Below are positions 1 through 42,322 of a stretch of 42,322 nt of DNA, piece after piece. The notes beneath the pieces were generated by a model, which was not told the DNA's origin, searched no databases, and was given only the letters and a program-made list of their open reading frames with translations. Within the stretch, counting starts at the first letter, position 1; the number at the start of each line of letters is the position of its first letter. Origin of the DNA: Gammaproteobacteria bacterium (lineage in GTDB: Bacteria; Pseudomonadota; Gammaproteobacteria; Steroidobacterales; Woeseiaceae); the NCBI GenBank assembly GCA_004357475.1, contig SMWE01000001.1, positions 1 through 42,322 of the forward strand, written 5' to 3'. A program made the translations under genes and the position numbers.

Positions 1-71
1 CAACCATGTTGAAAACTGCTGCATTCAGACGAGCCGCAACTATGGCTGGTGATGATTTCAGAAACAAGTGA
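1..71 (+). other. Possible 3' end of an upstream gene
   Basis: Reading frame 3 is open from the window edge to a TGA at 69-71 and could be the last residues of a gene that starts outside the window. The short peptide (ending DDFRNK) is not recognisable. It may also be noncoding leader upstream of the adenosyltransferase promoter. Confidence 0.2.
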
Positions 72-76
72 TCGAC

Positions 77-105
77 TTGACAGTCCCGATGACGGCTCCT
101 ATGGT
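77..105 (+). promoter_or_regulatory. Sigma-70 type promoter of the adenosyltransferase gene
   Basis: An exact TTGACA (77-82) is followed by a 17-base spacer and TATGGT (100-105), which matches TATAAT at four of six positions. Transcription would start near 112, giving a leader of about 40 bases before the ATG at 151. A GGAG ribosome-binding site lies just before that ATG. No cobalamin riboswitch is visible in this short leader, so the gene seems to be controlled separately from the B12 uptake operon. Confidence 0.6.
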
Positions 106-150
106 TTGCCGCTCTTCAGGTGAACCCTGAACGAATGGCAACGGAGATTC

Positions 151-708
151 ATGGGTCATCGCCTGAGCAAGATTTACACGAAAACCGGTGACGATGGCAC
201 AACCGGCCTCGGTGACGGCAGCCGTGTCGACAAGGACTGTCCGCGCGTGGAGGCCTATGGCGCCGTTGACGAGGCAAATAGCGCCATCAGCGTTGTGCTC
301 GGTTTCGCTGCTGTGCCCGATGCTGTTCGCCGCTGTCTCACGGATGTCCAGCACGATCTTTTCGAACTAGGTGGCGAGCTGTGCATACCCGGGCACCAGG
401 CAGTGCAGGCCGCGTACATCACAAGGCTGGAGCAGGACCTCGACGGTTTCAACGAGGATTTACCGCCGCTTAAGGATTTTATTTTGCCAGGTGGTGGGCA
501 GGCAGCTGCCGCCTGCCATCTTGCAAGAACTATCGTAAGACGGGCGGAGAGGCGAGTAAGCAGCCTTGGCAAGCAGGAAAACCTCAGGGGCGAGGCGTTG
601 AAGTATCTGAACCGTCTGTCGGATTTATTGTTCGTCATTGCACGCGTGCTGTCTCGGGTCGAGACAGGGCAGGAGGTGCTCTGGGACCGCGATAGGTCAG
701 ACTCGTAG
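151..708 (+). CDS. pduO: Cob(I)yrinic acid a,c-diamide adenosyltransferase, PduO type
   Basis: This enzyme transfers the 5'-deoxyadenosyl group of ATP to cob(I)alamin or a cob(I)yrinic acid derivative, making coenzyme B12 in the cytoplasm. The 185-residue length is normal for the PduO family. The N-terminal glycine-rich ATP loop (YTKTGDDGTTGLGDG, residues 9-23), FILPGG (110-115), the RTIVRRAERR helix (126-135) and NRLSD (154-158) are the family signatures. The ATG at 151 has a good GGAG site seven bases upstream and a strong promoter further up. The gene converges with the GNAT gene at 718, leaving only nine bases between them. It lies beside btuF and btuB genes of the facing operon, which fits salvage and activation of imported corrinoid. 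The family call is firm; the exact corrinoid substrate is inferred. Confidence 0.93.
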   Translation: MGHRLSKIYTKTGDDGTTGLGDGSRVDKDCPRVEAYGAVDEANSAISVVLGFAAVPDAVRRCLTDVQHDLFELGGELCIPGHQAVQAAYITRLEQDLDGFNEDLPPLKDFILPGGGQAAAACHLARTIVRRAERRVSSLGKQENLRGEALKYLNRLSDLLFVIARVLSRVETGQEVLWDRDRSDS

Positions 709-717
709 CTCCTACGA

Positions 718-1176
718 CTAATCCAGCAATTTCCGCATCAGGTACGCAGTATCCGGGCACAAGGTGCTGAACTCGCCGGTGCGGCGAATCTCGGCTGGCG
801 CTGCCGACCTGTCGACGATGTCGAAATTATGCCGTTGAAAGAATCGCTCGGCGTCGATGGTCAGCAGCCATAGCTCGGCAATTCCGGCAGCCTTGGCGGC
901 GGATTCGAGCGCGCAGACCAGCTTGCCTCCCAGCCCGGTGTTACTGGCACTCCTGTCGACGACCAAAGACCGCAGCAAACCAACCGTCCCTGAAACTTCC
1001 AGACCAACGAGTCCGACCATTGCGTTTTCGTCTTCGGCAATCAGGAACCCGGCGAGTTTGTCCGGACCAAGATCGTCTACCGGCAGTTCCGCAATGAGCA
1101 GCAAATCCTGAACGGCACGCCAATCAGCGGGTAAGGCCTGCCGCAGCGCCAACGAGCTGCTAATCGCTGAAATCAT
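718..1176 (-). CDS. arsN2: GNAT N-acetyltransferase, ArsN2-like
   Basis: A single GNAT domain of about 152 residues. The acetyl-CoA binding region is the segment around LLRSLVVDRSASNTGLGGKL, and the C-terminal stretch containing IRRTGEFSTLCPDTAYLMRK closely resembles the end of the ArsN2 family, named for its link with arsenic resistance. No other arsenic gene is present in the window, so a role against arsenic compounds is unproven. I chose the ATG at 1176 because an AGGA sits seven bases upstream and the alignable domain starts just after it; an in-frame ATG at 1221 would add a basic, non-homologous extension. The gene overlaps the end of btuF by 17 bases and is the last gene of the B12-riboswitch operon. 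The acetyltransferase fold is secure, the substrate is not. Confidence 0.8.
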   Translation of the reverse strand: MISAISSSLALRQALPADWRAVQDLLLIAELPVDDLGPDKLAGFLIAEDENAMVGLVGLEVSGTVGLLRSLVVDRSASNTGLGGKLVCALESAAKAAGIAELWLLTIDAERFFQRHNFDIVDRSAAPAEIRRTGEFSTLCPDTAYLMRKLLD

Positions 1177-2017
1177 CCCGGTTCCTGCGGCCCTCCTCGA
1201 GCGCGCTGCAAATGGCCGCACCTGCCTCGAGCAACCTCGGTGTTGCCCGCCCGATCGCCGCCGCCGGCATCACGAATTGATTTCCGTAACGATTGGCCGT
1301 AATACCCGGCCAACGTTGCCACTCGCTGAACGCATCCGGACCGGCATCATCGGCAGCCAGCATGACCTCTGGATCACGCTCAAGCACAGCCTCGACTCCG
1401 ATCAAAGGCGCCAGTTTGCCGAGATCGGCGAAAACGTTCCTGCCGCCGCAAATTTCAATCAACTGACTGACGTAGTGCTCGCCGTTGATCGTATACAGCG
1501 GCCGTATTGAAACCTGGTAGAAAACCCTGATCGGCGCAGCATCCGTCGCGAGCGCCGCCAACGAGTCCAGTCCCGCCACGAACGCGTCGGCCACAACATT
1601 CGCCGTCGCGCTATGCCCCGTAAGCTCGCCGATTCGTCTTAGTGCCACCGGAATATCGGTCAGACTCATGGTCCTGATTACCTCAAGCCGGTAGCCGTGC
1701 GATCTCAACTCGTCGAGCACATGCACAGGCATGCCACTTTGCCATGCGAGTAGCAGGTCCGGCTGCAGCACAATGAGGCGCTCGAGATCAAGCATGAATG
1801 CGTCGCCGACGACGGGCAGTTTGGCCGCAGCCTCGGGAAAGTCGGTGTAGGCGCTTACGCCAATGAGACGATCACCCGCGCCAACCGCGAATACGAGTTC
1901 GGCGAGATGCGGTGATAACGCAATGATGCGGTAACCCGGTTCACTACCCGTATCCGCGAACACCCTGCATGCAGACAGACCAACAAGTATGAGAAACAAA
2001 TATCGATAGCGTGTCAC
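1160..2017 (-). CDS. btuF: Cobalamin-binding periplasmic protein, BtuF-like
   Basis: A 285-residue helical-backbone metal/B12 receptor of the BtuF/FhuD type. It opens with a hydrophobic signal (residues 6-15) and a lipobox-like LSAC with Cys17, so it may be a lipoprotein; cleavage at the later VFA site is the alternative. The mature part begins with RIIALSPHLAELVFAVGAGDRLIGVS, the hallmark start of BtuF proteins, followed by DFP, LDLERLIVLQPDLLLAW and the late WPGI motif. It would hand imported B12 to an ABC transporter, but no btuC or btuD is in the window. It starts with a GTG that overlaps the stop of ampE by four bases, so translation is probably coupled. Its position in an operon headed by a cobalamin riboswitch and btuB supports B12 as the ligand. 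Confidence 0.85.
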   Translation of the reverse strand: MTRYRYLFLILVGLSACRVFADTGSEPGYRIIALSPHLAELVFAVGAGDRLIGVSAYTDFPEAAAKLPVVGDAFMLDLERLIVLQPDLLLAWQSGMPVHVLDELRSHGYRLEVIRTMSLTDIPVALRRIGELTGHSATANVVADAFVAGLDSLAALATDAAPIRVFYQVSIRPLYTINGEHYVSQLIEICGGRNVFADLGKLAPLIGVEAVLERDPEVMLAADDAGPDAFSEWQRWPGITANRYGNQFVMPAAAIGRATPRLLEAGAAICSALEEGRRNRDDFSD

Positions 2018-2928
2018 ACGGACCAGCCATAGAGTGTCATCGCCGCAATGACCGCCGCCCAGATGAACAACAGTCGAAATACCAGGCCGTTGGCTGCCCT
2101 CGCCCCTCGCACGCCGCGATCGGAGATGCTCTCTCCCTCGATATCCTGTAGCGACATCGCCCCGATACCGACGCGGGCCAGCAGCGTATCGCTCTGCTCG
2201 TGCGATGGCATGGCCTTGCTCTCCCCAGGTGTTCGCCAGGCACTGAGCGCACCTTCAAAACTGCCAGCCATCGCATAGCCGATTGCTGTCAACCTTGCCG
2301 GGACCCATGCCAGCCAGCCATGCAGCGTTTCCGCAGCCTGCAAAACAGCGGCGTTGGAGTTGGCGTCGTCACGTGACGAATTGAATACAGTGCGGCGCCG
2401 AATGAGGTCCGTTACCCGATAACCCCATGCACCCAACGGACCGTAAGGACCTAAAAGCACAAACCAGAAAATGACGGCGAACAGCCTGTTATTCGCCTGA
2501 ATGCAGATTGACTCTTCCACTTTCTGTATTCTCTTGAGCGGGTCAGTGAGCACATCTGTTTCTATCAGTGCTTTCGATGTATGGAGAATTCGTTCCTCGT
2601 CGTCTGCCTCAATAGCCCGACAGTACTCGTCAACATCCTCACCAATGTCTTTGGGGCCGAGTGAGAAAAACAGCACAAAAATGGCAAGAACCAGATTTGC
2701 AACTCCGTATAGTGCATCGCGCAAACTGAACAGGACCAGAAACACCGGCAGTATCAAGACCAGCGCCAGCAGTATGACAGGGATCAACGACGGCCAGTTC
2801 GCGAAGCGCTCGATCTGGTGGAATCCCAGGTCGATAAGCCGATCCAGCCAACGCAACCGCCGCAGATGAAACAGCCGCGTCGCCAGCCGTTCGACTACCA
2901 GGCCAATTAACAGAGCAAGTAAAGTCAT
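2014..2928 (-). CDS. ampE: AmpE-like inner membrane protein
   Basis: A 304-residue membrane protein with hydrophobic segments at about residues 1-15, 45-65, 75-92, 150-165 and 285-302. The block FAVIFWFVLLGPYGPLGAW and the cytoplasmic HGWLAWVPARLTAIGYAMAGSF region match AmpE, the membrane protein paired with AmpD in beta-lactamase induction and cell-wall recycling. AmpE is often said to resemble CbiB/CobD of cobalamin synthesis; because this copy sits inside a B12-controlled operon, a cobalamin-related role cannot be excluded, but the four-base overlap with ampD argues for AmpE. It also overlaps btuF downstream by four bases, so ampD, ampE and btuF are almost certainly one transcript. The molecular function of AmpE is poorly defined even in model species. 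Confidence 0.82.
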   Translation of the reverse strand: MTLLALLIGLVVERLATRLFHLRRLRWLDRLIDLGFHQIERFANWPSLIPVILLALVLILPVFLVLFSLRDALYGVANLVLAIFVLFFSLGPKDIGEDVDEYCRAIEADDEERILHTSKALIETDVLTDPLKRIQKVEESICIQANNRLFAVIFWFVLLGPYGPLGAWGYRVTDLIRRRTVFNSSRDDANSNAAVLQAAETLHGWLAWVPARLTAIGYAMAGSFEGALSAWRTPGESKAMPSHEQSDTLLARVGIGAMSLQDIEGESISDRGVRGARAANGLVFRLLFIWAAVIAAMTLYGWSV

Positions 2929-3518
2929 CGTTCCTCGCGAATTTGCGGGTTGAGCCCATCATACAATCGCAACCAGTCGAAAGCAGGGCCCGGGTCCGAT
3001 TTTCTGCCGGGCGACACGTCACAATGCCCTGCAATCTGCCTCACGGTAATGCTCGGATAACACTCGCGGATCGCGTCTACCACGGCAATGAGATGCCTGT
3101 ATTGCTCATCAGTATAGGGCGTCTCGTCTTCGCCCTCGAGTTCGATCCCGATAGCAAAATCGTTGCAACAGGAGCGTCCACGAAAACACGACTTCCCAGC
3201 GTGCCAGGCGCGCCGGCCGAATGGAACAAATTGAATTAAATCGCCATCGCGGCAAATCAGCAGATGCGCTGATACTTTGAGTTCGCGAATTTCCGTGAAG
3301 TAAGGATGTGCGTCCCAGTCCAGGCAGTTCGTAAAGAGCTCCTGTATGTGTGACCCGCCAAAATTTCCGGGAGGCAAGCTGATGCTGTGAATAATGATGA
3401 GGTCAGGTTCCATGCCGGCCGGCCGGTCATCCTGATTCGGAGACGGGCATTGCACCCCCGGCCGAATCAGCCCGACTCCGGGGCTGACGGTGTAGTTCAG
3501 GGGTACTGTATCACTCAA
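2925..3518 (-). CDS. ampD: 1,6-anhydro-N-acetylmuramyl-L-alanine amidase AmpD
   Basis: A cytoplasmic zinc amidase that removes the stem peptide from anhydro-muropeptides during peptidoglycan recycling. The 197-residue protein has the amidase_2 fold with zinc ligands His44 (IIHSISLP), His165 (IAGHCDVSPGRKSDPGP) and Asp175; Lys173 and Glu126 (GIELEGE) fit the catalytic residues of Citrobacter AmpD. There is no signal peptide, as expected for AmpD rather than periplasmic AmiD. The best start is a TTG at 3518 preceded by GGAA. It begins only 11 bases after btuB stops and overlaps ampE by four bases. By lowering the muropeptide inducer, AmpD normally limits AmpR-driven beta-lactamase expression; no ampR or ampC gene is visible here. 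Confidence 0.92.
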   Translation of the reverse strand: MSDTVPLNYTVSPGVGLIRPGVQCPSPNQDDRPAGMEPDLIIIHSISLPPGNFGGSHIQELFTNCLDWDAHPYFTEIRELKVSAHLLICRDGDLIQFVPFGRRAWHAGKSCFRGRSCCNDFAIGIELEGEDETPYTDEQYRHLIAVVDAIRECYPSITVRQIAGHCDVSPGRKSDPGPAFDWLRLYDGLNPQIREER

Positions 3519-3529
3519 AGCGTGTTCCG

Positions 3530-5464
3530 TTATTTTCCGAAACTTACGCGAAATCCCGCGTAGGCGGAGCGGCCGGGCGTCCGGTACCCGAACACCTGTT
3601 CATAGTCTTCATCAAGTAGGTTGTTTCCCCGTACGAAGATGTTGGTATTTTGATTGATGTAATAGCTTGCTGTGAGGTCCAGCAACCAGTAACTTTCGAG
3701 TGACACGATTTCTAATGGCGCCGGAAAGGGCGGGAAGAAAATATCCGTACTCGTACCACCGTAGTCCGCCACAACAATGAGATTTGCCCGCTCATCCAGA
3801 AACCGGTAACTGCTATTCAGGCTCCCGCTATGGCGGGGACGTCGCAACTCCCGTACGTCGCCACCCAATCCATCTTTCTCCGTTGAATCGGTATACGTAT
3901 ATGTCCCGCCGAAGCTCAGATTCTCCGTAAAGTTGAGTGTCGCCGACATTTCGAGGCCCTTGCGGGTACTGGCGCCGTCAACATTCTCTGCGGTAAAAAG
4001 AAAAGTATCCGGATCGAAGACGAATCCGTTGATCTCATCTTCAAGATCCTGATAATACACCGCCAGCTGTAACTCAACAGTATCATTCAGGAGCATTTGG
4101 TCGATGCCAACATCATACGATATTGATTTCTCGGGCTTTAGATCCGGATTGCCGATGAACTGGCCCGGGAAGAAACCAAATCGCTCCGTAAAGGTTGGCG
4201 CTTTGCGCCCGGTGCCGACATTCGCCCGAATGAGCGTCGTGTTGCTGAAGTGATATGCCAGCGACAGGCGACCTGACACGGCGTTGTCGAAGTCGCTGTT
4301 ATCGTCGTATCTCGCGCTCAACAACCAGGTAAGGCGGTCGATCGACTTGCCCTGAAAATCCGCGATGACACTGTTGACACGCATATTCTGATCCTGATTA
4401 GGATCGCCGAAGCCGATCGTACCCCGCTGTTCAAAGCGTGTGCGCTCGTGCTCTATCGCCATCGTCAACAGGTTTTCACCGACCTGGATATCTGCTTGAT
4501 ACGCGAACGTCTTCCTGTCGGATGCAGTTGACGAATTCAGGGAGCCGTCGATCAGATTCCTGTTGTCTGACTCCAGAGACCTGGCATCGATACGATGCAA
4601 TATGCGACCGTCGAACGTACTCAGAGTAACGCCGGCATTCCAGTAAAATCGCTCCGAGTCCGACGCGGCGTCGCCGTCCTCCGGCAGGCCGCTTACCGTG
4701 AAATCAACGGGGTCGAATTGTGAGTAAGCATCAACGGCGCGAAGCCCGAATTTCAGTGTCAGGTTTCCGGATGGCTGAAGCTGCGCTGACAATGACGCAG
4801 TAGTCATGTCTGATTCATCATCTTCACTCCCGTTACGTGAAATATTGGTACCGCCCGTATCCAGGCGTTCCAGGCCGAATGCAAGCGACCAGGTATCGCC
4901 ACCGGTCCCGCCGTTCAAACCGCCGTTAAGCGTGCTGTTTGAACCGCCTTCCACGTAAGCGTTAATGCCCGGCCGATCGCTGCCAGACCGTGTGATGACA
5001 TGCACAACCGCGGAAACAGCATCACTGCCCCACAGGGAGCTTTGTGGTCCACGAACTATTTCGATTCGCTCGATGTTGCTGGTACTAAGCAGTTCCCAGC
5101 GGAATTCATCTCCACTGGCAGGATCATTTGCCCTTACACCGTCGATCAGCACCAATACGTGATTGGCCTCTGAGCCTCTGACCCGAACCTGTGTCTGTGA
5201 TCCTGTCGTGCCGACGTGGCTTACTGTGAAACCGGGAACAGACCGCAACAAGTCAGTCACATATCGTGCCTGTCGCAGTTCAATTTGTTCCCGGGTGATG
5301 ACCGTCACGGAACTGCCAATGTTTACTTGCGCAATCGGCGACCGCGACGCCGAAACAACGATGTTATCGATTTCTTCTGTCGAGGCAGCATTTGTTTGGC
5401 CGAAAGCCGGCGCGCAAAAAACTATTCCGTTCACCAGGTAAACGAATAAAGGAGGATGTGGCAT
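3530..5464 (-). CDS. btuB: TonB-dependent vitamin B12 outer-membrane receptor, BtuB-like
   Basis: A 644-residue outer-membrane gated channel with a signal peptide (about residues 1-22, ending APAFGQ), a TonB-box-like segment DNIVVSASR, a plug domain (RVRGSEANHVLVLIDGVRANDP, then IERIEIVRGPQSSLWGSDAVSAVVHVIT) and a beta-barrel ending in ...FRVSFGK. The PQSSLWGSDA motif and short overall length are typical of BtuB rather than siderophore receptors. I chose the ATG at 5464: GGGAG lies eight bases upstream and the signal peptide starts there; an in-frame upstream start at 5509 would add a charged, non-signal extension. A cobalamin riboswitch precedes it. It would use the TonB system, for which a TonB-like gene lies at 16646. 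The substrate is inferred from the riboswitch and the btuF neighbour. Confidence 0.92.
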   Translation of the reverse strand: MPHPPLFVYLVNGIVFCAPAFGQTNAASTEEIDNIVVSASRSPIAQVNIGSSVTVITREQIELRQARYVTDLLRSVPGFTVSHVGTTGSQTQVRVRGSEANHVLVLIDGVRANDPASGDEFRWELLSTSNIERIEIVRGPQSSLWGSDAVSAVVHVITRSGSDRPGINAYVEGGSNSTLNGGLNGGTGGDTWSLAFGLERLDTGGTNISRNGSEDDESDMTTASLSAQLQPSGNLTLKFGLRAVDAYSQFDPVDFTVSGLPEDGDAASDSERFYWNAGVTLSTFDGRILHRIDARSLESDNRNLIDGSLNSSTASDRKTFAYQADIQVGENLLTMAIEHERTRFEQRGTIGFGDPNQDQNMRVNSVIADFQGKSIDRLTWLLSARYDDNSDFDNAVSGRLSLAYHFSNTTLIRANVGTGRKAPTFTERFGFFPGQFIGNPDLKPEKSISYDVGIDQMLLNDTVELQLAVYYQDLEDEINGFVFDPDTFLFTAENVDGASTRKGLEMSATLNFTENLSFGGTYTYTDSTEKDGLGGDVRELRRPRHSGSLNSSYRFLDERANLIVVADYGGTSTDIFFPPFPAPLEIVSLESYWLLDLTASYYINQNTNIFVRGNNLLDEDYEQVFGYRTPGRSAYAGFRVSFGK

Positions 5465-5469
5465 GATAA

Positions 5470-5543
5470 TTCTCCCGCCCGGCTCCCCGCGCCATGCGAT
5501 TTGAGTCAATCCGGGGGAGAGTGGGAGATTTAAGAATCTCCAC
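5470..5543 (-). promoter_or_regulatory. btuB: Probable riboswitch expression platform hiding the btuB ribosome-binding site
   Basis: On the minus strand, a hairpin at 5543-5521 (arms GTGGAGATT and AATCTCCCAC, loop CTTA) is followed at once by CTCTCCCCCGG (5521-5511). That stretch can pair with CCGGGCGGGAG (5482-5472), the segment holding the btuB ribosome-binding site: ten of eleven positions pair, one of them G-U, with a loop of 28 bases. No U-run follows either hairpin, so control of translation rather than transcription termination is the more likely mode. Pairing is read by eye; no folding energy was calculated. Confidence 0.45.
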
Positions 5544-5571
5544 GTAATCGCCCGCCGCGATCAAACTGTGG

Positions 5572-5768
5572 ACCAATCGAAAGGCCGGTCTCCGGGCTCA
5601 TGAGTGACGCCGGGACGTCTTTGCCAATCGCCTTCCCACACAGTTTTGCGCAGTGGCTTAAGTGATTGACTGACTCATTTACCGTTGCGGGGGCAGCGAC
5701 GGGATAGCCACTCAGGGGCGCACCGTCTTCCCGTTTAAATTCCGGTGTGAAACACCTGGAATTCACCT
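5572..5768 (-). ncRNA. Cobalamin riboswitch
   Basis: Read on the minus strand, the leader of btuB contains the conserved pieces of the cobalamin aptamer in the right order: AAACGGGAAGACGGTG, then the core GCTGCCCCCGCAACGGTAA, then the B12-box element AGCCACTG, then GGGAAGGCG, and finally GAGCCCGGAGACCGGCC near the 3' end. Binding of adenosylcobalamin or another corrinoid should lower expression of btuB and the genes after it. Edges are approximate because the outer stem is poorly defined by eye. Confidence 0.93.
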
Positions 5769-5784
5769 GTCGATATCACGGGCA

Positions 5785-5813
5785 ACAATACTTCAGCGAT
5801 TATGCGTTTGCAA
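5785..5813 (-). promoter_or_regulatory. Candidate promoter of the btuB operon
   Basis: On the minus strand TTGCAA (5813-5808) and TATTGT (5790-5785) are separated by 17 bases, each matching four of six consensus positions. Transcription would start near 5778, just before the first riboswitch stem, giving a leader of about 314 bases to the btuB ATG. The position directly ahead of the aptamer makes this convincing despite modest hexamers. Confidence 0.5.
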
Positions 5814-5832
5814 CAGGTTGGCAACGCAGCAA

Positions 5833-6303
5833 TCAGGCTTGTATGGATTCCTCGATGATCATGCCCTCGAGCGCCTCAAGATCCGGCACCAGCGGGTACT
5901 CGTTGATCATTTTGACGCGGCACAGGACCGGCGCGTCTTCGGGCCAGCCCTCCGTGGAGTCGAGATCGAGAACCTCGCGATTTATCCTCACAAGTTGCGG
6001 GAATCCCTGGGTCAGTATACCGAAATGGCCTGTCTTGATTTTTCCGGTGCTCGAATAGAAGACGACGACACGGGTTCGGCCTGTTGGCGCCGGAATGTCT
6101 TTTCCAATAGTTCCCTCGAAAGCAACGATCGGAAGTTTGCGGCCATTCCAGTTGATGGTGCCCAACATCCAGTTCTTGCTGCCCGGTTGCTGTTCTGGCT
6201 CCGTGTATCGCACAACTTCCGCAACACAGGCGCGTGGCAGAATCAATCGATCGTCTGATAATGGGACCAGCAGGCTGTACAGTTCTTCGGTTTCGGCACT
6301 CAC
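5833..6303 (-). CDS. chpC: CheW-like adaptor ChpC
   Basis: A 156-residue single-domain CheW-like protein. It carries the CheW pattern: a LLVPLSDDRLILPRACVAEVV start, then WMLGTINWNGRKLPIVAFEG, and a second half with LVRINREV. By position after chpA it corresponds to ChpC, an accessory coupling protein of the twitching chemosensory system that probably links additional receptors to the ChpA kinase. It starts with a GTG overlapping the TGA of chpA by four bases (GTGA), so translation is coupled. It is the last gene of the cluster; the methylesterase gene chpB that lies between chpA and chpC in Pseudomonas is missing. The family is firm, the specific ChpC name rests on synteny. Confidence 0.85.
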   Translation of the reverse strand: MSAETEELYSLLVPLSDDRLILPRACVAEVVRYTEPEQQPGSKNWMLGTINWNGRKLPIVAFEGTIGKDIPAPTGRTRVVVFYSSTGKIKTGHFGILTQGFPQLVRINREVLDLDSTEGWPEDAPVLCRVKMINEYPLVPDLEALEGMIIEESIQA

Positions 6304-9300
6304 GGCAATGTGATTCCCCGTTCGTCAAGCAAATGCCGGATCGCATCGACAAGCTCCGCGTCCTGATACGGCTTACCGAGATAATCATTAACACCTGTTT
6401 CGATCGCTCGGGCACGGTGCTTGTCGCCAACTCTTGACGTGATCATAATAATCGGCACATCCGACACCCGTTCGTCATTTCGAACGTACGTCGCGAATTC
6501 GTATCCATCCATGTTCGGCATTTCAATGTCCAGCAGGATAATGTCCGGCTTCGCATCCTGCAGCACACTGATTGCGTCAATTCCATCTTTGGCGGTAACC
6601 ACGCGCATGCCGTTGCGTCCAAGGAATCGTTCCATCACGCGACGCACCGTAATCGAATCGTCGACGATCATCGCCAGCGGCCGATCGTCGACCGGCGTTG
6701 GCGGTGCACTCTTGAGTTCGATGACAGGCGCACCGCTGCGCAGCAGCGCATTGATATCGAGAATAAGCACAATGCGACCATCACCCAGAATCGTTGCGCC
6801 GGAGATACCGCGGATACTTGCCAGCTGCGGGCCTACAGATTTGACGACGATTTCCCGGCTGGCAATCATTTCGTCGGTGAGCAACGCCGCGGAATCCTCG
6901 CCGGCGCGCACCAGAATTACCGGAATGAAAGTCTCTTCTTCGGGTAATTGGGCAAATTGAGCACCGAGGTACATGCCGAGGTGACGGAAATGATAAATCT
7001 GTTCTCCGTATTCGTAGCTGGGGTCACTTCGACTCAGCAAGTTCTCCAGTTCGGATTTTGCGATGCGGGCTACGCCCTCGACAGTTGGCAGCGGCAACGC
7101 ATAGATCTCGTCGCCCGTCCTGACTATCAATGCCTGCGTGATGGCGAGCGTAAACGGCAATCGAATCGTGAAGTTTGTGCCCTGACCAGTAACCGATGAG
7201 ATCTGCAGCGATCCACCCAATTGCTTGACTTCGGTGGCGACGACGTCCATGCCGACACCGCGGCCGGCGGACTGGGTTACCCTGGTCGCCGTACTGAATC
7301 CGGGCATCAGGATCAATTGCATGATCTCGTCGTCACTTACCGTGCCATTCGGGCTCAGCAGCTCTTTCTCATATGCCTTGCGGCGAATTGCTTCCACGTC
7401 GAGGCCGGCTCCATCATCAGCGACGTCAATAACCATTTCCGCACCTTCGCGATGCAGCCGTATGGTGATGTGCCCTGTCGCCGGTTTTCCTGCGGCTTGT
7501 CTGTCCTCAGGTTTCTCCAGGCCATGAATAATGGCGTTGCGCATCATATGCTCGAACGGCGGTAGCATCTTGTCGAGCACCTGCCGGTCCAACTCTCCGG
7601 ATGCACCCTCGACGGCGAGTTCGGCCCGCTTGCCGGCCTCCTTAGCGACCTGCCTGACGAGTCTCGTCAACCTCGGTACGTACTGCTGGAAGGGCACCAT
7701 GCGGGTACGCATCAAGCCGTCCTGAAGTTCCGATGTTACGCGTGCCTGCTGCACGAGCAATGTTTCGGCATCTGAAGTGACCGACTGCAGTAAGTCCTTG
7801 AGACTGGCCATGTCGCTGGCCGATTCGGCGAGCGCGCGCGTCAATTGCTGAATATTGGAGTAGCGGTCCAGCTCGAGTGGATCGAAATCCTGTGCCGCCA
7901 GCGTGTCCTGATGGCCGTGCTTTATTTGCGCTTCGGTCTCGATTTCGAGCTTGCGGAGCTGTTCGCGAAGTCTTGCGACGGTTTGTTCGAGTTCATCGAG
8001 GTGAAACTCGATCGTATTGACCTCCTGGCTCAGCCGCGAATGATAGATACTGATCTCGCCGGCGGCATTCAGCAGGTTTTCGAGGATGTCCGCATCGATG
8101 CGCGCGAATTCCTGACGAGCATCGCCAGCCCGTTGATACGGTACGGCCTGGACCTCGACCACAGATTTTACCGCTGCGACTTCCGCAAGCGCTTCTTCCG
8201 CAGGCTCTTTGACAGCCGGTGTCTTTGTGGCCGCTTTTTCCTTTTTGGCGACTTTCTCTGCGGGCACCTTGGCTGCTGGCGGCGTTGCATCCTCCGGCGC
8301 CGCTGGTTCAAGCTCTGGCGCGGATGCGCTGATTTCCGCCAGCTCTTCGTTGCGGGGTGTATCGAGGATGACCATGCTGAGGGCGTCTTGCGGCTCGGTC
8401 GTGAATTCGACCGACACGGACTCAGAGTCCAGATCAGCCTGCATCGCGGTATCGGTCATCGGCGGAGGCTCAGCAGCCGACAAATCTCCGGCATTAAGTG
8501 CGCGAATCCGTCTCTCGAGTTCCGCCGCAGCCGTTACTTTCTTGCCGGCTATAACCATGTCCCGCATTCGATGCAGTTCGTCGATGCTGAGCTGCAGGAG
8601 GTTGTCAATTTGCAGGCTCGGAGCAATTTGTCCGTCATCGATGCTGACCAGGAGCGCTTCGAGTTCATGGCTCAGATCACCCATCGGCATAATTCCGGCC
8701 ATGCGTGCACCACCTTTGAGAGTGTGCAGATGACGTTTGAGCTCCTCGATATGATCTCGCGACTCGCGCTCCCTGGCCCAGCGACCCAGCGCCCGGTCCG
8801 CTGATTCCAGGAGTTCCGCCGCCTCCTCGGAGAAAATAGCCGCAATCTCGGCGTCGTATTCCGCTGCTTCTGCCGGTTCCTCTGCGGCTTCTGCAATCTG
8901 CTCCACGATCGCCGTCTCCGCTGCCTGATGCTGCTGGTCCAACGGCGGCTCAAGCGCGTTGGTCAAATTCGTCACGTGCTCTATCAGTACTGCAAAATCA
9001 GAGCGTGTGCGATCGGCTTTGTTAATATCCGCCACAATTGTCGCAATCGCCTGGGTAATGGCGCGCAGTGCGTCGATACCCGATTGCTGCAGCCCGATTT
9101 TCAGGTCATAAGCTCTGCGCACGTAGCGATTCAATGCGCCGGCAACGGCAGCGCCGCGTTCGACGTTGGCCATGTTCGCACTACCGTGCAAGGTATGGCA
9201 GGCACGATACAACTTGTCGGTTACCTGAAAAGGCGGCTGGTGCCCCCCGCAAGCGTCCAGGTAGTCGTTGATGATCTTCAGGTGACCCGTAGTCTCTTTC

Positions 9301-11690
9301 GAGAATATGTCGAGCAGCACCGGATCCATTTCCAGTGCATCTGCGTCGCCCTTCATTTCCTCCGCGGCTGGTGTCGCGATCGTCAAAACAGCCGCGTTGG
9401 GATCGCCGTCGGCAAATGCATTCGCGCGCGCCATCATCAGGTTGACGTCTGCAGCCGGTTCAGTGCCGACCTCCAGTTGCTCAACCAGTTCCGGCACAAC
9501 CGCGGCAGCTTCGAGAATGAATTCAATCATCGGCGGGTTACGCGTAAGCGTACGGTTAATCAGCCGGTTCAGTAGATTCTCGACGCTCCAGCAATACTCA
9601 CCAATTCGTTCAGCGCCGACCATTCGTCCGCTCCCCTTGAGCGTATGGAACGAACGGCGCACCGTAATCAGTGCTTCCATGTCATCCGGCGACTTTGACC
9701 ACGCCGGCAAGTCGCGATTGATCGTTGCGATCTCTTCCTTGGCTTCCTCGATGAACAATTCGAGCAGTTCCGGATCGAGATGCTCGGCGTCCGGCGCAAC
9801 GACCGGCGCCTGCATCACGTCCGTGGCCCTCATTTTCGCAGCTTCGCGCTCATGGTCCGCTGCAATAGCATCGAGATCTGACCTCGAAACTCTCATCGTC
9901 TCCGATATCGGCACTTCTTCCTTCAATTCCTTGATGAGCCGCTTTTCGAGATCGCGCAATACGGCAAGACAGGCCTCTGCGTTATCGAGCATGTACCACG
10001 GCTCGCTTCGCCCGGCTTTGACGGTCTCCATGTAGTACTCGATACTGACGATAGCGTCGGCCAGCCGATCGGTTTCCTTCTGCGTCAATCTGCTAGGGCC
10101 ACCGCCGCCCAGGGCCAGGATAATCAGGTTGCCGACGCGGTCAACAACGTCCATAGCTCGCGACTTGTTGAGCATCATCAGGCCAGCCTTGATGCCGCGA
10201 ATCAGCGCGGGAACACTGTCGAGACCCTGCGAGGGGCCAGGGGACCCGAGACTCTGACTGAATGTCTCCTTGATGCGCGCAAGGTTGATGATGCTCTCTC
10301 GCATTACCGCCTCCGCCACACCCTTGTAATCGGCATCTTCGACGGGCGGCAGCGCAGCTTCGTCACCGGCGACTGCCGGCTCCGGCGGTACGATCAGCCG
10401 GACCAGTTGCTGATCGAGACGATCCTCTACACGCAGCAGTGTCGACGCAATTTCAATGAGGGTCTCTTCATCGGCAGCACCACCCTGGGTGACTATCGTC
10501 TTGAGCCGGTCAATTTCAGAATCGATATCGCCGCGCAGTTCGCCAAGGCCCAGTACGCCGAGCGTGTCGCTGATTTTCTTCAGTAAATCGAGCTGGGGTA
10601 CGAGCTCTGATGGCTTGTTCATGCCGGTACGAACATAAATGTCGAGCACGTCTTTAACGCGCGCGAGGTCTTCCTTGATCGCCGCAGCGACCGTCTTCAT
10701 GAGTTTTACGCTTGGCGCGGAAAGACTTTCCCTGGCATGCTCAACCTGCTCATCACCCGGCAGAAGTTCGGCAAGATTGAACGCGGCCCGGATTTCACTG
10801 ATGCGCTCACCGCCATTGCTCGAGCGAGCAACATAATACAAGAGATTATTCAGAAGATCGGTGACAGGATGCTTGTCGAAGGCCTCGATTCCTTCGTCAA
10901 TCATCAGTTTGATCTGCCGGTCCGTCTGTCCCAGCAGTCGTTTAAGCGCAACCGACGTTTCAAGTCCACCGTTTTGCAGCGATTCGAGAACGCCACTAAC
11001 GACCCACCAAAGCTGGTACATATCATCGCGATTTGCGCAATGTTCCAATGCCTCAATGACGCTGGACAACGTGCCCAGATGCAGTTCGGAGTCCACACCT
11101 TTGATCCAACCCAGCAACGCAAGCTGGAATTTCGGTCGAAGTTTGGTGGCTACAGATACCGGGTCTTCACCGCTGGCTTCGCGGTCGGCTTTTCCGTCGA
11201 GCTTATGTTGCGGAGACAGATTCAACAGCAGCAAAGTGCCCTCCGACAGCAACGGCTGTCCCCGCGCCGCGCGCAGGTCGTTCAAAATCGGTAACAACAC
11301 GAGCGCGATATCGCGACCGCCGGCCAAAAGCCGGTCGATGTAGATTGGCAGCTGCACCATCGAACGTGTCAGCACATCCAGGCCATCTTCGCGGCCCTTG
11401 CCGGGGCGCAGGTTGGCAAGATAGCTGCAGACCGCTTCCATTTCCTCGGCCAGCAAAGCGGCGCCGTAGGTCTCGGTAAGCTTCAGCGCCCCGCTTACCT
11501 GGTGCAGTAGTTGACCACTTCTGACCAGCGCGGTCGATCCGCCCCGGCCCTCGACACTATCCTCAAGTGCGAGCTGAGAATTCCGAATGGTCTCCAGCAG
11601 CTCCTGGCTGATGAGTTCAAGTGCGTTTACAGTGGCCTCGACGATCCCGTTACCGCCTGGCGTTTCCTGAATGCCCGATTGGCTGCTCAT
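6300..11690 (-). CDS. chpA: Hybrid chemosensory histidine kinase ChpA
   Basis: A 1796-residue CheA-type hybrid kinase that controls type IV pilus function. Residues 1 to about 620 are helical, without a clear phospho-acceptor motif. Three HPt domains follow, with acceptor histidines His682 (FHTLKGSGRMVG), His832 (CHTLHGSANMAN) and His989 (HTLKGGARMAG). Next come an Ala/Glu/Lys-rich linker (about 1100-1190), a dimerisation region, the ATPase with N-box HMMRNAIIHGLEKPEDR (near 1382), DDGAGLD and GRGVGMD, a CheW domain (about 1510-1650) and a C-terminal receiver with phospho-acceptor Asp1721 (LLDIEMPNMDG). Pseudomonas ChpA is about 2,470 residues with more phosphotransfer domains, so this is a shortened version. 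It lies 25 bases after pilJ and overlaps chpC. No frameshift interrupts its 5.4 kb. Confidence 0.93.
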   Translation of the reverse strand: MSSQSGIQETPGGNGIVEATVNALELISQELLETIRNSQLALEDSVEGRGGSTALVRSGQLLHQVSGALKLTETYGAALLAEEMEAVCSYLANLRPGKGREDGLDVLTRSMVQLPIYIDRLLAGGRDIALVLLPILNDLRAARGQPLLSEGTLLLLNLSPQHKLDGKADREASGEDPVSVATKLRPKFQLALLGWIKGVDSELHLGTLSSVIEALEHCANRDDMYQLWWVVSGVLESLQNGGLETSVALKRLLGQTDRQIKLMIDEGIEAFDKHPVTDLLNNLLYYVARSSNGGERISEIRAAFNLAELLPGDEQVEHARESLSAPSVKLMKTVAAAIKEDLARVKDVLDIYVRTGMNKPSELVPQLDLLKKISDTLGVLGLGELRGDIDSEIDRLKTIVTQGGAADEETLIEIASTLLRVEDRLDQQLVRLIVPPEPAVAGDEAALPPVEDADYKGVAEAVMRESIINLARIKETFSQSLGSPGPSQGLDSVPALIRGIKAGLMMLNKSRAMDVVDRVGNLIILALGGGGPSRLTQKETDRLADAIVSIEYYMETVKAGRSEPWYMLDNAEACLAVLRDLEKRLIKELKEEVPISETMRVSRSDLDAIAADHEREAAKMRATDVMQAPVVAPDAEHLDPELLELFIEEAKEEIATINRDLPAWSKSPDDMEALITVRRSFHTLKGSGRMVGAERIGEYCWSVENLLNRLINRTLTRNPPMIEFILEAAAVVPELVEQLEVGTEPAADVNLMMARANAFADGDPNAAVLTIATPAAEEMKGDADALEMDPVLLDIFSKETTGHLKIINDYLDACGGHQPPFQVTDKLYRACHTLHGSANMANVERGAAVAGALNRYVRRAYDLKIGLQQSGIDALRAITQAIATIVADINKADRTRSDFAVLIEHVTNLTNALEPPLDQQHQAAETAIVEQIAEAAEEPAEAAEYDAEIAAIFSEEAAELLESADRALGRWARERESRDHIEELKRHLHTLKGGARMAGIMPMGDLSHELEALLVSIDDGQIAPSLQIDNLLQLSIDELHRMRDMVIAGKKVTAAAELERRIRALNAGDLSAAEPPPMTDTAMQADLDSESVSVEFTTEPQDALSMVILDTPRNEELAEISASAPELEPAAPEDATPPAAKVPAEKVAKKEKAATKTPAVKEPAEEALAEVAAVKSVVEVQAVPYQRAGDARQEFARIDADILENLLNAAGEISIYHSRLSQEVNTIEFHLDELEQTVARLREQLRKLEIETEAQIKHGHQDTLAAQDFDPLELDRYSNIQQLTRALAESASDMASLKDLLQSVTSDAETLLVQQARVTSELQDGLMRTRMVPFQQYVPRLTRLVRQVAKEAGKRAELAVEGASGELDRQVLDKMLPPFEHMMRNAIIHGLEKPEDRQAAGKPATGHITIRLHREGAEMVIDVADDGAGLDVEAIRRKAYEKELLSPNGTVSDDEIMQLILMPGFSTATRVTQSAGRGVGMDVVATEVKQLGGSLQISSVTGQGTNFTIRLPFTLAITQALIVRTGDEIYALPLPTVEGVARIAKSELENLLSRSDPSYEYGEQIYHFRHLGMYLGAQFAQLPEEETFIPVILVRAGEDSAALLTDEMIASREIVVKSVGPQLASIRGISGATILGDGRIVLILDINALLRSGAPVIELKSAPPTPVDDRPLAMIVDDSITVRRVMERFLGRNGMRVVTAKDGIDAISVLQDAKPDIILLDIEMPNMDGYEFATYVRNDERVSDVPIIMITSRVGDKHRARAIETGVNDYLGKPYQDAELVDAIRHLLDERGITLP

Positions 11691-11715
11691 TGCTTGTCAG
11701 GACGTATACGGGCGC

Positions 11716-13746
11716 CTAACCTGCGGCCTTTTTCCCGGCCGGCTGCGGCGCTGGCGTTCGCTGAGGTGGTGGATTCACCGAAGTCGCTACCGACAGTTTG
11801 CCGGCCTGCGCAGTGGAACTGGGCAGCGTGAATCCGGCCACTGTCTTTCTCAGCTGCGACGCGAGCGCAGATAACTTGGAAATCGACGCGGCGGTGGCCG
11901 TCGTAGCCTTGCCGGTCTGGTCACTGATTTCCTTGAGCTTCCTGGTGCGGCGCGTAACGTCGGCGGCGGATCTAGCTAGCTGCCGCGCAGAGTTGGAAAT
12001 ATTCTGGACGAGGCTAGCGATCTGATTAGATACCTGCTCGATCTCGTCGAGCGCAGCACCAGCGTTTTCGGCAAGCAATGCGCCGCCAACCACGTCGGTG
12101 GTACTCCGTTCCATGGAAACGACAGCCTCGTTAGTATCTGACTGGATGGTTCTGACGAGTACTTCGATCTGCTTGGTGGCGTTCGTCGAACGTTCTGCAA
12201 GCCGCTGCACTTCGTCGGCAACGACAGCGAAACCACGTCCGGCTTCGCCAGCCATCGACGCCTGAATCGACGCATTCAACGCAAGGATATTGGTCTGCTC
12301 AGCAATGTCATTGATGAGTTCGATGATGTTGCCGATTTCCTGCGAGCTTTCGCCAAGCCGCTTGATTCGTTTTGATGTATCCTGAATAGTTTCCCGAATG
12401 GTATTCATACCGTCGATCGTTCGACGCACCGCGTCACCGCCTTTGTGCGCAACTTCGACCGAATGCCGTGCTACGTCTGATGAGCGTTCCGCATTTCCGG
12501 ATACTTCTTCGATCGATGCGGCCATCGACACGATTGACTCGGTCGCCGCCGCGATTTCTTTTGTTTGCGTAGCAGACGCCCGCGCCATATGCACCGCGGT
12601 GCTTGCGGTTTGCTTCGCCGCCGAATCAACCATGATGGCCGTGTCGTTGATCGTCACCACCAGCTCGCGCAATTTCTCAATCGCGTAATTGATCGAGTCG
12701 GCGATCGCGCCGGTGATATCTTCGGTTACCGTTGCCTCCACCGTCAAATCACCATCGGCAAGACTGCCCAGTTCGTCCAGCAACCTGAGAATTGCCTGCT
12801 GGTTTTTATCATTCTGTTCCGACTGCTCTCTCGATGTAGCTTCATAACCGGCTGTTTTCGAGTGCATGAAAATAAGGGCGATTACAAGCAATAGCGCCAG
12901 ACCCAGCAAAGCAGGCGGCACTAACGGCTCAGCCAGAATTCCCCCGTCACCGGATCCGGCATCGGAAAACTCGGATTCAAGCAGCATGGACGAAAGACTG
13001 GCAGCCCCGGACAGGCTGGCGACAATGCCGGCCAGATCGGCACCGACAGCAGACTTAACCTGTGCCTCAATCTCCACGAGTTCGCTGATGACCGGCACCA
13101 GTGCAAGTTCCCTGGTTGCATCATCCAGAGCTCCAACATCCAGGGTGGTGTCGGCGCCGGAAAGCGCATCGGTGACCATGCGCATATAGGTCATGTCGGT
13201 TGCGATGGCTGCAGCAATCGTCTCTGCGTCGCCGGAGCCGACGCTTGCCGCCAGCAGCGCAAGCGAAATCTGCACAGCTGCGCCGCGATTCTGGAATTCC
13301 TGGATTACGGCTGTTGCGCCGGATCGGCTCAGCAGTTCATCGGACGCTGACAGCAATACCGGCATGTGCTGATTGACAGACGCGGATGCAGAAAAAATAG
13401 ACTCGATATCGGCGCGCCTGGCCAGGATAGCCTGGGCATGCCGGTTCAATTCATCCCAGGCGGCTGCTCCTCCCGGCATTCCAGACAACGAAGAATCCCG
13501 GCGCAGACTCGTGAGACGTTGCACATCGTTTGCAAGCCTCGAAAATCCGTCTGCTTCCCCACTCACTGCTGCTGCCGCATGCAGCGGAATAGCCTGCGAT
13601 ACAGCGGCAAGTGCAGTGCCAGGGCCATCGGACGAGGCGCTGCCGGTTAGCTGCAGAGTCAGTATCCCGCCCGTCGCAAGGAGCACCAGCCCCAGCAATA
13701 GCGCAATTAATGTAAAAGCGGATGATTTGTCAGTATTTCGAGCCAT
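11716..13746 (-). CDS. pilJ: Type IV pilus methyl-accepting chemoreceptor PilJ
   Basis: The 676-residue receptor of the Chp system. A first membrane helix lies at about residues 11-32, a periplasmic helical region follows, and a second helix sits at about 272-295. The cytoplasmic part contains a HAMP-like linker and a signalling hairpin whose tip, EQTNILALNASIQASMAGEAGRG, has the SIQASMAGE variant typical of PilJ rather than ordinary chemoreceptors. The C-terminus is a Pro/Ala/Lys-rich tail. PilJ senses pilus or surface state and sets ChpA activity through PilI. No methyltransferase (PilK) or methylesterase (ChpB) gene is present here, so methylation-based adaptation may be absent or encoded elsewhere. 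Confidence 0.92.
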   Translation of the reverse strand: MARNTDKSSAFTLIALLLGLVLLATGGILTLQLTGSASSDGPGTALAAVSQAIPLHAAAAVSGEADGFSRLANDVQRLTSLRRDSSLSGMPGGAAAWDELNRHAQAILARRADIESIFSASASVNQHMPVLLSASDELLSRSGATAVIQEFQNRGAAVQISLALLAASVGSGDAETIAAAIATDMTYMRMVTDALSGADTTLDVGALDDATRELALVPVISELVEIEAQVKSAVGADLAGIVASLSGAASLSSMLLESEFSDAGSGDGGILAEPLVPPALLGLALLLVIALIFMHSKTAGYEATSREQSEQNDKNQQAILRLLDELGSLADGDLTVEATVTEDITGAIADSINYAIEKLRELVVTINDTAIMVDSAAKQTASTAVHMARASATQTKEIAAATESIVSMAASIEEVSGNAERSSDVARHSVEVAHKGGDAVRRTIDGMNTIRETIQDTSKRIKRLGESSQEIGNIIELINDIAEQTNILALNASIQASMAGEAGRGFAVVADEVQRLAERSTNATKQIEVLVRTIQSDTNEAVVSMERSTTDVVGGALLAENAGAALDEIEQVSNQIASLVQNISNSARQLARSAADVTRRTRKLKEISDQTGKATTATAASISKLSALASQLRKTVAGFTLPSSTAQAGKLSVATSVNPPPQRTPAPQPAGKKAAG

Positions 13747-13786
13747 GGCTTTGCAATACCAAAGTCAATTCAAAATTAACGCCGCC

Positions 13787-14347
13787 CTAATCGGCGGCGG
13801 CCTGCAGAAACGCGCTGCTTTCCACCAGATCGTATAATGCGAATATCGGCCATACGTCACGGCCTCGTTGATAGGCGCCGCTCAGATACTGGTCACAGCG
13901 AACGGCAGTTTGCGGTGCCTTTTCATTGAATTCGCTGTTCATGAAGCGCCTGAATCCCTTCACTTCATCCACAACCAGGCCGGCGGGAATTTCCCGATGG
14001 TTGACGGATATAATGCGCGTGGCTCGACACAACGATGTGCGTCCGCTGCCTAGCAGCATCTTCAGATCGATGAGCGGCAATAAGTGACCGCGAAGATTCG
14101 CTATTCCGAGCATCCAGCGCTTCGCGCCGGGTACCCGGGTGATCGCGTCCGGCAGCATCAGGACTTCCCGGACCTGATCACGGTTTGCGACAAACTGTTC
14201 CTGGCCCATGCGAAAACCGACGCCGACCCACTCCTCTGGCATGCCGCCGCCCTTGCCCGCAAAAGCCACGCGGCTGCGTCGCTCCAGCTCCAGGAGCAAT
14301 TCAAATGGTTTCTCGACGAGCGCTGCCAGTTGCGGGGTCTTGGCCAT
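13787..14347 (-). CDS. pilI: CheW-like coupling protein PilI
   Basis: A 186-residue CheW-domain protein that couples PilJ to ChpA. Features are the opening helix LAALVEKPFELLLELERRSR, then the CheW core VGVGFRMGQEQFVANRDQVREVL, the block WMLGIANLRGHLLPLIDLKMLLG and GLVVDEVKGFRR. An N-terminal extension of about 45 residues before the CheW core is the normal PilI layout. It lies four bases after pilH and 40 bases before pilJ, in the canonical pilG-H-I-J order. Confidence 0.92.
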   Translation of the reverse strand: MAKTPQLAALVEKPFELLLELERRSRVAFAGKGGGMPEEWVGVGFRMGQEQFVANRDQVREVLMLPDAITRVPGAKRWMLGIANLRGHLLPLIDLKMLLGSGRTSLCRATRIISVNHREIPAGLVVDEVKGFRRFMNSEFNEKAPQTAVRCDQYLSGAYQRGRDVWPIFALYDLVESSAFLQAAAD

Positions 14348-14351
14348 TTAA

Positions 14352-14717
14352 TTAATCAGCCATTACCGAGTTGATTTTCTCGGCCAGCTCTTTTTGCCCG
14401 ATCGGCTTCACGATGTATTCGACTGCACCCTGGCGCATGCCCCAGATTTTGTCGGTCTCCTGGCCCTTGGTTGTCACCATGATGACCGGAATGCCTGAGG
14501 TTCGCGGGTCGTGCGTCAGCTTGCGAGTCGCCTGGAATCCGTTCATGCCTGGCATCACGATATCCATCAGTATGCAATCGGGCCGCGATGCCTCTGCCTG
14601 ACGGATGCCGTCCTCACCACTGTCCGCGACCAGTGTTTTAAAGCCGCTCTTTTCGAGCATTTTCTGAAACAGATGCAGCTCTGTCGGCGAATCATCGATT
14701 ATCAGGATTGTTGCCAT
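14352..14717 (-). CDS. pilH: Twitching motility response regulator PilH
   Basis: A 121-residue stand-alone CheY-like receiver. Acidic pair Asp8-Asp9, phospho-acceptor Asp52 (ILMDIVMPGMNG), Thr82 and Lys104 are all present, so it should be phosphorylated by ChpA. In Pseudomonas PilH acts with PilG, favouring retraction or draining phosphate from the kinase. There is no output domain. It lies 10 bases after pilG and four bases before pilI. Confidence 0.93.
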   Translation of the reverse strand: MATILIIDDSPTELHLFQKMLEKSGFKTLVADSGEDGIRQAEASRPDCILMDIVMPGMNGFQATRKLTHDPRTSGIPVIMVTTKGQETDKIWGMRQGAVEYIVKPIGQKELAEKINSVMAD

Positions 14718-14727
14718 TGCCCGTTCC

Positions 14728-15120
14728 TTAATTAATGTGGTTGGTAATTGCGCCCAACAACTCGTCTTTGGTGAAAGGTTTAGTCAGGTATTGCTCAGAC
14801 CCTACGATGCGGCCGCGGGCCCGATCGAACAAACCGTCTTTGCTCGACAACATGATGACGGGCGTATTCTTGAACACCTTGTTGTGTTTAATCAGGGAAC
14901 AGGTCTGATAGCCATCGAGCCGCGGCATCATGATGTCGACAAAAATAAGGTCAGGTTGATGATCGGCAATCTTGGAGAGGGCATCGAAACCGTCAATCGC
15001 CGTGAACACCTGGCATCCTTCCTTGGAAAGCAGCGTTTCCGCCGTCCGCCGGATGGTTTTACTGTCGTCCACGACCAGAATTTTGAGACCGTTCAGACCC
15101 CGAGAAGCATTTTTTGGCAC
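14728..15120 (-). CDS. pilG: Twitching motility response regulator PilG
   Basis: A 130-residue CheY-like receiver, first gene of the chp cluster. The core (LKILVVDDSKTIRRTAETLL, FVDIMMPRLDGYQTC, PVIMLSSKDGLFDRARGRIVGS, YLTKPF) is very close to P. aeruginosa PilG. Asp18/19, phospho-acceptor Asp62, Ser92 and Lys114 are intact. I chose the GTG at 15120, preceded by AGGA at six bases, giving near-usual length; an in-frame ATG at 15189 would add 23 unrelated residues. PilG promotes pilus extension and cAMP signalling in Pseudomonas. Confidence 0.92.
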   Translation of the reverse strand: MPKNASRGLNGLKILVVDDSKTIRRTAETLLSKEGCQVFTAIDGFDALSKIADHQPDLIFVDIMMPRLDGYQTCSLIKHNKVFKNTPVIMLSSKDGLFDRARGRIVGSEQYLTKPFTKDELLGAITNHIN

Positions 15121-15523
15121 CGGTTTTCCTCGCCCAGTTGCGACCTCTGCCGAGTTCGCGTTTCCACTCCACCAGCACCGGTCCTGCACCCATTCGCGCA
15201 GTCACCGGGCCGCTCCCGACAACCCCCAATTCGATTAAAGTTTGCATATTGTTTGCCGGGAAAATGACTTGTACCACATTGACCAATATGCCGCCACGAA
15301 AGGGGCCACAGCCCTCATGGCCTGCCTGAAAATTGCGCTGGATTACGCACTTACGTGCGGAAGTTTGAGGAATCTGAAAACGGGCACCGAAGCTCCTGAG
15401 AACGGCCGGGCGGACAATATTCAGACCGAAAACGGCTATGTGCCGGTATTGAGCGCACGGCCGGCGTTGTATAGTTAGCCGCTGCCCGGGAACCCGGTAA
15501 TCAGGAACGTAAGGACTTCGCGT
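15121..15523. other. Intergenic region between divergent pilG and gshB
   Basis: About 400 bases with no supported gene. It must hold promoters for both the chp cluster and the gshB run. A small perfect hairpin (CGCAC TTAC GTGCG) lies at 15346-15359. A candidate gshB promoter is listed separately; I found no convincing promoter for pilG. Short open frames here have no family features. Confidence 0.5.
15449..15475 (+). promoter_or_regulatory. Candidate gshB promoter
   Basis: TTGAGC (15449-15454) and TATAGT (15470-15475) are 15 bases apart; TATTGA two bases further upstream would give 17 bases but is a poorer hexamer. The start point would be about 40 bases before the gshB ATG. The -10 element is good and the -35 element uncertain. 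Confidence 0.35.
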
Positions 15524-16480
15524 ATGTCAGCAAATTCTCTTCGTATCGGCGTCGTTATGGACGCTATCGAATCGATCACGCCGAAAAAAGACAGCTCGCT
15601 CGCGATGCTCCTCGAAGCCACACGGCGTGGCGCCGAGATTCATTACCTGCAGCAGGCGGATCTCAAGTTGCTGGCAGGTGAGGCTCTGGGCAACTCACGG
15701 ATATTGAATGTACGTGACGATTCGTCGGACTGGTTTACGCTCGGCAGTGAGCAGGAAATTCGACTTGGCGAACTGGATGTCATCCTGATGCGTAAAGATC
15801 CGCCCTTCGACATGGAGTACATCTACTCCACGTATATCCTGGAACGCGCCGAACTGGCCGGCGCCATGATTGTGAATCGTCCGCAAAGTCTGCGTGACAT
15901 GAACGAAAAAGCCTATATCGCATGGTTTGCCGAATGCGCGCCCCTGACAATGGTGACCCGTTCTATGTCCGAGATGAGAGCGTTTCTGCTGGAGCACGGA
16001 CGTATCGTTGTAAAACCGCTCGACGGCATGGGCGGCAAATCGATCTTTGTCGTCGTCGCTGGCGACAACAATGCCAACGTCATTTTCGAAACCCTGACCG
16101 ACAACGGCAACCGCTATGCGATGGCCCAGGTTTTCATACCGGAAATCAGCGAAGGCGACAAACGAATACTGCTGATTGACGGCGACCCGATTCCTTACGC
16201 GCTCGCCAGAATTCCCACCGCGGACGACAATCGCGGCAATCTGGTGATGGGCGCCGTCGGCAAGGGACTCGAACTCAGCGAGCGCGACCGCTGGATCTGC
16301 GCCCGGGTAGGCCCGGTGTTGAGAGAGCGTGGGGTGATCTTCGCCGGCATCGATGTCATTGGCGACTATATGACCGAGATCAATGTCACGAGTCCGACCG
16401 GTATCAGGGAACTCGATACCGCATTCGACCTCAATATCGCGGGCACCCTGTTTGACGCTATCGAGGCCAGACTCGCCTGA
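15524..16480 (+). CDS. gshB: Glutathione synthetase
   Basis: ATP-grasp ligase joining gamma-glutamylcysteine and glycine to form glutathione in the cytoplasm. The 318-residue protein has the family order: IGVVMDAIESITPKKDSSLAML, LMRKDPPFDMEYIYSTYILE, NRPQSLRDMNEKAYI, the ATP-grasp segment GRIVVKPLDGMGGKSIF, QVFIPEISEGDKRILLIDG and the magnesium/substrate end INVTSPTGIRELD. A GGAACG and an AAGGA lie upstream of the ATG. It is divergent from pilG, the same arrangement as in Pseudomonas, and opens the plus-strand run that continues to tonB. Confidence 0.96.
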   Translation: MSANSLRIGVVMDAIESITPKKDSSLAMLLEATRRGAEIHYLQQADLKLLAGEALGNSRILNVRDDSSDWFTLGSEQEIRLGELDVILMRKDPPFDMEYIYSTYILERAELAGAMIVNRPQSLRDMNEKAYIAWFAECAPLTMVTRSMSEMRAFLLEHGRIVVKPLDGMGGKSIFVVVAGDNNANVIFETLTDNGNRYAMAQVFIPEISEGDKRILLIDGDPIPYALARIPTADDNRGNLVMGAVGKGLELSERDRWICARVGPVLRERGVIFAGIDVIGDYMTEINVTSPTGIRELDTAFDLNIAGTLFDAIEARLA

Positions 16481-16645
16481 AGAGCAGCCAGGCACCTATA
16501 ATAGCTGCTTTGGCAGGCTGAGTATCAGTAGACGGGTGACATAGGTCTCAACACCACGAGGCGTATGCAGGTAAACTGCACAAATCATTGATTTCCTGTG
16601 AGACAATTCGGCGGTTCGGGTTATTGACAACTGCCTCCCTGGGAA

Positions 16646-17581
16646 ATGGCTGAGTTAATCTCAAACACTGATGAGATCGATCCGGAAGGACCTATCGATT
16701 CATTCGTCCTCGATACCGGCCCGCTTCCGGACCGCCTTCCTCCAATGCTGTTCCTGGCCGCGCTGGTGCACGGCATCCTGATTATTGGCATTACATTCAA
16801 CGCGGTCATCGGCGACGCATTTTCCGAGGTGATTTCGCTTGAAGTCACGATTGTCGCTAACCCCGAGCAGAATGTCCTGAAACCGGACAAAGCGGACTAT
16901 CTTGCGCAGGCAAACCAGGAAGGTGTTGGTAATACCAGGGAGCAGGCAAATCCCAGCGCGCGCGCCGAGAGCATCGTACCGATCAATAATCCCGGCGATG
17001 AGAATGGCGATAGCCTCGAAGAATCCGTTTTTCTGGATGAATCGGCAGACCAGGTCCTGACAACCCGCTCAAAACAAAATCCCGAGGTAATGGACAAGCC
17101 GCGCGACGATCCCACGCCCGATGAATCAATCGCTATCGCAATGGCGGCCGGCATCGAGATCACGTTGCCGTTGCCGCAGAAAGAGTTAGCTGACGTAGCG
17201 ATCCACGACTCCAGTCCCCGTGAACTTGTAACCAGCGTGAACACACGGGAATCCAGGATTGCTCCATACCTGGACCGCTGGAAAAGAAAAATCGAAGCCA
17301 TTGGCGTCAAATACTTTCCCGAACAAGGCCTTATCGATGGCATTAGCGGCAGCCCAACGCTCGAAGTAATTATCGGCGCATCGGGACAGCTTCAGGAGGT
17401 AATCGTGCGTCAGACTTCCGGTTCGAGCGTCCTGGACCACGCTGCGCTCGAAATTCTGCGTCGCGCCGCGCCATTTGATCCGTTTCCGGAAGCAATACGG
17501 GTCGATTACGACACCTTACGCTTTGCCTACAAGTGGCAGTTCAGCCACACCGGCATTGAGTCGACTGCAAGCACCAATTAA
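16646..17581 (+). CDS. tonB: TonB-like energy transducer
   Basis: A 311-residue inner-membrane protein that passes proton-motive energy to outer-membrane receptors. One membrane helix (about residues 33-55) follows a cytoplasmic N-terminus, then a long, acidic periplasmic linker without the usual proline repeats, and a C-terminal TonB domain (about 215-300) with YFPEQGLIDGISGSPTLEVII, GQLQEVIVRQTSGSSVLDHAAL and APFDPFP. The position between gshB and yqgE matches TonB3 of P. aeruginosa, which has been linked to type IV pilus function. No exbB or exbD is next to it. The ribosome-binding site is weak and the start could be slightly different. Confidence 0.87.
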   Translation: MAELISNTDEIDPEGPIDSFVLDTGPLPDRLPPMLFLAALVHGILIIGITFNAVIGDAFSEVISLEVTIVANPEQNVLKPDKADYLAQANQEGVGNTREQANPSARAESIVPINNPGDENGDSLEESVFLDESADQVLTTRSKQNPEVMDKPRDDPTPDESIAIAMAAGIEITLPLPQKELADVAIHDSSPRELVTSVNTRESRIAPYLDRWKRKIEAIGVKYFPEQGLIDGISGSPTLEVIIGASGQLQEVIVRQTSGSSVLDHAALEILRRAAPFDPFPEAIRVDYDTLRFAYKWQFSHTGIESTASTN

Positions 17582-17600
17582 TATTGGTTATACTCAAGTA

Positions 17601-18164
17601 ATGGAACTTGAGGATTCGCTCTGTAATCAGTTGTTGATCGCCATGCCCGGTATGGCCGATCCGAATTTCAACAGCACGGTTACCCTGGTTTGTGATCATA
17701 ACGCCGAGGGTGCGCTTGGCATCATTATCAATCGGCCGATGAATCTGAATCTTGGTGGTCTGCTTGAGCAATTGTCACTGGACCACGCCGATCAGTCCAA
17801 GGCCAGTTCCCCGGTGCTGGACGGCGGCCCGGTCGGGCGCATGCGCGGATTCGTTTTGCACAATCCGCACGGGTCGTTCGAGAATTCGGTCGCTGTGTCC
17901 TCCAACATCCAGCTCACCCTGTCGCGCGACGTACTCGATGCCATGGCTGCAGGGTCTGGTCCCGATAAATCGCTGGTCGCACTGGGTTACGCCGGCTGGG
18001 ATGCAGGACAACTCGAACAGGAAATGCTTCACAACACGTGGCTGAGTGTTCCGGCCAGTCCGGAAATCATCTTCGACGTGCCATTTGCTGATCGATGGAG
18101 CGTTGCAGCGGAGACCATCGGCATCGATATCAGCCAGATGTCTCCGCATGCCGGCCACGCCTGA
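17601..18164 (+). CDS. yqgE: YqgE/AlgH family protein
   Basis: A 187-residue protein of the YqgE/AlgH family, exactly the usual length. Signatures are LLIAMPGMADPNFNSTVTLVCDHN, GALGIIINRPM, PVLDGGPVGRMRGFVLH, ALGYAGWDAGQLEQEM and NTWLSVPAS. I chose the ATG at 17601 because the family starts right there; the frame is open upstream but lies in the end of tonB. In Pseudomonas AlgH was proposed as a transcriptional regulator of alginate genes, but there is no DNA-binding domain and its biochemical role is unclear. It overlaps ruvX downstream by 17 bases. Confidence 0.93.
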   Translation: MELEDSLCNQLLIAMPGMADPNFNSTVTLVCDHNAEGALGIIINRPMNLNLGGLLEQLSLDHADQSKASSPVLDGGPVGRMRGFVLHNPHGSFENSVAVSSNIQLTLSRDVLDAMAAGSGPDKSLVALGYAGWDAGQLEQEMLHNTWLSVPASPEIIFDVPFADRWSVAAETIGIDISQMSPHAGHA

Positions 18165-18576
18165 AACAATTCTCGCTTTTGATTTCGGATTGCGGCGCAT
18201 CGGCGTTGCGGTTGGTCAACAGGTAACAGCTTCCGCCAATCCACTTGCCGTCATACACAACAGCGAGAACGGGCCGGACTGGACCGCAATCGGTGAGCTT
18301 ATCCTTGAGTGGCAGCCGGCCAGGATCATTGTCGGCATGCCTGCCTGCGCAGACGGATCTCCGTCGGAAATCTCGAACTGCGTCAACGGATTTATCCGCG
18401 AGCTCGCCCGCTTCGACCGGCCCATCGAGACTGAGGACGAACGATACTCGTCGCTTGAGGCCGGGGAGCTACTGAAATCCGAGCGCGCCCTGGGACTGCG
18501 AGGCCGTATCAAGAAAGGTATGATCGACAGTGCCGCTGCAACACTGATCGCGGAAAGGTGGCTCACCAGGAATTAG
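18148..18576 (+). CDS. ruvX: Pre-16S rRNA nuclease / Holliday junction resolvase-like YqgF (RuvX)
   Basis: A 142-residue RNase H-like nuclease that trims the 5' end of 16S rRNA precursors. The three acidic catalytic positions are visible: Asp12 (LAFDFGLRRIGVAVG), Glu98 (EDERYSS) and Asp127 (KKGMIDSAAATLIAERWL). The middle motif IIVGMP is also typical. The start at 18148 lies within the last codons of yqgE, so translation is likely coupled; the yqgE-ruvX pairing is common in Gammaproteobacteria. Confidence 0.94.
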   Translation: MPATPETILAFDFGLRRIGVAVGQQVTASANPLAVIHNSENGPDWTAIGELILEWQPARIIVGMPACADGSPSEISNCVNGFIRELARFDRPIETEDERYSSLEAGELLKSERALGLRGRIKKGMIDSAAATLIAERWLTRN

Positions 18577-18616
18577 TCAGCCAATACATTCATAATCAGA
18601 GTAGTATTCCGCCGCG

Positions 18617-19621
18617 ATGTCAGTAACCGAGCTTTTTGAAACGAGTGGCGTAGCCGACGACGCCGATCTGCAGTTCAGCGCTGATGGTCACCTTCGCCAC
18701 TTGCTGACGCTGCGCGGCCTGAATCGCCGCCAGATCACGGATCTCCTTGATCGGGCGGAGACCTTCCTGAGCCGTCCCGGACAAGCTGCGGTGCGCTCGC
18801 AGGCGCTTAAGGGCGTTACCGTTGGCAACCTGTTTTTCGAACCGAGTACCCGCACACGCGCGTCCTTCGAACTTGCTGCCACACGTCTCGGCGCCGACTT
18901 ACTGAACCTTGATGTCAATACATCGGCACGCAAAAAAGGCGAAAGCATCCTCGACACAATTTATACGTTACAGGCAATGCAGATCGACGTATTCGTGATC
19001 CGAGATGCCAGTGCCGGCGTGCCCGCCTATATCGCGCGCAACGTGAATGATTACGTCATGATTTTGAATGCAGGCGAGGCCAGCGTGTCGCATCCGACCC
19101 AGGGCCTGCTCGATCTCATGACGATTCGCCAGCACAAGGGCAATTTTGAAGATCTTACTGTCGCCATTGTTGGCGACATCGCTCATTCCCGCGTCGCCCG
19201 TTCGGCATCAGAGGGATTGATGATTATGGGGGTCGGCGAGTTAAGGCTGATCTCTCCCGAAGCACTGGCGCCTGACCCAGATGATTTTCCGGGAGCGAGC
19301 ATTCTGCACAGACTGAAGGAGGGCATTCGTGGTGCGGATGTGGTCATGGCGCTCAGGATTCAACGCGAGCGAATCGGCAGCCTCGACGGCATTCCCGGCA
19401 TTGATGAATATTTCGCCAACTTTGGGATCAGTCACGAACGCATGAAACTTGCGGCGGCGGACGCGATTGTGATGCATCCCGGGCCGATGAATCGCGGTAT
19501 CGAAATTGAATCCAGTCTTGCTGACAGCCAGTGTTCCGTAATTACAGACCAGGTCACAAATGGAGTTGCTATCCGCATGGCCGTTCTCAGCACGGTTGTT
19601 GAAACAATGGAAAGGCAGTGA
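18617..19621 (+). CDS. pyrB: Aspartate carbamoyltransferase catalytic subunit
   Basis: First committed step of pyrimidine synthesis: carbamoyl phosphate plus aspartate to carbamoyl aspartate. The 334-residue protein contains the carbamoyl-phosphate loop FFEPSTRTRASFE, KKGESILDT, HPTQGLLDLMTI, the aspartate-site MALRIQRER and HPGPMNRGIEI. The length and sequence are of the Pseudomonas-type PyrB, which usually works with an inactive or active PyrC homologue encoded next to it. Here pyrC is replaced by pyrK, overlapping by four bases (GTGA). The pyrR regulator gene that precedes pyrB in Pseudomonas is also missing, so regulation probably differs. Confidence 0.96.
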   Translation: MSVTELFETSGVADDADLQFSADGHLRHLLTLRGLNRRQITDLLDRAETFLSRPGQAAVRSQALKGVTVGNLFFEPSTRTRASFELAATRLGADLLNLDVNTSARKKGESILDTIYTLQAMQIDVFVIRDASAGVPAYIARNVNDYVMILNAGEASVSHPTQGLLDLMTIRQHKGNFEDLTVAIVGDIAHSRVARSASEGLMIMGVGELRLISPEALAPDPDDFPGASILHRLKEGIRGADVVMALRIQRERIGSLDGIPGIDEYFANFGISHERMKLAAADAIVMHPGPMNRGIEIESSLADSQCSVITDQVTNGVAIRMAVLSTVVETMERQ

Positions 19622-20526
19622 CCGCGACCGGACTGGCAACAAAAAAAGCTCAAAAAAACCGCGGGACCCTGTTTGTCGAAGACGCAGAAGTTATCGCGGT
19701 CAAATCCTTTCCCGGAGAACAGTTCATAACCCGGCTCACCGCTCCGAAGTGCGCCGAACACGCTGCTGCAGGCAGTTTCGTCCATATCCAGTGCGACGAA
19801 TCCATGCCGATGCGCCGTCCGCTCTCCATCATGCGAACTGATGCGGACGAGGGCTGGATCGAGGTTCTGTACAAAGTTGTCGGCGAGGGACTGCGCGCCC
19901 TCGCAAGCAAAAAAACAGGCGACATGTTGAGCGTAATCGGCCCGATCGGATACGGATTTACGCCATCGCCCGAGCGCCCGAAATCCCTGCTCATTGGCGG
20001 CGGTGTCGGCATTCCACCGATGGTATTTCTCGCAGAGGCCCTGACAGGCAGCGACGCCACCTGGCAGCCGCTCGTTCTGATGGGATCCGAAATACCCTTT
20101 CCTTTCCAACTTACGAATTCAGAGATCGCGAGCAAATGGCTGCCAGATGAAATCTCCAGCACCATGCCTTTGCTTGAGGAGTGGCAGGTACCTGCCCGTC
20201 TCGCCAGCCTGTCGGATTTTGCAGGTGTCTACCGGGGCTATGTCACGGACCTGGCGTGTGAGTGGCTCAGCAGCCTGGACCAGGACGAACTTGCGCAAAC
20301 CGAAGTTTTTGCCTGCGGTCCGACTGCCATGCTGAAGGCGGTGGCGGATATGGCAAGGCAATACGATGTGCCCTGCCAGGTGTCTCTTGAGGAATTCATG
20401 GCCTGCGCGGTTGGCGGCTGTGCCGGCTGCACGGTACTCGTGCAGACTGACGATGGACCGGCAATGAAAAGAGTATGCGTAGATGGGCCCGTGTTCGATG
20501 CTGCGACCGTATTTCCGGTCGCATAA
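19618..20526 (+). CDS. pyrK: Dihydroorotate dehydrogenase electron transfer subunit PyrK-like
   Basis: A 302-residue ferredoxin-reductase-like flavoprotein. The FAD domain has [20 protein letters not shown], the NAD domain [14 protein letters not shown] and FACGPTAML, and the C-terminal 2Fe-2S site Cys263, Cys268, Cys271 and Cys287 ([11 protein letters not shown], then RVCVDGPVF). PyrK passes electrons from dihydroorotate oxidation by PyrDB to NAD. The gene begins with GTG overlapping pyrB's stop, which ties it to pyrimidine synthesis, but no pyrD gene is in the window. Other members of this reductase family (sulfhydrogenase gamma subunits) are a less likely alternative because the FMACAxGxCxGC motif and gene context fit PyrK. 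Confidence 0.88.
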
Positions 20527-20534
20527 GCCTGATC

Positions 20535-21548
20535 ATGCTTGAGAAGTTCGAACGCTACCCGCTGACTTTCGGACCCACACCGATCGAAAAACTTGAGCGG
20601 CTGTCCGCCCATCTCGGTGGCAATGTCGAGATTTATGCGAAGCGCGAGGATTGCAATTCCGGTCTCGCATTCGGCGGCAACAAGGTTCGCAAACTGGAAT
20701 ACATCGTGCCCGACGCAATCGCATCCGGCACCGACACGCTGGTCACAATAGGCGGGGTGCAATCCAATCACACCCGCCAGGTCGCAGCCGTCGCGGCGAA
20801 GATCGGCATGAAATGCCGGCTTGTGCAGGAAAGCTGGGTGCCGTTCCAGGACGCCGTATATGACCGCGTCGGCAACATCCTCATGTCCCGCGTAATGGGT
20901 GCCGAAATCGAGCTTGTCGACGAAGGATTCGATATCGGCATCCGCAAAAGCTGGGAGGCCGCGCTGGAAGACATCAAGGACAAGGGCGGCAAACCCTATG
21001 CGATCCCTGCCGGGGCGTCGGTACACAAGTTCGGCGGCCTCGGCTATGTCGGTTTTGCAGAAGAACTCCGCGCACAGGAAGGAGAACTCGGTTTCAAATT
21101 CGATTACATCGTGGTCTGCACGGTCACAGGATCAACCCATGCGGGCATGGTCGTCGGCTTTGCCAGGGACGGGCGAACCCGGAACGTCATCGGCATCGAC
21201 GCGTCGGGCACACCCGAACAAACGCATGCTCAGGTGCTCGACATCGCACAAAAAACAGCAGACCTGGTCGAACTCGGCCAGGACATCACGGCAGACGATG
21301 TCGTATTGAAAACCGAATACTCCTACCCAAGCTATGGCGTGCCATCAGACGAAACCAACGATGCAATACGTCTGTGCGCGAGGCTGGAAGGCATGATGAC
21401 CGACCCGGTCTACGAGGGAAAATCCATGCAGGGCATGATCGATCTGGTGAAGAAGGGCTTTTTCCCGACCAAGTCAAAGATCCTGTACGCGCACCTGGGC
21501 GGCGTACCCGCGATTAACGGCTACAGTTACATCTATCGCAATGGCTGA
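20535..21548 (+). CDS. acdS: 1-aminocyclopropane-1-carboxylate (ACC) deaminase
   Basis: A PLP enzyme that splits ACC, the ethylene precursor of plants, into 2-oxobutyrate and ammonia. The 337 residues align almost end to end with Pseudomonas Acd[41 protein letters not shown] with PLP lysine Lys50, [25 protein letters not shown] and [13 protein letters not shown]. Tyr267, Tyr293, Glu294 and Leu321 correspond to Tyr268, Tyr294, Glu295 and Leu322 of the Pseudomonas enzyme, which favours a true deaminase over a D-cysteine desulfhydrase. I chose the ATG at 20535 because homology begins there; an in-frame upstream start would lie inside pyrK. It follows pyrK by eight bases and may be cotranscribed, an unusual neighbour for this gene. 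Confidence 0.92.
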
Positions 21549-21614
21549 TTCAAGGGGCAGGTTACCTAATTGGCCCTGTTACCACTGACCAATTAAGTAA
21601 ACCATCCCCCAGAC

Positions 21615-22203
21615 CTAGCGGTATATGTCGTTCAGCCCAATGCCTGCAGCAATCATCGGCAGGATTTTCTCAATCCTTTTTGTTTTTGTCTCATCGCGTT
21701 TGGCGCTCACTACATGGTCCGTGTATTCCCGCTGCAGGCCGGGCCGCAGATTTGCAAAGCCTTTTCGTGTCGGGGCATTCTTCGCCAGCGCTTTTTTAAT
21801 TCGGGGAAACCGCAAGCGGCTTCTTCTTTTGCGAGCCGATCTTTTTCCCATCCTTGACCAACTGGATCGCTTCCCTGACGTACGTCTTGATCGCCGCTGG
21901 TTTGATTTCCTTTGCCGATTGCGTGCGCCATTGCCGTAGTGCTTTCGTCGTGCCTTCCTGCGCGTTAATGAGAACGTGTTTCTTGTCTTTTAATAGCGCT
22001 CCCTGGAAGAACCACAAGCCCAGGTAGGATTTGAATCCGCCGATGCCGACGACGTTTTGACCGTTGTAGGTGTAGCATGGCACGCCCCACTTGACGTCCT
22101 CTGTCAGTTCGGTGGACTGCAGAATTTCCCTGAGGCGCCCGAGTTCGTCCTGCTACTTTTCTGCATTCGCAATGTAGTCATCCACTGTCTTATATCGTTT
22201 CAT
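21615..22203 (-). pseudogene. YdeI/OmpD-associated (DUF1801-like) family protein, broken by a stop and a frameshift
   Basis: Reading the minus strand from the ATG at 22203 gives MKRYKTVDDYIANAEK, then an in-frame TAG at 22155-22153, then QDELGRLREILQSTE continuing through KWGVPCYTYNG, GLWFFQGALLKDK and NAQEGTTKALRQWR. Near a run of four C (21806-21803) the frame moves by +1 and resumes as IKKALAKNAP, YTDHVVSAKRDETKTKR and KILPMIAAGIGLNDIYR. Together these pieces cover a complete member of the YdeI family. Two separate lesions suggest decay rather than a single sequencing error. The family's cellular role is poorly known. Confidence 0.75.
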
Positions 22204-22287
22204 AATATTGACATTGGTAGCGGCGGGCCGGCCGGTCAATGAATAGCGCTGAATTTTGCCAGATCGATCCCGCTAGTACTCCCCAGC

Positions 22288-22756
22288 TTATGCGTCTGAC
22301 TGTAATATCTCATTTTCCATGCATTGCTGGAAATCCTCAGAATACCAATGCTTTCTGTGTGGCCAATGTTCCTGAAAACCCGGCACCGAAGTTTAATCAA
22401 TCGCCATTCGTTTCATCCCCGACCAATGACTGGAATCCAAGGCGTCCTCCGTCAATTGAATGCAGGCATTCTCGAATGCGTACATGAAGTTCCCGTGGAA
22501 ACCCCAATAACGCATTTTCTCAGCACTGCTGATGCTACTTGGATCACTGGCCCCTGTTGTGAATTACCTCTGACAATCCGCTTTGCTTCGACATGAGCGC
22601 GAACATGCCGCGAAAATCCTCCGTAACCGAGCGACTCGTACTTAGGCGAATTGCTCGGGTGTTCTGACGGGCGTGTAAAGCAAGGTACACAAGGGTGGCG
22701 ATAACTACGACGCACCCCACTAATTCTCCGGTTGCGCCCCAGTCCTGAATAGACAT
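22288..22756 (-). pseudogene. Small membrane-anchored protein of unknown function, broken
   Basis: From the ATG at 22756 the minus strand encodes MSIQDWGATGELVGCVVVIATLVYLALHARQNTRAIR, an N-terminal membrane helix followed by a helical RQNTRA segment that I recognise from a widespread family of unnamed bacterial membrane proteins. Around a run of four G (22555-22552) the frame moves by +1 and continues with AEKMRYWGFHGNFMYAFENA. An in-frame TAA follows at 22395-22393, after which the family's usual ending (PGFQEHW, HWYSEDFQQ) is still readable to a stop at 22288. The gene therefore has a frameshift and an internal stop. No function can be assigned. Confidence 0.65.
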
Positions 22757-22894
22757 GGTGTATCCCCTTCTTAGGCAAAGCCCGATTGTAACGCCGACTC
22801 AATGTAGTCCGTATCCGGGGGATCGACGGGGCGTTGATTTGCTATAGTTTTAGTCAGTAATCGACTCAAGAAAAAAACATCGGTGGAGGAAATC

Positions 22895-25800
22895 ATGAAT
22901 GGAATCGTTCGAACAGGACTATTTGTGTTTTTGATGCCATTGCTGGCGCTGGCTCAGGACGAGGAAGCAACGGAACCCGGATTCAATGAAGCAACTTTTT
23001 CCGGGCTGGAATTTCGCAGCATCGGACCTGCGCTTATGTCCGGGCGCATTGCCGATATTGCGATCGATCCGACCAATCCCAGCACCTGGTATGTCGGGGT
23101 TGGCAGCGGCGGCGTCTGGAAGACCGAAAACGGCGGCACGACATGGACGCCGGTATTCGATGGCGAAGATACCTATTCGATTGGCTGCATTACCCTTGAC
23201 CCGAATAACCCCAGCACCATTTGGGTAGGCACCGGCGAAAACATCAGTGGCCGGCATGTCGGCTACGGTGCGGGCGTGTATCGTAGCCGAGACGGCGGTA
23301 TAACCTGGGAAAACATGGGTCTCACCGCATCAGAACATATCGGCATGATCCGGGTTGATCCGCGCGACTCCAACACCGTTTACGTCGCATCGCAAGGACC
23401 ACTTTGGTCCGGCGGCGGTGAGCGTGGTCTCTACAAATCGACGGATGGCGGTCAAAGCTGGGACAAGATTCTTGGCGATGGTCTCGGCAATACCGATATC
23501 GATGATCAGTACACGGGCGTTTCCGAGGTACACCTTGACCCACGCAATCCAGACATCGTTTACGCGGTTTCCTGGCAGCGCTTCAGAAATGTTGCGGTGC
23601 TGTTGGACGGCGGTCCCGGCTCGGGCATTCATAAATCGACAGATGGCGGCGCAACCTGGCGTGAATTGACTGAAGGATTACCAAAGGAAGACAAAGGAAA
23701 AATCGGCTTAGCAATTTCTCCACAGAATCCTGATGTCGTTTACGCAACGATTGAACTCGCGCATCGTGAGGGTGGTTTCTTCCGCTCAGAAGACGGCGGC
23801 GAATCCTGGGAGAAGCAGAACGACTATCTCTCGGGCGGCACCGGACCACATTATTACCAGGAAATATTCGCAAGCCCACACAAGTTTGATCGCGTCTACC
23901 AGATGGACGTGCACCTGCATACGACGGAAAATGGCGGCAGGGATTTCGTCAGAACAAGTTCCGATAAGAAACATACTGACCATCATGCGATGGCCTTTCA
24001 TCCGACCGACGAGGACTACCTGCTCGTCGGTAACGACGGTGGCGTCTACGAGAGCGTTGACCTCGGCGAGACCTGGCGCTTCATCGCAAATATGCCGGTT
24101 ACGCAGTTTTACAAGGTCTCCGTGGACTACGACGAACCGTTCTACAATGTCTTTGGCGGCACGCAGGACAACAGTAGTTTCGGCGGGCCCTCGCGCACGA
24201 ACAACGTCATCGGCATACGCAACGAGGACTGGTACCTGACCCTGGGCGCGGACGGCCATCAATCAGCCGCGGACCCGACCAATCCCAATATCATTTACGC
24301 GAACTGGCAGGAAGGGAATCTGACCCGTTACGACCACAGCACCGGCGAAAGTGTTTACATCAAACCGCTACCGGCCGCTGGCGAAGAGGCCGAGCGCGTG
24401 AACTGGGACGCACCGATCCTGATCAGCCCGCACAATCCGCAGCGGCTTTACCACGCAACGCATCGCGTGTGGCGAAGCGACAATCGCGGTGACTCCTGGC
24501 AAGCCATCAGCGGCGACCTGACCCGAAATGAGGAGCGTCTTCAGCAACCGCTCATGGAGAGACGCTGGAGTTTTGATGCCATTTGGGATCTGTCGGCGAT
24601 GTCGCGGTACAACACGATCACCTCCCTGTCTGAGTCACCGCTCGTCGCGGGACTTCTGTATGCAGGCACGGACGATGGTCTTATTCAGATCAGCGAAGAC
24701 GGTGGTACCAACTGGCGGCGCGTCGATAGCCTGCCGGGCGTTCCGGACAATTTCTTCGTCAACGACATCAAGGCAGACCTGCATGACGCAGATTCCGTCT
24801 ATATCGTCGTTGATGATCACAAGAGCGGTGATTACTCTCCGTATATATTAAAGAGTGAGAATCGCGGCAAGAGCTGGCGCAGCATTGCCGCCAACTTGCC
24901 TGAGCGCGATATTCTTTGGCGCGTGGTGCAAGATCACGTCAATCCCAGTCTTCTTTTCGTTGGTACCGAGACCGGAGTTTTTTTTACAGTGAACGCCGGT
25001 GGCCAGTGGACCAGACTGTCAGGTGGCGCACCTACGATTGCATTTCGCGATCTCGTCATACAGACGCGTGAGAATGACCTGGTTGGCGCAACCTTTGGGC
25101 GCAGCTTCTACATTCTCGATGACTATTCGCCACTGCGTAACATCACTATCGAAATTCTGCAAAACGACACCGTGCTGTTTCCGGTGCGCCGGGCGCACTG
25201 GTACGTACAGAGACGGCCGCTGTCATGCGCACGCACCGGTTGTGTCGACAGCCAGGGCCACAGTTATTTTGTTGCTTCAAATCCAGCTTTTGGCGCGAAC
25301 TTCACATACTACCTGCCTGAGCGACTTCGAAGTCTTAAAGAACAGCGGCAGGAGGACGAAAGGGAACAGCTCGAGCAAAACGAGGATGTCGATTTTCCGA
25401 GCTGGGATCGCGTTGATGAGGAAGAGCGCGAGGATGCGCCCGCGATTATTCTCACGGTTTCTGATAGCGACGGTAATGTCATCCGCCATATCGAAGGTCC
25501 GGTCGAGGCCGGCTTTCATCGTGTCGCCTGGGACCTACGGTATCCCGCCGTTGATCCCTGGACACCGGAGGAGGAGCGTAACGAGTTTGCGAACCCGACC
25601 GGCGTGCTTGTGGCGCCGGGAACGTACCAGGTGGCAATGTATCAGCGTGTCGGCGGTGAGTTGATGAACCTTGGGCAAAGCGAACAATTTGAGGTGGTCT
25701 CCATCCGCGAACCGACGCTGCCTGGATCTTCCCAGGAACAGCGCATCGCGTTTTCACGGCAGGTCGACGAAATGCAGCGAGCTGTGAGCGGCACCTTGAG

Positions 25801-26200
25801 CTCAATCGATGAAGTGCTGACACAACTGGACGCGATAAAAGAGACGCTGCAAAATTCGACCGCCGACATGGCCTTTTATGCGCAGGCAAATTCGCTTCAG
25901 CAACGCATCAGCCAGGTTCGTGATCGCCTGAGAGGCAACGAAACTCGTGGCAGCTTCAGCGACCCCGGTTTGATGCCGGTGCGTGATCGCCTGCGATACG
26001 CCTCCTACGACGCCAACGGCAACGCATACGGCCCGACCCGGACACAAAGAGATTCGTTTGCGATCGCAGGGGATGCCTATGCGGAAATCGGACCGATGTT
26101 AACCGCTCTGATCGAAAATGAGTACCAGGCGCTCAAGCGCGCACTTGATGCGGCAGGTGTGCCCTGGACCCCGGGCCGGGGAGTATTACGACCAAACTAG
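22895..26200 (+). CDS. Large secreted Asp-box (BNR/sortilin-like) beta-propeller protein
   Basis: A 1101-residue exported protein often annotated as a glycosyl hydrolase or WD40/YVTN/BNR-repeat protein. A signal peptide (about residues 1-20, ending LLALA) leads into about ten Asp-box repeats of the form S-x-DGG-x-TW, for example KTENGGTTW, RSRDGGITW, KSTDGGQSW, RSEDGGESW, ISEDGGTNW, spaced through residues 70-740. These should form one or two beta-propellers. The C-terminal third has a region rich in Glu and Arg, a FlgD-like Ig segment (VEAGFHRVAWDLRYP) and a helical end. I start at the ATG at 22895, which has a strong GGAGG site; a GTG four codons upstream is less likely. No sialidase active site is obvious, so the enzymatic label is doubtful. 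It stands alone, facing the pilU-like gene. Confidence 0.9.
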   Translation: MNGIVRTGLFVFLMPLLALAQDEEATEPGFNEATFSGLEFRSIGPALMSGRIADIAIDPTNPSTWYVGVGSGGVWKTENGGTTWTPVFDGEDTYSIGCITLDPNNPSTIWVGTGENISGRHVGYGAGVYRSRDGGITWENMGLTASEHIGMIRVDPRDSNTVYVASQGPLWSGGGERGLYKSTDGGQSWDKILGDGLGNTDIDDQYTGVSEVHLDPRNPDIVYAVSWQRFRNVAVLLDGGPGSGIHKSTDGGATWRELTEGLPKEDKGKIGLAISPQNPDVVYATIELAHREGGFFRSEDGGESWEKQNDYLSGGTGPHYYQEIFASPHKFDRVYQMDVHLHTTENGGRDFVRTSSDKKHTDHHAMAFHPTDEDYLLVGNDGGVYESVDLGETWRFIANMPVTQFYKVSVDYDEPFYNVFGGTQDNSSFGGPSRTNNVIGIRNEDWYLTLGADGHQSAADPTNPNIIYANWQEGNLTRYDHSTGESVYIKPLPAAGEEAERVNWDAPILISPHNPQRLYHATHRVWRSDNRGDSWQAISGDLTRNEERLQQPLMERRWSFDAIWDLSAMSRYNTITSLSESPLVAGLLYAGTDDGLIQISEDGGTNWRRVDSLPGVPDNFFVNDIKADLHDADSVYIVVDDHKSGDYSPYILKSENRGKSWRSIAANLPERDILWRVVQDHVNPSLLFVGTETGVFFTVNAGGQWTRLSGGAPTIAFRDLVIQTRENDLVGATFGRSFYILDDYSPLRNITIEILQNDTVLFPVRRAHWYVQRRPLSCARTGCVDSQGHSYFVASNPAFGANFTYYLPERLRSLKEQRQEDEREQLEQNEDVDFPSWDRVDEEEREDAPAIILTVSDSDGNVIRHIEGPVEAGFHRVAWDLRYPAVDPWTPEEERNEFANPTGVLVAPGTYQVAMYQRVGGELMNLGQSEQFEVVSIREPTLPGSSQEQRIAFSRQVDEMQRAVSGTLSSIDEVLTQLDAIKETLQNSTADMAFYAQANSLQQRISQVRDRLRGNETRGSFSDPGLMPVRDRLRYASYDANGNAYGPTRTQRDSFAIAGDAYAEIGPMLTALIENEYQALKRALDAAGVPWTPGRGVLRPN

Positions 26201-26226
26201 AGCGTATCACCCCAGCTGAGGGCTTT

Positions 26227-27285
26227 TTAACCCCCGAAGTTGACTTTGGCCTCGAGGTTGGAGCGAGAATCCGCCTGCGACATCGCCTCTTCGAGCGTAA
26301 TCGTGCCGTCCTTGTATAGCGCGAGCAGCGCCTCGTCGAAGTTCTGCATGCCTTTTTCGGAACTGTCCTTCAACGCTTCCTTCACCGCGGGGATATCACC
26401 CTTCAGGATCAGATCCTTGATATGCGGCGTGTTGAGCATCAATTCGACAGCAGCGACGCGTTTGCCGGTGCGCGAACGAACGAGCCTCTGTGAAAGGATC
26501 GCACGGAGGTAGTGTCCCATATCCATGAAGATCTGTGCATGCTGTTCCACAGGGAACATGTTGATGATGCGATCAAGCGTTTCTGGTGCGTTGTTCGCAT
26601 GCAAGGTGCCGAGAACGAGATGACCGGTACCTGCCATGTCGATGGCTGACTGCATCGATTCGCGATCTCGGATCTCACCTATCTGCAGCACGTCCGGTGC
26701 GCCGCGCATCGCGCTTTTCAGTGCCCGCGCATACGATTTCGTATCGATGCCAATCTCGCGCTGATTAACGATTGACTGCTTGTTCGGATGCAGGAATTCA
26801 ATCGGGTCCTCAATCGTAATGATGTGTGACGACGTATTTTCATTGCGATAATTGATCATCGCCGCAAGCGTCGTTGACTTACCGCTACCCGTTGCGCCCA
26901 CCATCAGGATCAGCCCACGGCGAAGCATGATCAGTTCTTTCATTTGCTCGGGCATACCGAGTTCTTCGAGCGTCGGTAATTCTGCGGTGATGTACCGCAG
27001 AACCATAGCTACGTTGCCGCGTTGATGAAAAACGTTGACACGGAAACGGCCCAGGCCTGGTTCCGAAATTGCAAAGTCGACTTCGAGTTCGCGCGTAAAC
27101 GTCTCAAGCAGTTCGTCATCCATCAACTCAATTGCCGCCTGTTTGACCATTTTTGGCGTCATTTCGAGTTTATTCACCGGCATTATTTTGCCGTCGATTT
27201 TGATTTTAGCCGGAGCAAACGGCGCGAAAAAAAGGTCCGACGCTTTTTTTTCGACCATCAGCTTGAACAGCGGCTTGACATTCAT
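26227..27285 (-). CDS. Third PilT/PilU-family ATPase (PilU-like)
   Basis: A 352-residue hexameric secretion-type ATPase of the PilT family. Walker A GATGSGKST lies at residues 130-138, the Asp box IITIEDPIEFLHP follows, then the Walker B region VLQIGEIRDRES and the His box HLVLGTLHANN. The N-terminal half has the PilU-like SDLFFAPFAPAKIKIDG. In place of the PilT retraction motif AIRNLIRE it has HIKDLILKGD, like PilU. It lies 27 bases after pilU and is probably its duplicate. The protein could assist PilT-driven retraction or act on a separate pilus; either is inference. The stop codon lies 26 bases from the end of the facing Asp-box gene. Confidence 0.88.
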   Translation of the reverse strand: MNVKPLFKLMVEKKASDLFFAPFAPAKIKIDGKIMPVNKLEMTPKMVKQAAIELMDDELLETFTRELEVDFAISEPGLGRFRVNVFHQRGNVAMVLRYITAELPTLEELGMPEQMKELIMLRRGLILMVGATGSGKSTTLAAMINYRNENTSSHIITIEDPIEFLHPNKQSIVNQREIGIDTKSYARALKSAMRGAPDVLQIGEIRDRESMQSAIDMAGTGHLVLGTLHANNAPETLDRIINMFPVEQHAQIFMDMGHYLRAILSQRLVRSRTGKRVAAVELMLNTPHIKDLILKGDIPAVKEALKDSSEKGMQNFDEALLALYKDGTITLEEAMSQADSRSNLEAKVNFGG

Positions 27286-27312
27286 GCGCTATGCAGTCCC
27301 TTTAGGAATTGC

Positions 27313-28470
27313 TCAGAATGACTGAGCAGAATCTTCTTCCACAATCTTCAGGCTTTCCGACTGCTGAGCTGTAATCGAAGACTCGCGCTTACTTTCAAGC
27401 TTGATACGCAATCTGAGTTCGTTCTTCGAGTCAGCATTACGCATTGCTTCTTCATAGGATATGTCACCGTCCTCATACAGCGAGAAAATCGCCTGATCGA
27501 AGGTCTGCATGCCGAGACGCGTGGACTTGGCCATGATCTCCTTGATCTGCCCGACCTCGCCTTTGAATATCAGGTCGGCGATGAGTGGCGAATTCAGCAT
27601 GATTTCCATGGCGACTACCCGGCCGACGCCCGATTCCCGCGGAATCAGGCGTTGCGAAATGAACGCCTTGGTATTGAGTGACAGATCCATCAGCAACTGC
27701 GTACGACGTTCCTCGGGAAAGAAGTTGATGATGCGATCGAGCGCCTGGTTAGCGGTGTTGGCATGCAGGGTCGCAAGACAAAGGTGACCGGTTTCAGAAA
27801 ACTGGATGCCGTATTCCATCGTTTCGCGGTCACGGATCTCGCCGATCAGAATGACATCCGGCGCCTGGCGCAGCGTGTTTTTCAATGCCGCATGCCAGCT
27901 CTCGGTATCCACGCCAACTTCACGTTGTGTAATCACGCAGCCCCTATGCGGATGCACGAATTCCACCGGATCCTCAATCGAAACAATGTGGCCCTTCGAG
28001 TTTTCATTCCGATGCCCGATCATCGCTGCGAGTGTCGTCGATTTACCAGAACCCGTGCCGCCGACCACGATCACAAGACCGTGCTTGTTCATGACAACGT
28101 CCTTGAGAATCGGTGGCAAATTCAAGCCTGCCAGAGTTGGAATCTCGGTCTTAATCGTACGCAGCACAGCGCCTACCATGCCCTGCTGTATGAATGCGCT
28201 AACGCGGAAGCGGCCGATACCTTGCGGTGCGATGGCAAAGTTACATTCTTTGGTAGCGTCGAATTCCTTGACCTGTTTATCGTTCATGATGGAGCGAACC
28301 ATCATCGCCGACTGATCAGCCAACAAAGGCTCATCGGTAGCCTTGTGAATCGTGCCGTCAACTTTAATTGCAGGGGGAAAGCCGCAAGTGATGAACAGGT
28401 CTGAGCCTTCTTTTTCAACCATTTTCTTCAGCAGGTTTTGCATCAGTCGGACTGCCTGTTCGCGTTCCAT
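27313..28470 (-). CDS. pilU: PilT-dependent retraction ATPase PilU
   Basis: A 385-residue PilT paralogue required for normal twitching. Landmarks: GSDLFITCGFPPAIKVDG, ECNFAIAPQGIGRFRVSAF, Walker A GGTGSGKS (137-144), HIVSIEDPVEFVH, GCVITQREVGVDTESW, VILIGEIRDRETM, HLCLATLHANTANQALDR and GMQTFDQAIFSLYEDGDISYEEA. The last about 25 residues are a Ser/Glu-rich tail. The sequence closely follows P. aeruginosa PilU. It lies 42 bases after pilT in the usual pilT-pilU order and likely shares its transcript. Confidence 0.94.
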   Translation of the reverse strand: MEREQAVRLMQNLLKKMVEKEGSDLFITCGFPPAIKVDGTIHKATDEPLLADQSAMMVRSIMNDKQVKEFDATKECNFAIAPQGIGRFRVSAFIQQGMVGAVLRTIKTEIPTLAGLNLPPILKDVVMNKHGLVIVVGGTGSGKSTTLAAMIGHRNENSKGHIVSIEDPVEFVHPHRGCVITQREVGVDTESWHAALKNTLRQAPDVILIGEIRDRETMEYGIQFSETGHLCLATLHANTANQALDRIINFFPEERRTQLLMDLSLNTKAFISQRLIPRESGVGRVVAMEIMLNSPLIADLIFKGEVGQIKEIMAKSTRLGMQTFDQAIFSLYEDGDISYEEAMRNADSKNELRLRIKLESKRESSITAQQSESLKIVEEDSAQSF

Positions 28471-28512
28471 TTAACGATTCTCCTCTCGGTACGTCCTGAA
28501 GACTTTGACGCT

Positions 28513-29553
28513 CTAGAAATTGTCTTTATTGGCGGCGCGGTACCTGGCCTCTTCCTTGTTGATCAGGCCCTTGGCCAACAGTTCGGACAAATTCTGGTCG
28601 AGCGTATACATTCCCGAACCCTGCCCGGTCTGAATCGCGGAATACATCTGGGCAATCTTGCCTTCGCGAATCAGGTTCCTGATCGCCGGCGTGCCAATCA
28701 TGATCTCGTGCGCCGCAATTCGTCCGCCACCGATCTTCTTCATCAGAGTCTGCGAGATGACCGCTCGCAGCGACTCCGATAACATCGCCCGAACCATTTC
28801 CTTTTCAGCTGCCGGAAACACATCGACGATGCGGTCAACTGTTTTTGCCGCTGAACTGGTGTGCAGCGTCCCAAATACCAGGTGACCGGTTTCTGCCGCG
28901 GTCAACGCCAGACGAATTGTCTCAAGGTCACGTAGCTCGCCAACCAGGATCACATCCGGGTCTTCACGCAATGCCGAACGAAGCGCCTCGTTGAATCCGA
29001 GCGTATCACGATGTACTTCGCGCTGATTGATGAGCGACTTTTTGCATTCGTGAACAAATTCTATCGGATCCTCGATCGTGAGGATGTGATCTGGTTTGTT
29101 GTCGTTGATGTAATCGACCATCGCCGCCAGGGTGGTCGACTTACCGGAACCGGTCGGCCCGGTTACCAGAACGAGGCCGCGCGGATGCATCACTATATCC
29201 TTGAAAATGGCCGGCGCGCCCAGATCATCGAGCGACAGGATTTCCGAGGGAATGGTTCTGAACACCGCAGCTGAACCACGGTTCTGGTTGAAAGCATTGA
29301 CGCGAAAACGGGCGAGCTTCGGAATTTCAAACGAGAAATCGGTTTCCAGAAATTCTTCGTAGTCCTTCCGCTGCTTGTCATTCATGATGTCGTACACCAT
29401 GCTATTGACGTCTTTGTGGGTCAGTGCCGGCATGTTAATGCGTTTGATGTCGCCATCGACGCGAATCATGGGTGGCACGCCACCAGAAAGGTGCAAATCG
29501 GATGCGTTATTCTTCACCGTGAACGATAACAATTGGGCAACGTCGACGGCCAT
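28513..29553 (-). CDS. pilT: Type IV pilus retraction ATPase PilT
   Basis: A 346-residue hexameric ATPase that disassembles the pilus. Walker A GPTGSGKS is at 132-139, the Asp box ILTIEDPIEFVHE near 158-169, catalytic Glu206 in LVGELRDLET, the His box HLVFGTLHTSSAAKT, and the retraction motif AIRNLIRE at 290-297 is intact. A GAGGGAG ribosome-binding site precedes the ATG. The gene is divergent from yggS, as in Pseudomonas, and heads the pilT-pilU-pilU-like set. Together with the chp cluster it provides twitching motility. Confidence 0.96.
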   Translation of the reverse strand: MAVDVAQLLSFTVKNNASDLHLSGGVPPMIRVDGDIKRINMPALTHKDVNSMVYDIMNDKQRKDYEEFLETDFSFEIPKLARFRVNAFNQNRGSAAVFRTIPSEILSLDDLGAPAIFKDIVMHPRGLVLVTGPTGSGKSTTLAAMVDYINDNKPDHILTIEDPIEFVHECKKSLINQREVHRDTLGFNEALRSALREDPDVILVGELRDLETIRLALTAAETGHLVFGTLHTSSAAKTVDRIVDVFPAAEKEMVRAMLSESLRAVISQTLMKKIGGGRIAAHEIMIGTPAIRNLIREGKIAQMYSAIQTGQGSGMYTLDQNLSELLAKGLINKEEARYRAANKDNF

Positions 29554-29639
29554 ATGTCTCCCTCTGGATGCAACTGACCCGACTTACCATAACCCGGACC
29601 TGATGGCTACTTAGTATAGCGGAGCAGTCGGAGCAAAAC

Positions 29640-30323
29640 GTGATAAAAGTCACGGAAAACTTTCGCAAAATCCGAGATTTGCTGGCAAAAGCCGCCGCTG
29701 ACGCAGGGAGATCGGCGGGCCAAATCCGGCTCCTGGCGGTCAGCAAAACGAAACCCGCCGCGGCCGTTCTCGAGGCCTACGCCGCCGGACAACGGGATTT
29801 CGGCGAGAATTTTGTCCATGAGGGACTGGAAAAGATCGCCGCAGTCGACCGGGCCGACGCTATCTGGCATTTCATCGGCCGTCTCCAAGCCAACAAAACA
29901 AGATCTGTAGCCCAGCATTTTCTATGGGTTCACACCGTTGACCGGCTCAAGATAGCACGCCGCCTGAGCGTCCAGCGGCCCTGCCATGCTGGTGCCCTGA
30001 ATGTCTGTATCGAGGTCAATATCGATGCCGAAGACAATAAATCCGGTGTAGCAGCCGCCGAGGTGGCGGATCTGGCGGCGGCGGTGGCCGAGCTGCCCCG
30101 CCTCCGGCTGCGCGGCCTCATGTGCCTGCCGGCGATCCGGGACGATTTTGAAGAACAGCGACGACCCTTCGCCAGGCTACGGGCGCTCATGGAATCGCTG
30201 AACAGGTCCGGAATGCAAATGGATACACTTTCCATGGGCATGACAGCAGACTATGCTGCCGCAATCATGGAGGGCGCAACCATCGTCCGGGTGGGAACTG
30301 CAATTTTCGGTGCCAGAGAATGA
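29640..30323 (+). CDS. yggS: YggS/PLPBP family pyridoxal phosphate homeostasis protein
   Basis: A 227-residue single-domain PLP-binding protein of the alanine racemase fold, involved in vitamin B6 and amino-acid homeostasis. PLP lysine Lys36 lies in LLAVSKTKP; FGENFVHEGLEK, WHFIGRLQANKTR, CIEVNIDAEDNKSG, LRGLMCLP, SMGMTADYAAAI and VRVGTAIFG follow in family order. Translation starts with GTG at 29640 behind GGAG. It overlaps proC by four bases, a very common pairing. Confidence 0.95.
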   Translation: MIKVTENFRKIRDLLAKAAADAGRSAGQIRLLAVSKTKPAAAVLEAYAAGQRDFGENFVHEGLEKIAAVDRADAIWHFIGRLQANKTRSVAQHFLWVHTVDRLKIARRLSVQRPCHAGALNVCIEVNIDAEDNKSGVAAAEVADLAAAVAELPRLRLRGLMCLPAIRDDFEEQRRPFARLRALMESLNRSGMQMDTLSMGMTADYAAAIMEGATIVRVGTAIFGARE

Positions 30324-31150
30324 TCGATACCAAAGTAGGGCTAATCGGCGGTGGCAACATGGGACGGGCGATTGCCGGGGGACTCCTGCGCGGCGGTATG
30401 CATGCGACAGATCTGATGATTGCCGAACCCCTGCCCGTGCAATGCGATCTTTTGCGGAAGGAGTTCTACGGCATCCTGGTGACCGAAGAAAACCAAACGG
30501 TCGCCGCGGCGGCAGACATCCTTTTGTTTTCCGTGAAACCGCAAATTCTGAAGCCGGTTTGCGAGAATCTCGCGGATGTCGTCCAACAATTACGGCCATT
30601 GATCATGTCGATTGCCGCGGGTCCGAAAATCGATGACATCGATCGATGGCTAGGGGGAGGCTTGTCCATCGTCCGGGTAATGCCCAATCAGCCAGCGCTA
30701 ATCGACCAGGGGATATCGGCGCTGTTTGCTAACGACCGAACCAGTGATTCGGGACGCAACATTGCCGAAACAATCATGACGGCAGTTGGCCAGGTCGTCT
30801 GGCTGGACAGTGAATCGAAAATGGACGCTGTTACAGCAATATCCGGCACCGGCCCGTCATATTTCTATTTGCTTATCGATTGCATGATCGAGGCCGGCAT
30901 CAAGTCCGGCATCGACCCGGAAACTGCCCGCACGCTTGCGGTCGAGACCGCGCGCGGGGCAACCTCGCTTGCCTCCGCCGAAACGGTATCGATGTCATCG
31001 CTCATCGAACGTGTGCGCTCACCAGGCGGCACCACGACGGCCGCGTTTGAACAACTCGATGCAGCGGATGTTCGTGGTATCTTTGCCGACGCTATCGACG
31101 CGGCCGAGCGACGGGCTGCCGAGCTAGCTAAAGAAGCTGCCGCAAGTTAG
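30320..31150 (+). CDS. proC: Pyrroline-5-carboxylate reductase
   Basis: Last step of proline synthesis: pyrroline-5-carboxylate plus NADPH to proline. The 276-residue protein has the Rossmann motif GLIGGGNMGRAIAGGLL at the N-terminus, FSVKPQ, RVMPNQPALIDQG, TAISGTGPSYFYLLIDCM and the C-terminal signature SPGGTTTAAFEQLD. The ATG overlaps the end of yggS (ATGA). RocD, encoded at 33691, would supply the same intermediate from ornithine. Confidence 0.96.
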   Translation: MIDTKVGLIGGGNMGRAIAGGLLRGGMHATDLMIAEPLPVQCDLLRKEFYGILVTEENQTVAAAADILLFSVKPQILKPVCENLADVVQQLRPLIMSIAAGPKIDDIDRWLGGGLSIVRVMPNQPALIDQGISALFANDRTSDSGRNIAETIMTAVGQVVWLDSESKMDAVTAISGTGPSYFYLLIDCMIEAGIKSGIDPETARTLAVETARGATSLASAETVSMSSLIERVRSPGGTTTAAFEQLDAADVRGIFADAIDAAERRAAELAKEAAAS

Positions 31151-31164
31151 ACAAGAAAATCGCA

Positions 31165-31713
31165 ATGACTCAGGCTATATACTTCATCGTAAAAACGCTG
31201 GTGCAGCTATACCTGCTGTTGCTTCTGCTGCGTTTTTGGCTGCCGGTTTTGAGGGCAGATTTCCGCAATCCGATCGCTCAGGGCATTTTGCGAATAACCT
31301 CTCCGCTGGTAATACCGGTAAGGCGATTTATTTCGCCGATTGGCCGTCTTGACACGTCGACGATCCTGGTTGCCTACATACTCGAGTTTCTGCTGGTGCT
31401 GGTGCTGCTCGCACTAAGAGGGCTCCATGTGGGAACCCTGCCAATTGCGATTACGGCGATTCTTGAACTTGCCATCCAGAGTCTCAATCTTTTCTTCATC
31501 GTTATTTTGATCAAGGTCGTATTGAGCTGGGTGGCGCCGCAAAACTACAACCCGATGACCGCGCTGCTGAATACGATGGCAGAGCCAGTGCTCAGTCCGT
31601 TTCGCCGCATCGTTCCCGCGATCGGTGGATTCGATATTTCGCCGATTTTCGCAATCGTACTTTTGAAAGCTGCAGAAATAGTCCTGCAAACGTACAGGCC
31701 GATTCCAATTTGA
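31165..31713 (+). CDS. yggT: YggT family integral membrane protein
   Basis: A 182-residue membrane protein with two tandem YGGT units. Each has a paired hydrophobic stretch and a proline-rich loop: LLLLRFWLPVLRADFRNPIAQGILRITSPLVIPVRRF in the first half, shown here only in pieces (LRFWLPVLRADF, TSPLVIPVRR), and VVLSWVAPQNYNPM with AEPVLSPFRRIVP in the second. The function is not settled; the family has been linked to osmotic stress and to plastid and cell-division processes. It follows proC by 14 bases and precedes the broken yggU, the standard neighbourhood. Confidence 0.92.
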   Translation: MTQAIYFIVKTLVQLYLLLLLLRFWLPVLRADFRNPIAQGILRITSPLVIPVRRFISPIGRLDTSTILVAYILEFLLVLVLLALRGLHVGTLPIAITAILELAIQSLNLFFIVILIKVVLSWVAPQNYNPMTALLNTMAEPVLSPFRRIVPAIGGFDISPIFAIVLLKAAEIVLQTYRPIPI

Positions 31714-32029
31714 GTTTTAACGGGGCGATTCGACGCTGGCAGAAAAGGTTCGAAACGCAGCCTGGTCGTTGCGGTTCCTGTGCAGCCGCGCGGCAGCCGC
31801 AGTGAAATCCAGGGGGTGAGGAATGGACGGCTGCGTACCAAGACCACTGCCCCACCCACCGGTGGCAAGGCAAATCAAAGATGTCATCCGGCAGCAGGCC
31901 AGGGAATTCGGCGTACCTCCGTCACGTATTGCATTGACCGGTGGCGCAGCGCAGCGCAGCAAGACTTTCGTGATTTCGAAGCCGGCAGATCTGCCGTCCT
32001 GGCTCAGAGAGATGAAACTAAATTTCTAG
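31710..32029 (+). pseudogene. yggU: YggU/DUF167 family gene with two frameshifts
   Basis: A TTG overlapping the yggT stop starts MSFNGAIRRWQK. If one A is dropped from the AAAA at 31743-31746, the frame continues GSKRSLVVAVPVQPRGSRSEI and then LRTKTTAPPTGGKAN, the centre of the DUF167 family. Near 31872-31879 the frame moves by +1 again and gives DVIRQQAREFGVPPSRIALTGG, RSKTFVISKP and a stop at 32027-32029. The protein pieces are well preserved, so the shifts are either recent or errors in homopolymer reading. An intact gene would encode about 105 residues. YggU function is unknown. Confidence 0.75.
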
Positions 32030-32123
32030 GATCGATGGGGTCAGAATCGCCAGACCGAAACACTAAAGATCAATCCGCAACGATCATTGGCGTTTTAACC
32101 AACGGATAGGGCAGACTGGGCAT

Positions 32124-32151
32124 AGGACAAGCGTCGCCGATGGGCTATAGT
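32124..32151 (+). promoter_or_regulatory. Candidate promoter of the DUF4426 lipoprotein gene
   Basis: AGGACA (32124-32129) and TATAGT (32146-32151) are 16 bases apart, each a fair match to sigma-70 hexamers. The start point would be about 34 bases before the ATG at 32192. The gap after yggU otherwise holds only a small TTGG/CCAA hairpin. Confidence 0.4.
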
Positions 32152-32191
32152 CTACAGGTGAGTTGCTTTACCCGACAAGGGAACGCAGAGC

Positions 32192-32665
32192 ATGAGAAAA
32201 ATTAAAACAGTCATCACTCTGTCATGTGTGTCGTTACTTGTTGCTTGCGGTGGACCTGCCACTGACGCGACAGTGCCTGAGGCAGAGCCCGCTGGCGCGA
32301 CATCGGTGGATATTGGTGAGCATATCGTTCATTTCAGCGCACAGTCTACGGATAATTTGCCACCGGAAGTGGCGCGGGCCTATGATTTCGTACGCAGCAA
32401 GAACCGTGCAATGTTGACCGTATCGGTACTCGAAAAAGGCACGAACAAAGCGGTAACCGCCGAGGTCACGGTCAAAACGGTCAACCTGACCGGGCAACTC
32501 AAGAACGTAACGATGCGCACGATCACGGAAGGCGACGCCATCTATTACGTCGGGGAAACTTCGGTTGCCAATCACGAAACCCTGATTTTCGACATCACGA
32601 TCACCCCGGAAGGTGTCAACAAGTCAGTCGACGTTCGCTTTAAGCGCCAGTTCATCACAAACTAA
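32192..32665 (+). CDS. DUF4426 family lipoprotein
   Basis: A 157-residue exported lipoprotein. The signal peptide ends in the lipobox LVAC with Cys19, followed by a Thr/Glu/Ala-rich linker and a beta-rich domain (about 40-155) that begins IVHFSAQSTDNLPPEVARAYDFVRS and contains KNRAMLTVSVLEKG. This is the DUF4426 pattern; a member lies in the same neighbourhood of the Pseudomonas chromosome (near proC and pilT), which supports the call. Residue +2 after the cysteine is Gly, so outer-membrane sorting is expected. Function is unknown. Confidence 0.85.
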   Translation: MRKIKTVITLSCVSLLVACGGPATDATVPEAEPAGATSVDIGEHIVHFSAQSTDNLPPEVARAYDFVRSKNRAMLTVSVLEKGTNKAVTAEVTVKTVNLTGQLKNVTMRTITEGDAIYYVGETSVANHETLIFDITITPEGVNKSVDVRFKRQFITN

Positions 32666-32716
32666 AACACAGGGCATATTTCCCGGTTTTTTTTCGCCGA
32701 TTCAGAGATAAGGATT

Positions 32717-32839
32717 CGCAGGAGCCCGGGCGACCGGGCGACAAACATTGAAGGCATGTTCAAGAAACATGCCTTCAATGTTTGCTAAGGTTGAATCCAC
32801 CACGTTGGCCAAACGAAGATCGCCCGACGGGCTCCTGCG
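32717..32839. repeat. Nested inverted repeat between convergent genes
   Basis: The inner palindrome (32742-32784) has perfect 19-base arms, CAAACATTGAAGGCATGTT and AACATGCCTTCAATGTTTG, around the loop CAAGA. Outside it, CGCAGGAGCCCG and CGGGCG at 32717-32740 are complementary to the segment at 32821-32839, with a six-base insertion against one base. Left and right arms therefore nest around about 80 bases. The right half lies inside the 3' end of the hydrolase gene and includes its stop codon. It could work as a two-way terminator or be a mobile palindromic element. Confidence 0.75.
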
Positions 32840-33473
32840 TGTGTCGAGCGATAAACGCCTCCACAGCCTCGCGCAACAGCGTAAGCTTGCCGTGAAAGAA
32901 ATGTTCAGCGCCCTCGAGTATTTGCAGCTCCGGCCCCGGGTCGAGTTCGTTCACCCATGCGACAGTTTGATCGACAGCGACCAGTTCATCCTGACCGCCC
33001 TGCAGAATCAGCCATGGACATTCCGGCTGAGACGACAGGGATTTTGTGAACCGCGATATTGCGGGCGCAATACTAATAAGTCCCGCAGGCCTCCGCACGA
33101 CGGAAGCGCGAACGGCGATTGCGGCGCCAAAAGAAAACCCGGCATTCCAGAGCGGCAGGTCCGGGTAATTATCGGATAACCAATCCATTGCTGCAAATAC
33201 ATCTTCGAGTTCACCCCTGCCTTCATCGAACTCCCCGTCACTTTCATTAACGCCACGAAAGTTGAAGCGCAGTGCAATGAATCCCTGCCTGATGAAGCTG
33301 CGCGCCAGGGTATGGGCAACTTTGTTTTGCATCGTGCCGCCGTGCAGTGGATGTGGATGACAAACAACGGCGCAACCAACCACCTCCGTATCCTGCGATG
33401 CTTCGAGCAGCGCCTCGAGTTTGCCCGCCGGTCCATCCAGCTCAAGCTTCTGTGACCTTCGCAATCCTGGCAT
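32775..33473 (-). CDS. Alpha/beta hydrolase
   Basis: A 232-residue cytoplasmic alpha/beta-hydrolase of the small esterase-like type found in many proteobacteria. The oxyanion region CHPHPLHGGTMQNKV, the strand FIALRFNFRGVNESDG, nucleophile Ser114 in AGFSFGAA, Asp162 in LQGGQDELV and His191 in EGAEHFFHG make a complete triad. The last about 20 residues (from TQEPVG to NLSKH) are encoded by the right half of a large inverted repeat and do not look like part of the fold, so the natural end may have been altered by the repeat. The ATG at 33473 has GGAA upstream. Substrate unknown. Confidence 0.85.
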   Translation of the reverse strand: MPGLRRSQKLELDGPAGKLEALLEASQDTEVVGCAVVCHPHPLHGGTMQNKVAHTLARSFIRQGFIALRFNFRGVNESDGEFDEGRGELEDVFAAMDWLSDNYPDLPLWNAGFSFGAAIAVRASVVRRPAGLISIAPAISRFTKSLSSQPECPWLILQGGQDELVAVDQTVAWVNELDPGPELQILEGAEHFFHGKLTLLREAVEAFIARHTQEPVGRSSFGQRGGFNLSKH

Positions 33474-33690
33474 TCGCTGATTCCGCTGTGATTTGGACCC
33501 GTACGCTGGCGGACAATCCTATCCTCAGTGCCTGAGATTGTCGCCGGGAATCCGAACCGGCCTCGACGCCAACGATAGAAAGCAACTGCGATCGCTGGCC
33601 AGTCAGGCCGATATTGGCGTAAAATTATAACCTTATGCAGCCCCTGTGTGCCCGGGGCGCGAAACACCCGATTTCTGGAAAGTGAAACAC

Positions 33691-34908
33691 ATGTCATCGA
33701 CTATCGAGCTGGAAAACAAGTTTTGCGCGCATAACTACAATCCGCTGCCCGTTGTGCTGTCACGTGGGAATGGCGTATTCGTCTGGGATGAGAACGGCAA
33801 GAAATACCTCGACATGATGAGCGCCTATTCCGCCGTGAGTCATGGGCACGCGAATCCGCGCCTGGTCGAGGTCGTGAAAAAACAGGTCGAAAAACTGACC
33901 ATCGTTTCCCGGGCCTATTACACGGACCAACTCGGCGAATTTCTGAAGCTCGCTTGCGAATTGACCGGGCAGGACATGGCGCTACCGATGAACACTGGCG
34001 CCGAAGCCGTGGAAACCGCAATCAAAGCGGCGCGCAAATGGGGCTACGAGGTCAAGGGTATCGATACGGACAAAGCGGAAATCATTGCCTGCACCGGCAA
34101 TTTCCATGGCCGCACGATAACGATTATCGCAATGTCGGACGAGCCACAATACCAGTATGGTTTTGGTCCTTATCCCGCCGGTTTCAAGCTGGCCCAGTAC
34201 GGCGACGCCGAGGCGCTTGAAAAACTGATCACGCCGCACACAGCAGCGTTTCTTGTTGAACCGATCCAGGGAGAGGGCGGCATCGTCGTGCCGCCGGAGG
34301 GCTACCTGAAGACCTGCCAGGAAATCTGCCGCAAGCACAATGTGCTGCTAATCGCTGACGAGATCCAAACCGGACTGGGTCGTACCGGCAGCCTGCTTGC
34401 CTGTGACCATGAGAAGGTAGTGCCGGATGGGCTGATCCTGGGCAAGGCGCTCGGCGGCGGCATTTTACCGGTTTCGATGTTCCTGTCGAAGCGCGAAGTC
34501 ATGGAAGTGTTCACCCCCGGCGATCATGGCAGTACTTTCGGTGGCAACCCGCTGGCATCCGCTGTCGGCCTGGAAGCACTGAAAATCCTGATCGAAGAAA
34601 AGCTGCCCGAAAGAAGCAAAGAAATGGGCGACTACCTGATGGGAAAATTACATGGACTCAACAGCCCGCTGATTAGCGGAATCAGAGGTCGTGGATTGTT
34701 CGTCGGTATCGAGATTGACCCGGCGCTCGCCAGTGCCAGGGAAATCTGCGAAGCGCTGATGGAGCGCGGATTGCTGAGCAAGGAAACTCATGAGACTGTT
34801 GTGCGGCTCGCGCCACCGCTTATTATCCGCCGCGACGAAATTGACTGGGCGGTTGATCAGATTAGCGAGGTACTTGAGGATATGGATCGGATTCGCCTGG
34901 CCTCATAA
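33691..34908 (+). CDS. rocD: Ornithine aminotransferase
   Basis: A PLP-dependent class III aminotransferase that converts ornithine and 2-oxoglutarate to glutamate-5-semialdehyde and glutamate. The 405-residue protein has HNYNPLPVVLSRGNGVFVWD, YLDMMSAYSAVSHGHANPRL, NTGAEAVETAIKAARKWG, the cofactor aspartate Asp223 in ADEIQTGLGRTG, PLP lysine Lys252 in LGKALGGG and STFGGNPLA. The HNYNP opening and SAVSHGH are ornithine aminotransferase hallmarks. I start at the ATG at 33691 with GGAAAG upstream; an in-frame start at 33646 adds unrelated residues. The product cyclises to pyrroline-5-carboxylate, the substrate of ProC. A TATAAC lies at 33627-33632 but no good -35 was found. Confidence 0.93.
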   Translation: MSSTIELENKFCAHNYNPLPVVLSRGNGVFVWDENGKKYLDMMSAYSAVSHGHANPRLVEVVKKQVEKLTIVSRAYYTDQLGEFLKLACELTGQDMALPMNTGAEAVETAIKAARKWGYEVKGIDTDKAEIIACTGNFHGRTITIIAMSDEPQYQYGFGPYPAGFKLAQYGDAEALEKLITPHTAAFLVEPIQGEGGIVVPPEGYLKTCQEICRKHNVLLIADEIQTGLGRTGSLLACDHEKVVPDGLILGKALGGGILPVSMFLSKREVMEVFTPGDHGSTFGGNPLASAVGLEALKILIEEKLPERSKEMGDYLMGKLHGLNSPLISGIRGRGLFVGIEIDPALASAREICEALMERGLLSKETHETVVRLAPPLIIRRDEIDWAVDQISEVLEDMDRIRLAS

Positions 34909-34948
34909 AGTCAGTGTCGACGTACACCAGGTTCAAAGGAAATAAGCG

Positions 34949-36160
34949 ATGCCTGAGCTAACTGCCATACACATCGGACTACTGGCCCTCACGCTGGTCG
35001 TGGGCGTCGTACTCGGCTCGATTTTCCGGGGTGAGCGCTCCGCGAAAGAAAAGATTGCGATCAATGCCGGCTGGCAGGACCAGCTGGAGTCACAACAGGC
35101 CGAGCTAGATCGTCTCGCCGAGCAGAATAAGGGCCTGATGGAACAAATCAGCCAGTATCAGGCCTCACACAAAGACTCGATTAATCGCGCCAAGGAATTA
35201 TCTGATTCCCTCAAGGAGTCATTTCAGCGGCGCGATGAAATGAAAACCCATATTAATGATTTTCGGAAAAAGCTGGAGCTTACGATCGCGCAGCGCGACA
35301 AGCTCAAAGACGCTGTCGAAAACCGTGAAATTCAGAACAAAAGTTCCACCAGCGAGCTCAAGGAAAAAGATGACAAGATTTTCCATTTAAGCCGCGAACT
35401 GACTAGTTGGCAAAATCGTGTACCGCCGCTGGTTGAAAAATTTCAGGAGCGTGACAGACAGGCACGGGAACTCGAGGAAGAGTTGGTAAAGGCCAGGGCA
35501 AGAATCGAATCGTTCGAAGAAATGGCCCAATCGAATCAGACCCGAATTGAGCCAATTGACGCTGGTACCTTGCCGGATGGCCTGGAGGCGTCGAACGAGC
35601 CGCACTCGGATACGTCAACTCATGCAGTGTCCGTATTGCAGGACCAGATCGACGATGGCGCGGTATCGGAAGAAGGGGGTGAAGCGGTAGAGAATCTGAC
35701 AACATCGGATGATGAGTTTCTCCCCGCAGACAAATTCGTTGATGAAGAAGACAAGATGGCCGATGAGCCTGATGCGCAAACGGAACAAGTGCCAGACTCT
35801 ATAGAGACGTTTACCGCATTGGCTGATGAGCTTCTCGCCGCAGACAGATTCGTTGGCGATGAAGACCGGACGGCCGATGAGCCTGACCCGGGCACGCAAA
35901 AAAGCGAGGATGGTTCGTTGACTGGCGAACCTAAGTCAGGCGACGACAAAGATGATCTGAAGCAGATAAAAGGCGTGGGGCCTGCGATCGAAAAAACACT
36001 TAACGATCTTGGCATCTTCCTTTTCAATCAGTTAGCCGAGATCAGCGAACAGGAAATCGATCGTGTTGCACAGCAGCTGAAGGGGTTTCGCAGCCGTATT
36101 TACCGCGAAGACTGGATCGGACAGGCTCGCGACCTGCATCATCAGAAAACAATAATCTGA
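34949..36160 (+). CDS. Membrane-anchored coiled-coil protein with a C-terminal helix-hairpin-helix domain
   Basis: A 403-residue protein I cannot name. Residues 7-27 form one membrane helix; the rest should face the cytoplasm. A long coiled coil runs from about 45 to 190, rich in Glu, Lys, Gln and Arg. An acidic linker (about 200-330) carries an imperfect 38-residue tandem duplication: DDEFLPADKFVDEEDKMADEP at 254 and ADELLAADRFVGDEDRTADEP at 292. The end (about 335-395) is a helix-hairpin-helix domain, DDLKQIKGVGPAIEKTLNDLGI followed by a region with IDRVAQQLKGFRSRIYREDWIGQA, shown in part. This type of domain is seen at the end of other membrane or NADH-dehydrogenase-associated proteins and may bind DNA or protein. 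It follows rocD by 40 bases. Confidence 0.85.
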   Translation: MPELTAIHIGLLALTLVVGVVLGSIFRGERSAKEKIAINAGWQDQLESQQAELDRLAEQNKGLMEQISQYQASHKDSINRAKELSDSLKESFQRRDEMKTHINDFRKKLELTIAQRDKLKDAVENREIQNKSSTSELKEKDDKIFHLSRELTSWQNRVPPLVEKFQERDRQARELEEELVKARARIESFEEMAQSNQTRIEPIDAGTLPDGLEASNEPHSDTSTHAVSVLQDQIDDGAVSEEGGEAVENLTTSDDEFLPADKFVDEEDKMADEPDAQTEQVPDSIETFTALADELLAADRFVGDEDRTADEPDPGTQKSEDGSLTGEPKSGDDKDDLKQIKGVGPAIEKTLNDLGIFLFNQLAEISEQEIDRVAQQLKGFRSRIYREDWIGQARDLHHQKTII

Positions 36161-36188
36161 CCTGACCGTGTCACTTATGCGGGCTTGC

Positions 36189-36719
36189 TCAGGGCTTGGC
36201 AGCGGCTTCGCCGTCGAGGCCTTTCAAACCAGCAAGTTCGACTTCAAACACGAGCGTCGATCCGGGCGGGATCAGGGCGCCTGCCTGACGGTCCCCATAG
36301 GCTAGCTCCGGCGCGATAGTCAACTCGCGAATTTCGCCGATTTTCATGCCGACAACGCCCTCATCCCATCCGCGAATGACACGGCGTGCTCCCAGCGGAA
36401 ATTCAAAATGGACGCCGCGATCGACCGAGCTGTCAAATTTGTCACCACGATTATTCTCTGCGGAGCGATCGTAAAGCCAACCCGTGTAATGCACGACAAC
36501 CGTGTGGCCAACCGCTGCCGCCGCTCCCGTTCCCTCTCGCAGCAGCCGCATAGACAGACCTGGCACAATTTCAATCACCTCAATGGCAACCGTCCCGGAC
36601 GCAGCTGATTCAGCGGCTGCTTCCCTGCCCGCCGTCGCGTTTTCGTCAATCCCCGAGTTGCCGCATGCGGTTATCGCCATCGCGATGCCGGGCCAAATGA
36701 CCAATCGAATTAATTTCAT
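36189..36719 (-). CDS. FKBP-type peptidyl-prolyl isomerase, probable lipoprotein
   Basis: A 176-residue exported isomerase. The signal ends in ITAC with Cys19, so it is probably a lipoprotein. After a short Ala/Glu linker comes one FKBP domain (about 60-168) with VVVHYTGWLYD, GDKFDSSVDRG, FPLGARRVIRGWDEGVVGMKIGE, LAYGDRQAGALIPPGSTLVFEVEL. The extra residues in the loop after GWLYD (RSAENNRG) are longer than in the minimal domain. It should help folding of proline-containing proteins in the periplasm. It lies 37 bases after msrB and is probably the third gene of the htpG operon. It converges with the coiled-coil gene. Confidence 0.92.
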   Translation of the reverse strand: MKLIRLVIWPGIAMAITACGNSGIDENATAGREAAAESAASGTVAIEVIEIVPGLSMRLLREGTGAAAAVGHTVVVHYTGWLYDRSAENNRGDKFDSSVDRGVHFEFPLGARRVIRGWDEGVVGMKIGEIRELTIAPELAYGDRQAGALIPPGSTLVFEVELAGLKGLDGEAAAKP

Positions 36720-36756
36720 TTCTCGTGCCTTGAGTTAATTGTTGATTGCGCGTCAC

Positions 36757-37149
36757 TTAAGATTTGTCAAACTCGAGTGACGCAGAATTAATGCAATAGC
36801 GCAACCCGGTAGGTTCTGGCCCGTCTTCAAAAACGTGGCCAAGATGTGCATCGCAGGTGGCGCAAACAACCTCATCCCGGATCATGCCGTGACTCGCGTC
36901 CCTGATTGTACGCACCTTGTCACCGGCAAGCGGTAACCAGAAACTGGGCCACCCGCTACCGGAATCATACTTGTGATCCGAACTGAACAGCTCCGCCCCA
37001 CAACAGACGCACTGATAAACGCCGTCATCCTTGTGATTGACATATTTGCCGGTAAACGGCTGCTCGGTACTCTTGTGTTGCGTGACCTCGAACTGGTCGT
37101 CGGTCAGCCGCGAGCGGAGATCAGCACTAGCGTCGGTATCTTGATTCAT
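36757..37149 (-). CDS. msrB: Peptide-methionine (R)-S-oxide reductase
   Basis: Repairs methionine-R-sulfoxide in proteins. The 130-residue MsrB has structural zinc cysteines Cys47/Cys50 and Cys96/Cys99, the motif [19 protein letters not shown] and the catalytic Cys119 in [11 protein letters not shown]. The usual resolving cysteine position in the N-terminal region is not obvious, as in many MsrB proteins recycled by another route. Its ATG overlaps the end of htpG by four bases, so the two are translationally coupled. Confidence 0.95.
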
Positions 37150-39041
37150 GTGTGCTGATCTGCATTGCCGGACCCGATCTCCAGCAACAGCTGGTTGATC
37201 CGGCGCACGTACTCAGCCGGGTTCGACAGTTGCGCACCCTCTGCCAGCAAAGCGTGGTCCAGCACGATATTCGATAGTTCACGAAAACGCTCATCATCGG
37301 CCTCGGCCGACAACCTGCTGACCAGCGAGTGCTCAATATTGATCTCGAGGATCGGTTTGGATTTCGGCAATTCCTGCCCGGAAGCCTGGAGTATGCGCCG
37401 CAGCTGCGGTGTCAGATCCTGCTCGCCGGTAACGACGCACGCAGGTGAGCCGACGAGACGCTGACTGATATTGACCGTTTCAACCCTATCTTTAAGCGTT
37501 CTCCTGATCTTTTTCAGCAGCGGCTTGTTCTCATCGTTCAATGCCTCTTGCGTGATTTGACCATCGCCATCAGGCAGCGCGAGCTGTCCACGGCCAACAT
37601 CCTGAAACGTCTTGCCCTCGAATTCCGGCAAGTGATCGACCATCCAGGAATCGATGCGGTCGTAGAGTAATAATACTTCAAGACCCTTCTCGCGCAATTG
37701 CTCGAGATGAGGGCTTGCACTTACAGTTTCGAAATTGTCTCCGAGGACGTAGTAAATCTTATCCTGACCCTCGCCAGCACGAGCGACGTAGTCAGACAAT
37801 GACTGATCCTGTTTGGCAGAATCGGTATGTGTCGATGCAAATCGCAGCAGCCTGGCAAGCTTTTCAGCATTCTGCTGATCTTCAACCAGGCCCTCTTTGA
37901 AAACCTGCCCAAACTCGCCCCAGAATTTTTCGTAATCCTGAGCTTCGTTCGCCGCCATCTTTTGCAACATATCCAGCACGCGCCGCGTCAACGCGCTACG
38001 CAAAGCGTCGAGTTCAGGGTTTTGCTGCAGGAGTTCCCGGGACACATTCAGCGGCAAGTCCGCTGAGTCGATGATCCCTTTGACGAATCGCAGGTACAAT
38101 GGCAGGAATTGTTCCGCCTCATCCATGATGAAAACACGCTGCACATACAACTTGAGCCCCCTCGGCGCATCCCTGTTCCACAGGTCGAACGGTGCCCTTG
38201 CAGGAATATAGAGGAGACTCGTGTATTCCCTTTTTCCCTCAACCCGATTGTGGCTCCAGCAAAGCGGATCGACAAAATCGTGGGCAATGTGTTTGTAGAA
38301 CTCCTTGTACTCGTCCTCGCCGATATCGGAGCGCGAACGAGTCCATAACGCAGTCGCTGCATTTACTGTTTTGGGCTCGCTGTCCGTTTCACCGAGGTTC
38401 TGCAACAGCACCGGAAATCCGATGTGGTCGGAAAATTTTCGAATCAGTGAATCGAGGCGGAGTTCATCGGCGAACTCTGATTCGGCGTCCTTTAAATGCA
38501 AGGTCACGGTTGTGCCGCGTTTATTGATATCCGCAGACTCGACAGTAAATTCGCCTTTTCCATCAGACTCCCAACGGACGCCGTCGCGCGATTCAAGGCC
38601 AGCCCTGCGCGTTGCCACTTCAACTTTGTCGGCGACGATGAAGGCAGAGTAAAAGCCAACTCCAAACTGACCGATAAGCCTGGCGTCCTTCTGACTATCG
38701 CCGGTCATCTGTTGCAGGAATTCGGCTGTCCCGGATTTGGCTATCGTGCCCAGGTTTTCGATCAACTCTTCGCGAGACATGCCGATACCGTTGTCGGTAA
38801 CGGAAAGCGTTTTGCTGCCGGCGTCGAAAGCCACCACGATTTGCAGGTCCGGGTCATCTTTCAATAATGCAGGCGATGCCAGCGCCTCAAACCGGAGTCT
38901 GTCGGCGGCGTCGGAGGCGTTTGAAATCAGCTCTCTAAGGAAAATCTCTTTGTTGCTGTACAGCGAATGAATCATCAACTGCAGCAGCTGCCGGACTTCG
39001 GCCTGAAACCCCAGGGTCTCCTGGCCGTTCTTGTCACTCAC
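37146..39041 (-). CDS. htpG: Molecular chaperone HtpG (Hsp90)
   Basis: A 631-residue cytosolic Hsp90 dimer. The GHKL ATPase shows [38 protein letters not shown] and [11 protein letters not shown]; the middle domain has [12 protein letters not shown] and [15 protein letters not shown], with the client-binding arginine region; the C-terminal dimer domain ends without the eukaryotic MEEVD. Translation starts with GTG at 39041, preceded by AGGAG at nine bases. A sigma-32-type promoter lies about 65 bases upstream, and msrB overlaps the stop codon. Confidence 0.97.
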
Positions 39042-39104
39042 CTGGTCTCACTCCTGAATCAGCTTAATCCTGGTGCAGCATTACGCCGCTCGTGCCGACA
39101 GACA

Positions 39105-39132
39105 AGATAGTGGCTCCACCGGGATTTTCAAG
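39105..39132 (-). promoter_or_regulatory. htpG: Sigma-32 (heat-shock) promoter of htpG
   Basis: On the minus strand CTTGAAA (39132-39126) is an exact match to the sigma-32 -35 element. After 13 bases comes CACTATCT (39112-39105), which matches CCCCATNT at five of the seven defined positions. The spacing is within the known range. Transcription would start near 39098, leaving a leader of about 57 bases. htpG is a classic heat-shock gene, which strengthens the call. Confidence 0.7.
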
Positions 39133-39167
39133 CTTTGCTGAGACGATTCCGAACTGGAAACGTTGAA

Positions 39168-39416
39168 CTAGTCGGCGATTGCGTCGGGCGACGGACCAAC
39201 CACGCCCCGAAACAGCATGCCGACCGCCAGCAGCGAGACCACGGCCACGGCCAGCGGAGGATTCCAAAGTGCAATAAAGATGCCGAACAGCTGCAATACG
39301 GCTGATGTAGCCAGGAACAGGAAGAATCGAAATGCCTGGCGGATGCGCTCCGCCTTCAGAGCGGCGGCGTAAAACAGATCTTCGAGATCGTCAAGAAACT
39401 GGACCAGGCATTCCAT
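39168..39416 (-). CDS. Small two-helix membrane protein
   Basis: An 82-residue protein with an amphipathic N-terminal helix (MECLVQFLDDLEDLFYAA, then KAERIRQAFRFFLF) and two membrane helices at about 30-50 and 53-72 (FLFLATSAVLQLFGIFIALW and LAVAVVSLLAVGMLF). The end GVVGPSPDAIAD is polar. I do not recognise the family. The regular helical pattern and good codon structure argue that it is a real gene. It lies upstream of htpG on the same strand, with 35 bases between its stop codon and the heat-shock promoter. Confidence 0.65.
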   Translation of the reverse strand: MECLVQFLDDLEDLFYAAALKAERIRQAFRFFLFLATSAVLQLFGIFIALWNPPLAVAVVSLLAVGMLFRGVVGPSPDAIAD

Positions 39417-39437
39417 CAGCTGAGTGCTCTCCGCACG

Positions 39438-39629
39438 TTATCTGACAATCGAAAGAGTTGGTCCCGGGCGCTTGGTCTCACCTGCATCTGAATCCGTGTC
39501 CTGCATGGCGCTGACATTCGATTGCTTCGCATGTGCGATTGCGCGATGGAACAGTGCCCACCGTTGACGTGCTGACTCGTCCTTGAGCGCCGTTACCGGT
39601 GATTCATTATGTACGCACTTGTTTGACAT
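39438..39629 (-). CDS. Possible small soluble protein
   Basis: A 63-residue reading frame with an Arg/Ala-rich centre (ARQRWALFHRAIAHAKQ) and a polar C-terminus. No family recognised. The case for it is positional: it begins about 28 bases after the start point predicted for the CRP-type promoter, and 21 bases before the small membrane-protein gene. The case against it is the lack of a well-placed ribosome-binding site (GGAAG sits only one base from the ATG). Confidence 0.35.
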   Translation of the reverse strand: MSNKCVHNESPVTALKDESARQRWALFHRAIAHAKQSNVSAMQDTDSDAGETKRPGPTLSIVR

Positions 39630-39641
39630 ACTTCCATGTTC

Positions 39642-39674
39642 TTAGGTGTAGTCCATTAGGTGGAACTATAGTCC
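39642..39674. repeat. Repeated operator-like motif TTAGGTG...TAGTCC
   Basis: TTAGGTG occurs at 39642 and 39656, and TAGTCC at 39649 and 39669, so the unit is repeated with a six-base insertion in the second copy. The second copy overlaps the TATAGT of the minus-strand promoter and the first lies just after its start point. That position would suit a repressor or a second regulator. Confidence 0.4.
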
Positions 39675-39707
39675 CCTCAATTGGCATTCGCCGTGAGGCA
39701 GATCACA
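39665..39707 (-). promoter_or_regulatory. Class II CRP/Vfr-type promoter
   Basis: CGTGA-N6-TCACA at 39692-39707 (window strand) differs from the CRP consensus TGTGA-N6-TCACA at one base. On the minus strand TATAGT lies at 39670-39665; if its first base is -12, transcription starts at 39658 and the CRP site is centred at -41.5. This is exactly the geometry of class II CRP-activated promoters, in which no good -35 is needed, and none is seen. Confidence 0.55.
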
Positions 39708-39846
39708 GCTTGCTTTAGAAACTCTTGTGCAACCCTTTCTAATTCGTAAAAGAGAGAACCCGTTCGAACTTTTTTGCGGACTTAGTCATCGCTTGTGTAC
39801 AAGCCACAATAAATTGCGTGTACGAAATGTCTCGCACAGAATCACC

Positions 39847-39862
39847 TGTGATCCGTGTCACG
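39847..39862. promoter_or_regulatory. Second CRP-like site
   Basis: TGTGA-TCCGTG-TCACG matches the CRP consensus TGTGA-N6-TCACA at nine of ten defined positions. It lies about 155 bases upstream of the first site, too far to contact the same polymerase directly, and could serve as an auxiliary site. Confidence 0.45.
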
Positions 39863-39938
39863 TGGCGTCAAGAATTAGCAATGGAATTGGTGTTTCAGGT
39901 TTGACTTAAGCTGAGCAGCTTGTTTGCGGAACAGAATA

Positions 39939-40196
39939 CTAGCTATCGAACCAGTTTCGTTTAACTTGTTCAGCCCAATCGCGATAGCCTTTCCATGTAT
40001 AAAGCGACGAGTCAACGCTGGCACGACGAGTGCGCGGTGCGGGTGCTTTAGAAATCCATCTGCGATATTGCTGCCAGCCATCCGAGTCGGCTTTGTCACC
40101 GGCATGCATACTATTCGCGCGATCGTTTGCTTCCGGTTCGTCTGCCGCTTCAGCGCTGGAATCACTGGCCCAGGTAATTTCTTTGCTGTCCTGCAT
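39939..40196 (-). CDS. Small hypothetical protein with a basic Trp/Tyr-rich C-terminus
   Basis: An 85-residue frame. The N-terminal half is acidic and low in complexity (SSAEAADEPEANDRA), while the C-terminal half looks conserved: GWQQYRRWISKAPAPRTRR, then SSLYTWKGYRDWAEQVKR and an end in NWFDS. The clear split into a variable linker and an aromatic, basic end suggests a real protein, perhaps one that binds a partner or nucleic acid. I know no family. The ribosome-binding site is weak (GAAGAG, 12 bases from the ATG). Confidence 0.5.
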   Translation of the reverse strand: MQDSKEITWASDSSAEAADEPEANDRANSMHAGDKADSDGWQQYRRWISKAPAPRTRRASVDSSLYTWKGYRDWAEQVKRNWFDS

Positions 40197-40258
40197 AAGC
40201 GTCTGCTCTTCTAGTCCTATGCACAGATGCTACGTGGCACAGGTTCCCGGGCACAGGA

Positions 40259-40276
40259 ACTGCATCACAATGCAGT
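40259..40276. repeat. Small perfect hairpin
   Basis: ACTGCAT-CACA-ATGCAGT, seven-base perfect arms, followed on the plus strand by AAGCCA and six T. It lies between the 85-residue gene and ppnN. It could be a weak terminator for plus-strand transcription or a protein site; no plus-strand gene nearby needs one. The rest of 40197-40441 holds nothing else recognisable. Confidence 0.35.
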
Positions 40277-40441
40277 AAGCCATTTTTTATATAAAGATCA
40301 ATATGTTACTGTGTCTTTTTACTTAATGAAGAAGGCCCCTTCAGGGCACTGGCCAGACTATTTAACTAAATGCGAAACCTCGCAGATGCACAAATCGGCA
40401 GACAGCCGAGCGCCAGCCCGAACATTTTACGAGTGGCCGGG

Positions 40442-41854
40442 CTAACTCGTCACCCGGTAACAAGGTGCATAAGATTCACTTGCCAGCTTCATGCGACCAT
40501 GAATAACAAAATCTGTCAGCAACCCATCGAGCAATTTCATCAGTCGCCTGGAACCGCGGATTTCGAAGGGGCCCAGTTTTTCGATCTCGGCCATCGTGTC
40601 ATCCCGCACATTGCCGGACACAATGCCTGAAAAAACGCGGCGCAAATTTAAAGCCAGAATGTGCAAGGGAAGATCGCTGCTCAGATCGATCGCACGCATC
40701 GACTCATGCGTTGCAATGAACGGTTTCTGGAAAATTTCGTCAATTACCATTCGCCAATTGAAATAATAAGCATCGCCGCGCTTCTTACGAAACTGCCAGA
40801 CCTCATCGATACCCTCTGACATCTTGCGCGCTACCTTTTCCGGATCGCCGATGATGACTGTATATCGCCTCTGTGCCTCGGAACCAAGCGTCTCCGAAAT
40901 AAACTCATCGATCTGCCGGAAATACGATTCACTTTCCGGCGGGCCTGTCATTATCATCGGCAACGGCAAATCTCGATTATCCGGATGCAGCAGAATACCC
41001 AGCAAATACAATATTTCTTCCGCCGTACCAACACCGCCTGGAAACACCACGAAGCCATGCGCGACCCGAACAAACGCCTCCAATCGTTTTTCCATGTCCG
41101 GCATTATCACCAGCGAATTTACGATCGGGTTCGGTGACTCTGCCGCGATGATGCCGGGTTCCGTGATGCCTATGTACCGGCCATTTCGAATGCGTTGCTT
41201 GGCGTGGCCGATTGTTGCGCCTTTCATTGGCCCCTTCATCGCCCCCGGACCGCATCCCGTGCATACGTTGAGGGCACGCAAACCCAGCTCGTAACCAACT
41301 TTCTTGGTGTAATCGTATTCGTCCCTGCTGATTGCATGACCTCCCCAGCACACCACGAGGTCCGGTTTTACAGGCAACTGCAGAATCCGGGCGTTGCGCA
41401 AGATGTGAAAAACGGCGTTGGTTATATTCGCCGATGACTTCAGATCGAACCTGCCGGTTGCGCGCAATTCGTGGTCGGTAAATACAATATCGCGAAGCAC
41501 GGCGAACAGCAGTTCCCGAATTCCCCGGATCATCGTGCCATCGACAAAAGCCGTCGCCGGCGCGCCTTTCAGCGTGACCTTCAACCCTCGGTCCTGTTGC
41601 TTGAAGCCGACTTCGAAGCTCTGATATTTTTGCAGAACTGCGCGCGTATCGTCGGTATCGGCACCAGAGTTCAGTACCGCCAGGATGGAACACCGCAACA
41701 GTGCATGCAATCCGCCCTCACCATGTCGCCGAAGCTGCTCTGCTTCGACCTGTGACAGGACTTCGAGACTGCCTTCGGGCCAAACCTCGGCGTCGACCGT
41801 TTCATCACTATCGGCCCGCAGGGACGTGCCGGTGACTATTTCTCCGTGTTGCAA
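40442..41854 (-). CDS. ppnN: Nucleotide 5'-monophosphate nucleosidase PpnN (LOG family)
   Basis: A 470-residue purine/pyrimidine nucleotide nucleosidase that releases the base from monophosphates, known in E. coli to be stimulated by (p)ppGpp. Three parts are visible: an N-terminal domain (about 30-130), a central Rossmann LOG domain with VVCWGGHAISRDEYDYTKKVGYELG, TGCGPGAMKGPMKGA and the signature PGGVGTAEE near residue 273, and a C-terminal domain with DEVWQFRKKRGDAYYFNW and FIATHESMRAIDL. The length is close to E. coli PpnN (454). It is followed upstream, on the same strand, by the L,D-transpeptidase gene 18 bases away. Confidence 0.95.
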   Translation of the reverse strand: MQHGEIVTGTSLRADSDETVDAEVWPEGSLEVLSQVEAEQLRRHGEGGLHALLRCSILAVLNSGADTDDTRAVLQKYQSFEVGFKQQDRGLKVTLKGAPATAFVDGTMIRGIRELLFAVLRDIVFTDHELRATGRFDLKSSANITNAVFHILRNARILQLPVKPDLVVCWGGHAISRDEYDYTKKVGYELGLRALNVCTGCGPGAMKGPMKGATIGHAKQRIRNGRYIGITEPGIIAAESPNPIVNSLVIMPDMEKRLEAFVRVAHGFVVFPGGVGTAEEILYLLGILLHPDNRDLPLPMIMTGPPESESYFRQIDEFISETLGSEAQRRYTVIIGDPEKVARKMSEGIDEVWQFRKKRGDAYYFNWRMVIDEIFQKPFIATHESMRAIDLSSDLPLHILALNLRRVFSGIVSGNVRDDTMAEIEKLGPFEIRGSRRLMKLLDGLLTDFVIHGRMKLASESYAPCYRVTS

Positions 41855-41872
41855 ATTATTCTTCCAGGGTTC

Positions 41873-42322
41873 TCACGGCAGGATTTCGATCGGGACATCA
41901 CCTGGCGTCATAAGCCAGATATCGATCATGTCCGAATTTGAAACCGCGATGCAACCGTTGGTCCAGTCCTCCTTTCGGTAATAAGCTGCAGAATAGGTCG
42001 GCATATTGGGCTGACCATGAATCATGATCGCGCCGCCCGGATCGTAGCCCTTGTGCCTGGCATCTGCACGGTCTAGCGAACTGGGATAGGAGATATGAAT
42101 CGACAGAAAATAATCGCTGTCCGAATTCCTGATATCCAGCGAGTAGAGACCTTCGGGCGTTTTCTGATCTCCCTCGCGCTTTTTGTCGCCAATCGGGGCA
42201 ACGCCAAGTGCGATGTCAAAAGTACGGAATACCGCGCCCTCCCTCATCAGATGCAGCTTGCGGTTTTCTTTCTCCACGACCACTTTGTCCGCCATCGGAA
42301 AATCGCCGGCCTGTGCAGGTAA
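41873..42322 (-). CDS. L,D-transpeptidase (YkuD family), 5' end outside the window
   Basis: Cross-links peptidoglycan or attaches proteins to it in the periplasm. The frame stays open to the window edge through LPAQAGDFPMADKVVV, which looks like the end of a signal peptide, so the true start is beyond 42322; the ATG at 42295 is unlikely. Domain features are VVVEKENRKLHLMREG, GDKKREGDQKTPEGLYSL, the HGQPNMP segment and the catalytic motif NGCIAVSNSDM, with the active-site cysteine and upstream histidine. The domain is small, of the ErfK/YafK-like type. It lies 18 bases before ppnN. Confidence 0.9.
   Translation of the reverse strand, partial: LPAQAGDFPMADKVVVEKENRKLHLMREGAVFRTFDIALGVAPIGDKKREGDQKTPEGLYSLDIRNSDSDYFLSIHISYPSSLDRADARHKGYDPGGAIMIHGQPNMPTYSAAYYRKEDWTNGCIAVSNSDMIDIWLMTPGDVPIEILP

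Follow-up and report, generated by a model that had tools for sequence, protein, structure and literature searches.

The protein of 403 residues encoded in the last quarter of the window (the whole stretch of 42 322 nt of DNA analysed here) combines a membrane helix, a coiled coil, an acidic spacer and a helix–hairpin–helix (HhH) domain, and we read it, with a probability of about one half, as a bitopic scaffold or tether of the inner membrane that would dock with its tip on a cytoplasmic target and that in most relatives would be coupled to a partner of the peptidoglycan-binding type. We favor this reading because a rod of near-fixed length, a free and charged leash, a nearly frozen tip and a neighbor of the wall-binding type all fit it. 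A search of the openly licensed literature found no prior description of the HhH family or of the HhH/OmpA gene pair, and within that literature both appear to be undescribed. The pair would offer a direct test of how bacteria position cytoplasmic material against the wall. The window comes from an assembly of 2.66 Mb in 192 contigs that is 75.7% complete, and Woeseiaceae-type bacteria, in which the orthologues are found, are known from marine sediments according to excerpts of PMC7082342. The features that the following sections need are these:

33646–34908, + strand: rocD-type ornithine aminotransferase gene, 40 bases upstream of the HhH gene (TIGR01885, 536 bits against a cut-off of 378.4)
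34949–36160, + strand: coding sequence of the HhH protein, 403 aa, open reading frame with ATG start; orthologues in Woeseiaceae-type genomes
34964–35026, + strand: N-terminal transmembrane helix, residues 6–26 (from sequence, the conserved GW..RG.R and a helix in the model)
35030–35533, + strand: coiled-coil rod, residues 28–195 (period 3.50; AlphaFold2 helix; 163–169 residues long in 63 of 74 orthologues)
35534–35602, + strand: conserved post-rod segment of the type QTRIEPVDxxxLxDGLDASNDP, residues 196–218 (family alignment)
35603–35947, + strand: acidic disordered spacer, residues 219–333, with 36 D/E against 6 K/R (alignment, AlphaFold2, dN/dS of 0.775 against the sister)
35708–35782, + strand: repeat copy 1, DDEFLPADKFVDEEDKMADEPDAQT (spacer self-comparison)
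35822–35896, + strand: repeat copy 2, ADELLAADRFVGDEDRTADEPDPGT, residues 292–316 (spacer self-comparison, AlphaFold2)
35948–36148, + strand: C-terminal HhH-type domain, residues 334–400, with hairpin IKGVGP and C-terminal GFRSRIYREDWIGQAR (profile matches, alignments, structure prediction)
36161–36188, + strand: slot occupied by an OmpA-type partner gene in most relatives; 28 bases are left here before the convergent FKBP gene

Membrane helix, rod and conservation across the family

The transmembrane helix at residues 6–26 has no K or R ahead of it and is followed by RGERSAKEK, and the positive-inside rule is an established guide to topology; hence the C-terminal side, and with it the long remainder of the protein, is probably cytoplasmic, as judged from sequence. 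For homologues acting outside the cytoplasm, the openly licensed literature yielded no report either way. Hydrophobic residues between positions 35 and 195 recur with a periodicity peak at 3.50 (power 3.2, against a maximum of 1.85 in 1000 shuffles), the mean periodicity across 66 family members peaks likewise at 3.50, and AlphaFold2 draws a continuous helix from residue 6 to 195 with pLDDT of 86–98 (10-residue means, residues 11–190). As a single straight helix, the rod would be ∼25 nm long. SMC, Rad50, crescentin, ZapB and tropomyosin were rejected as identities, the matches being only to coiled-coil stretches; a scan with family models gave no SMC or Rad50 ATPase head domain, and its coiled-coil matches lay far under the cut-offs.

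We aligned 74 distinct complete orthologues, with identical copies, reading frames cut by contig ends and a remote paralogue dropped. Nearly all of them come from metagenome-assembled genomes, labelled Woeseiaceae, Woeseia, Chromatiales or Gammaproteobacteria/Proteobacteria, and on this ground we take the source of the window to be a gammaproteobacterium of the Woeseiaceae type. The membrane helix, the rod, the post-rod segment and the HhH domain are strongly conserved, except for rod residues ∼121–135, which are not, unlike the remaining rod. Compared with the nearest relative, the HhH domain has the lowest dN/dS (0.032), followed by the post-rod segment (0.17) and the membrane helix with the rod (0.19); the spacer stands at 0.775. 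Rod and HhH domain are constrained, and the spacer is nearly free in sequence, yet acidic. Sequence, conservation and structure prediction thus agree on the layout first proposed for this protein, in which a coiled coil and an acidic spacer hold an HhH domain off the inner membrane on its cytoplasmic side.

The acidic spacer and its repeat

The original prediction had also pointed to a 75-base segment repeated in the spacer with a period of 114 bases. This was borne out: the two copies, offset by 114 bases, agree in 60 of 75 positions, both lie in frame, and the best ungapped self-match of the spacer scored 42.5, far above the values of 300 codon shuffles (mean 9.2, sd 1.2, maximum 16.5). The repeat is not due to chance. 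Tandem Repeats Finder reported nothing at a score of at least 40 in the whole window, which two copies can escape because they are diverged and separated. AlphaFold2 leaves residues 196–333 disordered nearly throughout, and a short predicted helix at 285–301 overlaps the start of copy 2.

Across the family, the spacer measures between 5 and 150 residues (median 43) and contains on average 33% D/E and 3% K/R; acidic residues outnumber basic ones more than twofold in 67 of the 68 spacers of at least 14 residues. With length varying 30-fold and charge kept, the spacer amounts to a clean natural series of a leash. We compared 61 spacers of at least 60 bases with themselves, and self-repeats exceeded the shuffle level in 10, at offsets of 15–117 bases; the units differ among spacers, so that repeats seem to have arisen several times. 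Moreover, the nearest relative (L003/L032, 88% identical) also carries two copies, with a period of 117, and the duplication in the window therefore predates the split from that lineage. Hence the idea that the spacer is still lengthening or shortening suits the family as a whole but not this duplication, and the comparison of repeat number proposed along with it found differing units among the 10 spacers and no change of number in the nearest relative. Five members (L030, L031 and L103–L105) have neither an acidic spacer nor a post-rod segment, and two of these sit in genomes of 1.8–2.0 Mb.

As a separate observation, a hydrophobic motif of the type FxAVF is present in 10 of the 74 spacers (L001, L003–L007 and L013–L016). 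Its pattern, F.[AN][VLIFA][FA], was picked after looking at the spacers, shuffled spacers matched it with a mean of 0.5 and a maximum of 4 of 74, and we regard the motif as a lead only.

The C-terminal HhH-type domain

In the AlphaFold2 model of the full-length protein the C-terminus forms a compact helical domain. Predicted alone with 97 related domains, it reached a pLDDT of 93.4 and a pTM of 0.81 with five helices of at least 4 residues, and the hairpin IKGVGP is placed between helices, of which the preceding one is short. Structure prediction, named beforehand as a check on this domain, thus returned the hairpin, and the contrary outcome, a C-terminus without HhH, did not occur. Residues G342 and G344 are invariant among 73 family members, in which the hairpin is conserved and the basic stretch GFRSRIYR strongly so; among the 97 domain copies, two residues are invariant (G342 and W389) and four nearly so (R383, R386, Q392 and A393).

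By sequence, the domain missed the cut-off of Pfam HHH_5 (PF14520; E 0.0026, 18.6 bits versus 27) and matched the NCBIfam models NF009040 (E 1e-20), NF008966, NF008915, NF008916 and NF045508, all with E ≤1.3e-9. The matched parts of these models are C-terminal stretches of NuoE (E 1e-20), ribosomal proteins S2 and L21 and the phasin PhaH, and we take the models to be alphaproteobacterial. In the alignment of the 97 domains, homology to these C-terminal extensions runs through the whole domain and includes the GRIxRxxWxxQA end, whereas the whole-protein cut-offs of the same models were missed by the HhH protein, as expected. Among PDB sequences the domain matched the 41 kDa subunit of complex I (9wqv_a, E 1.7e-15) and the reaction-centre protein O of Dinoroseobacter (8yy9_O, E 2e-14). 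The NuoE, S2, L21 and PhaH extensions are thus the same domain by sequence (E 1e-20 to 1.3e-9); to our knowledge, neither these carriers nor protein O has a long coiled coil. Of the genomes sampled, 21 of 185 from Gammaproteobacteria and 70 of 299 from across the phylum contain the domain at E ≤1e-6, with the window's own genome counted in both.

Foldseek was run with the full-length model and then, because that search mixed the rod with the domain, with the domain predicted alone, and neither search gave a match under E 0.2. For the domain alone a SAM domain came first (E 0.24), followed by chains of polymerase iota, LEAFY and RadA; the best E value for a RadA/Rad51 N-terminal domain was 0.26 with the full-length model and 0.69 with the domain. 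VIA-align ranked polymerase theta (Z 8.2), RadA (7.8) and C-terminal domains of NusA (7.6–6.5) highest among 180 chains, and Z values up to 8.2 can be reached by chance for a small helical domain. The C-terminal domains of NusA and N-terminal domains of RadA are comparable in fold (Z 6.5–7.8 over 61–69 residues) but only 9–25% identical, with Z within the range of unrelated helical domains. The fold matches do not separate DNA-binding from protein-binding.

An OmpA-type gene beside most orthologues

By clustering, 54 of 73 loci have an OmpA-family gene, which was the next gene on the same strand in all 50 with scorable order. In a profile search, which finds diverged copies too, 58 of 73 loci showed a same-strand OmpA-type gene no more than 400 bases downstream. 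When only the 66 loci whose sequence reaches the FKBP, MsrB or HtpG genes were counted, this search found the downstream gene on the same strand in 52 and not in 14; these 14 include the sister L032, and the window is not among the 66. In 37 of 54 loci no more than 7 bases separate the HhH and OmpA genes, and in 15 of these the two overlap (start codons assigned mechanically), suggesting co-expression. Relatives hold 0–20 OmpA-type matches per genome, from which we estimate chance adjacency at well under 1%. All three partner proteins scanned match OmpA (PF00691) above the cut-off, with E 2.4e-17 to 1.4e-19, and Pfam gave no BON match in these three Woeseiaceae-type partners. The 16 partner proteins that were aligned have invariant D and R positions, presumably those usual for peptidoglycan binding.

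Beside the HhH gene of the window the OmpA-type gene is absent, only 28 bases separating the stop codon from the FKBP gene. The window's own genome, 75.7% complete, has five OmpA matches and no clear orthologue of the partner among them: four span the OmpA domain only and one starts at profile position 125, and one of the five has a different N-terminal part. Since neither the window nor 14 of the 66 spanning loci have the partner alongside, the HhH protein can persist without an adjacent one. A stretch that by eye resembled an OmpA remnant, located downstream of the HhH gene of the sister L032, was rejected, its tblastn E of 0.06 at best being like that of unrelated segments elsewhere.

HhH/OmpA pairing outside the orthologue set

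We scored 84 HhH genes in 79 usable regions around HhH-domain genes for an N-terminal-proximal membrane helix (with no more than 3 hydrophobic segments in all) and for a same-strand OmpA gene no more than 400 bases away. Over all regions, an OmpA neighbor was found for 26 of 40 HhH genes with a membrane helix versus 1 of 44 others (p 2.3e-10). Fifteen regions had been picked partly after their neighbors were noticed and were removed for a stricter count, which gave 14 of 25 with versus 1 of 44 without a membrane helix (Fisher p 3.5e-7), although both p values overstate independence because several loci share one genome or related genomes. The class search contributed 5 of 9 versus 0 of 16, and the phylum search, with loci outside the window's class, 9 of 16 versus 1 of 28. 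In this stricter count 11 of 25 membrane-helix HhH genes have no OmpA neighbor. The lone exception without a scored helix, L187, does begin with a hydrophobic segment at its N-terminus but has four in all, one more than the rule allows; L167 was scored as a membrane case though it resembles ribosomal S2. Three membrane-HhH genes (L164, L166 and L176) adjoin a second HhH gene, which we take to be NuoE-like, and none of the three has an OmpA neighbor. No third gene is common to the membrane-HhH loci, none occurring in more than 4 of them.

In all 27 pairs found beyond the orthologues the OmpA gene precedes the HhH gene, whereas in the orthologues it follows, and the adjacency is therefore not merely an inherited order. 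Most of these partners have an N-terminal hydrophobic segment, and of seven scanned, seven match OmpA and six match BON (PF04972) above the cut-off. The orthologues' partner aligns with the OmpA partners elsewhere with an hhalign E of 4.9e-44 over 246 columns, well beyond the OmpA domain. Judged by sequence, the nearest architecture for the partner is that of ArfA/OmpATb, which shares the combination of BON and OmpA domains seen in six of the seven; NF051434 (ArfA_OmpATb_N) matched one of two partners scanned with E 3.1e-16, but at a score of 59.7, under the family cut-off of 81. We know of no HhH neighbor for ArfA. Excerpts of PMC8909678, on BON-domain proteins under aluminium stress, do not deal with the HhH/OmpA pair.

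Linkers of the 40 membrane-helix HhH genes elsewhere are mostly mixed in charge, with a few basic and only few acidic ones (L191), and a strongly acidic leash is a mark of the window's family. At L149 (4983–6581) the linker before the HhH domain holds 23 K/R and 0 D/E in 60 residues, a histone-H1-like composition and the reverse of the window's acidic spacer; strongly basic, H1-like linkers are also found in L179 and L196. In the partner protein at L163 (6199–8436) bacterial Ig-like repeats separate the BON domain from the OmpA domain, and the periplasmic side therefore varies in length too.

Proposed working of the protein and alternative readings

From the observed anatomy, conservation pattern and gene pairing we propose the following model. 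The N-terminal helix would lie in the inner membrane with its N-terminus outside and the remainder of the protein in the cytoplasm, and a coiled coil of near-fixed length, probably dimeric or of higher order, would project ∼25 nm from the membrane. A disordered leash, negatively charged and differing in length among lineages, would then allow the terminal HhH-type domain to search for and hold its cytoplasmic target. In most relatives, a BON-like/OmpA protein, which may be co-expressed with the HhH protein and contact it, would grip peptidoglycan in the periplasm, and the two together would hold the target in a set position with respect to the wall; the HhH gene of the window has no OmpA-type partner at its side. 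A protein or ribonucleoprotein as target is at least as likely as DNA, and seems somewhat more probable than naked DNA, because of the neutral charge of the domain, the acidic leash, the SAM and NusA matches and the presence of the domain on NuoE, S2, L21 and PhaH; the chromosome is a possible target. Thus, of the tether between chromosome and membrane that the original prediction had entertained, the tether gains from the OmpA-type partner gene, while the charge, the mixed fold matches and the NuoE, S2, L21 and PhaH carriers do not favor the chromosome over a protein target.

A tether specifically for the chromosome, which we consider possible though on the unlikely side, would have the HhH domain bind DNA and anchor the nucleoid to the membrane and, via the OmpA partner, to the cell wall, with the acidic spacer keeping DNA off the leash or tuning binding by competing for the basic hairpin. 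The RadA/Rad51 N-terminal domains and the HhH regions of polymerases theta and iota among the structural matches are consistent with it, as are IKGVGP and the basic GFRSRIYR conserved in the family, R383 and R386 nearly invariant in the 97 domains, and the histone-H1-like linkers of the few other loci. It also has a precedent in RocS of Streptococcus pneumoniae, which, according to excerpts of PMC11500499, acts in chromosome segregation and consists of a membrane-binding helix, a coiled coil and a DNA-binding domain. Membrane anchor and coiled coil are present in the window's protein as well, and by analogy RocS is the nearest functional precedent; we claim no homology, the likeness being one of a membrane-binding end, a coiled coil and an end of the nucleic-acid-binding type. 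RocS differs in the reverse order of its parts, in an amphipathic instead of a membrane-spanning helix and in a domain shown to bind DNA. Against DNA as the target, however, the window's copy of the domain has a net charge of 0, the mean is +1.4 among the 74 family members and −1.4 among the 97 domains drawn from many proteins (which span −9 to +8), and the same domain sits on NuoE, S2, L21 and PhaH models, which are not obviously DNA-binding. Moreover, the Foldseek matches all lie above E 0.2 with a SAM domain as the best for the domain alone, and the VIA Z values stay within reach of chance.

Rather unlikely, in our estimate, is a role in docking of energy-metabolism or membrane complexes, in which complex I, ribosomes, granules or photosynthetic complexes would all be led to one common partner by a shared module, the HhH domain, the present protein being its membrane-anchored version. 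The best sequence matches of the domain, with the C-terminal domains of NuoE, S2, L21 and PhaH and, among PDB chains, with the 41 kDa subunit of complex I and protein O, argue for such a module. Excerpts of PMC12079452 place the protein O gene of Dinoroseobacter shibae between NADH-quinone oxidoreductase genes E and F, and give the protein an N-terminal membrane domain, a long flexible loop and a C-terminal HhH-type domain that is not visible in the map. Protein O (8yy9 chain O) thus resembles the window's protein in the domain itself, the N-terminal membrane part and the long flexible linker, but it has two membrane helices and is bound inside RC-LH1 (PMC12079452, in the same excerpts). Its authors call the functions of these domains obscure in those passages, and the locus in the window and its relatives adjoin hydrolase, rocD, FKBP, MsrB, proC and htpG genes (the last two named from sequence), not nuo genes. 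That the protein is instead a passive filler, a non-specific membrane rod whose gene is kept only by synteny, would suit the almost free evolution of the spacer and the five short forms without it, two of them in small genomes, but is extremely improbable given the dN/dS of 0.032 for the HhH domain and 0.19 for the coil and a match in 11 of 11 same-genus and 24 of 25 other same-family genomes, many of them incomplete and with remote paralogues counted as matches.

Returning to the scaffold or tether docked on a cytoplasmic target, its boldest extension would be a widespread, undescribed trans-envelope tether, made of a peptidoglycan-gripping BON–OmpA protein coupled to a membrane coiled-coil protein, with the nucleoid or a ribosome-sized complex held at the leashed HhH tip of the latter. 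We judge this extension improbable; if it is true, many Gammaproteobacteria and members of at least one other class would have a mechanical link between chromosome and cell wall. Should the pairing mean what it seems to, the orphan domain of complex I, ribosomal proteins and phasins would be the cytoplasmic end of an envelope-anchored pair.

Surroundings of the gene and other observations

The FKBP isomerase and MsrB genes are convergent with the HhH gene; further neighbors in the window are a YGGT gene, a DUF4426 gene and an alpha/beta hydrolase gene, and the outer genes resemble proC and htpG as named from sequence. The ornithine aminotransferase gene was found by clustering in 34 of 73 relatives and lies directly upstream of the HhH gene in 33; in many other relatives a hydrolase gene takes this upstream position instead. 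The slot between the DUF4426 and hydrolase genes (window 32666–32774) holds an HU-like gene, so named from sequence, in 45 of 73 relatives; the ORF list of the window has no HU-like reading frame of at least 90 aa there. The HU-like gene was rejected as a functional partner and left out as evidence because the opposite-strand hydrolase gene separates it from the HhH gene in most maps.

The remote paralogue in the same genome (L002, 1486–2685) encodes 400 aa with 28% identity and has a hydrophobic N-terminus, a long coiled-coil-like part and an HhH domain without a long acidic spacer. It adjoins an ion-channel-like gene (named from sequence), and no OmpA-like reading frame was noticed in the 4 kb examined around it.

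The slot at 32666–32774 also includes part of a palindromic element of ∼123 bases (window 32717–32839), which has perfect 19-base hairpin arms at 32742–32760 and 32766–32784 within 12-base outer arms. The element matches 16 further places in the same genome at 74–86% over at least 83 bases, and therefore belongs to a REP- or MITE-like family.
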